A DNA stretch of 46,794 nucleotides from Bacteroidota bacterium (GTDB lineage Bacteria; Bacteroidota; Bacteroidia; Bacteroidales; UBA1715): positions 1 to 46,794 of the forward strand of contig WQTX01000010.1 of assembly GCA_009786075.1 (NCBI GenBank). Direction: 5' to 3'. Position numbers and translations under genes: made by a program. Below the pieces are notes generated by a model, which saw nothing but the letters and a program-made list of their open reading frames with translations, searched no databases and was not told the DNA's origin. This document shows positions 1 to 46,794 of this stretch, piece by piece (position 1 is the stretch's first letter; the number at the start of each line of letters is the position of its first letter).

Positions 1-682
1 GTGATGAAGTTACGTGAACATTCACTTTCATTGGCAGGCGAGCCGCTTCGTCGTTGCCAAGCCACGAAACATCGGGCTGCGATAAGTGGTGGAATGCTAT
101 ACCAACCGTATTTGCAGCAATGTAACGTATCGGACTTTTGCGAATATTGAAACGGGCAACCAAACCGGCACTAAAATCGAATACACCTACATTATATTTT
201 CCGTCTATGGGCGGCACAAATTCTGTTTCATAAATTCGTCCGAAACGAGGGTCGTATTCATCGACAAAAGTGAGCGATGAATAATCCAAAGACTTTTGAA
301 TATAGCCTGCCAAAGCACCTATTTGCATTAAAAAGTCGGGAGTGAAACGAAGTTGCTTAGCGTAACCAATACCTCCGGTAAATGTGTTAATGAAATTCTC
401 GCCTTGTGAATTTCGGGTAATAATTGCACCCAAACCGCCTTGCGCAAACTTTTGGTCAAAAAAATCAACTGCAATACTTTGAGTTCCCCATTCGCCCGGC
501 ACGTTTGTCCATAAATGGCGGTCGGTAACTGTTCCTCTTAAACCCGGATTGATGCCTATAAAAGCAGGGTTGTAATACATTTCTTTCAAGTAAAATTGCG
601 AGAAGTTAGGGTCTTGCGCAAAGGCATTTACGAAAAAAAATAAGGAAATTATGAGAGGTGTAAATTTGTATATTTTTTTCAT
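1..682 (-). CDS. PorP/SprF family type IX secretion membrane protein, partial
   Basis: Reading leftwards from the ATG at 682, the frame stays open for 227 codons and runs off the window, so the C-terminus is missing. The protein starts with a signal peptide ending FVNAFAQ. The hallmark of this family follows directly: QFYLKEMYYNPAFIG, then alternating beta-strand-like segments (GGLGAIITRNSQGENF, IGYAKQLRF) typical of an outer-membrane barrel. PorP/SprF proteins are about 300-350 residues and anchor type IX-secreted or gliding adhesins at the outer membrane. The family assignment is strong. Which paralogue it is cannot be told, because Bacteroidota usually carry several. It is divergent from the deaminase gene at 1008. 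Confidence 0.85.
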   Translation of the reverse strand, partial: MKKIYKFTPLIISLFFFVNAFAQDPNFSQFYLKEMYYNPAFIGINPGLRGTVTDRHLWTNVPGEWGTQSIAVDFFDQKFAQGGLGAIITRNSQGENFINTFTGGIGYAKQLRFTPDFLMQIGALAGYIQKSLDYSSLTFVDEYDPRFGRIYETEFVPPIDGKYNVGVFDFSAGLVARFNIRKSPIRYIAANTVGIAFHHLSQPDVSWLGNDEAARLPMKVNVHVTSS

Positions 683-980
683 ATCAGAACGTTTGAAACA
701 TTTAAACTTTTACCTATTGTCAATCTTTGCCTATTTAGCTCAATCACTACAATAACGGCAAATATAATATATTATTTTTTAGAAACAACCATTGCAACGC
801 AAAGTTTTTGCAAAATTATGTTTTATTTTTTATTAAAAACAGTATAATTGATTGATAATAAGTAAATTATGTAAATTATTATTTTTCAAATAAAGTCAAT
901 TATAATTTACTTTCGTCGAACTTATGTTTCAAAATTTACATTTCGACAAGCTCAATGACCGTAATTTTATAATGTTTCCG
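683..980. other. Divergent intergenic region
   Basis: About 300 very AT-rich bases lie between the porP/sprF-like gene and the deaminase promoter. They contain no credible gene. An 18-nt string at 890-907 (ATAAAGTCAATTATAATT) recurs exactly at 7238-7255, and a copy of the TTCGACAAGCTCA dispersed repeat lies at 941-960. A weak promoter-like TACTTTCG occurs at 908-915 on the plus strand. Confidence 0.5.
941..960 (+). repeat. Dispersed TTCGACAAGCTCA-type repeat, copy 1
   Basis: The sequence TTTCGACAAGCTCAATGACC belongs to the same short family found at 5433, 5466, 28232 and 34693. Here it lies just upstream of the deaminase promoter. It creates a false N-terminal extension (FDKLNDR) if translation is wrongly started at 924. 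Confidence 0.7.
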
Positions 981-988
981 TATCTTTG
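981..988 (+). promoter_or_regulatory. TAnnTTTG -7 box for the deaminase gene
   Basis: TATCTTTG matches the Bacteroidota -7 consensus and lies 20 nt before the ATG at 1008. It places the transcription start near 995, inside the longer open frame that begins at 924. This decides the start in favour of 1008. Confidence 0.7.
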
Positions 989-1007
989 TATTTTAAATAC
1001 TCTGCAA

Positions 1008-2339
1008 ATGATTGATTACAAAATTATAAATGCCTATATTGTTACCGTGAATCCGGAATTTTCTATCATAGAAAATGGCTGTGTTTGTATTGAAAATGAC
1101 ACAATTGTACATATATGCGACACCTGCGAAAGCCATGGTATTGAAGCCGGAACGGTGATTGACGCACAAGGAAATTTGCTTTTGCCCGGTTTTATCAACG
1201 CGCACACGCATGCCGCAATGAATATTTTTAAAGGCTATGCCGATGATTTACCGTTGAAAACATGGTTGTTCGATTATATTTTTCCGGTCGAGGCGCAATT
1301 TACAAACCGTGAAAATGTGAAAATCGGCTCTTCGTTGGCTATTTTAGAAATGATTGCAAGCGGCACAACCTGCTTTGTCGATATGTATTATTTTGTAGAA
1401 GAAACTGCAAAATTGTGCGAAGAAATTGGTATGCGAGCCTTTTTATCACAGCCAATTGTAGATTTTGCGGTAGCTGATGCAAATTCCCCCGATGAGGCTT
1501 TGCAAGGTCTTGAAACCTTGATGCAACAATACCAAAATCACAATTTAGTACAAATTATTCCCGCTCCGCATAGTATATATACGTGTTCGGCAGAGAATTT
1601 CAAAAAAGCGCGTGCGCTTGCCAACAAATATAATGTGGCTTTGAATACGCATCTTTCGGAAACTATGGAAGAATATAATAATTGTATGGAACAACACGGC
1701 AAAACACCGGTTGAATACCTCAACGATTTGGCTTGTTTCGATGGCAAAACTATTGCCGGTCATTGTGTATATGTAAGCGAAAACGACCGTGAAATTTTGG
1801 CAACAAACCGAGTAAGCGCCGTTAATAATATGCAAAGCAACCTAAAACTTGTATGCGGCGTGTCGCCTGTTCCCGACTTACTCGAAAGCGGCGTAAAAGT
1901 TTGTTTTGGCACCGATAGTGCCGTGAGCAACAATTCGCTCGATATGTACACGGAAATAAAAACCGCTGCTTTGGTGCATAAATACCACAGCGGAAATGCC
2001 ACAGCGTTGAACGCGCAGCAAACGGTATTTATGGCAACTCTCGGCGCAGCGCAGTGTTTGGGAATTGAACACCTGTGCGGTTCTATTGAAATTGGCAAAA
2101 AAGCCGATTTGCAAATTGTGAATATCAACCAAATTCACGCAGTGCCCTTATATAATATATATTCACACATTGTGTATGCCTTGCAGGGCGGCGATGTCGA
2201 TACGGTATTTATTAATGGAAAATGTGTGTATTTGCATAAGCAATTTCAAGGTATTGATGCGTTTGATGTGATGGTGCGGGCGCAGGAATTGGCGAATACA
2301 ATTATGGAGTATAAAGAAGAACATTCAGCAAAAATATAA
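1008..2339 (+). CDS. mtaD: 5-methylthioadenosine/S-adenosylhomocysteine deaminase family amidohydrolase
   Basis: A 443-residue cytosolic amidohydrolase of the MTA/SAH deaminase (ATZ/TRZ-like) family. It is expected to deaminate S-adenosylhomocysteine or methylthioadenosine to the inosyl compounds in the methionine salvage network. Visible metal-site features are the HxH pair in PGFINAHTHAAM (H66, H68), HLSET, AGHCVYVS and the late aspartate in FGTDSAVSNNSLDM. Length is typical. The frame is open from 924, but the first 28 codons include a dispersed repeat and precede the promoter, so 1008 (MIDYKIINA) is used. It stands alone, with a long inverted repeat just after its stop. Exact substrate preference is inference; related deaminases (guanine, chlorohydrolase-like) share the fold. 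Confidence 0.85.
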   Translation: MIDYKIINAYIVTVNPEFSIIENGCVCIENDTIVHICDTCESHGIEAGTVIDAQGNLLLPGFINAHTHAAMNIFKGYADDLPLKTWLFDYIFPVEAQFTNRENVKIGSSLAILEMIASGTTCFVDMYYFVEETAKLCEEIGMRAFLSQPIVDFAVADANSPDEALQGLETLMQQYQNHNLVQIIPAPHSIYTCSAENFKKARALANKYNVALNTHLSETMEEYNNCMEQHGKTPVEYLNDLACFDGKTIAGHCVYVSENDREILATNRVSAVNNMQSNLKLVCGVSPVPDLLESGVKVCFGTDSAVSNNSLDMYTEIKTAALVHKYHSGNATALNAQQTVFMATLGAAQCLGIEHLCGSIEIGKKADLQIVNINQIHAVPLYNIYSHIVYALQGGDVDTVFINGKCVYLHKQFQGIDAFDVMVRAQELANTIMEYKEEHSAKI

Positions 2340-2342
2340 TGA

Positions 2343-2408
2343 CTGGATTGCTTCGTTCCTCGCAATGACGTACAAAAGAGCGTCATTGCGAGGAACGAAG
2401 CAATCCAG
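2343..2408. repeat. 28-bp-arm inverted repeat (CTGGATTGCTTCG family), copy 1
   Basis: The arms 2343-2370 and 2381-2408 are perfect reverse complements with a 10-nt loop. The left arm starts CTGGATTGCTTCGTTCC and ends with CGCAATGACG. It sits between the deaminase stop and the glycosyltransferase start. A diverged copy is at 13036-13130; loop plus right arm share an exact 21-nt stretch with that copy. It may act as a 3'-end stabiliser or terminator. Confidence 0.85.
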
Positions 2409-2431
2409 AAAAGACAAAAACAGTAATTTTT

Positions 2432-3331
2432 ATGCTTTCAATCTGCATAGCAACATATAATTATAATGTAACGAAACTTGTAACCGAGCTTCACAAACAA
2501 TGTAATGCAATTGCAATTGATTTTGAAATTTTTATTGCCGATGATTGTTCAGATTTGTATTTTCACGAAGAAAACAAAAAATTGAGCGAACTTCCGCAAG
2601 TTTCATATTGGCGAAACGAAAAAAATATCGGACGGGCAGCCAATCGCAATGAATTAGCTCGGCAAGCGAAATTTCCGTATTTGCTTTTTCTCGATTGCGA
2701 TGCGGAAATTGAAAATCAGCACTTTATTGAAAATTACTTGAAAGTTGCATATAAAAATTGCGTGATTTGCGGCGGCGTTGATTACCAAAAAGAAAAACCG
2801 GAGCAAAACAAACGTTTGCGCTGGCGATACGGAGTGCAACGTGAAATGCTTTCTGCCGAAATGCGCACCAAAACCGGCAAAGGTTTGACTACGTTTAATA
2901 TGTTGATTGACAAAAATTTATTCCAATCTATAACTTTTAACGAAACTATTTGCACGTATGGCTACGAAGATACTTTGCTGGAATACACGCTAAAAAAACA
3001 GAATTTCGTAATTACTCATATTGACAACGCAGCCATTCACGCGGGTTTAGACGAAAACAAGATTTTTTTACAGAAGATAGAAGAAAGTTTGTACACCTTA
3101 CAGCAACTTGTTCATACTGATACTGTTGACGCTGATTTTTTGCAATTTATAAAAATATATAGAATGTATTGTCGCTGCAAAAAATATAAACTTACTCCTC
3201 TCGTGCGCTTATTGTTTCGCATAAAACGTCCATTTTTAACGTATTATATAATTCAAAAAAATGCGCCTCTGTGGGTATTGGATTTTCATAAACTTAGCTA
3301 TTTTTGCAGTCTTAAAATAAAAAATAAGTAA
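2432..3331 (+). CDS. Family 2 glycosyltransferase
   Basis: A 299-residue GT-A fold glycosyltransferase. The N-terminus MLSICIATYNYNV is the nucleotide-sugar binding strand, followed by FIADDCSD and, near residue 90, the metal-binding DxD-like FLDCDAEIE. The region around GYEDTLLEY resembles the ED acceptor motif of GT2 enzymes. No transmembrane segment is evident, so it is probably cytosolic or peripheral and adds a sugar to a surface glycan. Donor and acceptor cannot be told. It lies alone after an inverted repeat and 18 nt before the small DUF4405 gene, with which it may be co-transcribed. Confidence 0.85.
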   Translation: MLSICIATYNYNVTKLVTELHKQCNAIAIDFEIFIADDCSDLYFHEENKKLSELPQVSYWRNEKNIGRAANRNELARQAKFPYLLFLDCDAEIENQHFIENYLKVAYKNCVICGGVDYQKEKPEQNKRLRWRYGVQREMLSAEMRTKTGKGLTTFNMLIDKNLFQSITFNETICTYGYEDTLLEYTLKKQNFVITHIDNAAIHAGLDENKIFLQKIEESLYTLQQLVHTDTVDADFLQFIKIYRMYCRCKKYKLTPLVRLLFRIKRPFLTYYIIQKNAPLWVLDFHKLSYFCSLKIKNK

Positions 3332-3349
3332 TCAATTAAAACAATCAAT

Positions 3350-3568
3350 ATGACATTTAACAAACGAAAAACAGTGGCGTTACTGCTTGCGGTAACTTTA
3401 ATTATGATGCCTGTTACAGGGGCAATTATTCATGTTTCGCACCGGACAGCAATTGAGCATAAATGGCTGCACATTCACGTTATATTCGGTGTTCTGTTTG
3501 TGGTTTTGGGTATTTTCCACATTATTTACAATTGGAAGGCGTTGAAACGGTATTTATTGGGGAAATAA
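3350..3568 (+). CDS. Small DUF4405-like membrane protein
   Basis: A 72-residue protein with two hydrophobic helices (TVALLLAVTLIMMPVTGAII and VIFGVLFVVLGIFHIIYNW). Several histidines (HVSHRTAIEHKWLHIH, FHII) are spaced as in DUF4405 proteins, a family related to b-type cytochrome membrane domains. The paired histidines on both helices suggest haem binding, which is inference. It follows the glycosyltransferase by 18 nt. No partner reductase is nearby. Confidence 0.7.
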   Translation: MTFNKRKTVALLLAVTLIMMPVTGAIIHVSHRTAIEHKWLHIHVIFGVLFVVLGIFHIIYNWKALKRYLLGK

Positions 3569-3582
3569 TTTGCAATAAATAA

Positions 3583-3622
3583 AAATCTGTGTAAATCCGC
3601 TCAATCCGCGTTATCAGCGTGC
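3583..3622. repeat. AATCTGYGTAAATC-type dispersed repeat
   Basis: The sequence beginning AATCTGTGTAAATCCGC and ending in CAGCGTGC matches, in reverse complement, the core at 7154-7188 (CGCAGATTAAACAGATTTACGCAGATT). It fills the short gap before the helicase gene. Confidence 0.55.
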
Positions 3623-3637
3623 AAAAAAATAAAAAAA

Positions 3638-6130
3638 ATGAAAACCAACCCCGAACTCCAATTAGCCCTCGATTTTATACAATACACCGGCAAACATATT
3701 TTCCTGACAGGAAAAGCAGGCACCGGAAAAACCACTTTTTTACGCAAATTGCAAGAAACCTTGCCCAAACGTATGGCAGTAGTTGCGCCCACCGGCGTGG
3801 CGGCAATTAATGCTCGCGGGGTTACTATTCACTCGTTTTTTCAACTGCCCTTTGGTCCGATTTTGGGTGAATTTAAACCCGACCAACAGCGTTTTAGCAA
3901 AGAAAAAATCAATATTATCAAAAGCCTTGATTTGCTTGTGATTGACGAAATCAGTATGGTGCGCGCCGATTTGCTCGACGGCATTGATACGGTTTTGCGC
4001 CGTTTCAAAGACCGCTCGAAACCTTTTGGCGGCTTACAGCTGCTTATGATTGGCGACCTGCAACAACTTGCCCCTGTGGCAAAAGATAACGAATGGGAAC
4101 TGCTGCGCCCACATTACGATACGATTTATTTTTTCAGCAGCCACGCCCTACGTGAAACTTCGTTTGTGGGCATCGAACTGTTGGAAGTGTTTCGCCAGCA
4201 GGACACACATTTTATTTCGATTTTGAATAAAGTACGTGAAAATTGCCTTGATGCCGAAACGCTCGCCGCGCTCAATAAACGCTATATTCCTAATTTTCAG
4301 CCGAAAGACGAAGATGGTTACATTACGCTTTGCACACACAACGCGCAGGCGCAACGTATAAACGAAGGAAAATTGAATGCTTTGAAAACCGAGGAAAAAA
4401 CATTTAAAGCAACGGTACAGGGCATTTTCCCCGAATATTCCTACCCAACAGATTTTGAACTGACTTTGAAGGAAGGCGCACAAGTAATGTTTGTAAAAAA
4501 TGACCCTTCGCGCGAAAAACTGTTTTATAATGGAAAAATCGGAAAAATTGTAGAAATTACCAAAGAAGAAATTTTTGTGCAATGTCCCGACGAGGAAGAA
4601 CCGATTGTAGTTACGCCCCTCACGTGGGAAAACGTGAAATACACGCTCAACGCCGAAACCAATGCGATTACGGAAAATGTTGAGGGCTCATTTACGCAAT
4701 TTCCGCTTAAATTGGCGTGGGCAATTACCATTCACAAAAGTCAGGGTTTGACCTTTGAAAAGGCTGTGATTTCTGCCGAAGCCTCGTTTGCTCACGGGCA
4801 AGTGTATGTTGCTTTGAGCCGTTGTAAAACGCTCGAAGGAATGGTTTTGAGTGCGCCAATTCGCCAAGATAATATTTTGAACGACCACACCGTGCGTGGA
4901 TTTACACAGTATATTGAAGAAAACCGTCCCGATAAAGAACAGTTACATCTTGCCCGGATTGCCTATCAACACGAACTTTTGCGAGATATGTTTTCTTTCC
5001 AAAATTTGCAAAGGCGTTTGTTTTATATGCTAAGAATAATTGACGAAAACAAAGGCAGTTTTCCCGATTTTATGCTCAAACTGTTTGATAGACCGGCGTT
5101 GCAAACGGAAATTATTGATGTGGCAGATAAATTTCATCAACACATAAATTATCTATTGCCTACCGAGCCCGATGTGGAACAAAACGCCGCATTACAGGAA
5201 CGCATTGCCAAAGCAACACAGTATTTTTTAAATTCGGTTGTAAATATTGTTGGTATTCCATTTGAAAAAATGGATTTGGACATTGACAACAAAGAAGTGA
5301 AAAAACAAATGACTAACGCCGTAAGTCAATTGGCAGAAGAACTGCGGGTAAAATGTGAAAGTCTAACAGCTTGCCGTGAAGGTTTTTCGCTTGCAAAATT
5401 GCAAAACGCCAAAGCGGTGGCAATGATAGATGCTTCGACAAGCTCAGCAACCAAGAAAAAGAATACTTCGACAGGCTCAGCAACCGAAAAAAGCATAGGA
5501 AAAGTTACTGCCGAAATTGACGAAAACAATCTTCCAAATCGTGCACTTTTCGATGAATTGCGTGCGTGGCGAATGGAAAAATCGAAAGAATTGAATGTGC
5601 CGCCATTTGCTATTTTTTCGCAAAAAGCATTGTATGAGTTGGTTACGCATTTGCCTGCAAACAATAAAGAATTGGTACAAATAAAAGGTTTCGGCAAAAT
5701 AAAAGCACAGCAATTCGGCGAGGAAATTACTGCGGTAATTCGAGAGTATTGTCAAGAAAACGATATAACACCGGTGCTGTTTACCGACAAAGAAATTGCC
5801 CCGAAAAAATCAAAAGATGAAGATACAAAATTGGTGTCGTACACGCTTTACAAAGAGGGCAAAAGCATTGAAGAAATTGCCGCCGAACGTGGACTTGTAG
5901 CCTCTACCATCGAAGGACATTTGTCGCATTATGTAATGTTGGGCGAAATTGATATTCACGAATTGGTGTCTGCGGAAAAATTGGCTGTGATAACGGAATA
6001 TTTTACCGATGTGGACGACCCTGCGCTTGGCGCGGCTCGTGAAGTGCTTGGCGAGGAATATTCGTATGGGGAATTGCGTTTGGTGAGGGATTGGTTACAA
6101 AAAGAGCAGAATACGGTATCTATCAAATAA
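3638..6130 (+). CDS. PIF1-like AAA helicase with HRDC and C-terminal helix-turn-helix domains
   Basis: An 830-residue superfamily 1 DNA helicase. Walker A is GKAGTGKTT (25-33) and Walker B is LLVIDEISM near 100. The sensor region LLMIGDLQQLAPV follows, and the C-terminal motif AITIHKSQGLTFEKA lies near 360. After a linker, residues about 630-705 look like an HRDC domain (NRALFDELRAWR ... VQIKGFGKIKAQQFG). Residues about 735-765 form a helix-turn-helix (SIEEIAAERGLVASTIEGHL). This helicase-HRDC-HTH arrangement is common in Bacteroidota and probably acts in replication or repair. The linker contains two tandem copies of a dispersed DNA repeat that are translated (residues about 599-616). The start at 3638 gives the expected N-terminus. 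Confidence 0.9.
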   Translation: MKTNPELQLALDFIQYTGKHIFLTGKAGTGKTTFLRKLQETLPKRMAVVAPTGVAAINARGVTIHSFFQLPFGPILGEFKPDQQRFSKEKINIIKSLDLLVIDEISMVRADLLDGIDTVLRRFKDRSKPFGGLQLLMIGDLQQLAPVAKDNEWELLRPHYDTIYFFSSHALRETSFVGIELLEVFRQQDTHFISILNKVRENCLDAETLAALNKRYIPNFQPKDEDGYITLCTHNAQAQRINEGKLNALKTEEKTFKATVQGIFPEYSYPTDFELTLKEGAQVMFVKNDPSREKLFYNGKIGKIVEITKEEIFVQCPDEEEPIVVTPLTWENVKYTLNAETNAITENVEGSFTQFPLKLAWAITIHKSQGLTFEKAVISAEASFAHGQVYVALSRCKTLEGMVLSAPIRQDNILNDHTVRGFTQYIEENRPDKEQLHLARIAYQHELLRDMFSFQNLQRRLFYMLRIIDENKGSFPDFMLKLFDRPALQTEIIDVADKFHQHINYLLPTEPDVEQNAALQERIAKATQYFLNSVVNIVGIPFEKMDLDIDNKEVKKQMTNAVSQLAEELRVKCESLTACREGFSLAKLQNAKAVAMIDASTSSATKKKNTSTGSATEKSIGKVTAEIDENNLPNRALFDELRAWRMEKSKELNVPPFAIFSQKALYELVTHLPANNKELVQIKGFGKIKAQQFGEEITAVIREYCQENDITPVLFTDKEIAPKKSKDEDTKLVSYTLYKEGKSIEEIAAERGLVASTIEGHLSHYVMLGEIDIHELVSAEKLAVITEYFTDVDDPALGAAREVLGEEYSYGELRLVRDWLQKEQNTVSIK
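5433..5485 (+). repeat. Two tandem TTCGACAAGCTCAG repeats inside the helicase gene
   Basis: CTTCGACAAGCTCAGCAACC (5433-5452) and CTTCGACAGGCTCAGCAACC (5466-5485) are read in frame as STSSATKK and TSTGSATEK. They fall in the unconserved linker between helicase core and HRDC domain, so the insertion is tolerated. The same peptide appears in the DUF1573 protein at 27892-28338. Confidence 0.8.
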
Positions 6131-6307
6131 TCAATTCCATTCATTGCGGACGGCTTTTTGAAATTCTAAACCATCGGCAATATTGGGCAATGCTCCGAAA
6201 AATTTAGAGTAATTGCGATGTTGTCTTTGCACTCTATTTTTTCTAATCAACTGCAACGATTTTTTAAAATCAACTGCACTTACTTTGTCATCTATTTCTA
6301 ATATCAT
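6131..6307 (-). CDS. Small protein resembling an orphan antitoxin
   Basis: A 58-residue protein, MILEIDDKVSAVDFKKSLQL to the C-terminus QKAVRNEWN. A TAnnTTTG box (TATCTTTG) lies 27 nt before the ATG at 6307, which supports expression and this start over the longer frame from 6376. The tail (FFGALPNIADGLEFQKAVRNEW) looks like the toxin-binding C-terminus of small Bacteroidota antitoxins placed next to PIN or similar toxins. No toxin follows: the gene runs tail-to-tail into the helicase stop at 6130. The antitoxin label is a resemblance from memory, not a firm family call; it could be a remnant of a lost pair. Confidence 0.5.
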   Translation of the reverse strand: MILEIDDKVSAVDFKKSLQLIRKNRVQRQHRNYSKFFGALPNIADGLEFQKAVRNEWN

Positions 6308-6333
6308 ACTAAATTTCGTTAAAATTCCAAATA

Positions 6334-6341
6334 CAAAGATA
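6334..6341 (-). promoter_or_regulatory. TAnnTTTG -7 box for the small antitoxin-like gene
   Basis: TATCTTTG on the minus strand predicts a transcript starting near 6328, about 20 nt before the ATG at 6307. Confidence 0.6.
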
Positions 6342-6426
6342 ACAACTTTTTTAATAAAAAAAATTGAGATGCGCAAAAAAATCCGTTTTCTATTGGTTTA
6401 CATCTTGTAAGCCCTAAAAAATAGTG

Positions 6427-6434
6427 TAATTTTG
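6427..6434 (+). promoter_or_regulatory. TAnnTTTG -7 box for the VIT transporter gene
   Basis: TAATTTTG fits the consensus and lies 26 nt upstream of the ATG at 6461. Confidence 0.6.
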
Positions 6435-6460
6435 TGGTTTAAATTTAGATACTAACGTAT

Positions 6461-7144
6461 ATGGTAAAACACTATGTAAACCGCACAAATTGGCTGCGAG
6501 CCTCCGTATTAGGAGCAAACGACGGCATTTTATCGACAACAAGTTTAGTTATTGGCGTGGCGGCAGCAAACGTGTCGCGCGAGGCGGTTATTTTGACGGC
6601 ATTAGCCGGTTTGGTTGCCGGAGCGTGTTCAATGGCTGCCGGTGAATATGTTTCCGTAAGTTCGCAAACCGATGTGGAAAGCACCGATTTGAAACGGGAA
6701 AAAGGTGAACTTGAAAATAATCCGCAAGGGGAATTGGAAGAACTAACCAACATATACGTGCAAAGAGGTTTAACTGAGGATTTAGCTCGACAAGTTGCCA
6801 TACAACTTACCGCCGAAAATGCGCTGGAAGCTCACGCAAAAGAAGAATTGGGGATTAACGATACCACAAAACCTCGTCCTCTGCAAGCGGCACTTGCATC
6901 GGCGGCTTCGTTTATTGCGGGTGGGTTGTTTCCTTTTTTGGTGGCTGTATTTGCTCCGGTGGCATCAATGATATTTTTTCAGTACGGATTTGCGATTGTT
7001 TTTCTAGCTCTATCGGGTGCTGTAACGGCTAAATTGGGCGGTTGCGGTATGGGAAAAGCAGTGTTGCGGATTTGTTTTTGGGGGACTATTGCAATGGTTG
7101 TGTCGGCAACGGTTGGGTATATTTTTGGGGTAAATGTGTCGTAA
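6461..7144 (+). CDS. VIT1/CCC1-family transporter
   Basis: A 227-residue inner-membrane protein of the vacuolar iron transporter family, which moves Fe2+ or Mn2+ out of the cytosol. The opening NWLRASVLGANDGILSTTSL and AGLVAGACSMAAGEYVSVSSQ are the signature of helices 1-2. A hydrophilic segment (residues about 70-140, with QGELEELTNIYVQRGL and ENALEAHAKEELG) corresponds to the metal-binding cytoplasmic region. Three more hydrophobic helices follow. Length is normal for bacterial VIT proteins. It has its own promoter and is followed by a dispersed repeat and an AT-rich palindrome. Confidence 0.9.
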   Translation: MVKHYVNRTNWLRASVLGANDGILSTTSLVIGVAAANVSREAVILTALAGLVAGACSMAAGEYVSVSSQTDVESTDLKREKGELENNPQGELEELTNIYVQRGLTEDLARQVAIQLTAENALEAHAKEELGINDTTKPRPLQAALASAASFIAGGLFPFLVAVFAPVASMIFFQYGFAIVFLALSGAVTAKLGGCGMGKAVLRICFWGTIAMVVSATVGYIFGVNVS

Positions 7145-7153
7145 TTTAGTTGT

Positions 7154-7188
7154 AAACACGCAGATTAAACAGATTTACGCAGATTTTC
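7154..7188. repeat. AATCTGCGTAAATC-type dispersed repeat
   Basis: The sequence ACGCAGATTAAACAGATT continuing to TACGCAGATTTTC is the reverse-oriented relative of 3583-3622. It lies directly after the VIT transporter stop. Confidence 0.55.
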
Positions 7189-7204
7189 TATAAAAAAATA
7201 CTAC

Positions 7205-7243
7205 CTTTATCAAAACTTTTAAAAACACAAAGTTTTGATAAAG
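7205..7243. repeat. 15-bp-arm AT-rich palindrome
   Basis: CTTTATCAAAACTTT (7205-7219) and AAAGTTTTGATAAAG (7229-7243) are perfect reverse complements around a 9-nt loop. The palindrome lies between the VIT transporter and the gene at 7299. It could be a terminator for the former or an operator for the latter. Its right flank carries the 18-nt string also seen at 890-907. Confidence 0.7.
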
Positions 7244-7298
7244 TCAATTATAATTAATTAAATATCAAATAAATATGAGCGGTATAAATAACATAAAT

Positions 7299-8144
7299 AT
7301 GAAAAAACTTTTTTTTATCTTGACAGCCGTTATCGGCTTTGGTTTTAGCACTTTTTCGCAAGATGCGGTAATAAACGAAAATGCCAATGATTCAAAGTAT
7401 TATTGGATAAATGGGATTAGCTCAAAAGAAGATATTGGCGGCGTTGATGTAGAAACAACAAAACTCTCGAATGGAACGAAGATTGTTTTTACCAATTATA
7501 ATACTTCGACTGTAACGGTATATTACAAAATCAAAAATGCAAACAACGAAATTTTAACGGGAAATAGAGTGTTGAAACCAAATGAAGCGAAGATAATAGT
7601 TGACGGCGACAACTATAATTACACCACAGGAGTAGAAATTAAAATCATAACAAGAAAATTAGCCGGAAGTGCAAATGTCTCTGTCGAAGAGGAAATTCCT
7701 GCAAAGCCTGAAACTAAAAAAACATTGAAAGGGTTTGACTATGTGGCAATTAGCATTGGCGGTTTTTGTTTGCTTGTTATTTTAATAGGTTATCGGGAAG
7801 CGCGGCAACAGTCGAAAATTAGAAAGAAATTAAAAAATGACGCTTATTTTCTTCAAAGAAAATCACATTCGGAGTTACGGGAATTTATAGCCACAGACAT
7901 GTATTTCCTAACAGAAGATGATAAAAAAGAATTAAATAACATTGCTGCTGACGACTACACAGACGCTCGTGATTTGCGAAACAAAATGCAAGAATTAATT
8001 CAAGATGTGGGAGGTAGTCAAATCTTGGTTTATATAGCAGTGATTACTGTTATAACAGTAGCAATTATACTACTTTTTAGATTAGGTGTTGTTGATTTGG
8101 TATATAATAATCTTAGCACGATGTTGCGAGACACTAACAAATGA
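7299..8144 (+). CDS. Hypothetical membrane-anchored protein with signal peptide
   Basis: A 281-residue protein of no family I recognise. The start at 7299 (MKKLFFILTAVIGFGFSTFSQ) gives a clean signal peptide ending near FSQ; the frame is also open from 7275. A soluble, strand-rich domain follows (residues about 22-135). Next come a transmembrane helix (YVAISIGGFCLLVILIGY), a charged cytosolic segment with a possible coiled coil (IRKKLKNDAYFLQRKSH), and a second helix near the C-terminus (ILVYIAVITVITVAIILLF). Its stop overlaps the next start by four bases, so the two membrane proteins probably work together. Confidence 0.7.
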   Translation: MKKLFFILTAVIGFGFSTFSQDAVINENANDSKYYWINGISSKEDIGGVDVETTKLSNGTKIVFTNYNTSTVTVYYKIKNANNEILTGNRVLKPNEAKIIVDGDNYNYTTGVEIKIITRKLAGSANVSVEEEIPAKPETKKTLKGFDYVAISIGGFCLLVILIGYREARQQSKIRKKLKNDAYFLQRKSHSELREFIATDMYFLTEDDKKELNNIAADDYTDARDLRNKMQELIQDVGGSQILVYIAVITVITVAIILLFRLGVVDLVYNNLSTMLRDTNK

Positions 8145-8449
8145 CAAAACACAAGCAAAATAATACGCAACCATACAAATGTATGAAACACAGAAAATAC
8201 CCAATAATAGTAATTAATATTTTATTAATAACGCTCGTCGTCAAAGCATATTTTTTTGACCCCGTAAGCGATACGAATGGAGTATTTTCTCTATTTGTAT
8301 TGCTTTTTCTTGTTTTTTACAATATTTACTTTGTAATACTGCATAGAATGTTGCAACAAAAGAATCATTACGTTGAAATTTTATTCTATTTATTTCTTTT
8401 ACTGCCTATTTTACTGCCTATTGCAATTTTATTGTATTATAGCTTTTAA
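8141..8449 (+). CDS. Hypothetical small membrane protein
   Basis: A 102-residue protein with three hydrophobic segments (YPIIVINILLITLVVKAYF; FSLFVLLFLVFYNIYFVIL; ILFYLFLLLPILLPIAILLY). Its ATG overlaps the upstream stop as ATGA, which indicates translational coupling. No family recognised. A second in-frame ATG at residue 15 would also leave all three helices intact. Confidence 0.6.
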   Translation: MTKHKQNNTQPYKCMKHRKYPIIVINILLITLVVKAYFFDPVSDTNGVFSLFVLLFLVFYNIYFVILHRMLQQKNHYVEILFYLFLLLPILLPIAILLYYSF

Positions 8450-8480
8450 TTAAAAAATCAATAATTCAAAAGAAAAGCCA

Positions 8481-8642
8481 ATGAAAAAAATAGTAATCGT
8501 ATTAAGCCTTCTTGCATTAATCGCAAGCAGTTGCGCCACAAAGAGCAGATATGTAAACGACGAATACCGCCGATTGCTAATGCTTAGAGAAACACCCAAA
8601 GAAGTATACGGGATTTTGTGCGAGGGTGGTTTACAATTATAA
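8481..8642 (+). CDS. Short lipoprotein
   Basis: A 53-residue protein starting MKKIVIVLSLLALIASSC. The signal peptide has a lipobox (ALIASSC), so it is predicted to be lipidated at Cys18 and to leave a 36-residue mature peptide (ATKSRYVNDEYRRLLMLR onward). It follows the upstream membrane protein by 31 nt. Its leader recurs in degraded form at 9801, on the other side of the Fic gene. Function unknown. Confidence 0.55.
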   Translation: MKKIVIVLSLLALIASSCATKSRYVNDEYRRLLMLRETPKEVYGILCEGGLQL

Positions 8643-8655
8643 AGAAAAGAAAAAC

Positions 8656-8733
8656 ATTCGGCTCACATGCAAGTAATATTCGGCTCAAAAAAAATATTTT
8701 TTGTCAAAAAATAACTACCTTTGTGAGCCGAAT
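8656..8733. promoter_or_regulatory. Three-copy ATTCGGCTCA operator array upstream of fic
   Basis: The 10-mer ATTCGGCTCA occurs exactly at 8656-8665 and 8678-8687 (direct, 22 bp apart) and inverted at 8724-8733. Copies 1 and 3 agree over 12 bp (ATTCGGCTCACA). Copy 3 starts one base after the -7 box and covers the predicted transcription start, an ideal place for repression. The Fic protein has an N-terminal winged helix, so autoregulation is the simplest reading (inference). Confidence 0.7.
8716..8723 (+). promoter_or_regulatory. TAnnTTTG -7 box of fic
   Basis: TACCTTTG lies 25 nt before the fic ATG, directly abutting operator copy 3. Confidence 0.7.
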
Positions 8734-8748
8734 AAATGATAGAAAGAA

Positions 8749-9783
8749 ATGGAAACGCAAGAATTACTATTAAACTACCTAAAAAATCACGCACATTCAT
8801 CGTCAAAAGAAATTTTTGAGGGTTTACATTCCGCTGTCAGTTACGCAACCGTAAAACGCTCTTTATCAAAGTTATTAAGCGAAAATCACATTGTGCAACA
8901 AGGAAATGCCAAAAACAGCCGTTACACTCTTTCGCCAACTTTTAATCTTTTTTACCCAATAAATTTAGACGAATATTACAGCAAAGAAATTGACGAAAGA
9001 GAAATTTTGACAGGCTACAATTTTTCGCTTATTCCCGAAACATTGCAAAATGTTCCGCTTTTTACTTCCCAAGAATTGACTTTGTTACATAATTTACAAA
9101 ATAAATTTTCCGAAAATATCGCTCAACTTTCTGATTTTGAATACAAAAAAGATATGGAGCGTTTAGCGATTGATTTAAGTTGGAAATCTTCGCAAATTGA
9201 GGGGAATACCTACTCGCTGCTCGAAACAGAACGCCTTTTGAAAGACAAACAAACGGCAGAGGGAAAAACAAAAGACGAAGCAATTATGCTTTTAAACCAC
9301 AAAGACGCTATTGATTTTGTGGTTGAAAACTCTGATTACTTCCTTTCGTTGAGCGTTGCAAAAATAGAAGAAGTGCACAGCATTTTGATAAAAGAATTGG
9401 GTGTTGACAGGAATATCAGAACACGACGAGTGGGTATTACAGGAACAAATTACCGACCGCTCGAAAATGAATTTCAAATACGAGAGGCGTTACAACAAAC
9501 GTGCGATTTAATAAACAACCGAGAGAATATTTTTGAAAAAGCGTTGTTTGCTTTGGTGTTGCTTTCATATCTTCAAGCGTTTACAGATGGTAACAAGCGA
9601 GTGGCGAGAATTACGGCAAATGCTGTTTTGTTTGCTAACAAATATTGTCCTATTTCATTTCGCACCGTAAATTCCATTGATTATAAAAAAGCAATGTTGT
9701 TGTTCTACGAGCAAAATAACATATCGGCATTCAAGCAAATATTTATAAATCAGTTCAAATTTGCGGTGGAAAATTATTTTTAG
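8749..9783 (+). CDS. Fic family protein with N-terminal winged helix and altered active-site motif
   Basis: A 344-residue Fic-domain protein. Residues 1-65 look like a winged helix (SSKEIFEGLHSAVSYATVKR, then NSRYTLSP). The inhibitory motif S-x3-E-G is present as SSQIEG near residue 146, the class II arrangement in which the inhibitory helix precedes the Fic core. The core motif reads QAFTDGNKRVAR (Q276 onward), against the canonical HxFx(D/E)GN(G/K)RxxR. The catalytic His is therefore Gln, and nucleotide transfer would be lost or altered. The rest of the loop (F, D, G, N, R) is kept, so nucleotide binding is plausible. The gene has its own promoter and operator array and is flanked by two versions of a lipoprotein leader. 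A DNA-binding regulatory role is as likely as AMPylation. Confidence 0.85.
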   Translation: METQELLLNYLKNHAHSSSKEIFEGLHSAVSYATVKRSLSKLLSENHIVQQGNAKNSRYTLSPTFNLFYPINLDEYYSKEIDEREILTGYNFSLIPETLQNVPLFTSQELTLLHNLQNKFSENIAQLSDFEYKKDMERLAIDLSWKSSQIEGNTYSLLETERLLKDKQTAEGKTKDEAIMLLNHKDAIDFVVENSDYFLSLSVAKIEEVHSILIKELGVDRNIRTRRVGITGTNYRPLENEFQIREALQQTCDLINNRENIFEKALFALVLLSYLQAFTDGNKRVARITANAVLFANKYCPISFRTVNSIDYKKAMLLFYEQNNISAFKQIFINQFKFAVENYF

Positions 9784-9800
9784 CAAAAAACGAGTTCCTA

Positions 9801-9866
9801 ATGAAAAAAACAATAATTACATTAAGTTTTCTTGCGTTAATCGCAAGCAGTTACAATACGTGCTAA
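9801..9866 (+). pseudogene. Degraded lipoprotein leader
   Basis: ATG to TAA encodes 21 residues, MKKTIITLSFLALIASSYNTC. This is clearly the same leader as the gene at 8481, but the lipobox Cys has become Tyr and the frame stops just afterwards. It starts 17 nt after the fic stop. Most likely it is the remnant of a duplicated small lipoprotein gene. Confidence 0.55.
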
Positions 9867-9955
9867 AAATATAATATGAAATCTCCATAAGATTTTTGGA
9901 AAAATCATACCAAGCGAAATGATTGTAATTCAATAATTTACGAAATTATATACAC

Positions 9956-10615
9956 ATGAAAAAATTTATTCCCTTCCGTAGTTTTAGCACTGAGCAAGAA
10001 GCTCAACAATTCGTGGAATTTATAGAACAAATGGGAATTGCTTACGAATTGGAAGAGTATCAAAAAAACGTACTTCCGGCGTTTCTTAGCAATGTAAGTA
10101 ATAATGACAGAGAAATTTTGATAAAACTTCGCGGGGAAGATTTTGATAAAGCAAATGAATTTGTGTTGCACGACGATGAAATATCGGGTATAGAAACAAG
10201 TGCTTACTTGAATAATTTTACCGACGAAGAACTGATAGAAATATTGGTACAACCCCATGAATGGGGAATTGTGGATAGAACGCTCGCTCCCAAAATTTTG
10301 ACTGAAAGAGGCTACAACATACATGCGTTAGATATTGAAAACAGAAAAAAACAGTATATTGCACAATTGACAGAACCTAAAAAAGCTTCACTTGTAATAA
10401 TTATTTTAGGATATGTACTTGCTTTATTTGGTATAACAATCGGATTAATAATCGGTTGGGTTTTATTATCGAAAAAAACATTGCCGAACAGAGAAAAAGT
10501 CTATATTTATGATAAAAAGTCGAGGATGCACGGAACTATAATAGTAGCTATTAGTATTTGTTGGCTTATTGTTATTATTATTGGGGTTATTTTTAGTGTC
10601 GTTATTGGTTTATAG
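9956..10615 (+). CDS. Membrane protein with DUF2007-like N-terminal domain
   Basis: A 219-residue protein. Its N-terminal part (KKFIPFRSFSTEQEAQQFVEF, then IAYELEEY) resembles DUF2007, the putative signal-transducing ferredoxin-like domain in which an end is read between two close-fitting strands. A charged middle region (FTDEELIEILVQPHEWGIVD) follows. Two C-terminal transmembrane helices (LVIIILGYVLALFGITIGLI and IIVAISICWLIVIIIGVIF) anchor it in the inner membrane. It starts a tightly packed plus-strand operon, 11 nt before the TrmH-family gene. The domain call is from resemblance only. Confidence 0.65.
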   Translation: MKKFIPFRSFSTEQEAQQFVEFIEQMGIAYELEEYQKNVLPAFLSNVSNNDREILIKLRGEDFDKANEFVLHDDEISGIETSAYLNNFTDEELIEILVQPHEWGIVDRTLAPKILTERGYNIHALDIENRKKQYIAQLTEPKKASLVIIILGYVLALFGITIGLIIGWVLLSKKTLPNREKVYIYDKKSRMHGTIIVAISICWLIVIIIGVIFSVVIGL

Positions 10616-10626
10616 AAATTATTCAA

Positions 10627-11148
10627 ATGAAACACACGCAATTAACATACGAAAATCACTCCTATTCGGGCAAAAAACACCCATTGGCATTTATGCTTGA
10701 TAATATTACAAGTCCGAATAATATTGGTTCTGCGTTTCGCTTTGCCGATGCGTTGGGAGTGGAAAAAATGTATTTGGTGGGTAAAACGCTGTGTCCTCCA
10801 AATAACCGTATAACAAAAACGGCACGAAGCAAAGAAAAAGAAATTCCGTGGGAATATTATGAAACGGTTGAAGACGCTTTGCAAAAAGTAAAAAATGACG
10901 GTTATTCAATCGTTTCAGCCGAAATTACCGATAATTCAAAAGATTTGTCGCAGTGTGTTTTCGATACATCGAAAAAAATATGTATAGTTGCAGGCTCTGA
11001 AAGACACGGCGTTAGTCAAGAAATTTTGGACAGTTCCGATGAAGTTGTGCATATACCAATGGTGGGAAAAGGTTCTTCTATGAATGTGGTTGTGGCTTTG
11101 GCTATTGTAACTTATGAGGTTGTGAAACAAATGAAAAGAATTGTTTAA
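10627..11148 (+). CDS. TrmH/SpoU-family RNA methyltransferase
   Basis: A 173-residue SPOUT methyltransferase that transfers methyl groups from S-adenosylmethionine to a ribose 2'-OH in tRNA or rRNA. All three family motifs are visible: motif 1 in SPNNIGSAFRFADALG, motif 2 in ICIVAGSERHGVSQEIL, and motif 3 in VHIPMVGKGSSMNVVVALAIV, which with motif 2 forms the knotted cofactor site. It lacks the N-terminal substrate-binding domain of larger TrmH/RlmB enzymes, so it is a minimal form and its target nucleotide is unknown. It sits 11 nt after the DUF2007-like gene and 14 nt before the T9SS plug gene. Confidence 0.88.
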   Translation: MKHTQLTYENHSYSGKKHPLAFMLDNITSPNNIGSAFRFADALGVEKMYLVGKTLCPPNNRITKTARSKEKEIPWEYYETVEDALQKVKNDGYSIVSAEITDNSKDLSQCVFDTSKKICIVAGSERHGVSQEILDSSDEVVHIPMVGKGSSMNVVVALAIVTYEVVKQMKRIV

Positions 11149-11162
11149 TAGAAAAATATATT

Positions 11163-12434
11163 ATGAAAAAAATAACTCAAATCCTAACACTACTACTTTT
11201 TACACAAACCCTCGTTGCCCAACCCCAAAAAGACGCCGTTTTCAGCGTTTTCGCAAAATCCATAGAAGTTTACAAAACCGGTAATCCGCTCAACAATCCG
11301 GTGATTTCGTTACTCAATAAAGAAACTTTTGACGTGCGTTTCGATATACTCAGCACCGATATTCACGATTTTCGTTACGAACTCATACTTTGCGACCGCA
11401 ATTGGAATAAAAGCAATTTGCACACAAGCGAATATTTGCAACAATTTGGTACTCAGATTTTTGAAACAATCGAACATTCCGTAAATACCAATACCGATTA
11501 TATTCATTACAGCGCACGGTTTCCGAATGAGAATTTGAAATTTCGCTATTCCGGCAATTATTTGCTACAAGTGATTGATAATGAAAACGATGAAATTTTG
11601 TTTCAAAAACGAATAATTGTAACCGAGCAATTGGTTAAAATGGACGCATCGGTGCAACGTTCCGACCAAGTGCAGTTTTTGGACGAATACCAAGAAGTGT
11701 TGGTTACGCTCTTTCCGTTAGGCTTTCCTATTCGCAATCCTTTGGGCGATATTTCGGTGCAAATTTTGCAAAACCACCGGTGGGACAATATGATAATTGC
11801 GCAAAAACCATCGCACATTATCGGCGACGAAATTCGCTATTGGCAAGGCTCAAACCTGTTATTTTTGGGCAATTCGGAATTTCATCAGTTTAATTTCAAA
11901 AGTTTTATGTATCCGGGCGGCGTGGTGCGCACTATTGAGTATAATCCACAGCAACGGCGTTACAATATACTATTGTACCCCAACAAAAACAGGAGTTACA
12001 AAGCATACAGCAAAACCGGCGATTTGAATGGGGGATTTACCATTTCGCACGATTTTTTGGAGCAGGCAAACACCCTTGCCGATTATGCCAATGTGGTTTT
12101 TACATACGCGCAACCGAAATCGCTCTATAACAACAACGATATTTTTGTGATTGGCGGTTTTTCAATGTGGCAGCCGAGCAATGCGTACAAAATGCAATAT
12201 AACGAAGAATTACAGCAATACGAAGCTACAATTCTCTTAAAACAAGGCTATTACGATTATTTATTAGCGCATTTTGACAAAAAAACAGCACAATTTAATA
12301 GTGCCGATATTGAAGGAAGTTTTTATCAAACCGAAAATGATTACGAAATTTTTGTCTATTTTTACGACCAAATGTATGGCTACGACCGTGTGATTGGCTA
12401 TAAAAAACTTAATTCTGTACGCAATGATAATTAA
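11163..12434 (+). CDS. DUF5103 protein, type IX secretion plug
   Basis: A 423-residue periplasmic or outer-membrane protein with a signal peptide ([20 protein letters not shown]). The rest is rich in beta strands and aromatic residues and matches DUF5103. This family includes the Plug protein that occupies the SprA channel of the type IX translocon (established for Flavobacterium johnsoniae). Characteristic stretches are [28 protein letters not shown] and [11 protein letters not shown]. SprA itself is encoded nearby at 13200-20555, which supports the assignment. The stop overlaps the engB start by 11 nt, so the two are translationally coupled. Confidence 0.85.
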
Positions 12435-13011
12435 ACAAACGCAATTTATAAAAAGCAGTACTACCGAAGCGCAATGCCCCAAATCCGATAATCCCGAATT
12501 TGCATTTATCGGACGTTCCAATGTGGGAAAATCGTCGCTTATAAACCTGCTGACCAATAATAATAAATTGGCAAAAGTGTCGGGAACACCCGGTAAAACG
12601 CAGACAATCAATCATTTTCTTATCAACAATCAATGGTTTTTGGTGGATTTACCCGGTTACGGATTTGCCAAAGTAAGCAAAAAAGACCGTGCAAATTTTG
12701 AGCAATATATACGAGCTTATATCACTGAACGCAAACAACTTACCTGCCTGTTTGTACTTGTCGACAGCCGCCACGAGCCACACGCCATCGACGTGGAATT
12801 TATCAATTGGCTTGGCGAACAAGGCATTCCCTTTGCCATAATTTTTACAAAAACCGATAAAATGAAACCACTTGCTTTGAAACGAAATGTTGAAGTTTAC
12901 AAAGAAAAATTACTTGAATTTTGGGAAGAACTCCCTCCCCTGTTTCTTTCGTCGGCAGCACATAAATTGGGGCGTGATGAGATTTTGGAGTATATTGGTG
13001 GAATAGTTTAA
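12424..13011 (+). CDS. engB: Ribosome biogenesis GTPase EngB (YihA/YsxC)
   Basis: A 195-residue circularly ordinary TRAFAC GTPase needed for 50S subunit assembly. G1 is [10 protein letters not shown], the switch region is [14 protein letters not shown]3 is [10 protein letters not shown] and G4 is TKTDK; the C-terminal SSAA provides G5. The ATG at 12424 ([19 protein letters not shown]) gives the standard N-terminus, while the frame is open from 12394. It overlaps the plug gene by 11 nt and closes the plus-strand operon, ending before an inverted repeat and the convergent sprA. Confidence 0.93.
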
Positions 13012-13035
13012 TACCAAAGTGATTTATATTTCATG

Positions 13036-13130
13036 CTGGATTGCTTCGTCGTGCCTCCTCGCAATGACGCTCTTTCGAAAGTTAGCACAAATCAACAAAA
13101 GAGCGTCATTGCGAGCGGAGCAAAGCAATC
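13036..13130. repeat. Imperfect inverted repeat (CTGGATTGCTTCG family), copy 2
   Basis: CTGGATTGCTTCGTCGTGCC at the left and GCGAGCGGAGCAAAGCAATC at the right form imperfect arms. The inner arms (CGCAATGACGCTCTTT / AAAGAGCGTCATTGCG) pair perfectly. It lies between the convergent engB and sprA 3' ends. A 21-nt stretch in its right half is identical to copy 1 at 2343-2408. Confidence 0.8.
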
Positions 13131-13199
13131 TATTATTACTTCGGAATGAAAAATAATTCACATTGGTATAACTTCTTTCTTGGAATGTGAATCCCCCCC

Positions 13200-16100
13200 C
13201 TACATCAGCGTAAACCGCAAATTAACTCCACCACTCATAGTCGAAGTTGGATACCCATTAGTAAGCGGTCGATTTATGTTGTGGTCTAAATAAAGGCGCA
13301 CCGTAAAGCGGTTGTTTATCATATAATCGGCGTAGGATTTAAACGAAAACACGCGGTTGCCCGAAATTTTACGAGTAATGTCTTCCACAATATTGCGGCG
13401 AATGGTTTGGTCGTTGCGGATTGAAATATCACATCGAACATTGAGGTCGTTGGCGTATGTTTTTCCGCCACGAGCGGTGTTGATTTTTATTTTGAAATTT
13501 TTGAACACGTAGCCTATTCCAAATACATATTCGTAGCCGCCGGTTTCCGAAATTTCGGTGTTTTGGAACGAAAGCGATACATTTCTATTGCTGCGGACTT
13601 CAAATTTTGCAGTAATATCGTTTTGCAAACGGGCATCGACTCCAATCAACGGATTGAAACGCTCGGAAATACTCACTGCTCCCACTGCGTACTGCGGCGC
13701 AAGATATATCAAGCCATCAACCCGGTCTATAAAAAAGCGTTCGTCAATCATGTTGTCCGAAGAGAAATTTTGATACGAAGCCATACTGTAAGTCGAAGTG
13801 TAGGCGTGGTTTAAGTTGATTGATTTGAAATATGGTTTAAACAATTTCAATCGAGCCAAACCATTGTACGATGCGCGCCAATTGAGCGTGCGCAAAAAGT
13901 CGCCAACCGAGGCAAACATTGGTATAAAATAATCTTTCGTGTACACATTTTCGGGTGTTTGACGAGTATAAGCCGACACAAACGCCGGAATAAGCACATC
14001 TTGCGAAGTTTCTTTGAACAATACCGGCAATCCGTTATCGGGATTTATCTCGTAATTATCGCCAAATTGCTCGCGTATCAAGCGGTTTGCCACCGCAACT
14101 CTATTGTGGCGGAAACGCATATACGCCTTATCGGAATTGAACGACGAACCAAGCGCATTGTAGGTCATGGTAAAATTACCGTTCACTAAGGCATTTTGCC
14201 TGTTTGTGTAGTAATCGCCCACTATAAATCGTGAGTGATTGCGAGAATACGCCCTGTCGGAATTGAGTGTAATACGCATATTTTGCACGGGCTCTAACGT
14301 TGCCTGCGTTTTCCACTGTGTAGAATACAGGTGGCGGTATTTATCGGTCAGCAAATCATTATCGACAATCCAATGCGCGGTGTTCAAATAATTATCAAGA
14401 TTGCTTGGCACCAAACCTATTACGTATGGCGGCATTGGTGTGTGATTTCCCATACTGAATGGGGCATTCATTCCAAAAAGTTGTGAGCCGTATTTGTAAC
14501 CCGGAATGTACGTTCCCTCCGATTGCGAGTAGCTTATGTTTACCGATTTTATCATCATAAGCGTATTTACCACTTTGTCGGTGGTTTGTGTCAATCGCGT
14601 AACTTCGGTACTTCGTTTGCCCGAAACCGAAATTTTCGCTTTTGCGACATCGGCATTTGGAGTAAATTCCACAATATCTTTTGAAACCACGTTGGTAGTA
14701 CCTTGCACCACTTTTCCGTTTTCGTCCGTAACAATTAGGCGCACATCTTCGGTTTTCAATTTATGTTTCAAGCGGAATGGTTTGTCTGCCTGTAATTTCA
14801 CACCTGCTTTATCGAACTTCACGGTTTCTTGGCGTGGTTGTTGCCCCGCCGGAGTTGCACGCTGCGCATTGCGCATACGTTTTGTTACATCGTTCAAATA
14901 GCTTGATTTGGTGTACAATTTCGTAAAATTGAATGTTCCGTCAATCGTGTGCGTATTGCTATTTTTTATAGAATTTCCAAAATTTATATCATCACGCAAT
15001 TCCGAGCCTATCAACCAATCGTAGTTACCGTTGTAACGGTAATTCGATGTAATCCAATCGGTTGCCTTAAATTTATCAAGCGGCAATTGATAGGTCAAAT
15101 TCCATTTTTGCGAGAATGAAATGTTTTCGCCAAAACCCAACAAACCGTCTATCAATTCACTGCGGTATGCGCTCCATTCGTTCGGGTCTTCTCGGTTTAT
15201 CACGCCAAAAGGCTCGTTAATTCGTGAAACATTGAGTGCCGAATACGATAATTTCAAATTTTTGGAAAGTGCATAATTCACATTATACGCCCGGCTCCAT
15301 GTAAATAATTTGCTTGCCGTGGTTGGCAAATTTCCGTAACTCGACAAATTGCGGCGTTGCTGTTCTCGGTAACTCCTGTCCCAATTATTGGCAAAGCTAT
15401 ATGAATTTGGGAATAAGAAGAAATTGAAATCTTTGAAAAATTTAACCTGACTATTTTTAAACGGCTGGTAATTTTTTGGCTGCAAATTGTAAGTATAATT
15501 AAACGCTACGCGGTATTGATGATTGTAATTTCGCTCAAAATCAATATCGTGGGCAAAAAAGCGGCTATAGGCATAACTTGTAGAAAAGTTGGGCAAACTC
15601 CACGGACGCAGTTTTTTAGGCTGTTTGCCTATGCGCACGTTGGTAAAATTGTAATTAAAATTCTGTGAATAGCTGCGAGCCATTTGCAGGAGCGAATCGC
15701 GCTGATGTTGCGAGTCTAAATTATCGAGTGCTTGTTTGAGCAAAATATCGGGATTCGTAGGGTCGTATTGCGGGCGAATATAAATTTCCGAAAAATCAAT
15801 ATAAAAGGGTAAATTGAGATTCCACGCATCGGGGAAAAATTTGTGTAACGACACGTTTGATGCCACATTATATTGGTACCTGTCTTCTTGCGAACGCTGA
15901 AACACTTTTTGGTCTATACTACCAAAGCCCGGTTTCGAGGTTTGCCCCGAAAGCGAAAGTGTGGCAAAATCGGCAAAATTCATACGGGTCGAAACATTGG
16001 CAGCCCAACCGCTTTGGTCGTTCATACCGGTTAGGCGCATTTCGTTGAACCACACAACAACCGATTTTGGCTGCCCGTCGTCGTTGGGGTTCGAGGCATT

Positions 16101-19100
16101 TTTTTTACGGTTACGCACCCCTATCATAATTGTGCGCACATTACCCAAATTCGGACGACCTTTTATACTAATACGGTTATTCCCAATATATTTAGGATAT
16201 ACATGAAAGGGTTGCAAATCCGGCTTTGCGCCGGTGCTTATCATTTTATCACGTTCAAGTTTCAAATTTCTCAACACCTCAAATTCTATTGATATATTAT
16301 TCGCTTGGGGCCACACAAGGTAACGGTCGGCTAAACTATTGTTGCTGTATCGTCCGTGTTCGGTAAGGGTCAAAGGCACTTCGTATTCATAATAATTTTC
16401 GGTAAAGTCGCTACCGAGACGAATAAAAGCATACACATCGCCGTCGTGCAAACTCATATCGCCAATAAGAGCTTCGGCGTGAACAAACATTTCCAATTTA
16501 CCAAATTGGCGAAAATCTTTGTTAAATTGTTTAAACACTGCCTTTGAATTTCCATCGTCAAGGTCTACTATTATCAATTGCAGCGCCGATTCGTTCAGTT
16601 CACGAATGGAGGTATTTGTGGGGTCAATAACCCTGTCGACACCCGGAGGCAATACATAATTTACCGGTGTTCGCATAGCATTTTGCTCAATACTTACCGA
16701 ACTGATGTCTAAATCGGAATCGTTGAAAATATCGTATTCGCCGGCTTCGAAAATAGGCTCGTTGTAACTGCGCCAGCTATTGTACACAAGTGCAAATTCA
16801 GCAATACGCAATATTACCGAATCGGAAAATCCACGCAAAAATATACGCATATTTTGAATATTTTGAAAATCGGAAATATCGCCAATGCGCTCTTTGGCAT
16901 CGGTATGAATAGGAATTTTGAATTGATACCATTTCGTTTGCGTGGTTGGAGCACCCGTATTACGCACTGTTTCTGTCAATTCATCGACTATAAAATTTCG
17001 CCCAACCTCCATATCGGCGCGGCGCAAACTAATGTGATATTGATAGTAGGATTCGGTTTCTTGCAACGTATTGTCATTGTTCAAGTCTTCACTATCAGGT
17101 CGGTAGGAAGAAACGCCTTGCGTGGTGTTAATCGGAGTATTGCCGTCGGTGCCTGCGAAATATTTATATAGCCACGGAATATCAATATTTTGTCCGCGAT
17201 TGTCTAAGAACGACGAAAAATTATCGCCCGATGGGTCATTCCAAAATCGTTCGTAGGCTTCGGGAGTTAACAGTGTTTTTATTGAATCCAAATAGGCGGC
17301 AAAGTGATTTTGCTCGGCATCATCATTCAAACCATCAAGTCCTACGTCTTGAATTTTACGAGGAACATCAACGCTAAAACCGGTTTCTACTATCGAATAA
17401 TTCGGCACACGCCCCCACACGGTTTCATCGTACCGGCGTGGGTCGGGCAACAAACCATTTTCCGCCGCACGGCGACCGTCGCGCAACACATCTTCCGAAA
17501 TTCTACCAAGATTTAGATAAAAATCGCCGCCTCTATGAACGCCTAAAGTATCTTCGGCAAAAGGGTCCATCAACCAAAATTCTATGTATTCCACATTGCT
17601 TTCTTCAAAATCGGTGGTTGTGAGCGCTTGCATAATACCGCCCCAACGTTTTTCGGGATTGTTTAAATAGCCATTTTCATCCAAACCAAACGAAATTCCG
17701 GCATGTCCACGAGCGTCGTAGTTATTTTGCCCGCGTTCATACGGGTAATACGCAATGTTCAAAATCGTCATCGGCATATTTTCGGCAACGGTCAAATCGG
17801 TAAAAGGGAACAAATTGGAGCGAAAAACCGGACGGGAATAAGTCATCTGCTGTATCGCCTTGCTCACAGGCGAATTATTCTGGTAAAAACTCATATTAAT
17901 ATTGTACCACGAAATAAGCGCTTTGTTGTAATTGAAAGCCAAATCATTTACCAACGAACCTTCGGGGAAGTTGCGGCGTTGCCCTTGCGGTGTGCTTGCA
18001 ATGCGCCACGAAGTAGGCTCACGCAAATAAATGCGTCCTTCGGTATTTTCAAAATTATCAATTGCTACGGCATCGGTTATAAACCGTGATTGCCCCGGAA
18101 TTAACTGCGCAAATTCGCCCGAAAGCGCTATATTCGATGCTTCTTTGGTACTTACAAAAGGTACATACTTATCAACAATTCGGGTAAGAATAGGCGCCGC
18201 TGTGGTGTATTTTGCATCGAGCCCCCACATAGTATTTACAATCGGGTAATCGTCGAAACCTACTTTTTGCACCATTGGTTTTTCGCTCAACCGCATAACC
18301 GTGGCACCAAAATTTATGTTTTGATTGTGGCGATATTCGAGCCGAGTTCCCAGCAAATTTTTGGTACGCATGCTAAAAAGCGGATTGCTCTCGTAATTAA
18401 TTTGAATATTACTGCCCGATTGCAACAAACCTTCATTGATAATTCGTACCGTTCCGCCCATATAATCAACCGTAAAATCAACGCCTTCGACCAATTGCCT
18501 ACCACCGGCGGTAACTTTTACCGAGCCTTTTTGCACTTGCGTGGCATTAAGCGAAATTTCCGAACGCACCGACGATTTGTAAGTTCCCACAAGCAAGAAT
18601 TTATTTCTTTCGGCTATTTGCCGTGCGGCACTTTGCGTAGAATCGTACAATTCTTGAAATACATATTTACGTGCAATTTCGGGGTTGTCTATTTTCTTTG
18701 CCAAATGCGAACCAAAGGGCTCAAGCACCGGAAAATAAATAATTCCCCGTGCAGGATTTATGGTAAAACCTTCTATAAAGTCGAAAATTCCATCGGCGTA
18801 AGGCAAATTATCAACTGAAATAGTATCTAAATTCATTACCGAAAGCAAGTTTTTCCCTTTTATTGCCCCTTCGGGTATATAGGGAATTGGTGTTCCGGTG
18901 CGGTCGTCTTCGTACAAAATATTTAAAAAGAAATCTTGTCTGCTAATCCCGTAACCGCCAATGGCATACACGTTTTTCATCATCAAATCCCAGTTGGCAA
19001 ACGAAGGCGTATTTTGCGTTGATTTCACCAATTTCACAATCAACACATCGGGGTGCGCCACACTTTCGTTGGCAAATTCCCCTACTTGGTACACCTGCCC

Positions 19101-20555
19101 TTTATATTCGTATTCATACGCCATTGCAAGTATTTTCGCCGGATTAACCGCCGAACGTAACGAAATGTAACCCAATTTGTTATTTATCTCATATTCATTG
19201 GGTTGCAGCATTACGGCTTGTTCTAATTTTTCGTAATCATGCCCCTGCGTATAACTGCCGCTCAACGCACTCGAAACATTATTGATATTACGAATGCCCG
19301 GCAAATTGCGAATGGTGTTATACAATTTTCCATTTGTTGGTAAATTATATTCTTTGCCACCACCGGCAGTTGGCACATACTCTTCGCCCAAATTGGTAAG
19401 TGCGAGAATGTTACGGGCATTTTCCCGTCCGGTTGAAGTCTGCGTAGTCCAAATTTCAACCCGGCGAATTACAATACCGCTGGTAATTTGAGGCGTAGTG
19501 CGAAACGCCTCTTCGTAATGCTCACGGAAATAATGCCCCAAGAAAAAGTGTTTGTTGCGGTCGTAATTATCGGAACGCACCTCAAACTTCTCGGTTTGCG
19601 CGCCGCCTTGCACGTTGACTGACGAAAATTCACCTTGCTGGCGTGAAAAAACGCTGTTGACAAACAATTTGCCGAATTGCAATTCGGTAGTTACCCCGAA
19701 CAAACTCTGGCTACCGCTTATAAGTGAATTGGCAACCGGGAACTGCACATTGCCCACTTCTATTTTTTTAATAATTTCGTCTTCGTCGCCTTCGTATTTC
19801 AGTTTTATTTCTTTGTCGAACTCAAATTGCGATTCGGTGTCGTATTTCAGCGTAAGCGACACTTTATCGCCCACTTTTCCGGTTAAACTCATTTGAATTT
19901 TATTGTTGAAATCGAACAACAACGAACGTTGCTGACTTCTCGAAAACCGTGGATTTTGATTATTCAAATATTTAAAACCCAAACTAACTTCGGCAGCACC
20001 CTGCATTTTTATATCAAGCTGATTTTCATCGAAAAAACCTGTTCCATCGCCATCGAAATCCAATTTAGGCAAATATGACGACCCGGCTGCTGCGCCGCCC
20101 TCCGATTTTCCCCGTGATTCCTGCGCTCGTGTTTGCCAATAATCGGCACGGCGTTCCTGTCCCGAAAAACGGAAATATTCCTGCGCCGACATAGAAAATG
20201 GCGCACCAATAGGCTCATTGCCAAGCATTTGTTGGATTTCATATTCGCCCGTTTCGGGATTATAATCTACTTGATATGTCAATCCGGGCGACTTGTTCAA
20301 GCGAAAGGGCGTATTTCCTTGCTGTGCATTTTCCTCAAATAGATTGGGGTTCTGCGGCGGAATTGGATAAGGCAAATCAACCGGTGGGTCGCCGTCGAGA
20401 ACTGCGGCGCTTTGCGCCGATTTTTGAGAATTGAGAACAGAATAATACGTTGCAACAATAGTATTCGAAGCCGACGCTATAAAAATAGCCGCCCCGAGAA
20501 TAAGGAAAAAAAGATATGTTCGTTTTGCAAATTTCACGTATTCTATTTCTGCCAA
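13200..20555 (-). CDS. sprA: Type IX secretion translocon SprA (Sov)
   Basis: A 2451-residue protein, the expected size for SprA/Sov, the giant single-chain outer-membrane barrel through which type IX cargo crosses. An N-terminal hydrophobic signal (residues about 14-34, YLFFLILGAAIFIASAS) is followed by a proline-rich stretch. Long regions of alternating aromatic and polar residues follow, rich in NY, RY and FN pairs as in large barrels. The C-terminus NRPLTNGYPTSTMSGGVNLRFTLM ends in a strand with a near-terminal Phe, as outer-membrane proteins do. The frame begins with TTG at 20555, nine bases after the ruvA stop; a GTG at 20537 is the alternative and there is no nearby ATG. It is the last gene of pdxA-ruvA-sprA, a common Bacteroidota neighbourhood for ruvA and sprA. 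Confidence 0.95.
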   Translation of the reverse strand: MAEIEYVKFAKRTYLFFLILGAAIFIASASNTIVATYYSVLNSQKSAQSAAVLDGDPPVDLPYPIPPQNPNLFEENAQQGNTPFRLNKSPGLTYQVDYNPETGEYEIQQMLGNEPIGAPFSMSAQEYFRFSGQERRADYWQTRAQESRGKSEGGAAAGSSYLPKLDFDGDGTGFFDENQLDIKMQGAAEVSLGFKYLNNQNPRFSRSQQRSLLFDFNNKIQMSLTGKVGDKVSLTLKYDTESQFEFDKEIKLKYEGDEDEIIKKIEVGNVQFPVANSLISGSQSLFGVTTELQFGKLFVNSVFSRQQGEFSSVNVQGGAQTEKFEVRSDNYDRNKHFFLGHYFREHYEEAFRTTPQITSGIVIRRVEIWTTQTSTGRENARNILALTNLGEEYVPTAGGGKEYNLPTNGKLYNTIRNLPGIRNINNVSSALSGSYTQGHDYEKLEQAVMLQPNEYEINNKLGYISLRSAVNPAKILAMAYEYEYKGQVYQVGEFANESVAHPDVLIVKLVKSTQNTPSFANWDLMMKNVYAIGGYGISRQDFFLNILYEDDRTGTPIPYIPEGAIKGKNLLSVMNLDTISVDNLPYADGIFDFIEGFTINPARGIIYFPVLEPFGSHLAKKIDNPEIARKYVFQELYDSTQSAARQIAERNKFLLVGTYKSSVRSEISLNATQVQKGSVKVTAGGRQLVEGVDFTVDYMGGTVRIINEGLLQSGSNIQINYESNPLFSMRTKNLLGTRLEYRHNQNINFGATVMRLSEKPMVQKVGFDDYPIVNTMWGLDAKYTTAAPILTRIVDKYVPFVSTKEASNIALSGEFAQLIPGQSRFITDAVAIDNFENTEGRIYLREPTSWRIASTPQGQRRNFPEGSLVNDLAFNYNKALISWYNINMSFYQNNSPVSKAIQQMTYSRPVFRSNLFPFTDLTVAENMPMTILNIAYYPYERGQNNYDARGHAGISFGLDENGYLNNPEKRWGGIMQALTTTDFEESNVEYIEFWLMDPFAEDTLGVHRGGDFYLNLGRISEDVLRDGRRAAENGLLPDPRRYDETVWGRVPNYSIVETGFSVDVPRKIQDVGLDGLNDDAEQNHFAAYLDSIKTLLTPEAYERFWNDPSGDNFSSFLDNRGQNIDIPWLYKYFAGTDGNTPINTTQGVSSYRPDSEDLNNDNTLQETESYYQYHISLRRADMEVGRNFIVDELTETVRNTGAPTTQTKWYQFKIPIHTDAKERIGDISDFQNIQNMRIFLRGFSDSVILRIAEFALVYNSWRSYNEPIFEAGEYDIFNDSDLDISSVSIEQNAMRTPVNYVLPPGVDRVIDPTNTSIRELNESALQLIIVDLDDGNSKAVFKQFNKDFRQFGKLEMFVHAEALIGDMSLHDGDVYAFIRLGSDFTENYYEYEVPLTLTEHGRYSNNSLADRYLVWPQANNISIEFEVLRNLKLERDKMISTGAKPDLQPFHVYPKYIGNNRISIKGRPNLGNVRTIMIGVRNRKKNASNPNDDGQPKSVVVWFNEMRLTGMNDQSGWAANVSTRMNFADFATLSLSGQTSKPGFGSIDQKVFQRSQEDRYQYNVASNVSLHKFFPDAWNLNLPFYIDFSEIYIRPQYDPTNPDILLKQALDNLDSQHQRDSLLQMARSYSQNFNYNFTNVRIGKQPKKLRPWSLPNFSTSYAYSRFFAHDIDFERNYNHQYRVAFNYTYNLQPKNYQPFKNSQVKFFKDFNFFLFPNSYSFANNWDRSYREQQRRNLSSYGNLPTTASKLFTWSRAYNVNYALSKNLKLSYSALNVSRINEPFGVINREDPNEWSAYRSELIDGLLGFGENISFSQKWNLTYQLPLDKFKATDWITSNYRYNGNYDWLIGSELRDDINFGNSIKNSNTHTIDGTFNFTKLYTKSSYLNDVTKRMRNAQRATPAGQQPRQETVKFDKAGVKLQADKPFRLKHKLKTEDVRLIVTDENGKVVQGTTNVVSKDIVEFTPNADVAKAKISVSGKRSTEVTRLTQTTDKVVNTLMMIKSVNISYSQSEGTYIPGYKYGSQLFGMNAPFSMGNHTPMPPYVIGLVPSNLDNYLNTAHWIVDNDLLTDKYRHLYSTQWKTQATLEPVQNMRITLNSDRAYSRNHSRFIVGDYYTNRQNALVNGNFTMTYNALGSSFNSDKAYMRFRHNRVAVANRLIREQFGDNYEINPDNGLPVLFKETSQDVLIPAFVSAYTRQTPENVYTKDYFIPMFASVGDFLRTLNWRASYNGLARLKLFKPYFKSINLNHAYTSTYSMASYQNFSSDNMIDERFFIDRVDGLIYLAPQYAVGAVSISERFNPLIGVDARLQNDITAKFEVRSNRNVSLSFQNTEISETGGYEYVFGIGYVFKNFKIKINTARGGKTYANDLNVRCDISIRNDQTIRRNIVEDITRKISGNRVFSFKSYADYMINNRFTVRLYLDHNINRPLTNGYPTSTMSGGVNLRFTLM

Positions 20556-20563
20556 TTTTACAC

Positions 20564-21145
20564 TTACATTTGTTTAAGAGCTTGTTTTACAATCTCTTCC
20601 ACGCTTGCATGAGGGTTTGTTTTTACTATATTTTGTATAACTTTGTCGGCAGTCGCTTTTGCAAAACCTAACATAGACAAAGCAGATAACGCTTCGTTTT
20701 GTATTATATTGCTTTGAATCGGCACATTTTCATCGAATGCTGATACGAGCACCATTTTATCTCGTAAATCTACAATTATTCGTTGCGCGGTTTTTGCGCC
20801 AATTCCTTTCACACTTTGAATTAAATTCACATTGCCCGAAGCAATTGCCTGTGAAATTTCGCTGTATGAAAGTTTTGAAAGTATCACTCGCGCCGTATTT
20901 GCGCCCACACCCGAAACCGAAATCAACAGACGAAACAGCGCACGTTCCGTTTCTTGCACAAAACCGTAGAGTTCATGCACATCTTCACGAATAATTTCGT
21001 GCACAAGAAGTGTTGCCTGTGTGTTTTCGTGTAATTGTTCGCAAGTAAAAAGCGAAATATTTATAAAATACCCAATCCCCGCATTGTCGATAATTACGTA
21101 GGTTGGGGTTGTTTTTTTTACTGTTCCTGAAATATATTCTAACAT
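20564..21145 (-). CDS. ruvA: Holliday junction branch migration protein RuvA
   Basis: A 193-residue RuvA, which tetramerises on four-way junctions and loads RuvB. The N-terminal OB fold begins MLEYISGTVKKTTPTYVIID. The two helix-hairpin-helix motifs are visible as ISVSGVGANTARVIL and VKGIGAKTAQRIIVDLRDK. The C-terminal three-helix RuvB-binding domain follows after residue 140 (EALSALSMLGFAKATADKVI). It sits 11 nt after pdxA and 8 nt before sprA, so the three are probably one transcript. ruvB is not in the window. Confidence 0.95.
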   Translation of the reverse strand: MLEYISGTVKKTTPTYVIIDNAGIGYFINISLFTCEQLHENTQATLLVHEIIREDVHELYGFVQETERALFRLLISVSGVGANTARVILSKLSYSEISQAIASGNVNLIQSVKGIGAKTAQRIIVDLRDKMVLVSAFDENVPIQSNIIQNEALSALSMLGFAKATADKVIQNIVKTNPHASVEEIVKQALKQM

Positions 21146-21156
21146 AGGTAGGAATT

Positions 21157-22182
21157 TTAACGCAATTTATTTTTTACCAAATTATCATATTCCTCCCGCG
21201 CATGACACACATCGCAAGCAGTAAAAATTGCTTGAAGCAACGAACTTTCCGAAGCCTGATTTTGATTTGCCAAATTATAGGCAGTGCCATGTCCGGGCGA
21301 CACTCGCACTATGGGCAAACCGGCGGTGTAATTCACTGCCGATTCAAAATCGGTAGCTTTAAAGGGTGCAAGCGCTTGGTCGTGATACATTCCCAAAATT
21401 GCATCGAATTGCGTGTATTCGTGCGAACCGAAAAATCCATCGGCAGCATAGGGACCAAGTGCCATAATCCCTTTATCGCGAGCGGCTTTTATTGCGGGAA
21501 TTATAACATCTTGTTCTTCGTTTCCAATCACGCCATTGTCGCCGGCATGAGGGTTTAGTCCAAAAACTGCTATGCGTGGTTTTGTGATTTCGAAATCACG
21601 TTTCATGCATTCGTTGAGCACTTCCAATTTTTGTAGAATACGTTCTTTGGTAATATATTTTGCCACATCAGCTATCGGCACATGACCGGCAACAACACCC
21701 ATTTTCATAAAATCGTTCATAAGCAACATTACATGATTGGGGTTGCCAAATTCTTGCGCCAAATATTCGGTATGTCCGGGGAAATGAAAACCGGCATCAT
21801 TTATATTTTTCTTATTGATTGGTGCTGTTACAATGCAGTCAATGGCATTGCTTTTCAGGTCGGCAACTGCTCGCTCAAGAGCCGCAAACGCCGCTTTACC
21901 TGCTTCTATGGTCGAAGTTCCGGGTTCTACTTTTATTTCGCCGGACACACAATCTATCAAATTAATGCTATTGGCATGAGCTGCGGCAACATTTTGAATA
22001 GTTGTGAAATTAAATTTCTGAATATCAAGCGATTTACGGTAAAACGAAAGCGCTTTTGAAGAGCCATAAATTACGATTGTATTATTTTCATACACTCGTG
22101 GGTCGCTCAAAGCTTTTAGAATTATTTCGTAGCCTATGCCGTTGAAATCGCCGTGGGTAATACCTATGGTAAGATGTTTCAT
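21157..22182 (-). CDS. pdxA: 4-hydroxythreonine-4-phosphate dehydrogenase PdxA
   Basis: A 341-residue enzyme of the DXP-dependent pyridoxal phosphate pathway, oxidising 4-phosphohydroxy-L-threonine with NAD. Family landmarks are GITHGDFNGIGYEII at the N-terminus, HFPGHTEYLA, GVVAGHVPIADV, GLNPHAGDNGVIGNEE and YHDQALAPFK, then PIVRVSPGHGTAYNLA; these hold the metal-binding histidines. The longer frame from 22305 begins inside a dispersed repeat and before the promoter box at 22207-22214, so 22182 (MKHLTIGIT) is the start. It leads the pdxA-ruvA-sprA run. Confidence 0.94.
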   Translation of the reverse strand: MKHLTIGITHGDFNGIGYEIILKALSDPRVYENNTIVIYGSSKALSFYRKSLDIQKFNFTTIQNVAAAHANSINLIDCVSGEIKVEPGTSTIEAGKAAFAALERAVADLKSNAIDCIVTAPINKKNINDAGFHFPGHTEYLAQEFGNPNHVMLLMNDFMKMGVVAGHVPIADVAKYITKERILQKLEVLNECMKRDFEITKPRIAVFGLNPHAGDNGVIGNEEQDVIIPAIKAARDKGIMALGPYAADGFFGSHEYTQFDAILGMYHDQALAPFKATDFESAVNYTAGLPIVRVSPGHGTAYNLANQNQASESSLLQAIFTACDVCHAREEYDNLVKNKLR

Positions 22183-22206
22183 TCGATTGTAGTTTGTATA
22201 TGGGCA

Positions 22207-22214
22207 CAAATATA
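22207..22214 (-). promoter_or_regulatory. TAnnTTTG -7 box of pdxA
   Basis: TATATTTG on the minus strand predicts a start near 22200, about 18 nt upstream of the pdxA ATG. Confidence 0.65.
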
Positions 22215-22265
22215 CATCTTTCGTGTAAGTGGCGATGATTTTTTTGATTTTTTGTTTGAAATTTA

Positions 22266-22362
22266 TACCCCTAAATCCCCTAAAGGGGACTTTTGCTCCG
22301 TGCAAACTCTGTTGTTCATGTCTTTTTCGTAGTTTTTGGAGCCCCCTTTAGGGGGTTGGGGG
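22266..22362. repeat. CCCCTAAATCCCCT inverted repeat, copy at lipoprotein 3' end
   Basis: The left end ACCCCTAAATCCCCTAAAGG continues into GGACTTTTGCTC. The right end is GAGCCCCCTTTAGGGGGTTG. It abuts the stop codon of the lipoprotein at 22363 and is very similar in both ends and core to 40049-40147. Strong G/C-rich arms would fold in RNA and could end transcription. Confidence 0.8.
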
Positions 22363-22968
22363 TTATTCTTCTACGATTGTTTTAGTTGTAATATGTTTTC
22401 CTGCATCAAAAACCGGACAATTTTCGCAATTTAAAAAAACTTTATTGTCATTACTCTTGAAAAACCGTTTCCCTTTTTTATGTTGAAATTCATAAAAATC
22501 ACAACCGCGTTCATAGTGATATATAATGCCTACAAACTTAAATGAGGCATATTTTTTAGCCCATTTTTTAGGATATTCTCTTTCTACGTAGTTATTGCCG
22601 GTAAAATAATCTTTTGCTTCATACTTGAATTTTGCACGATATTCTTCGGCATATTTTTCATATTTTTTCTGAGAAAAAACAACAATTGTACCGTTATCTT
22701 TGGCGACAAAAACATCTTCTTCTTTCTGAGTAAATTTCGTTTTTCCAAAAATTTCCTGCGCAAGAGCGGTCTGTTTTTCTTGAATAGTTTTTTCCTTTGC
22801 CACAGGAGGTGCAATGTTATACGTATTGCTCATGGTATCGGCAACAATAGTATCTTTCATTACCACAATAATACTATCGCTTATCTTCCACGCAATATCA
22901 CTTTGTGAATTTCTTTGGCAAGAGAATATTGCCAATAGCACAAATAGAATAAAAATTTGTTTTTTCAT
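22363..22968 (-). CDS. Hypothetical lipoprotein
   Basis: A 201-residue protein with a lipobox (LFVLLAIFSC, Cys17), so it is predicted to be lipid-anchored in the envelope. The mature part is Lys- and Tyr-rich. It contains a run of charged helices (KKYEKYAEEYRAKFKYEAKD) and, near the end, CENCPVFD, a CxxC that might bind metal or form a disulfide. No family recognised. The stop codon directly abuts a CCCCTAAATCC-type repeat. It is the last minus-strand gene before the pdxA run and is separated from thiG by a composite repeat. Confidence 0.65.
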   Translation of the reverse strand: MKKQIFILFVLLAIFSCQRNSQSDIAWKISDSIIVVMKDTIVADTMSNTYNIAPPVAKEKTIQEKQTALAQEIFGKTKFTQKEEDVFVAKDNGTIVVFSQKKYEKYAEEYRAKFKYEAKDYFTGNNYVEREYPKKWAKKYASFKFVGIIYHYERGCDFYEFQHKKGKRFFKSNDNKVFLNCENCPVFDAGKHITTKTIVEE

Positions 22969-23009
22969 GGCGTTTTATTTTTATAAGGAAATTTTAAAAA
23001 ATCAAATTG

Positions 23010-23158
23010 TAATATTTCGGTGCTCTGCACCTTGCGTTACGGTCAATATCTTGTACTACAACTATTGCGCTGCTATGCAGCTTTTAGGTGCAGCGCACCA
23101 CCGATATTTGTAGAGAGAAATTAAATAATTCAGTATTAGGTGCAGCGCACCGAAATAT
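23010..23158. repeat. Composite GGTGC-nnn-GCACC repeat, copy 1
   Basis: Outer ends AATATTTCGGTGCTCTGCAC and AGGTGCAGCGCACCGAAATA are inverted copies. Two further hairpins of the same type lie inside (TTGCGCTGCTATGCAGC; GGTGCAGCGCACC next to ATATTTGTAG). The block follows the thiG stop. A second composite block of the same construction is at 38947-39112. Confidence 0.8.
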
Positions 23159-23184
23159 ATTTTAGAAAATATCAAAAAAAAAAA

Positions 23185-23952
23185 TCACCCCAAAAAAGCC
23201 GTCAGCGGACTACTCGCCTCAGCAGTATTTCGCTGCTCTGCCAATTGCGCTTCAAACGCCATTCGTCCGGCTTGTACAGCCAAAGCAAATGCTTCTGCCA
23301 TAGCCACAGGATTGCCGGCAATGGCAATTGCAGTATTTACAAGCACCGCATCGGCTCCCATTTCCATAGCTTCAGCAGCGTGCGACGGTGCGCCAATGCC
23401 GGCATCGACCACTACAGGAATAGTGCTTTGTTCTATAATTATTTCCAACAAATCGCGCGTGAGCAAACCTTTATTGCTGCCAATTGGCGCACCCAAAGGC
23501 ATAACGGTTGCCGCTCCTGCCGCTTCAAGCAATTTGCACAACACCGGGTCGGCTTGAATGTAGGGCAAAATTACAAAACCCAATTTTGCCAATTCTTCGG
23601 TAGCTTTTAAAGTTTCTATTGGGTCGGGCAGCAAATAACGAGGGTCGGGGTGTATTTCGAGTTTCAACCAATTGGTTTCAAAGGCATCACGCGCCAATTG
23701 TGCAGCAAAAATCGCCTCTTTTGCTGTGCGCACGCCCGATGTGTTGGGCAAAAGTTGAATACTCGGTTTTTTTATGTGCATAAGCATATCATCGCTCGCA
23801 TTTGTGGGGTCTAAGCGTTTCATGGCAGCCGTAACCATTTCGGTTTGCGATGCTTCAATTGCTTTTTGCATCATTTCGTGAGAACTGAATTTTCCTGTTC
23901 CAAGAAATAATCGAGACGAAAATTCTTTGCCTGCTATTGTTAGTTTTTTCAT
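23185..23952 (-). CDS. thiG: Thiazole synthase ThiG
   Basis: A 255-residue (beta/alpha)8 enzyme that builds the thiazole phosphate ring of thiamine from deoxyxylulose phosphate, dehydroglycine and ThiS thiocarboxylate. The start [20 protein letters not shown] at 23952 is standard; the frame is open 19 codons further upstream into thiE. Visible features are [11 protein letters not shown] with the Schiff-base lysine in the family position, [28 protein letters not shown] and [19 protein letters not shown] with the phosphate-binding glycines. It follows thiE by 13 nt and is last in the hicA-hicB-thiE-thiG unit. ThiH or ThiO, the dehydroglycine source, is not in the window. Confidence 0.94.
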
Positions 23953-23965
23953 GTTATTATATTTT

Positions 23966-24652
23966 TCACCATATATCAGTAACAACTCCTCCAAAAAGAA
24001 AATCTCCAAAAAACTCCCAAATTTTGCTTTCTTTTTGGATTGTTTTTATCAGTTTTTTCGTTTCTTCCACCGGATTTTTCGCCCGCAAAATTGTGGACGA
24101 AAGCGCAACGCCCGCAATTCCGGTTTTCATCAATTCCGGAATATCACGTTTGGCAATTCCACCGATGGCAAAAATAGGCAAATCAATTTTATTTTCTCTG
24201 CATTGCTGCAAAATAGTTGTATATCTTTTCAATCCAAGCAACGGACTAAGATTTTTTTTCGTTTCGGTAAATCGAAATGGTCCCAAACCAATATAATCAA
24301 CGCCGACTTTGTGTAAATTTACAATATCGTCAAACGTATTTGCCGTGCTGCCAATTATAAAATCATTGTCTAAAATTTTACGCGCTTCGGCAGGCGGCAT
24401 ATCTGTTTTTCCGAGATGTACGCCCGTTGCGCCAACGTTTTTGCAAATTTCCACATGGTCGTCGATGTAAAAACACGCTCCGTATTGGTCGCATAGTTTT
24501 TTTACAACAACGGCAGTTTTTTTAATTTCCGCAAATGGCGCATCTTTCATGCGCAATTGTATGTGTTTGCAACCGCCACGCAGTGCAATTTCGGCAGATT
24601 GTGCGTAAGAATATTTTTCGGTTTGGTGGGTTATGAAAATTAAGCCGGTCAT
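23966..24652 (-). CDS. thiE: Thiamine phosphate synthase ThiE
   Basis: A 228-residue TIM-barrel enzyme coupling the pyrimidine diphosphate and thiazole phosphate halves. Key stretches are [10 protein letters not shown] (pyrimidine diphosphate contact), [20 protein letters not shown] with the metal-binding aspartate, [24 protein letters not shown] and [12 protein letters not shown], plus phosphate binding at VALSSTI. The start ATG at 24652 overlaps the hicB stop (ATGA), so expression is tied to the toxin-antitoxin pair. The last 15 residues ([15 protein letters not shown]) run beyond the usual end of the family. Confidence 0.9.
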
Positions 24653-24984
24653 AATGCAAATTCCCGTTCTAATTTCTCACGAACTACCGCATTAATGCTT
24701 GTGCCGTGTGTTTCGGCAAAGATTGCTATTCTGCTGTGAATAGCAGGCGGTATGCGAACATTAAACACACCATTGTAGCCTTTTCGTGGTTTTATTCCCA
24801 ATTCGGCACAACCCTCTAAATAACTGTCTATTCCGGCTTTAAAATCATTTTCTAATTCTTCAACCGTAATACCCTCGTATGAAATTAAATCTTTTGCCAT
24901 TCCAAGAACTTTACCATATAAGCATTTTTCTTCTTTGTTGTATTCAATACTACCGTAGTAGCCTTTGTATTCAAGATTATTCAT
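24649..24984 (-). CDS. hicB: HicB-family antitoxin
   Basis: A 111-residue antitoxin. The N-terminal half (YKGYYGSIEYNKEEKCLYGK, then GITVEELENDFKAGIDSYLE) is the degenerate RNase H-like HicB fold that binds HicA. The C-terminal half (NGVFNVRIPPAIHSRIAIF, then THGTSINAVVREKLE) is a ribbon-helix-helix DNA-binding domain, expected to repress its own promoter. It starts 5 nt after hicA and overlaps thiE by 4 nt. The matching inverted-repeat operator lies at 25267-25296. Confidence 0.9.
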   Translation of the reverse strand: MNNLEYKGYYGSIEYNKEEKCLYGKVLGMAKDLISYEGITVEELENDFKAGIDSYLEGCAELGIKPRKGYNGVFNVRIPPAIHSRIAIFAETHGTSINAVVREKLEREFAL

Positions 24985-24989
24985 AGCTT

Positions 24990-25250
24990 TTATATTAAAT
25001 TATTATTTTTTAAGGTATTATGCAAATCTTTCAACGCCGTCTCTTTAATTGGAGCACCTTGTGTGTGCGGTTTATGCAAATCAATAATCATTTTTTCTTC
25101 CTTATTTATAAATCGTACACGAGAACCCGATGTTTTTCCTTTGTTACTTATTTCAAAACCAAATCCGCTTAGTAATTTTGTCAATTCCCCAAATGTAAAA
25201 TCCTTTGGTTGGCTCTTAAACCGTTCAATTAATTTATCTTTTGTTGTCAT
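24990..25250 (-). CDS. hicA: HicA-family toxin
   Basis: An 86-residue HicA-like protein with the small dsRNA-binding-like fold. Its order fits the family: FTFGELTKLLSGFGFEISNK (helix, then strand), TSGSRVRFIN (strand), MIIDLHKPH and the C-terminal helix IKETALKDLHNTL. HicA toxins are mRNA interferases whose catalytic His usually follows Gly-Ser. Here that position is Arg44 (GSRVRF) and His59 and His62 lie in the following strand, a variant I associate with HicA proteins paired with ribbon-helix-helix HicB. It leads the hicA-hicB-thiE-thiG unit. Confidence 0.88.
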   Translation of the reverse strand: MTTKDKLIERFKSQPKDFTFGELTKLLSGFGFEISNKGKTSGSRVRFINKEEKMIIDLHKPHTQGAPIKETALKDLHNTLKNNNLI

Positions 25251-25266
25251 TTATTTGAATATTTAT

Positions 25267-25296
25267 GCAAATGTAACTATTTTTAGTTGCATTTGC
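25267..25296. promoter_or_regulatory. hicAB promoter with inverted-repeat operator
   Basis: GCAAATGTAACTA (25267-25279) and TAGTTGCATTTGC (25284-25296) pair at 12 of 13 positions around a 4-nt loop. The left arm contains the minus-strand -7 box TACATTTG (25268-25275), 17 nt before the hicA ATG. A ribbon-helix-helix HicB dimer pair bound here would block RNA polymerase. Confidence 0.75.
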
Positions 25297-25368
25297 AATA
25301 TTTTTTTGTTTTTCTTATTATAGGCAAAGCTGCCGTTCTATTCTTGCTGGTTTTATCTGTTATTTATT

Positions 25369-25474
25369 TGTCTTGAACCAAGATTTTTACAAGATTAACT
25401 TCGTTAAGCTCCGCTTCGCTACGGTTAAAAAATCCTGTAAATCTTTTAAATCTTGTGAAAATCGTGGTTCAGAC
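25369..25474. repeat. TGTCTGAACCAAGATTT-type inverted repeat
   Basis: The left end TGTCTTGAACCAAGATTTTT and the right end GAAAATCGTGGTTCAGACA are imperfect inverse copies. The inner arms TACAAGATTAA and TTAAATCTTGT extend the pairing. The asymmetric core (CTTCGTTAAGCTCCGCTTCG) is unpaired. It lies just beyond the FISUMP gene stop. The element at 41289-41380 is a similar design with different arms. Confidence 0.75.
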
Positions 25475-25492
25475 AACAATCAAATAAATAGA

Positions 25493-26116
25493 TTATTCCC
25501 ACACACACCGAACCGAAAATCCAAACGTGCGGTTGAGGGGGCTCTCGTCGATGTTAACACTGTTGAAAGCCACGCTGTAGGCAAGGGTAGTGCCACTCTC
25601 GGTACTGCTCCAATAGTAGCCGAGCGTACTTGCGCTGTAGAGCGCGCCGGTGTCGTTGTGGCGATACCCCGCAGCAGGAAGGAAAAGAGAAGCTCCGGTA
25701 GCTTTATCGGTAAATTTACAGCCGGTTACACCTTTTTGAGTAATCCATTCCCTTGTTACTTTTTCCGTATCGAATAACGTTTGTTGTTCTGCTATGGTAG
25801 GCACTCGCCAACCTTTGGGGCTTGGGTCGTTTGCCTTTTCCCATGTGGCGCCAGCGGCACCTGTTTTGTTCCAATTGCTTACTCCGGCATCAGTCGTATT
25901 CCACGCTTCGGAGCGGTTCCATTGGTAAAACATTCCTGCGCTTTCGGGCGTTGCGGCAAAAGAGCCAACGGCATCTACGTTGCGAGTTGCCCATTTTACA
26001 CCGTTAATTACTACGCCGGCATCGGAGTCTTTTGGAGCGGTTGCACACGAGGTAAACATTGCACTTGCAAAGCCTAAGGCAGCAAGCAAACTGAGTTTTA
26101 AGATTTTTTTTCTCAT
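25493..26116 (-). CDS. FISUMP-domain lipoprotein
   Basis: A 207-residue surface or periplasmic lipoprotein. The lipobox is AMFTSC (Cys24). The mature part is one FISUMP domain (Fibrobacter succinogenes major paralogous domain): VINGVKWATRNVD at the start, PKGWRVPTIAEQQTLFD in the middle, LFLPAAGYR, YYWSSTESG and the closing GFSVRCVWE. This aromatic-rich fold is common and multi-copy in Bacteroidota; its function is unknown. It has its own -7 box and interrupts the thiamine genes. Confidence 0.88.
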   Translation of the reverse strand: MRKKILKLSLLAALGFASAMFTSCATAPKDSDAGVVINGVKWATRNVDAVGSFAATPESAGMFYQWNRSEAWNTTDAGVSNWNKTGAAGATWEKANDPSPKGWRVPTIAEQQTLFDTEKVTREWITQKGVTGCKFTDKATGASLFLPAAGYRHNDTGALYSASTLGYYWSSTESGTTLAYSVAFNSVNIDESPLNRTFGFSVRCVWE

Positions 26117-26169
26117 AATGGTAAAATTAAAAATGTTTGTAAAAAATTGTTTGTTGTTATTTTTCGCCC

Positions 26170-26772
26170 CTACAAATATACAAATTTTTTAAACCGTTGC
26201 AACAATCCTTGCACATCGCCCGTTTTTTCAAAATCCGACCACAAACCACCCAAAATTGCAATGCCGCCAAAACCATATTCGACAACCTGCGGAATATTTT
26301 CCGGCGTAATTCCGCCAAGGGCAATAACCTTTTCGTTGATAATTCCCTCATTTTTTGCCTGCAATAATTCTTCGTGCGAAAAGGCTTTGGTGTAACCGTT
26401 TTTTGAAATACTATCGAAAATTGGGCTTAAAAAAACGTAATTGAATTGTGAAATATTTTTTATTTCGTTCAATGAATGGCAGGATTTGCTGGTGTGCCGT
26501 AGAGACGCAATGCATTGCGTCTCTACAATTGGATTCCGTCTATTAATATGAACACCTTTCAATGCAAATTCATTAAGCAACAAAAAATGGTCATGCAATA
26601 CAACACGACCACGATATTCTTGTGGAATTTGAGCTACAAAATTTCGCATTTCCGCAATGGTAGAATACGGTTTTCGCAAGTGAAAAATTTCTAATCCGGC
26701 TTCAAAAAGCGAGCAAACAGCTGTCGCCTCTTGTGCAAAAAATGTTTCGGTGCTAACAATAATTAATTTCAT
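26170..26772 (-). CDS. TenI/ThiE-like thiamine phosphate synthase family protein
   Basis: A 200-residue TIM-barrel protein of the ThiE/TenI superfamily. Visible landmarks are GLEIFHLRKPYS, RVVLHDHFLLLNEFALKGVH, YVFLSPIFDSISKNGYTKAF, VIALGGITPENI and GFGGIAILGG. It is shorter and more divergent than the ThiE at 23966, so it may be a thiazole tautomerase-like (TenI) partner instead of a second synthase. A 28-bp perfect palindrome (26499-26526) lies inside the gene and is translated in frame as VETQCIASLR, in a loop after GVHINRRNP. The gene lies between thiS and the FISUMP gene. Confidence 0.82.
   Translation of the reverse strand: MKLIIVSTETFFAQEATAVCSLFEAGLEIFHLRKPYSTIAEMRNFVAQIPQEYRGRVVLHDHFLLLNEFALKGVHINRRNPIVETQCIASLRHTSKSCHSLNEIKNISQFNYVFLSPIFDSISKNGYTKAFSHEELLQAKNEGIINEKVIALGGITPENIPQVVEYGFGGIAILGGLWSDFEKTGDVQGLLQRFKKFVYL
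26173..26180 (-). promoter_or_regulatory. TAnnTTTG -7 box of the FISUMP gene
   Basis: TATATTTG lies inside the last codons of the upstream TenI/ThiE-like gene, about 57 nt before the FISUMP ATG. The FISUMP gene therefore probably has an independent transcript. Confidence 0.55.
26499..26526. repeat. 28-bp perfect palindrome in the TenI/ThiE-like gene
   Basis: GTAGAGACGCAATG is followed directly by its reverse complement CATTGCGTCTCTAC with no loop. This palindrome is a widespread bacterial repeat type. Here it adds about ten in-frame codons to a coding sequence. Confidence 0.85.
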
Positions 26773-26801
26773 ATTGAATTACTAATTAACCACAATTCCA
26801 A

Positions 26802-26839
26802 ACTCCCTCCCTTATGGGGAGGGCTGGGGAGGGGCTTCT
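26802..26839. repeat. CTCCCTCCCTTATGGGGAGG repeat at thiS 3' end
   Basis: An imperfect hairpin (CTCCCTCCCTTATGGGGAGG, then GGGGAGGGGCTTC) begins directly after the thiS stop. It is a variant of the C-rich element at 29532-29628. Confidence 0.65.
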
Positions 26840-27052
26840 TCACCCTCCCGAAACAGCATGAATAAGCATCAACTCATTACCATCGGAAAGTTGCACGTCA
26901 GCCCATTGCTCTTTGGGAATTACCTCGTAATCAATAGCAAGCGCAATTCCTTTTGTGGGCAATTCGAGCGATGCAATAAAATTGGCTACACTTGTATGTG
27001 CAGCCAATTTATATACTTTGTCGTTCAGTGTGATGCAAATAGTGTTCATCAA
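26840..27052 (-). CDS. thiS: Sulfur carrier protein ThiS
   Basis: A 70-residue ubiquitin-like carrier that ends in the required Gly-Gly (ELMLIHAVSGG). The C-terminal glycine is adenylated and thiocarboxylated and donates sulfur to ThiG. The beta-grasp pattern is visible: MNTICITLNDKVYKL, LELPTKGIALAIDYEVIP, and DVQLSDGNELMLI. It starts 3 nt after the DUF1573 gene and is followed by a hairpin repeat, then the TenI/ThiE-like gene. ThiF, which would activate it, is not in the window. Confidence 0.92.
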   Translation of the reverse strand: MMNTICITLNDKVYKLAAHTSVANFIASLELPTKGIALAIDYEVIPKEQWADVQLSDGNELMLIHAVSGG

Positions 27053-27055
27053 TTC

Positions 27056-27685
27056 TCAATGAGTGTGATTAGGGTCGCTATGGTCGTGTGCCGGTTGCGT
27101 ATTCACAACATTTCCTTTTATAGTTAGAGAAAGCGTGGTTGTGGCTTTTTTCCTATTAAGTTCCTCCAAAGTTTCTTTATTTTTTTCTAACTTCTTTTGA
27201 ATAGCTTTTGCTTTTTTAGGATTAGCCTCTAATTTTTTCTGTAGTTCTTCTGCTTCCTTTTGATTTGCTTCTATTTGCTTATCAAAATCAACCTCCGCAA
27301 CAACCGTAATTGATTTAGAAAACGTACCCTCAATGTGCGTATTGTTGTATTTTACCCGTATTTCACCTGTTGCTCCCGGTAATATTGGGTCTTTTGTCCA
27401 TTCCGGCACAGTACAACCGCAAGTAGCGCGCACAGAGGTTAATTTTATGGGCATTTTATCTGCATTTTTGAAACGAAATACTGTTTCTACCGGTTCCGAT
27501 GAGTTCGTTTTTTGAATATTACCGAAATCTATTATCTGCGTTTCAAATTCAATTTGAACTGTTGCCGGCGGAGCTGTTTGTTCTACTGTTTTTGATTTTT
27601 TTTGTTTTCCGGCTTTACCTTCGGTTTGAGCCGAAACTAATGTTGTCATAAACAACAATGCAATTGCGAAACTTAATTTTTTCAT
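27056..27685 (-). CDS. DUF1573 periplasmic protein with coiled-coil insert
   Basis: A 209-residue exported protein with a signal peptide (MKKLSFAIALLFMTTLVSAQ). The DUF1573 immunoglobulin-like domain is clear: IDFGNIQK, ETVFRFKNADKMPIKLTSVR, ATCGCTVPEW and LPGATGEIRVKYN. Before the last strand (TTTLSLTIKGNVV) there is an insert of about 45 residues, rich in Lys, Glu and Gln (KEAEELQKKLEANPKKAKAI and on), predicted to be a coiled coil. The tail ends in a His-rich HDHSDPNHTH, perhaps metal binding. The second DUF1573 gene at 27892 lacks both insert and tail. It is placed 3 nt before thiS. Confidence 0.88.
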   Translation of the reverse strand: MKKLSFAIALLFMTTLVSAQTEGKAGKQKKSKTVEQTAPPATVQIEFETQIIDFGNIQKTNSSEPVETVFRFKNADKMPIKLTSVRATCGCTVPEWTKDPILPGATGEIRVKYNNTHIEGTFSKSITVVAEVDFDKQIEANQKEAEELQKKLEANPKKAKAIQKKLEKNKETLEELNRKKATTTLSLTIKGNVVNTQPAHDHSDPNHTH

Positions 27686-27689
27686 GGTT

Positions 27690-27890
27690 TTAGATATTAA
27701 AGATATTTATAGATATTAATTGATATTTACTTCGTGATATTCGATTGATATTCGTTGTTATTTGGTTATTTGGTTATTTGGTTATTTGTTGATATTCAAT
27801 AGATATTCAGTTGATATTCATTGTTCATTGTTAATTATTAATTATTCATTGTCTTGTGTCTAATAGTCTTATGTCTAATAGTCTAACAGT
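27690..27890. repeat. Low-complexity tandem repeats between the DUF1573 genes
   Basis: This gap of about 200 nt has no gene. It contains several spaced GATATTC(A/G) units, four near-exact TTATTTGG units (about 27762-27791), and a 15-nt period array GTCTTGTGTCTAATA / GTCTTATGTCTAATA near 27850. Similar strings recur at 30420-30482, 35945 and 44752-44910. No CRISPR-like repeat/spacer structure is present. Confidence 0.65.
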
Positions 27891-27891
27891 A

Positions 27892-28338
27892 TTAATTAAC
27901 CACCTCTCCTTTTATTACCAATGTAACAGGTTTGTCGGGGTTTATGTTCGATGTTACAAAAATATTTTTATTGAAATACCCCATTTTACTGGTATCGTAA
28001 TTCACTTTTATTTCGCCCGTTTTACCGGGCAATACCGGTTGATTTGTAAATTCCGGTGTAGTGCAACCACAGTCGGCTTCTACTTTGGTAAGCACAATGG
28101 GGGTGTTACCTGTATTTTTGAAACGAAAAACCGTTTCGCCCGATGAACCTTTTGTGATTACACCATAATCAATAACCAAAGAATCGAAAGCGAAGGGGCT
28201 TTTTTCTACTTTTTGTCCGATATTTTTCTTAGTTGCTGAGCTTGTCGAAGTATTTTGTCGTTTTTCGGTTTTGTTCGATTGTGCCGAAACTACTGTTGTT
28301 AAGCTCAACAATGCGATTGCAATTAGTAACTGTTTCAT
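27892..28338 (-). CDS. DUF1573 periplasmic protein
   Basis: A 148-residue exported protein: signal peptide MKQLLIAIALLSLTTVVSAQ, then a short linker and one DUF1573 domain (IDYGVITKGSSGETVFRFKN, VEADCGCTTPEF, VLPGKTGEIKVNYD, LVIKGEVVN). The Cys-Gly-Cys of the family is kept. The linker includes NTSTSSATKK, encoded by a copy of the TTCGACAAGCTCAG dispersed repeat (28232-28250). It is a paralogue of the gene at 27056. Family function is unknown; the fold suggests an envelope adhesion or assembly role. Confidence 0.88.
   Translation of the reverse strand: MKQLLIAIALLSLTTVVSAQSNKTEKRQNTSTSSATKKNIGQKVEKSPFAFDSLVIDYGVITKGSSGETVFRFKNTGNTPIVLTKVEADCGCTTPEFTNQPVLPGKTGEIKVNYDTSKMGYFNKNIFVTSNINPDKPVTLVIKGEVVN
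28232..28250 (-). repeat. Dispersed TTCGACAAGCTCAG repeat in the DUF1573 linker
   Basis: GTTGCTGAGCTTGTCGAAG on the plus strand is the reverse complement of the units at 5433 and 5466, and it is translated in the same frame (TSTSSATKK). Confidence 0.8.
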
Positions 28339-28354
28339 ACGAGTAAATTTTATA

Positions 28355-28362
28355 CAAATGTA
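28355..28362 (-). promoter_or_regulatory. TAnnTTTG -7 box of the DUF1573 gene at 28338
   Basis: TACATTTG on the minus strand, 16 nt before the ATG at 28338. Confidence 0.65.
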
Positions 28363-28434
28363 GTTATTTTGTGAAACGACAATTCATTTTTACTGTTTTT
28401 TTTTTATTACATAAATTTTGCCACATTTTTTTGT

Positions 28435-28442
28435 TATTTTTG
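28435..28442 (+). promoter_or_regulatory. Possible TAnnTTTG -7 box of the tsaC-type gene
   Basis: TATTTTTG would start a transcript near 28450 with a leader of about 130 nt that contains the whole 28461-28539 hairpin. The region is T-rich, so the match is weaker evidence than elsewhere. Confidence 0.4.
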
Positions 28443-28460
28443 CACGGTTTCCTCCATTTT

Positions 28461-28539
28461 CCGTCATTCCTGCGAAAGCAGGAATCTCTTAATAATAGTG
28501 CCTTTTTTGAGGAGATTCCTGCTTTCGCAGGAATGACGG
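28461..28539. repeat. 28-bp-arm inverted repeat (GTCATTCCTGCGAAAGCAGG family)
   Basis: Arms 28461-28488 (starting CCGTCATTCCTGCGAAAGCA) and 28512-28539 are perfect reverse complements, and each arm contains its own small palindrome CCTGCGAAAGCAGG. The loop ends with CTTTTTTGAG, and the 16-nt string CTTTTTTGAGGAGATT is shared with the unrelated-arm repeat at 40801-40883. Confidence 0.88.
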
Positions 28540-28581
28540 GGAACATTTAGGATTGTTTCCAAGAATAGATTACCTGTTTTT

Positions 28582-29541
28582 ATGCACAACAAAAACAACA
28601 CACAAAAAGCAGCGCACATAATTGCAAACGGCGGATTAGTAGCTTTTCCCACCGAAACGGTGTATGGTTTGGGGGCAAATGCGCTCAATGCCGAAGCTGT
28701 TGCAAAAATTTTCGCCCTCAAAGAACGACCTTCGTTCGACCCGCTTATTGTGCACATTGATACGTTTGATTGGCTCGAAAAACTCACAAAAAACACAGCT
28801 CCCGAAATTATTCCCTTTTTGGAGCATTTTATGCCCGGACCATTAACCGTGGTTTTGGAAAAATCAGATATTGTGCCGCCAATTGTAACATCGGGACTTA
28901 ATACGGTGGGTATTCGTATGCCAAACAATGACATTGCCCGTGAATTAATTCGTCTGTCGGGTTGCCCAATTGCTGCGCCGAGTGCCAATAAATTCGGGCA
29001 ACTAAGCCCAAGTTCGGCAGCGCACGTGCGCAAACAGTTACCTAATGTTGATTATATTCTCGACGGCGGAAATACGCAAGTTGGCATAGAATCTACAATT
29101 ATAACATTCAATGACAAAGAATGTACGCTGCTCCGTCCGGGAATTATTACGCCCGAAGAAATTACCAAATATTTGCCCGAAGGCTATACGTTTACTACAA
29201 AAAAAATAGAGTCGATAATAGCTCCGGGCTTATTACAAAGTCATTATTCGCCGAAAAAACCATTGTTTATTTTCGATACATTACCCGAAAATTTTCCGCC
29301 TCACAGTGGATTAATTCTTCACAAAACAATGGAAACACCAATTGTTGAACGTTGCATTTTTACATCACACACCGGAAATTTGGTGGAAGTAGCAGCACAA
29401 TTATTTTCATCGCTCCACACTATGGAAGACGACAACAGTGTTGAACATATTTATATTCAAGCAGTTGCCGAAAACGGTTTGGGCGTAGCCATTATGGACA
29501 GAATGAAAAAGGCGGCGTTTCAATACAAACCAGCCCCCTAA
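28582..29541 (+). CDS. Sua5/TsaC-type threonylcarbamoyl-AMP synthase
   Basis: A 319-residue two-domain Sua5-type enzyme that makes threonylcarbamoyl-AMP for the universal tRNA modification t6A. The N-terminal YrdC domain has GGLVAFPTETVYGLGANALN, IFALKERPSFDPLIVHI, MPGPLTVVLEKSD, GIRMPNN and CPIAAPSANKFGQLSPSSA. The C-terminal Sua5 domain follows a linker containing APGLLQSHYSPKKPLFIF, the signature YSP segment. The final residues (FQYKPAP, then stop) are formed by a C-rich repeat that abuts the gene. It is convergent with pssA. Confidence 0.92.
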   Translation: MHNKNNTQKAAHIIANGGLVAFPTETVYGLGANALNAEAVAKIFALKERPSFDPLIVHIDTFDWLEKLTKNTAPEIIPFLEHFMPGPLTVVLEKSDIVPPIVTSGLNTVGIRMPNNDIARELIRLSGCPIAAPSANKFGQLSPSSAAHVRKQLPNVDYILDGGNTQVGIESTIITFNDKECTLLRPGIITPEEITKYLPEGYTFTTKKIESIIAPGLLQSHYSPKKPLFIFDTLPENFPPHSGLILHKTMETPIVERCIFTSHTGNLVEVAAQLFSSLHTMEDDNSVEHIYIQAVAENGLGVAIMDRMKKAAFQYKPAP

Positions 29542-29628
29542 ATCCCCCTCAAGGGGGACTTTAAGAAAATGATTACATCATTTTCTGTTCTTTCTCCTCC
29601 CCTTGAGGGGAGGTTGGGAGGGGCTTCT
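29532..29628. repeat. C-rich inverted repeat between convergent genes
   Basis: AGCCCCCTAAATCCCCCTCA with AAGGGGGACTTT at the left, and CTCCCCTTGAGGGGAGG with TTGGGAGGGGCTTC at the right. It supplies the stop of the Sua5-type gene on one strand and the last codons of pssA (KPLPTSPQGE) on the other. It is well placed to terminate both transcripts. Confidence 0.8.
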
Positions 29629-30403
29629 TTTTCCTACTCACAGCATACACCACCAACGAAGTGCAAATATACCCAATTATAATAAATGGTAATGCCGCCA
29701 ATTGAAACACAATAATTTCCCGAAGTGCAACCAATTGAAACACAACAACAGCAACAAGGCTGAACACAATAATAGCTGCAAGACTAAGCAAAAGAAACAT
29801 GTAACGCAGTTTATTATCGTGCCACGAAAAGTTTTTGAATTTTAACGAAAACATAGGAATTTCGGCAACGAGCAGTAACGAAAAAATTATGCTTAAAAAC
29901 GCTAAGAGTAGTGGTGGAAGTGCGTCGGGATTAAATACCAACGAAGCAAAAAACAAAGCACACGCCGGCGTTGGCAAACCAATAAATGAATGGTGTTGAC
30001 GTTCATCGACATTGAATTTTGCCAAACGCAATGCCGAAAACGGTACAATTATAAAAGGGGTGATAATCAACACATATTCCTGCCACACCAATTGTGCGCC
30101 GCCTGAATAGTATTCAAAAAACGTTCCGCCAAACAATATGTGCTGAATAAGCGCCGAAAGCATTGCAGCCGGAGCAAAACCAAAAGTTACCAAATCGGCA
30201 AAAGAATCCAATTCTTTACCTATGGGCGAAACAACTTTAAGCAAACGCGCTGTAAATCCATCGAAAAAATCGCAAATTGCGCCACAAAAAATTAAAATTG
30301 CCGCCGCCGTGTAGGGCATCACGCCCGAAATTACGATTATTACGGCAAAGACTCCGCACATTAAGTTGCAGAGGGTTATGAGGTTGGGAATGTGTTTTTT
30401 CAT
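29573..30403 (-). CDS. pssA: CDP-diacylglycerol-serine O-phosphatidyltransferase
   Basis: A 276-residue inner-membrane enzyme that makes phosphatidylserine, the precursor of phosphatidylethanolamine. The complete CDP-alcohol phosphotransferase signature D-x2-DG-x2-AR-x8-G-x3-D-x3-D is present (DFFDGFTARLL, then GKELDSFAD). It begins MKKHIPNLITLCNLMCGVFA, as bacterial type II PssA does, and about seven hydrophobic helices follow. The C-terminal tail after SRKKK is repeat-encoded and probably unstructured. Confidence 0.92.
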   Translation of the reverse strand: MKKHIPNLITLCNLMCGVFAVIIVISGVMPYTAAAILIFCGAICDFFDGFTARLLKVVSPIGKELDSFADLVTFGFAPAAMLSALIQHILFGGTFFEYYSGGAQLVWQEYVLIITPFIIVPFSALRLAKFNVDERQHHSFIGLPTPACALFFASLVFNPDALPPLLLAFLSIIFSLLLVAEIPMFSLKFKNFSWHDNKLRYMFLLLSLAAIIVFSLVAVVVFQLVALREIIVFQLAALPFIIIGYICTSLVVYAVSRKKKPLPTSPQGEEKEQKMM

Positions 30404-30419
30404 TTTTTTAGATTTTTAG

Positions 30420-30482
30420 ACTATTAGACACAAGACTAATAGACTTTTTTGTCTTGTGTCTAACAGTCTTGTATCTTGTGTC
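30420..30482. repeat. GTCTTGTGTCTAA-type tandem array
   Basis: Short units reading TTAGACACAAGACTAATAGA and GTCTTGTGTCTAACAGTCTT form an inverted arrangement upstream of pssA. The same unit occurs near 27850, 35945 and 44809. Confidence 0.6.
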
Positions 30483-30507
30483 TCATATTTGGGGGCAAAG
30501 ATAAAAT

Positions 30508-31083
30508 TTATTTTTCTATCTCAATATCATATTTTTCCAAAAGTCCTGCAACTCCCCACATTGAAAACCGCGCTTTCTTAATTCTGTTGCTTTCGGGGTC
30601 AATGGAATAATTGTACGCAGTGCGAAAATCGGCTTTTTCAAGAATTGTGTGTTCAAAAATTGCTTGCGCCAAATTGCAATTATCGAATACGGTGCTTGTC
30701 AAATCGCTTTCCGCAAAATCACATTCTTGCAATTGTGAATTTTTGAACGTGGTCTTTTTGATTTTGGTTTTGTAAAACGAAGAATGATTTAATTGACACG
30801 CATCGAACGAAAACAAAAGTCCAAATTCATTACAAGTGTCGAAACGAAGTCCCAACATTTTACAACCGTTAAATTGTACATCGCGAAATGCTGTTTTGTG
30901 GAACTTTGCCAAACTCACATTGCAGGCAGTAAACACACAATCGGTAAATGCACACCCGGAAAGGTCGGTTTCGGAAAAATTGCAGTTGTCGAACATGCAG
31001 TTTTCGTATTCGCCTTTTGTTAAGGGAATTTTTGTGAAATCGGTCTTTGTGAAGGTTTTGTTTTGGGTGTAGGTTTGGGGCAT
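30508..31083 (-). CDS. Pentapeptide-repeat protein (Qnr/McbG-like)
   Basis: A 191-residue protein built almost entirely of A(D/N)LXX-type pentapeptides, for example NCNFSETDLSGCAFTDCVF, NSQLQECDFAESDL and DNCNLAQAIFEHTILEKADF. These should fold as a right-handed quadrilateral beta helix. The closing TAYNYSIDPESNRIKKARFS, then GLLEKYDIEIE, is the C-terminal helix seen in the chromosomal Qnr/McbG-like group, some members of which mimic DNA and protect gyrase. That function is not shown here. The 5' end (TFTKTDFTKIP) is repeated in a truncated reading frame at 32225-32317. Confidence 0.88.
   Translation of the reverse strand: MPQTYTQNKTFTKTDFTKIPLTKGEYENCMFDNCNFSETDLSGCAFTDCVFTACNVSLAKFHKTAFRDVQFNGCKMLGLRFDTCNEFGLLFSFDACQLNHSSFYKTKIKKTTFKNSQLQECDFAESDLTSTVFDNCNLAQAIFEHTILEKADFRTAYNYSIDPESNRIKKARFSMWGVAGLLEKYDIEIEK
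31025..31070. repeat. 46-bp direct repeat, copy A (5' end of the pentapeptide gene)
   Basis: This copy matches 32259-32304 at 42 of 46 positions, in the same orientation. It lies within codons 5-20 of the pentapeptide gene. The DUF3790-series two-gene module (31155-32059) lies between the two copies. Confidence 0.75.
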
Positions 31084-31154
31084 TTATTTAATGGTTTTTC
31101 TTATGGAAACATAAAATTTCCGCCCGTTATCGGCTGGCGTTTCACTCCGCTTTT

Positions 31155-31829
31155 TTATTTTAGTTCTTGTTTTAAGAGTTCGTAAATTTCTTGCCACGAT
31201 TTTTTATAAAGTTCCGTGCTTTCATCGGCAAGTTGAGCGTAAATATTTGATGTGTAATATTTGTCGGTTGCTTCCAATTCGTTCAGGTCGTAATCGGTCA
31301 TCAGCGACTGCACAACATTTTCGCCAATATCATAAATAGAAATATCTATTTTTCCTTTTGCCTGCGATAATGCTTGCAAGGATTGCAGTGTACAGCAACA
31401 AATTTGATGCGAAGGATTGCGAATTAATTCGCTCAAAAAAAACTCTCTGGAAATAACTCCTTCTAAATATTTGTCCACATCTTCGGCAATTCTATCATCG
31501 GCAACAGGTCCTTCTACAATGTCGTAATCGTGTGCTTGCTTTCTTGATTTGTTTTTTCGGTTAAGCACTACAAAATCAAGCCATTCATCGTTGTAATCGT
31601 CAAAACGAAGAACTTTTATTTCGTTGCCGTTTTCAAAGAAAAATTCATCAAAATCATATTCGGTTACAAATCCATCTTTGGCTTTTTTACCCCCTTTTTT
31701 GTGTGCAAAAGCCTCTGCTTGCTCACGTAATTTTGTTACATAAAATCCTTGCCCAAAATCTTTGCCTGTTTTGCAAAGCGATAGGTCAATAGTGTCTATT
31801 TCGGTATAACTTCCGTGATATACTTTCAT
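31155..31829 (-). CDS. DUF3990 protein, putative ADP-ribosyltransferase-fold effector
   Basis: A 224-residue DUF3990-like protein. The start KVYHGSYTEIDTIDLSL and the segment GKDFGQGFYVTKLREQAEAF (residues about 22-41) are the family signature. They recall the His and Tyr strands of the ADP-ribosyltransferase fold, to which I believe this family is assigned. Further stretches are KVLRFDDYNDEWLDFVVLNR and DYDIVEGPVADDRI. The gene overlaps the DUF3791 stop by one base (TAATG) and is translated together with it. This pairing is recurrent and toxin-antitoxin-like; no activity has been shown here. Confidence 0.8.
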   Translation of the reverse strand: MKVYHGSYTEIDTIDLSLCKTGKDFGQGFYVTKLREQAEAFAHKKGGKKAKDGFVTEYDFDEFFFENGNEIKVLRFDDYNDEWLDFVVLNRKNKSRKQAHDYDIVEGPVADDRIAEDVDKYLEGVISREFFLSELIRNPSHQICCCTLQSLQALSQAKGKIDISIYDIGENVVQSLMTDYDLNELEATDKYYTSNIYAQLADESTELYKKSWQEIYELLKQELK

Positions 31830-32059
31830 TATCGCACTCCTCCATTATCATAACAAACTTCATATAAATCTCTAACAGCCCAAAACGGATTATCGGTATG
31901 CAAAGCCCACCAATGCTCATTCAAAAACGCCAAACCGCCATATTTTTTCAAATACAAATAGGCTTGCTGGCTATTCATTTTATAAGCACGAGCAAATTTC
32001 GTAATGATGAAAGTCATAAAACTGACTTTGTTACTAGTTTCTCTATCTAATGTTGTCAT
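31829..32059 (-). CDS. DUF3791 protein, putative partner or antitoxin
   Basis: A 76-residue protein starting MTTLDRETSNKVSFMTFIIT, with YLKKYGGLAFLNEHWWALHT in the middle, matching DUF3791. The longer frame from 32185 includes AT-rich non-coding sequence. A TACCTTTG -7 box at 32088-32095 precedes the ATG at 32059 by 28 nt. It is short, helical and precedes the DUF3990 gene by direct overlap, an arrangement typical of antitoxin before toxin. The antitoxin role is inference. Confidence 0.78.
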   Translation of the reverse strand: MTTLDRETSNKVSFMTFIITKFARAYKMNSQQAYLYLKKYGGLAFLNEHWWALHTDNPFWAVRDLYEVCYDNGGVR

Positions 32060-32087
32060 AATTCTAAAAATTACGAATTTACAAATG

Positions 32088-32095
32088 CAAAGGTA
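32088..32095 (-). promoter_or_regulatory. TAnnTTTG -7 box of the DUF3791/DUF3990 module
   Basis: TACCTTTG on the minus strand predicts a start near 32081, about 22 nt before the DUF3791 ATG. Confidence 0.65.
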
Positions 32096-32224
32096 AGAAT
32101 TTTTATTTACTTCTTCATTCTTTTTTCGCCATTGTCGCTTTTCAATTTGTTGTTTTAGCTCACAAAGATATTGTTTTTTATGCACAAATGTAGATTTTTG
32201 AGCCAGATTGAGGTGGTGTTTGAG

Positions 32225-32317
32225 CTAAAACATTCTGTAATACTTCAAAAATGTTTGAGGAATTTTTGTGAAATCGGTTTTTGTGAAGGTTTGGTTTTGA
32301 ATGTCAATCATTCTCAT
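32225..32317 (-). pseudogene. Truncated 5' copy of the pentapeptide gene
   Basis: A 30-codon frame whose ATG overlaps the stop of the lipoprotein at 32314 (ATGA). It reads MRMIDIQNQTFTKTDFTKIP, then QTFLKYYRMF and stop. The central QNxTFTKTDFTKIP equals the N-terminus of the intact pentapeptide protein (TQNKTFTKTDFTKIP). It looks like the beginning of a pentapeptide gene that was cut off when the DUF3791/DUF3990 segment came to lie here. Confidence 0.6.
32259..32304. repeat. 46-bp direct repeat, copy B
   Basis: See copy A at 31025-31070. Here it forms the middle of the truncated pentapeptide frame upstream of the DUF3791/DUF3990 module. Confidence 0.75.
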
Positions 32318-32664
32318 TTCAGCAACGCAGGATTTACCACTTGCGTAGTATCGGAAATCACAATCAATATATCATCATTTATATTTAGTGTAAAAATCTG
32401 CTTTGTTTCCAAATATACTTGATTGTCGCCGCGTTTCATATAAAATTTCACGACTGATTCTTTTGGAAACTTGGATTTAGCATCATCTACTGTGTATGTC
32501 CTTTTTTCTCCGGGCAGAAGTGATGATGCTATCGGGTAATCGTCCCAATTAATCCGTTGTAAAACAGCATTGGGCACATTGTTTTGAATAGTTATTTTTG
32601 CTTTTTCATAGCACGACGATAGCGTCAAGGAAAATAACAAACATGGTAAAATAATCTTTTTCAT
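32314..32664 (-). CDS. Hypothetical lipoprotein
   Basis: A 116-residue protein starting MKKIILPCLLFSLTLSSC, with a lipobox at TLSSC (Cys18). The mature domain (KAKITIQNNVPNAVLQRINW, then LLPGEKRTYTVDDAKSKFP) has alternating strands and could be a small immunoglobulin-like fold. The ATG at 32664 lies 8 nt after the upstream lipoprotein stop; the frame is open from a TTG four codons earlier. It pairs with the next gene in an apparent two-lipoprotein operon. Family not recognised. Confidence 0.65.
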   Translation of the reverse strand: MKKIILPCLLFSLTLSSCYEKAKITIQNNVPNAVLQRINWDDYPIASSLLPGEKRTYTVDDAKSKFPKESVVKFYMKRGDNQVYLETKQIFTLNINDDILIVISDTTQVVNPALLK

Positions 32665-32672
32665 CTGTTTTA

Positions 32673-33260
32673 TCAATCAATTAAAATTTCAAACTCGCCA
32701 ATATACGCGCTTACTATATTTTCTTTTACTTCAAAATATTCGGTAGTCAAAGGATATGCTCGGTGTGTATTTCCATCATTGTCCGTCAACTCAATGTATT
32801 CAATTTGACAAACATAGCCGCCCGGCGGCAATGAAATATACCGTTCCAACAATTCGGAATATTCCCCCGCTGTGGTTAATATTTCATTTGAAATCGTGTA
32901 TAGAGCCTGTGTTACATATTTAACAGGTTCTTGACGAACGTAAAAGTTGTCTGCAATTTGCTTGTTGATACGGGAAGTATCAACTTTAAAAGACTCAAAC
33001 ACACCCCATTCTTGCCCATTAATCAAAATTTTAACATTAGTGATTGAAGAGGTAACAATGTATTTTTTTGTGTTTTCGTGTATTACATACGGCTTTAAAA
33101 TAAACATAAGTTCACGCAAAACACGCTTGCCCGATGTTGAATAAATAGTAGATTCGCTTGAATAAGAATATGGTGCATCATTTTTACTACAAGCCGTTAA
33201 AAGTGTAAACATGCTTAATACAACCAAACATAATTTACCAATACGATTTATGATATTCAT
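32673..33260 (-). CDS. Hypothetical lipoprotein
   Basis: A 195-residue protein with lipobox TLLTAC (Cys24, in MNIINRIGKLCLVVLSMFTL and on). The mature part is mostly beta strand with a proline/glycine-rich turn (SLPPGGYVCQIEYIEL) and no repeats. It is the first gene of a two-lipoprotein operon with 32314-32664. No family recognised; an envelope role is the only safe inference. Confidence 0.65.
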   Translation of the reverse strand: MNIINRIGKLCLVVLSMFTLLTACSKNDAPYSYSSESTIYSTSGKRVLRELMFILKPYVIHENTKKYIVTSSITNVKILINGQEWGVFESFKVDTSRINKQIADNFYVRQEPVKYVTQALYTISNEILTTAGEYSELLERYISLPPGGYVCQIEYIELTDNDGNTHRAYPLTTEYFEVKENIVSAYIGEFEILID

Positions 33261-33358
33261 TTTCTTTTAATTTATTGATTTTTTCATAACGATTTTATCT
33301 CCGCAAATATAGCAATATATTTTCTCTATACAATTATTTAGGAACTTTATTTATATCT

Positions 33359-35932
33359 TCAGAAAGTCCCCCTTGAGGGGGATTTAGGGGGCTTTGCCTT
33401 CGCCTCCAAAGGATTTTCTGGCCACTGATGTTTTTTATATCGAATACGTAAATTTTTGCGAACGTCGAAATAGGTTTTTGTCCAAAAACTGTGCAGGTCG
33501 CTTGTTACTTGCACCAATTTAAAACCGGGCGAAAGTAAGTGCATTACAACTGCCACTTTTCCATTATTTACTGTTGGCGTGTGGAGCAAACCAAAACATT
33601 CCTGCAATCGTACCGAAAGTTCGGGTGCTGCGCCGTTGGCAAAATAATTGAGCGTGATTTTTGAGCCGCTTGGTACTTCTATTTTTTCGGGTGCAAGGGT
33701 TTCTACTAAATTTTGCTGTTCCGGTGGTAAAGAAAAAAACAAAATATCGTAAAGGGGTAATTTTTGCAAATCATCGGTGGTTTTTACATTGTTTAAATAG
33801 GGGCGCAACCATGTGTTGGCAGTGGCGCAGAGGTTTTCGGTGCTCATGTTTGCCCATTGCTGATGGGCGTTCCACACGGCAAGCGATTGTATGCGGTTTT
33901 GCAGTTGCGTGCTGCGCTCGTCCCAATTCAAAATAAACTGTCCTTCTTTTTCAACGGCGGTAATAATAGTATCTATAATTATTTCTTTATCAACAGTTTG
34001 CAACGGAATTGCTTGCAGCAAAATAGAACCAATGCGCAATTCGGTTTGTGCCACAATGCCGCCTTTTTTTCTGTTCCATGTAATTACATCTTTTTTTGTA
34101 AGCAAATCTTTTAAATCGAGCGGGTCGAGCGGTGCTGCTAAAAATATTTTTCCGCCGCTTTCGCGCTCGCTTACTGCCGCTACGGCAATCCATGAATGAT
34201 TGGCGAGTTCGTCGGTGTGCGACATTGATGCTATGCTGCCGTTTGCCAACAAGAACTGCGCGTTATTACCCGCCTTTGCACTTGCTATTCGTTCGGGGTA
34301 GGCGTATGCTAACAATAAACCAAGGTCGTATTCATCAACTACATCGTTGTTTTCCGGTTCTTTGAAAAAACTGCGATATTGTTCGGCAATTTTTGCAATG
34401 CGGGCAAATTGTTTACCGCCTTTTTTTGCCGCACGAAATCGCCGCAAAGCTGAAATGCGTAATGAGATATTTGTTTCCTGCGTTTCATTTGCCAACGGGT
34501 CGCGCTCCGAAAGCAGAGCGGCAATATCGCAGGCTATGTGAACCGTGTTTTTTGCACGAGCTTTAAGCATCATTTGCGCCAAACGAGGATGTGCCGCAAT
34601 TTTTTGCAATTCTTTTCCGTGTGCCGTTATAGAAATGTGGCTTCGGCTTACTTCGGCTTCGCTCAGTAACCGCCGCTCAGCCACCGCCACCCGGTCGTTG
34701 AGCGGAGTCGAAACGACATTTTCTATTGCGCCAAGATTTTCGAGTGTGCGCAACGCTTGATAATACTGCGTTTTTGGCGGCGGCGTAATCCATTGCAACT
34801 GCGTGTAATCGAGCGTTCCCCATTGTGCAAGTTCAAGCACCAAGGAACATAAATCGGCTTGTTCAATTTCGGGCGTGCGGTGCGCCTGCAACTGATGTTG
34901 CGTTCCCAACGACCACAAACGCAGGCACGCGCCTGCGCTAGTTCTTCCAGCTCTTCCTGCACGCTGGTCGGCGGCATCAATCGAAATTCGGCGCACTTCC
35001 AATTGTGTAAGTCCGCTTACGGGGTTGAATTTTGCAACACGTTCAAGTCCGCTGTCAATCACTATTCGTATGCCTTCTATGGTTATGGAAGTTTCGGCTA
35101 TGTTGGTGGCGAGTACAATTTTGCGTTTGCCGCTTGTGTTTTTTCGTAAAGCGGTCTGTTGTTGCGAAAATGGCAGTTGTCCGTACAGGGCGTGAATTGT
35201 GCAGGTATCTCGTAAATTTTTCAGCATTTCTTCGCAAGTGCGAATTTCGCCTTCGCCGGGTAAAAAAACAAGCATGTCGCCTTCGTGCTTTTGCAAACAA
35301 TTTCGCACCGCATGAGCAGCATGTTGCGCTATTGAAAAACTATCGCAATCGTTTGAGTATGAAATATCTATTGGAAATTGCCGTCCTTCGCTTTCCACGC
35401 AAGGTGCTTGTAATTTTTCCTTCAGCTCTACTGCATTGAGCGTTGCCGACATTATCAAAAGGCGTAATTCGGGGCGCAAAGCCGATTGCACATTGCGACA
35501 CAAGGCAAGCCCAAGTTCGGAATGAAGATTTCGCTCGTGAAATTCGTCGAAAATCACACAACCAATGCCTTCGAGTATGCTATCGGTTTGCAGCATTCGT
35601 GTTAAAATTCCTTCGGTAACAACCTCTATGCGAGTGCGTTCGGAAATTGCCGTTTCAAACCGTATACGGTAACCAACGGTTTCGCCAACTTTTTCGCCCA
35701 GCAAATCAGCCATACGTTCGGCAATAGCACGAGCGGCTATCCGGCGAGGTTCGAGTACTATGATTTTCTGCCCTTCGAGCCACGTTTCGTTCAACAAACA
35801 TAAAGGCACAATGGTACTTTTTCCGGCTCCGGGCGCTGCTTGTATTATGCAGGTGTTTTTTTGCGAAAGCTGCTGTAAAATTGTGGGGATTACTTCGTGT
35901 ATGGGGAGAGAAGTTGTTGAATAATCAAACAT
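33359..35932 (-). CDS. hrpB: ATP-dependent RNA helicase HrpB
   Basis: An 857-residue DEAH-box helicase of the HrpB type. Motif I is APGAGKST (33-40), motif Ia LEPRRIAARAIAERM, motif II DEFHER near 128, motif III LIMSATL, and motif VI QRAGRAGR near 338. The HrpB C-terminal domain is complete up to HSFWTKTYFDVRKNLRIRYK, then HQWPENPLEA, the normal HrpB ending. The following KPPKSPSRGTF comes from a C-rich repeat. A dispersed repeat at 34693-34717 is translated as VSTPLNDR in an exposed region. A TATATTTG box lies 49 nt upstream. The cellular role of HrpB is not well defined. Confidence 0.93.
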   Translation of the reverse strand: MFDYSTTSLPIHEVIPTILQQLSQKNTCIIQAAPGAGKSTIVPLCLLNETWLEGQKIIVLEPRRIAARAIAERMADLLGEKVGETVGYRIRFETAISERTRIEVVTEGILTRMLQTDSILEGIGCVIFDEFHERNLHSELGLALCRNVQSALRPELRLLIMSATLNAVELKEKLQAPCVESEGRQFPIDISYSNDCDSFSIAQHAAHAVRNCLQKHEGDMLVFLPGEGEIRTCEEMLKNLRDTCTIHALYGQLPFSQQQTALRKNTSGKRKIVLATNIAETSITIEGIRIVIDSGLERVAKFNPVSGLTQLEVRRISIDAADQRAGRAGRTSAGACLRLWSLGTQHQLQAHRTPEIEQADLCSLVLELAQWGTLDYTQLQWITPPPKTQYYQALRTLENLGAIENVVSTPLNDRVAVAERRLLSEAEVSRSHISITAHGKELQKIAAHPRLAQMMLKARAKNTVHIACDIAALLSERDPLANETQETNISLRISALRRFRAAKKGGKQFARIAKIAEQYRSFFKEPENNDVVDEYDLGLLLAYAYPERIASAKAGNNAQFLLANGSIASMSHTDELANHSWIAVAAVSERESGGKIFLAAPLDPLDLKDLLTKKDVITWNRKKGGIVAQTELRIGSILLQAIPLQTVDKEIIIDTIITAVEKEGQFILNWDERSTQLQNRIQSLAVWNAHQQWANMSTENLCATANTWLRPYLNNVKTTDDLQKLPLYDILFFSLPPEQQNLVETLAPEKIEVPSGSKITLNYFANGAAPELSVRLQECFGLLHTPTVNNGKVAVVMHLLSPGFKLVQVTSDLHSFWTKTYFDVRKNLRIRYKKHQWPENPLEAKAKPPKSPSRGTF
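33365..33392. repeat. Short C-rich repeat at hrpB 3' end
   Basis: AGTCCCCCTTGAGGGGGATT followed by TAGGGGGC, a short form of the element at 29532-29628. It is read as the last codons of hrpB. Confidence 0.7.
34693..34717 (-). repeat. Dispersed GTCGTTGAGCGGAGTCGAAA repeat in hrpB
   Basis: GGTCGTTGAGCGGAGTCGAA plus ACGAC on the plus strand. It is related to the TTCGACAAGCTCAG family (both have GTCGAA next to a GAGC core) and is translated as VSTPLNDR. Confidence 0.65.
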
Positions 35933-35980
35933 TGTTTACGATTTGTCTTGTGTCTAAAAATCTATCTGTTTTGTGTTTCA

Positions 35981-35988
35981 CAAATATA
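35981..35988 (-). promoter_or_regulatory. TAnnTTTG -7 box of hrpB
   Basis: TATATTTG on the minus strand gives a predicted leader of about 42 nt before the hrpB ATG at 35932. Confidence 0.55.
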
Positions 35989-36014
35989 TATTTTTCTTGC
36001 TTATTTTCTGCCGT

Positions 36015-37514
36015 TTAATTAATATTTTTACGATTATCCGATTTCGTATCTGTTTCATCTGTTGTTTTCGTTTCTTCGGTATTCCAATATATATACTCTG
36101 CCTTGCTTTTATCAATAGGCAAGGTTTCAAAATACAGCAATTTCGACAACAATTGAGAACGCTTATCTGCGAAAATATACCGATAGCATAGATGCTGATA
36201 CACACAATCAACAGCTGGTTTGTTTTTATATGTTTCTATTGTATCGTTATTTTGTTCGGCATAGCGCAATAGAATTTTTTCGTTATAATCAACACTGTTA
36301 AGATGATACGAAAAATCAAATTTTTCTTTCGACATATTATAGCGTGTAATTATTCCGCCCCAATTCACAAAACTGCACACAAGCAAAGTTCCGAAAAAAT
36401 ACCAAAACATTTTGTTAAACAAAAACGCATTCGTTTTTCGTTTTTGAATTTTTAAGAACGTGTAAATCAGTCCGATAAGCGACAAAATAAGAAAAGCATA
36501 CACACCCAAACGTTTGTAAGTCAACATATCGGTTTTGTAAATATATTCGGTGTTTTTTGCAAAAGCGGAAAATACCAACGCTGCATTCAATACAATCCAA
36601 ATTTTTGCTAATATTTTCACTCGGTTTGCTTTGGTGTCGAAATTAAAACCGCCACGGAAATAAAACAGTATGAGCGCAATAGCCATTATAATTGAGAAAA
36701 TTACGGTATTAACACGTTCGTGTATTTCAGTTTTTAAATTTATGCTTTGTTCAAAAAATTGCTCGTAATTGAATGTTATCACAAAAATGAGCAACAACAC
36801 ATTGAGGCACACAAATGAAATCATGCCGCTTGTGCGTTCCATTTGTATATCAATAAATGAAAATGTAGATTTCTCGGTATCAGGTGTTTTTGTAAAATCA
36901 TTTTTGAAAAGCCGGCTTGGTTTTTCGAGAAATTTACCCGAATGATTCCAAAAACTGTACATAAGATACAAGCCCAAAAGAGCTATAAGAATTACCTGCC
37001 CGATATTTATATTCCATTCCAATTTTGCAATAAAATTCGCAAAATGCTCGCTACCGCTTGCATACACGGCAAAGAAAATAATTACAAACACCAATGGAAT
37101 AACAAAATATGCAAAAAGTTTTTTCCAAAAATTGGTATTTTTCTGTGATTTTGGCAGCCATTTGTTGAATGCAAAAATGCTAAAAACAGAAAAAAGAGCA
37201 TTTATAGGAATAACAATCAGCGCAAAAACAGGCTTCAAATTCGCAGAGCGAGAACGAAAAACAAACAGCGAAAGCGATAAAACCACCGCAAAAAACGATG
37301 TCAAATCGCCATACCACGCAAATGCCACGCAGCTACCGATGCTTGCCGCCATAAGCACATAAAACGTTCGGTTCATTACTATATGATTGCTCGTAAAATA
37401 CACTAACGCAGTGAGTATCAAGCCAAAAATGGCTAAATTCAATCCAACAGATTGTTCGTAAAACAGCACTGTAAAAATGGCTGTTGTCAGGAAAATTACA
37501 TGATGTTTTTTCAT
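36015..37514 (-). CDS. DUF4153/DUF4173 multi-pass membrane protein
   Basis: A 499-residue integral membrane protein with about 12 hydrophobic helices, for example FLTTAIFTVLFYEQSVGLNL and VILIALLGLYLMYSFW. The segment TYKRLGVYAFLILSLIGLIY is characteristic of the DUF4153 family (also annotated DUF4173). The C-terminal 110 residues are soluble and charged (NSVDYNEKILLRYAEQNND and on), ending in a Lys/Thr-rich tail. Function unknown. It stands between hrpB and the radical SAM gene, with no coupling to either. Confidence 0.75.
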   Translation of the reverse strand: MKKHHVIFLTTAIFTVLFYEQSVGLNLAIFGLILTALVYFTSNHIVMNRTFYVLMAASIGSCVAFAWYGDLTSFFAVVLSLSLFVFRSRSANLKPVFALIVIPINALFSVFSIFAFNKWLPKSQKNTNFWKKLFAYFVIPLVFVIIFFAVYASGSEHFANFIAKLEWNINIGQVILIALLGLYLMYSFWNHSGKFLEKPSRLFKNDFTKTPDTEKSTFSFIDIQMERTSGMISFVCLNVLLLIFVITFNYEQFFEQSINLKTEIHERVNTVIFSIIMAIALILFYFRGGFNFDTKANRVKILAKIWIVLNAALVFSAFAKNTEYIYKTDMLTYKRLGVYAFLILSLIGLIYTFLKIQKRKTNAFLFNKMFWYFFGTLLVCSFVNWGGIITRYNMSKEKFDFSYHLNSVDYNEKILLRYAEQNNDTIETYKNKPAVDCVYQHLCYRYIFADKRSQLLSKLLYFETLPIDKSKAEYIYWNTEETKTTDETDTKSDNRKNIN

Positions 37515-37567
37515 AAAAATTGTGTTTAAATGATTTGTTAAAATTAATTATTTTTTCCGGTTTTACA

Positions 37568-38929
37568 TTAAATTTTGACTTTTGATAAAAGACTTTCCAA
37601 AAGCGGCAACATATAATTCAATTGTCCCGTTTTGATAATAAAATTCCAAACAGGCTCAAATTTTTTCCAACCGCCGGTGTAGAAAAGGTGTTTCAATTTA
37701 TGCTTGTGCGATTCGTGTTTGAAACTTGCCTTAAATGTATTCGACCACGTGTAAAACTCCTTGTATGCCCAATGATAGCCTGTCTCCAATTCTTCTGCCG
37801 ACAAATTTTTTGTGCGGAAAACCACGTGGCGCGTATCGTACAAATCCCAATTTTGCGTTAAAATTCTGCCTTGCTGTTCCATATCGCGGTAAAAAGGCGT
37901 TGAAGGGTAAGGCGTGGCAATGTGGTAGGTGGCTGTGGTAATGGCATTTTCAATTCCCCAATCAACCGTGCGACGAAAAACATCGCGGTCGTCATCGTCC
38001 AATCCGAAAACAAAACTGCCGTTAATCATAATTCCCAGCGAATGTAAGCGTTTGACGGCTTCCGAGTAATCTTTTGCCAGATTTTGACTTTTGTTGCTTT
38101 GTTTCAAATTTGAGGACGAAAAAGTTTCAAAACCGACAAAAACACTGCGCAAACCTGCCTCTGCTGCTTTTTCAATCAAATCGCCGCGCAAAATAGATTC
38201 CACCGTTGCTGCACCCTGAAACACACGGTTCATTCCGCGCATTCCACCAAAAAGTGCGCCGGCAAACGCGGTGCTGCCAAGTAAATGGTCGTCCAAAAAA
38301 TAGAGATGCCTACCCGGAAGCCGCTCAATTTCGGCAAGCGCATCATCTACTTTTTGCGTGTAAAATGATTTTCCACCCTCAAAAAATGCGTCTTTGTAGC
38401 AAAAATTACAATGATGCGGACAGCCGCGTGAAACAACTAACGAATTGGGAACTAAATACTTATTACGTTTTATCAAATCGCGGCGCACCGGTGGAATATC
38501 GTGCAATGTACGAGTGAGTGAAAAATATCTTTTTGCCGGCTTTTTGTTTCGGAAATCAGCTAAAAAACGAGGAAAACTCTCTTCGGCAGTTCCTATAAAA
38601 ATAGTGTCGGCGTGTACAGCTGCCTCGTCGGGCAACGAGGTAACGTGCAGTCCGCCCAAAACGACAAACGCACCTTTTGCGCGATAGTGGTCGGCGATTT
38701 TGTATGCGCGGAAAGCATTTGTGATATACACTTCAATCAGTACAAGTTCCGGTTCATCGTTGAGGTTGAGCGTTTCAACGTGCTGGTCTTGCAGGTCAAT
38801 TTCGTCGTCGGGCGCAAAAAATGCAGCCAAGGTTGCCAAGCCCAAAGGCGGAAACAACGAATATTTTATTGGTCGCCAAAACGGACTTTCCGCTTCTGTC
38901 AGTGCGGGTAAAATCATTTTTACTTTCAT
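37568..38929 (-). CDS. B12-binding domain radical SAM protein
   Basis: A 453-residue enzyme. The N-terminal domain (KVKMILPALTEAESPFWRPI, SLFPPLGLATLAAFF, VVLGGLHVTSLPDEA) has the Rossmann-like cobalamin-binding layout, though the usual DxHxxG base-off histidine motif is not plain. The radical SAM cluster motif C-x3-C-x2-C is SRGCPHHCNFCYK near residue 170. It is followed by the B12-SAM pattern YFLDDHLLG, VFVGFETFSS and INGSFVFGLDDDD. The protein resembles the large family acting on lipids, hopanoids or tetrapyrroles; the substrate cannot be told. It is followed on its 5' side by a composite repeat. Confidence 0.87.
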   Translation of the reverse strand: MKVKMILPALTEAESPFWRPIKYSLFPPLGLATLAAFFAPDDEIDLQDQHVETLNLNDEPELVLIEVYITNAFRAYKIADHYRAKGAFVVLGGLHVTSLPDEAAVHADTIFIGTAEESFPRFLADFRNKKPAKRYFSLTRTLHDIPPVRRDLIKRNKYLVPNSLVVSRGCPHHCNFCYKDAFFEGGKSFYTQKVDDALAEIERLPGRHLYFLDDHLLGSTAFAGALFGGMRGMNRVFQGAATVESILRGDLIEKAAEAGLRSVFVGFETFSSSNLKQSNKSQNLAKDYSEAVKRLHSLGIMINGSFVFGLDDDDRDVFRRTVDWGIENAITTATYHIATPYPSTPFYRDMEQQGRILTQNWDLYDTRHVVFRTKNLSAEELETGYHWAYKEFYTWSNTFKASFKHESHKHKLKHLFYTGGWKKFEPVWNFIIKTGQLNYMLPLLESLLSKVKI

Positions 38930-38946
38930 ACTTGTTTTACATTTAA

Positions 38947-39112
38947 AATATTACGGTGCTACGCACCTTTTTTGGTAATGTTATTAATTATTTGAACTAC
39001 AAATATTATCGGTACTCTGCACCTTTCAAAACACAAAGTGCAGAGCACTTAAATATTTGTAGCAATTATAAAATCGTTGTGTTTTTCTGAGGTGCAGAGC
39101 ACCGTAATATTT
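38947..39112. repeat. Composite GGTGC-nnn-GCACC repeat, copy 2
   Basis: The outer ends AATATTACGGTGCTACGCAC and AGGTGCAGAGCACCGTAATA are inverted copies. Two further hairpin units lie inside (ACTACAAATATTATCGGTAC; GTGCAGAGCACTTAAATATT). Its modular construction matches 23010-23158. It directly follows the sugar transferase stop. Confidence 0.82.
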
Positions 39113-39126
39113 ATTTTGATTAAATC

Positions 39127-39675
39127 TCATTTTAAATTTTTTCTTCGAAAAACGATTTGCCGAACTCGTATTTTACCGAAAATATTCATCAAAAAAGAAA
39201 TGCCGACAACTCCGAAGTCAATAAAAACATTGTTATTTTTTATGTAGCGTCTGTCCCAAAACCACGAGGTTTTCCGGTGTTGGCCGCCGTAAATTTGCGC
39301 AAATCCCGTTATGCCCGGTTTCACTCTCCACCGTATGCTATGAAAGTCGTCGTTCCAACAAAGTCGTTCAATGTCAAATTTTGTTAAAGCCCTTGGACCG
39401 ACTATGCTCATATCGCCTTTCAAAACATTGAGAAATTGAGGTAATTCATCAAGTCCTGTTTTTCTCAAAAGCCTTCCTGTTTTTGTTGGGATTTCGTCAA
39501 CCATTGTTTGAAACTTCAAAATCTGAAAGGGTTGTTTGTTGATTCCGGTTCTATCTTGCCGGAATAAAATCGAATGCCGCTCTTTGATTGTCAGTAAGAG
39601 AGCAATTATAAGCATCGGCATTGCGAAAATCAGCAATGCGATGAGCGAGAATGTGATGTCGAAAAGTCTTTTCAT
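39127..39675 (-). CDS. Bacterial sugar transferase (polyprenyl-phosphate sugar-1-phosphate transferase)
   Basis: A 182-residue monotopic membrane enzyme that starts glycan assembly by moving a sugar phosphate onto undecaprenyl phosphate. It has an N-terminal helix (MKRLFDITFSLIALLIFAMP) and RQDRTGINKQPFQILKFQTM, then GRLLRKTGLDELPQFLNVLK and GDMSIVGPRALT. It ends with VKPGITGFAQIYGGQHRKTS, then WDRRYI, the standard order of the WcaJ/RfbP catalytic core. It lacks the large N-terminal membrane domain of WcaJ, so it is a minimal PglC-like form. The sugar is unknown. Confidence 0.92.
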   Translation of the reverse strand: MKRLFDITFSLIALLIFAMPMLIIALLLTIKERHSILFRQDRTGINKQPFQILKFQTMVDEIPTKTGRLLRKTGLDELPQFLNVLKGDMSIVGPRALTKFDIERLCWNDDFHSIRWRVKPGITGFAQIYGGQHRKTSWFWDRRYIKNNNVFIDFGVVGISFLMNIFGKIRVRQIVFRRKNLK

Positions 39676-39698
39676 TGTGTTTACGTTATTAAATAAAT

Positions 39699-40010
39699 TT
39701 ACAGTAATTCTAAAGCAATAATAGCATATACAAATGCTAACGGAATGTTAATCAACAGCATAGCAATTCCTTTAAAACATTGTTTACGTTTCTCAACATC
39801 AACAATTCCCCAAATAAGAAGAGCGAATAAAATAATGAGATTGGCAGCTGCCGCCACAAATAAGTACATGTATCCACCAATAGCTAAACGGTAGGTTGCA
39901 TGGTTGTTTATTGCCACATCAAGCAAATGACCAAACATAAAAATGTTCCCGATAATAAATGACACCCAAAAAGTGTACTTTCCGATTTTTAAAGGATTTA
40001 GGTTTTTCAT
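39699..40010 (-). CDS. Hypothetical small membrane protein
   Basis: A 103-residue protein with three hydrophobic helices (YTFWVSFIIGNIFMFGHLLD, LFVAAAANLIILFALLIWGI, GIAMLLINIPLAFVYAIIAL). It lies 23 nt before the sugar transferase gene in the same direction, so co-transcription is likely. No family recognised. Confidence 0.65.
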   Translation of the reverse strand: MKNLNPLKIGKYTFWVSFIIGNIFMFGHLLDVAINNHATYRLAIGGYMYLFVAAAANLIILFALLIWGIVDVEKRKQCFKGIAMLLINIPLAFVYAIIALELL

Positions 40011-40036
40011 AAGATTTTTTTTTTAAAGTTATTGAA

Positions 40037-40924
40037 TTACGTTAATATTACCCCTAAATCCCCTAAAGGGGACTTTTGCTCTGTGGAAGTACTGTTGTTT
40101 AGGGCTATTTCGCGGCTCTGAAAGCCCCCTTTAGGGGGTTGGGGGTATTCTTTCCTATTGCGTATCAATCGAAACGACCAATACAAAATATTTAAAAATA
40201 TACCCATCAAAATGGTCATTCCCCACGCTCGCGGGTGCGCAAACGGGTTAATAATTCGAGAGCCGATGTCGTACACCAAAGCAAAAGGTTGCGAAATAAT
40301 ATCCCAACTGTTCCACCGCAAATAACGACCGAGATAAATTCCGAAACTTCCTAAAAATAAGAGAGTTATTGATAGCAACGTTACGTATTTTCGTTTCACA
40401 AAACGGCTTAGGAATTGTTCGATGTCCCACAAACTTAAAAATCCGAAAAGCAAACCCGTCCATGCAAACGACAACACCAATACTAAATCGAACCACACAG
40501 GCATTGCCAAATTCAAGCGCAAATGAAATAAATCGGTTAGAATATAAGGTGCATTGGGGAAAAACAGCAACCACACACCCATTACTGCAAAAAGGCAGAA
40601 TTTTGATTTGCACAATCGTGGTTTTAGGATTAGCAAAGTGGTTAAGCCCCATGGAATAAAGGCTAAAAAGAGATTCCAATTCAAAAACACGAACATTTTT
40701 GTGTCGGTGTAAACAAAGCGAAGCATTGAGAATGCGAAACAAAACACGGTTAATACTGCCATAAAAATTGTTTCGTTCAGGCGGGTTTTTTCAAGGTTTT
40801 CCGTCATTGCGGGCTTGACCCGCAATCTCACATCAAATACACCACTTTTTTGAGGAGATTGCGGGTCAAGCCCGCAATGACGGCGTGGATTGGGCGAATA
40901 GTCTTTTTTTAATAATTGTGTCAT
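40037..40924 (-). CDS. DUF1361 membrane protein carrying repeat-derived segments at both ends
   Basis: A 295-residue multi-pass protein. The DUF1361 core is clear: FVFLNWNLFLAFIPWGL, LLFFPNAPYILTDLFHLR, WFDLVLVLSFAWTGLLFG and SFGIYLGRYLRWNSWD. Residues about 13-41 (HCGLDPQSPQ ... RVKPAMT) are encoded by the inverted repeat at 40801-40883, and the last 35 or so (from EYPQPPKGGF) by the repeat at 40049-40147. The ATG at 40924 lies just downstream of a palindromic operator and is taken as the ancestral start; ATGs at 40807 and 40762 could serve if the repeat is not translated. Function unknown. Confidence 0.75.
   Translation of the reverse strand: MTQLLKKDYSPNPRRHCGLDPQSPQKSGVFDVRLRVKPAMTENLEKTRLNETIFMAVLTVFCFAFSMLRFVYTDTKMFVFLNWNLFLAFIPWGLTTLLILKPRLCKSKFCLFAVMGVWLLFFPNAPYILTDLFHLRLNLAMPVWFDLVLVLSFAWTGLLFGFLSLWDIEQFLSRFVKRKYVTLLSITLLFLGSFGIYLGRYLRWNSWDIISQPFALVYDIGSRIINPFAHPRAWGMTILMGIFLNILYWSFRLIRNRKEYPQPPKGGFQSREIALNNSTSTEQKSPLGDLGVILT
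40049..40147. repeat. CCCCTAAATCCCCT inverted repeat at DUF1361 3' end
   Basis: It has the same ends and core as 22266-22362 (TACCCCTAAATCCCCTAAAG, then GGGGACTTTTGCTC; right end AGCCCCCTTTAGGGGGTTGG). It is read through as the C-terminal tail of the DUF1361 protein. Confidence 0.82.
40801..40883. repeat. 29-bp-arm inverted repeat (GTCATTGCGGGCTTGACCCG family)
   Basis: Arms 40801-40829 (CCGTCATTGCGGGCTTGACC onward) and 40855-40883 are perfect reverse complements. The loop ends CTTTTTTGAG, as in the repeat at 28461-28539, although the arms differ after the first seven or so bases. It is inserted in frame near the start of the DUF1361 gene. Confidence 0.88.
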
Positions 40925-40948
40925 AGCGTATATTTTAAAATAAAAAGC

Positions 40949-40965
40949 ACTTTGAAATTCAAAGT
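40949..40965. promoter_or_regulatory. 17-bp palindromic operator upstream of the DUF1361 gene
   Basis: ACTTTGAAATTCAAAGT is a perfect odd palindrome. It lies 25 nt before the DUF1361 ATG and 17 nt after the regulator stop. A near copy lies at 42009-42025, upstream of the membrane-protein gene of the same cluster. It is a likely binding site for the winged-helix protein encoded between them. Confidence 0.65.
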
Positions 40966-40982
40966 ATAAATACAAAAAAAAA

Positions 40983-41273
40983 TTATTTAATAAGTTTTTC
41001 AAGAGCATCTAAATGTTCCTTAAAATCACGTTTTCCCAATCCGGTAATTTGATATTTGGTGTTGGGTTTTCTGCCAATAAACTGCTTAGTTGTTTGAATA
41101 TACTCCGCAGCTTCCAACGCTTTCAAGTGGCTTGCAAGATTACCGTCGGTCAATTGCAACAGCTCTTTTATGGTGTTGAAATCTGCCGCATCGTTTACCG
41201 AAAGGATTGACATAATGCCCAATCGGATTCGGCTGTCGAAGGTTTTATTGAGGTTTGCTATGATGTTTTCCAT
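40983..41273 (-). CDS. Winged-helix transcriptional regulator (ArsR/MarR-like, HTH_34 type)
   Basis: A 96-residue single-domain regulator. The order IRLGIMSILSVNDAADFNTI (helices 1-2), LLQLTDGNLASHLKALEAAE (recognition helix), YIQTTKQFIGRKPNTKYQIT (wing), then a C-terminal helix (FKEHLDALEKLI) for dimerisation is that of the small HTH_34 family common in Bacteroidota. It lies between the two genes whose upstream regions carry the CTTTG(A/C)ATTTCAAAG palindrome, so it probably represses both. It has no sensor domain and no metal-binding cysteines. Confidence 0.88.
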   Translation of the reverse strand: MENIIANLNKTFDSRIRLGIMSILSVNDAADFNTIKELLQLTDGNLASHLKALEAAEYIQTTKQFIGRKPNTKYQITGLGKRDFKEHLDALEKLIK

Positions 41274-41288
41274 AATTGTTTTTCTTTT

Positions 41289-41380
41289 GTCAGAATCAGA
41301 ATTTGCAGGATTTTAGGATTAGCAGAATTTATGAAAGATTTAATCCTATAAATTTAAAAATTCTGTAAATCCTGATTCAT
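41289..41380. repeat. CAGAATCAGAATTTGCAGGA-type inverted repeat
   Basis: The left end GTCAGAATCAGAATTTGCAG and the right end AATTCTGTAAATCCTGATTC are imperfect inverse copies with an AT-rich middle. It lies between the membrane-protein gene and the regulator and supplies the stop codon of the former (TGA at 41377-41379). Confidence 0.7.
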
Positions 41381-41985
41381 ACATTGTTTTTATCATACTT
41401 AAAATACATAATCCCCCCAAAAACAATATGCAAAACCCCAAACCCAATTGTCCACCAATAAATACCGTGGTAGAGATAAACGGCGGCAAGAAGTCCGACA
41501 ATTACTTCACAAATGCCGAGAATGTGAATTTCGCCAACGGTGTATTTCGAAGCATTTATCAATGCCAATCCGTAGAAAATAAGTGTAGTAGCGGCAAGGT
41601 AGCCAATATCGCCATTGAAAAGCAACACAAGTGAAAAAATACCGCCTGCTGCCAACGGTATCATTAAATTATACGCCGCTCGCATGGTTACTTTGTTCAA
41701 CAAATTTTGTCCGTTTTTCTTCGCCTTTCGCCAACTGAAAAATGAGATAACGCCCACTGCCGAAACCAACACCAAAAGTGCCGCCGCAACCAAAACCGCC
41801 ACTATATTCGTTCCAAAAACGTTGCTGAGCGGAATTTCACTTCGCAAATAAAGGTAAGCAAACGTTGCTCCTGCCACCGCCAAAAGCCCTGCAATAATAA
41901 GCGATAATCCATTGATTGATTGAAATTTCGACGAACGCTCCATCATTTCTCTGATGGCTTTAATGTCTTCTGTTTGTTTGTTCAT
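41377..41985 (-). CDS. Hypothetical multi-pass membrane protein of the regulator cluster
   Basis: A 202-residue protein starting MNKQTEDIKAIREMMERSSK, a short amphipathic N-terminus, followed by six hydrophobic helices (GLSLIIAGLLAVAGATFAYL; IVAVLVAAALLVLVSAVGVI; LMIPLAAGGIFSLVLLF; YLAATTLIFYGLALINASKY; ILGICEVIVGLLAAVYLY; WWTIGFGVLHIVFGGIMYF). The start at 41985 is preferred over the longer frame because the operator palindrome lies at 42009-42025. It resembles membrane proteins that commonly sit next to small HTH_34 regulators. Function unknown. Confidence 0.72.
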   Translation of the reverse strand: MNKQTEDIKAIREMMERSSKFQSINGLSLIIAGLLAVAGATFAYLYLRSEIPLSNVFGTNIVAVLVAAALLVLVSAVGVISFFSWRKAKKNGQNLLNKVTMRAAYNLMIPLAAGGIFSLVLLFNGDIGYLAATTLIFYGLALINASKYTVGEIHILGICEVIVGLLAAVYLYHGIYWWTIGFGVLHIVFGGIMYFKYDKNNV

Positions 41986-42008
41986 ATTTTTACGATATAA
42001 ATAAAAGT

Positions 42009-42025
42009 ACTTTGAAATGCAAAGC
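42009..42025. promoter_or_regulatory. Near-palindromic operator upstream of the membrane-protein gene
   Basis: ACTTTGAAATGCAAAGC differs from the site at 40949-40965 at only two positions. The flanks also agree (AAAGYA before, CA or TA after). It is 24 nt before the ATG at 41985. Confidence 0.62.
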
Positions 42026-42109
42026 AACAACAAAATATTTATATTTCCAAATGATTTTTTATTTTTTTTGAAAAAAATGATAAAAAATAAATATCTGCAT
42101 GAATTTTAG

Positions 42110-42171
42110 AAGGCGGCGACCTACTCTCCTACTGAATACAGTATCATCGGCGCAAGCGGTCTTAACTTCTC
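42110..42171 (-). pseudogene. 5S rRNA 3' fragment
   Basis: 62 nt match the 3' half of the real 5S gene (46472-46533) at 57 of 62 positions, on the same strand. The match starts exactly at the mature 3' end (AAGGCGGCGACC on the plus strand) and fades past the conserved AGAAGTTAAGACC. The five changes cluster in the variable helix and leave it able to pair. The 5' half of a 5S gene is absent. The stop codon of the nucleotidyltransferase gene lies inside it. Confidence 0.85.
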
Positions 42172-42968
42172 AGTGTGGTAATTTTCTTCCTCGTCAAATT
42201 TTCCCACGCCTCTTTTATTGTAAAGCGAAACAATTCATTCAATTTTTCAGAATCCGGCAATGTGGGTTGTTCTATAGTTGTAACATAATCCTTATAAAAT
42301 TCAATTTTTCGTTCAAGAAAATCACTTAAAATTTGATTTTTGGGCTCTTCTTTCAGTTCATCGCCGGTAATTTTCCTTGTCAGCAAATTTTGAATTTCAT
42401 CTTTTACCTGTTTGTCGGTTACTTGGCTATCTACAAGTTTTTGAAATTCCATTGGCGCCATTGTGTTGGTTTGTTTAATCCAATCGCAAGCCAAAATTGG
42501 GCGCAACACATAAAAATATTTCTTTACCCGCACAACATCTTTTTGCAAATAATCGCCAAAATTACCTCGCGCCATGTGCAAATAATGATACAAACACGAT
42601 TTGGGATTAAAATACTCTTCGGTCAATTCCCGCAACCGGTCGACAGTAGAAAATTGCTGCAAATACACTATCGGACTTCGTAACCATTCCAACATTGGCG
42701 GATTTGATTTTCTAAAAAGCCGCAATGCTTTTCGCAATTCCCAACCGGCAAAGTCAAGGTCGTTCGGTAGCATTTTTTCTTGACTATCTTTCTTAGTATC
42801 AATGCTTAAATACCAATCGGGATTGTGAACGTAAATATATCGCACGTCCCAATCACTATCGGGCGAAGCAAAACCCCATGCACGGCTGCCGCTTTCTACG
42901 GCGTATAAAATCTTTATCGCGTGCTGGTGTTCAAGTTTGAAAAGTTGGTTCTTTATTTCTTCGGTCAT
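42162..42968 (-). CDS. Predicted nucleotidyltransferase (YcgL/RlaP-like, COG3541-type)
   Basis: A 268-residue protein of the DNA polymerase beta superfamily. Its catalytic strand and helix are ILYAVESGSRAWGFASPDSD, then WDVRYIYVHNPDWYL: the GSRAWG is the G-S motif and DSDWDVR carries the metal-binding aspartates. The rest is helical and includes VRVKKYFYVLRPILACDWIK, typical of the COG3541 group. Related proteins are linked to RNA repair, but the substrate is unknown. The last residues (TLRS, stop) are encoded by the 5S rRNA fragment. It follows the DUF4143 ATPase gene by 24 nt and is probably co-transcribed. Confidence 0.85.
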   Translation of the reverse strand: MTEEIKNQLFKLEHQHAIKILYAVESGSRAWGFASPDSDWDVRYIYVHNPDWYLSIDTKKDSQEKMLPNDLDFAGWELRKALRLFRKSNPPMLEWLRSPIVYLQQFSTVDRLRELTEEYFNPKSCLYHYLHMARGNFGDYLQKDVVRVKKYFYVLRPILACDWIKQTNTMAPMEFQKLVDSQVTDKQVKDEIQNLLTRKITGDELKEEPKNQILSDFLERKIEFYKDYVTTIEQPTLPDSEKLNELFRFTIKEAWENLTRKKITTLRS

Positions 42969-42992
42969 TGATTTATATTTTTGGTATATATT

Positions 42993-44201
42993 TTATTTCT
43001 CTAACAACCAATCTATTACATTTATTTTTTGTATTCCTTTGTAAACCGTTACAGGCTCAACATCGGTAGTTAATAAAATTCGGCGGTTAAAATCTTTTAT
43101 CAACTCAAAAGGGCGTATTTCCCGTTCAAAAGTGCTTTGTTCTTTTGCTGTCCAAGCCACTTGTATATATTCCGTTTCATTGTTTTTTGTTCGTATAACA
43201 AAATCAATTTCTGTGTTGTCGGCTTTGCCAATATGTACTTTATTCTCTCGTCGCAGGAGTTCCAAATAGACAATATTTTCAAGATTATGCCCCAAATCTT
43301 GATTGATTTTGTCGCCGAGAAAGAATTTTTTTAATCCTAAATCAACGCTGTAATATTTTTCTTGTGTTTGCAAAAGCCCCTTTCCTCGCAAATCAAAACG
43401 CCGTACTTTGTAGAACATATACGCATCAACAACAGAATCAATGTAATTTGCAACGGTATGGTGTGAAATTGCAAGATTGTTATTCGTTATCAGGTAGTTG
43501 GTAATTTTCTTGGTTGAAACGACCGAGCCAACAGAATCAAAAAGAAACGAAAGGGTTTTGTTAAAATGGTCTTCGTTTTTCCATTTATTACGCACCAAAA
43601 CATCTTTTTGAATAATGTTTTGAATAACATCAAGAATGTAATTTCGTATCAGATTTTCGGGTAAATCGAAAATTCCCGGCATTCCGCCGGTGTCTAAATA
43701 TTTGGCAAATAATAAATCGGTGCGCGAAATATCCGATTGCGTCAAAAGAAATTCTTTGAACGAAAACGGCAAAATATGAATAGAAATATAGCGACCCGTT
43801 AGCAAAGTGCCGAGTTCGCTTGAAAGCAAATAAGCGTTTGAGCCGGTAACATAAACATCAATATTTGGCTTTACATACAGTCCGTCAACCAAACGCTCAA
43901 ACTCTTTAACTTGCTGTATTTCATCAAGAAAAACATAACACCGTTTTCTTGTATCTAACTGACCTGTAATGTAATAATACAAAGCATCGAGGTCATTCAA
44001 ATATTTGCGATTTTCGTAATCTTCAAAATTGAGGAATACAATTTGATTTTCTTTCACTCCGTCGGCACGCAAATAATCTCTGAACATTTGCATTACGGTT
44101 GATTTTCCGCAACGTCTAACGCCTGTAAGCATTTTAATCAGGTTTTTGTCCCGCAGCGCTTTCAGCGTGTTCATATAATCTTTTCGTTCTATCTGTATCA
44201 T
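42993..44201 (-). CDS. AAA ATPase with DUF4143 domain
   Basis: A 402-residue ATPase common in Bacteroidota and archaea. Walker A is GVRRCGKST near residue 27, Walker B is RCYVFLDEIQQV near 90, sensor region VYVTGSNAYLLSSELGTLLTG with the conserved GSN and GRY (GRYISIHILPFSF). The C-terminal DUF4143 domain (LGHNLENIVYLELLRRE, then TEIDFVIRTKN) resembles a PD-(D/E)XK nuclease fold, with ENIVYLELLRR and EIDFVI in the expected order. The family is often suspected of mobile or selfish behaviour. It is first in an operon with the nucleotidyltransferase gene. Confidence 0.9.
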   Translation of the reverse strand: MIQIERKDYMNTLKALRDKNLIKMLTGVRRCGKSTVMQMFRDYLRADGVKENQIVFLNFEDYENRKYLNDLDALYYYITGQLDTRKRCYVFLDEIQQVKEFERLVDGLYVKPNIDVYVTGSNAYLLSSELGTLLTGRYISIHILPFSFKEFLLTQSDISRTDLLFAKYLDTGGMPGIFDLPENLIRNYILDVIQNIIQKDVLVRNKWKNEDHFNKTLSFLFDSVGSVVSTKKITNYLITNNNLAISHHTVANYIDSVVDAYMFYKVRRFDLRGKGLLQTQEKYYSVDLGLKKFFLGDKINQDLGHNLENIVYLELLRRENKVHIGKADNTEIDFVIRTKNNETEYIQVAWTAKEQSTFEREIRPFELIKDFNRRILLTTDVEPVTVYKGIQKINVIDWLLEK

Positions 44202-44217
44202 AATACTTTTATTTTAT

Positions 44218-44251
44218 AGCCCAAACTTTCTGTTTTTAATAAGTTTGGGCT
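44218..44251. promoter_or_regulatory. Inverted repeat at the DUF4143 ATPase transcription start
   Basis: AGCCCAAACTT (44218-44228) and AAGTTTGGGCT (44241-44251) are perfect 11-bp arms around a 12-nt loop. They begin two bases past the -7 box TACTTTTG (minus strand, 44253-44260). Position suits either an operator or an mRNA leader hairpin. Confidence 0.65.
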
Positions 44252-44252
44252 G

Positions 44253-44260
44253 CAAAAGTA
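44253..44260 (-). promoter_or_regulatory. TAnnTTTG -7 box of the DUF4143 ATPase operon
   Basis: TACTTTTG on the minus strand, 51 nt before the ATG at 44201. Confidence 0.6.
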
Positions 44261-44328
44261 CGGATTATTTTAGATAATCAAAACAAAAAATATTTTTTAT
44301 TACCACTTACTAATTGAACTTACTCTCT

Positions 44329-44751
44329 TTATGTTTTGTTGTTTGGGCAAATTAATAGGTATAACCTATAAAATAAAACGACGGCGGTACAACCGCCGCC
44401 GAACCGGGAATCCATTTTGCAAATCATTTTGGTAACAGGATTGCCGGCTTTTATTTTGCGCAGATTGAGCACCGAATCGCAATTTTGCGTAATATAATAC
44501 ACCGTAGCTTTGGACAACCCCGCTTCAAGAAAAACTTCGGTTAAGTTTTTGTTTTTCGGAAAAGTTGATTCAATTACCTCAAAATCATTCACTTGTATGC
44601 CATATTTTATGATTGTTTCTTCTTGTACCTCTTCTTGCACTTTTTCTTCTTCATTATTACATGAATATATTGAAAATATGAAAAGTAAAGAGAGTAAGCA
44701 GTTTGCAAGTTTTTTAGCTCCGCTGAGCTCGTACTTTGTACTTCGGTTCAT
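44329..44751 (-). pseudogene. Truncated M23-peptidase-type lipoprotein
   Basis: A 140-codon frame with a lipobox (FIFSIYSC) and a Glu-rich linker. It then has one domain (IKYGIQVNDFEVIESTFPKN, then LTEVFLEAGLSKATVYYI, and LRKIKAGNPVTKMI). That domain matches the N-terminal region of Bacteroidota M23 (LytM) peptidoglycan metallopeptidases as I know them. The catalytic HxGxD and HxH domain is missing. The frame continues only into hairpin DNA (GGCGGTACAACCGCC and ATAGGTATAACCTAT on the plus strand), which gives the tail GGGCTAVVLFYRLYLL. The N-terminal YELSGAKK may also be repeat-derived. Probably a broken gene. Confidence 0.6.
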
Positions 44752-44910
44752 TGTATCTGATATTAATTGATATTAGGATATTCATAGATATTCAATTGTC
44801 TAACGGTCTTGTGTCTATTAATCTTATATCTAAACAAACCACAAAAGTACAAATTAATTACAAACAGCGAAGTGTACCGACAGTTAATTATAAACACCTT
44901 TTGTTTACTT
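44752..44910. repeat. Low-complexity intergenic repeats upstream of the M23-type fragment
   Basis: GATATTAATTGATATTAGGA units and GTCTAACGGTCTTGTGTCTA units, as at 27690-27890. No gene seen. Confidence 0.55.
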
Positions 44911-45324
44911 CTATCGCCTAACCAACGGATAAAACGCCTGTGGAATATAGATAATTTCGTGCGAATGTGCGCTTACAATAATCGAAAAAACATCGAATTG
45001 CGCCTCGCCTTCAAACGAAGAATAGTTGATATACGCCTGCGCCGCTTGTATCAACAATCGCTGTTTCGCCATAGTTATCGCCTCTTCCGGAGCAACCATA
45101 AAATTACTCGAACGTGTTTTTACTTCCACAATGTGGAGTATTCCATCTTTTTGCGCTATAATATCAATTTCTTTGTGCGCACTACGCCAATTGCGGTGCA
45201 GAATACGAAATCCCCTTTCTTGCAAATATGCACATGCAAACTCTTCGCCTTTTCGTCCTAATTCGGTGCGGTGTTTTTGTTGGGTTGGGGTTAGTTTGAA
45301 TTTCTTTTCGGTTTTTGTGTTCAT
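44911..45324 (-). CDS. yraN: YraN family protein (UPF0102)
   Basis: A 137-residue protein with the endonuclease-like fold of the UPF0102 family. The core is LGRKGEEFACAYLQERGFRI, HRNWRSAHKEIDIIAQKDGI and LHIVEVKTRSS, which has the E, D and ExK spacing of PD-(D/E)XK nucleases. The C-terminal part (KQRLLIQAAQAYI) is typical. The ATG at 45324 follows a TATTTTTG box by 19 nt; the longer frame to 45495 is repeat DNA. Biochemical role is not established for this family. Confidence 0.9.
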   Translation of the reverse strand: MNTKTEKKFKLTPTQQKHRTELGRKGEEFACAYLQERGFRILHRNWRSAHKEIDIIAQKDGILHIVEVKTRSSNFMVAPEEAITMAKQRLLIQAAQAYINYSSFEGEAQFDVFSIIVSAHSHEIIYIPQAFYPLVRR

Positions 45325-45343
45325 TGGGTTTGTCTGTTTTTTA

Positions 45344-45351
45344 CAAAAATA
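45344..45351 (-). promoter_or_regulatory. TAnnTTTG -7 box of yraN
   Basis: TATTTTTG on the minus strand, 19 nt before the yraN ATG, supports that start. Confidence 0.6.
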
Positions 45352-45387
45352 CTTTTTTTCTCGAAAAAGCAACCCAGCATTACACAC

Positions 45388-45420
45388 AAAAAAAGCAATG
45401 ACTTTGCAAACATTGCTTTT
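45388..45420 (-). terminator. Rho-independent terminator after the zinc-ribbon gene
   Basis: On the minus strand AAAAGCAATG and CATTGCTTTT (10-bp arms, 45391-45400 and 45411-45420) form a hairpin followed by a run of T. It lies 65 nt beyond the zinc-ribbon gene stop. Two smaller hairpins (CAGGCAAAGCCTG; CTAAGGCTGTGCCTTAG) lie between the gene and it. Confidence 0.65.
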
Positions 45421-45484
45421 GTGCAGGCAAAGCCTGTTTCTATAAAACCGACTAAGGCTGTGCCTTAGTCCGTCAAAAATTGAC

Positions 45485-46294
45485 CTACATGCCATAAATT
45501 ACTTCTTTGCCACAACAAGTACAGCGTTTCCCCATCATATAACCGGGTCCATTGCGAACCCTTACATTATGTTGCCAATTATGTTCTTCTATGTTAAATC
45601 CACATATACATTTATCAATACATTTATTTTTATTTGATAGTTCATGTTTCTCCTCTTCGCTTTTTCCACAGACAGTACAATATTTTATATGATAATACTT
45701 ATTTGCACTTGTCCCCCATTCTCCATAGATTTCTTCATACTGTATTCTATATTTCCATATATGGCCAATACTTCGTTCTTCGCCACAAGTAGAACACCTA
45801 TCTATGCACTCGTTTTCCAATTTAACCCACTTGTGTCTAATACGTTGCTTTCCACAGATAGAGCATTCTTCTATACATTTATTTTCTAAAAACGTCCATT
45901 TGTGTCTAATGCGCTGTTTTCCACAAATAGAGCAGTTTTCTACACACTCGTTTTCCAAATATAGCCATTTATGAACACCTTCATCTCTTGTAATACCACA
46001 TAATTCACATTTGCAGCCGCCATTCCATTTATGTAGAATGTCACGTACGGCTCCACATTGTACACATTTACAGCCATTCCACGCATGGATGTCACGCACG
46101 GCTCCACATTGCACACATTTACAGCCATTCCACGCATGGGAAATCGTCTGTTCTTTACCACAGATAGAGCATTTTTCAACACATTTTCCTTCAACAGGAA
46201 CATATTGGTGCTCATCTTCGTAATCTCGTATTTTTCCGCACTTTTCGCATTTACAGCCATTCCATTTATGAACAAATAAACATTTCCAATTCAT
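45485..46294 (-). CDS. Multi-zinc-ribbon repeat protein
   Basis: A 269-residue protein made of repeated CxxC units and no other recognised domain. Four units of the type H(K/A)WNGCKCxxCGxxRD come first (residues about 9-24, 53-100). Three units of the type LENxCxxxCSICGKxRxxHKW follow, and then looser CxxC pairs (YCTVCGKSEEEKH, KCTCCGKEVIYG). Each unit could bind one zinc ion in a ribbon or knuckle. Units 2 and 3 come from a 51-bp tandem DNA duplication. Similar repeat proteins occur in gut Clostridia and Bacteroidota, without known function. No signal peptide; probably cytosolic. It lies next to the rRNA operon end. Confidence 0.75.
   Translation of the reverse strand: MNWKCLFVHKWNGCKCEKCGKIRDYEDEHQYVPVEGKCVEKCSICGKEQTISHAWNGCKCVQCGAVRDIHAWNGCKCVQCGAVRDILHKWNGGCKCELCGITRDEGVHKWLYLENECVENCSICGKQRIRHKWTFLENKCIEECSICGKQRIRHKWVKLENECIDRCSTCGEERSIGHIWKYRIQYEEIYGEWGTSANKYYHIKYCTVCGKSEEEKHELSNKNKCIDKCICGFNIEEHNWQHNVRVRNGPGYMMGKRCTCCGKEVIYGM
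46038..46139. repeat. 51-bp tandem duplication in the zinc-ribbon gene
   Basis: 46038-46088 and 46089-46139 differ at two positions only. Each encodes 17 residues, HAWNGCKCVQCGAVRDI. The near identity points to a recent event and to repeat-number variation. Confidence 0.85.
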
Positions 46295-46427
46295 ATTTTT
46301 TCGCTATTTATAAAGATTTTCGTTTCAACTTTCCACTTTGTTGTCCGCTAGCTCTGTTCCCTGCTGACGCACAACAATCAAATACATGCAAAAATATATA
46401 ATTTTTTTGAATAATTCACAAAAAAAC

Positions 46428-46462
46428 AAAACCTGTTAAGTTTCGAAAACTTAACAGGTTTA
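46428..46462 (-). terminator. rRNA operon terminator
   Basis: AACCTGTTAAG and CTTAACAGGTT form a strong stem, with loop-side bases TTTCGAAAA. On the minus strand the stem is followed by TTTTGTTTTTTT. It lies about 10 nt beyond the 5S 3' end and is a textbook Rho-independent terminator. Confidence 0.8.
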
Positions 46463-46471
46463 GTATAAAAA

Positions 46472-46579
<108 letters not shown>

Positions 46580-46750
46580 AAACTTTTTAATGAACAATTA
46601 ATAATGAATAATGAACAATTAAAAGACCTTTACTCAAAGCATTGTAAGCGTTAGCCTCATTATTAATTGTTAATTATTAACTGTTAATTAAAATGACATC
46701 ATGGAAAAGAAAACAAGTATTTTTGATTATCAAGAAACTTGCGCAAGAAA
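46580..46750. other. 23S-5S spacer
   Basis: An AT-rich spacer with several copies of a TTAATTGTTCATTATTCATT-like string on one or the other strand. No tRNA gene is seen. Confidence 0.7.
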
Positions 46751-46794
46751 ATCTTTCGGGCAATTAGTACTACTCGGCTTTGACATTACTGCCT
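46751..46794 (-). rRNA. 23S ribosomal RNA, 3' end only
   Basis: On the minus strand AGGCAGTAATGTCAAAGCCG, AGTAGTACTAATTGCCCGAA and AGAT match the conserved 3' end of Bacteroidota 23S rRNA (the GTACTAAT(T/A)GCCCG segment). The gene continues beyond the window. The exact mature end is uncertain by several bases. Confidence 0.85.

Follow-up and report, generated by a model that had tools for sequence, protein, structure and literature searches.

A 5S rRNA gene fragment at the end of an rlaP gene, probably the scar of a rearrangement in a Bacteroidota genome

Gene content around the fragment

The window analysed here is a complete contig (C10, 46,794 nucleotides) of a Bacteroidota draft genome of 176 contigs and 3.18 Mb. 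It carries an intact 5S rRNA gene followed by genes for a Cys-rich repeat protein, YraN (UPF0102), a lipoprotein remnant, an AAA_14/DUF4143 ATPase, and the nucleotidyltransferase RlaP, the last of which runs into a partial second 5S sequence lying in the same orientation as the neighbouring rrn operon (Table 1). The Pfam-unmatched protein encoded directly behind the intact 5S gene (positions 45485-46294) is 269 aa long and made of repeated C-x-x-C units, resembling zinc ribbons.

Table 1. Coordinates of the features discussed in the text
Feature	Position	Strand	Evidence or remark
HTH_34 regulator gene, partner of the membrane-protein gene	40983..41273	-	PF13601; pair adjacent in homologous loci
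Membrane-protein gene downstream of the fragment	41377..41988	-	Usually paired with an HTH_34 gene in homologous loci
3' half of a 5S rRNA gene (pseudogene scrap), up to the mature 3' end	42110..42174	-	blastn
rlaP-family nucleotidyltransferase gene, 268 aa, last codons and stop from the 5S fragment	42162..42968	-	PF10127, E 8e-92
AAA_14/DUF4143 ATPase gene upstream of rlaP	42993..44201	-	Pfam
Duplicate of the C37 rrn flank (yraN and M23 peptidase gene), cut at 44408	44408..45420	-	87% identical over 1 kb to C37 (L113) 894-1890
Terminator hairpin behind the intact 5S	46429..46461	-	46420-46480 folds at -18 kcal/mol, z -5.5
Intact 5S rRNA gene	46470..46579	-	RF00001, 87.1 bits, model positions 1-120

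RlaP proteins are described as Pol-beta nucleotidyltransferases associated with RNA ligases, with a predicted role in replacing lost nucleotides before the ends are ligated (PMC7824862). The window protein resembles this family (PF10127) in its complete domain, which scores 307.8 bits against a cut-off of 23 over profile positions 1-248 of 249 (residues 1-248), and departs from it in a C-terminal tail ending in 5S-derived codons and in the absence of RNA ligase families among the window proteins scanned with Pfam. Homologs 73-78% identical to it occur in metagenome-assembled genomes (MAGs) labelled Cyclobacteriaceae, Runella, and Bacteroidetes, together with a partial 68% match in a Chitinophagaceae MAG, whereas none of 13 genomes from the same family, among them two of the genus, contains a relative at E <= 1e-30. 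An adjacent RNA ligase, forming a repair operon, is typical of phage RlaP systems but is not required for the fold family. Three complete homologs terminate about six residues past a conserved EAW motif, where the window protein continues with ENLTRKKITTLRS. Given these shorter tails in distant homologs and the absence of the gene from the 13 family relatives, the most likely history of rlaP is horizontal acquisition and replacement of its native end. The reading frame continues without interruption into the 5S fragment; the latter supplies the third base of a Leu codon followed by AGA AGT TAA, that is, the end of L, then R, S, and the stop, as a preliminary description of this DNA had proposed. 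No Rfam family, 5S included, was found around the closest rlaP homologs or around four more distant ones.

The membrane-protein gene on the other side of the fragment was not found in the 13 family relatives, and none of the 11 loci checked for its homologs has a 5S gene beside them.

The DNA between the two 5S sequences also contains a second breakpoint. On contig C37, a Gp49-like/HTH pair, yraN, and a complete M23 peptidase gene encoding 406 aa come after the 5S gene; in the window, the duplicated flank retains only a 140-aa remnant ORF of this peptidase gene, cut after about 103 matching codons. The genome thereby holds two copies of yraN, each adjoining a 5S gene (in the window and on C37), while the 13 relatives show one copy each. 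Strain contamination as the origin of the second yraN was considered and rejected, as nothing else in the first 12 kb of C37 recurs in near-identical form elsewhere in the assembly. The truncated yraN/M23 duplicate, with its breakpoint inside the same 4.3 kb, thus shows independently of the fragment that the flanks of rrn operons have been rearranged here, which supports the earlier suggestion of a rearrangement between rRNA operons. A 45-nt stretch within the duplicate (44707-44751) is 100% identical to positions 36822-36866 of contig C13 and overlaps a 33-nt insertion, relative to C37, at the start of the truncated peptidase gene.

Extent, probable source, and sequence changes of the 5S fragment

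The minus strand from 42174 to 42110 reads ACTGAGAAGTTAAGACCGCTTGCGCCGATGATACTGTATTCAGTAGGAGAGTAGGTCGCCGCCTT and is identical to the intact 5S gene (46472-46536) at 59 of 65 positions (91%; blastn E-values from 6e-19 to 8e-20), a level of similarity that excludes chance. Five of the six differences lie in the last 62 bases; counted from GAGAAG onward, that is, without the first three bases, the identity is 57/62, exactly as counted in the preliminary description. That description also placed one boundary exactly at the mature 3' end of 5S rRNA, and the two indeed coincide to within about 2 nt (GCCGCCTT, with divergence thereafter). The opposite break falls inside the 5S gene, near position 44-46 of the Rfam model. 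The fragment occurs once in the genome and differs from all three of its 5S copies, the other two of which sit at the starts of contigs C37 and C47 (L113 and L114, positions 1-96). These three copies themselves vary in the loop of helix IV, which reads CACTAAGTG on C10 and CATTTCGTG on C37 and C47, the latter form being found also in a second genome, G001.

Within its own genus, the fragment is identical at 60 of 65 positions to the 5S gene of G002 and at 59 to those of G001 and of its own genome, against 54 and 56 of 65 for the more dissimilar 5S genes of G003 and G007. Judging from this proximity to the 5S of its own genus, which exceeds that to the 5S of the other genomes of the order searched, its source was probably a 5S gene of this lineage. 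A search of 393 genomes of the order retrieved 5S genes, complete or cut by a contig end, at all 29 loci fetched from relatives; no second internal 5S scrap was seen among them, and no relative shows the arrangement of the locus that preceded the event.

The preliminary description had held that the five differences fall in the variable helix and preserve its pairing, as would be expected of a functional but diverged 5S gene and not of random decay. The helix IV hairpin does hold four of them. Outside it lies the fifth (GATGGTA to GATGATA), probably in loop E to judge by its position; it affects a residue that never varies among the 28 other distinct 5S 3' halves of the order, a set collected by requiring the motif GAGAGTAGG but not the positions compared here. 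Two more substitutions alter residues invariant in the same 28 sequences, namely CTG[C/G] to CTGT and [TC]GG to TAG before GAGAGTAGG, so that both GGTACTG[C/G] and the [TC]GG preceding that motif, kept in 28/28 of the others, are broken in the fragment. Pairing in helix IV is retained, as claimed, but through one-sided changes only (U.G to U-A and C-G to U.G) and without any double compensatory change; two neutral transitions readily yield such a pattern. Compared with the nearest 5S, that of G002, the 62 nt contain four differences, all of them transitions and three of them from G/C to A/T.

The fragment alone scores 21.9 bits with RF00001 (model positions 44-116 of 120), below the gathering cut-off of 38 and below the 26.6 bits of the equivalent stretch of the true 5S, and this score is obtained only when the fragment is cut out, cmscan making no 5S call in its natural context. 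Its predicted fold is not more stable than that of shuffled sequences (z 0.56), which is weakly informative, since the corresponding part of the true 5S likewise shows no excess stability (z 1.50). The 3' flank differs as well. The terminator hairpin of the intact window 5S is also present behind the 5S genes of C37 and C47, and a T-rich run with a hairpin follows the 5S genes of this genome (three copies), G001, G002, G003 (two copies), and one of those of G007, whereas neither was found behind the fragment. With three changes at positions invariant in 28 other sequences and the terminator missing, the idea of a functional source set against random decay is not supported, and decay accounts for the changes better than selection does. 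Truncated, altered at invariant positions, and yet matched at E ~1e-19, the sequence has the properties of an rRNA pseudogene fragment and looks like a real but ordinary 5S scrap without sign of function.

Origin of the junction

In our view, the fragment likely has no function: illegitimate recombination would have left it as a scar at the former end of an rrn operon, and it would now be decaying. Such recombination would have rearranged the DNA beside an rRNA operon and fused horizontally acquired DNA that included rlaP with the interior of a 5S gene, with loss of the part of the old 5S/rrn copy upstream of the joining point. An in-frame TAA within the first ten bases of the joined 5S would then stop rlaP, thanks to which the gene keeps its complete catalytic domain and gains only a slightly longer C-terminal tail, and the remaining 62-65 bases would drift without selection. 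The capture of 5S sequence as a stop codon is a consequence of the in-frame TAA and not evidence of function. In a parsimonious though unproven version of these events, a block comprising the ATPase gene and rlaP would have taken the place of whatever lay between the peptidase gene and the interior of a second 5S gene, so that the truncations of both would stem from one single event. This block may be composite, because in the homologous loci (L016-L019) no copy of the ATPase gene was found close to rlaP. The order of events, and the DNA of an rrn copy as the source, are what we infer from the present arrangement. Both sides of the junction are typical of this genome, the left with a repeat of more than 20 copies and the right with the C37 duplicate. 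No 16S or 23S remnants were found near the fragment, nor any 23S match beyond chance within 36000-46460. Of all the features, only the mature 3' end without terminator would not be expected from a simple deletion scar: the loss of the T-run and terminator requires a second breakpoint, or a deletion that ended at the mature RNA end only by chance.

That same feature is what the preliminary description's other proposal, the capture of an RNA copy, would explain. The 5S rRNA would have been reverse transcribed from its mature 3' end, the enzyme would have stopped about half way, and the 5'-truncated cDNA would have been inserted behind rlaP. An exact mature 3' end, a truncated 5' end, and the absence of terminator, T-run, and other flanking gene DNA have the shape of a retro-copy, although a DNA event is compatible with them too. 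Beyond the clean 3' end, we found no positive evidence for this proposal, and we regard it as improbable. No target-site duplication could be recognised by eye at the flanks of the fragment, and only one reverse transcriptase was found in the genome, that of a diversity-generating retroelement, whose errors are adenine-specific. Leaving aside the base adjacent to the breakpoint, at most one difference between the fragment and a 5S copy of the genus falls at a template A; capture by the resident enzyme is rejected, as this A-specific element would not leave the changes seen. Quite improbable, too, is the complete scenario, in which a horizontally acquired gene owes its new C-terminus and stop codon to the chromosome's capture of a reverse transcript, truncated at its 5' end, of its own mature 5S rRNA; if true, the captured copy would be rare evidence that a structural RNA has been reverse transcribed in a bacterium. 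The retroelement itself (L154, contig C14, 2268-5969) is apparently working: its 132-nt variable (3939-4070) and template (4698-4829) repeats differ at 11 positions, all at template adenines. Its target protein fuses an AbiH domain, of phage abortive infection, to an FGE-sulfatase domain, with the variable repeat as the 3' end of the latter, and the gene in between carries an HRDC domain.

The geometry of the locus also recalls genomic islands inserted at the 3' ends of RNA genes, where foreign genes are bounded on one side by an intact RNA gene and on the other by a direct repeat of that gene's 3' half, which ends at the gene's 3' end and has the same orientation. A mobile element integrated at the 3' end of the 5S gene would make the intact 5S and the fragment the two boundaries of a 4.3 kb island. 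Several observations render this unlikely. No integrase or recombinase family was detected among the proteins encoded at 42175-46470 (Pfam; two proteins had no Pfam match), and the terminator is on the wrong side, since integration should leave it behind the fragment and not behind the intact 5S, which keeps the one common to the C37 and C47 genes. The island would moreover include yraN, whose only other genomic copy, on C37, also follows a 5S gene. The locus also departs from such islands in having a 5S gene in place of a tRNA or tmRNA gene, and a limited search of the literature turned up no report of 5S as an attachment site.

It is very unlikely that the contig is an assembly chimera wrongly joining two pieces through 5S sequence. 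The assembly is a draft with 5.8% estimated contamination, assemblies are prone to break at rrn genes, and an rrn operon lies at the end of this contig too; however, the fragment lies 4.6 kb inside the contig and differs from all 5S copies of the genome, the rlaP frame is continuous into it, and the sequences on both sides belong to this genome. Finally, a role of the fragment in the rlaP mRNA, as a 3'-UTR structure, a substitute terminator, or a decoy for 5S-binding proteins, is highly improbable despite its place directly behind the stop codon and the part of the 5S hairpin that it retains, as its fold does not exceed that of shuffles, no terminator was found at it, the 5' half of the 5S is missing, three invariant positions are changed, and the homologous rlaP loci have no Rfam match.

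Relation to other 5S-derived sequences

As a recombination scar, the fragment resembles rRNA pseudogenes arising from rrn rearrangements in being a partial, diverged copy in a rearranged neighbourhood, oriented like the rrn operon, and differs from them in its very small size, its clean mature 3' end, and the stop codon that it gives to a coding gene. Eukaryotic 5S-derived retroelements such as Cassandra (PMC10853983) likewise place 5S-derived sequence outside the rRNA locus, but here there is a single unique scrap, without element structure or a family of copies. The literature searches on 5S scraps or 5S attachment sites in bacteria gave nothing close. The interest of such a scar would be local: it indicates that a horizontally acquired gene can gain its stop codon from rRNA-gene debris and that rrn operon flanks have been rearranged in this lineage, and it illustrates that resemblance to rRNA within a reading frame does not on its own make a sequence a functional RNA. 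Elsewhere in the window, an interspersed repeat of about 105 nt, present in more than 20 copies in the genome, occurs at 22250-22370 and 40044-40152; the copy at 40044 supplies a DUF1361 gene with its C-terminal codons and stop, in much the same way as the 5S scrap does for rlaP.
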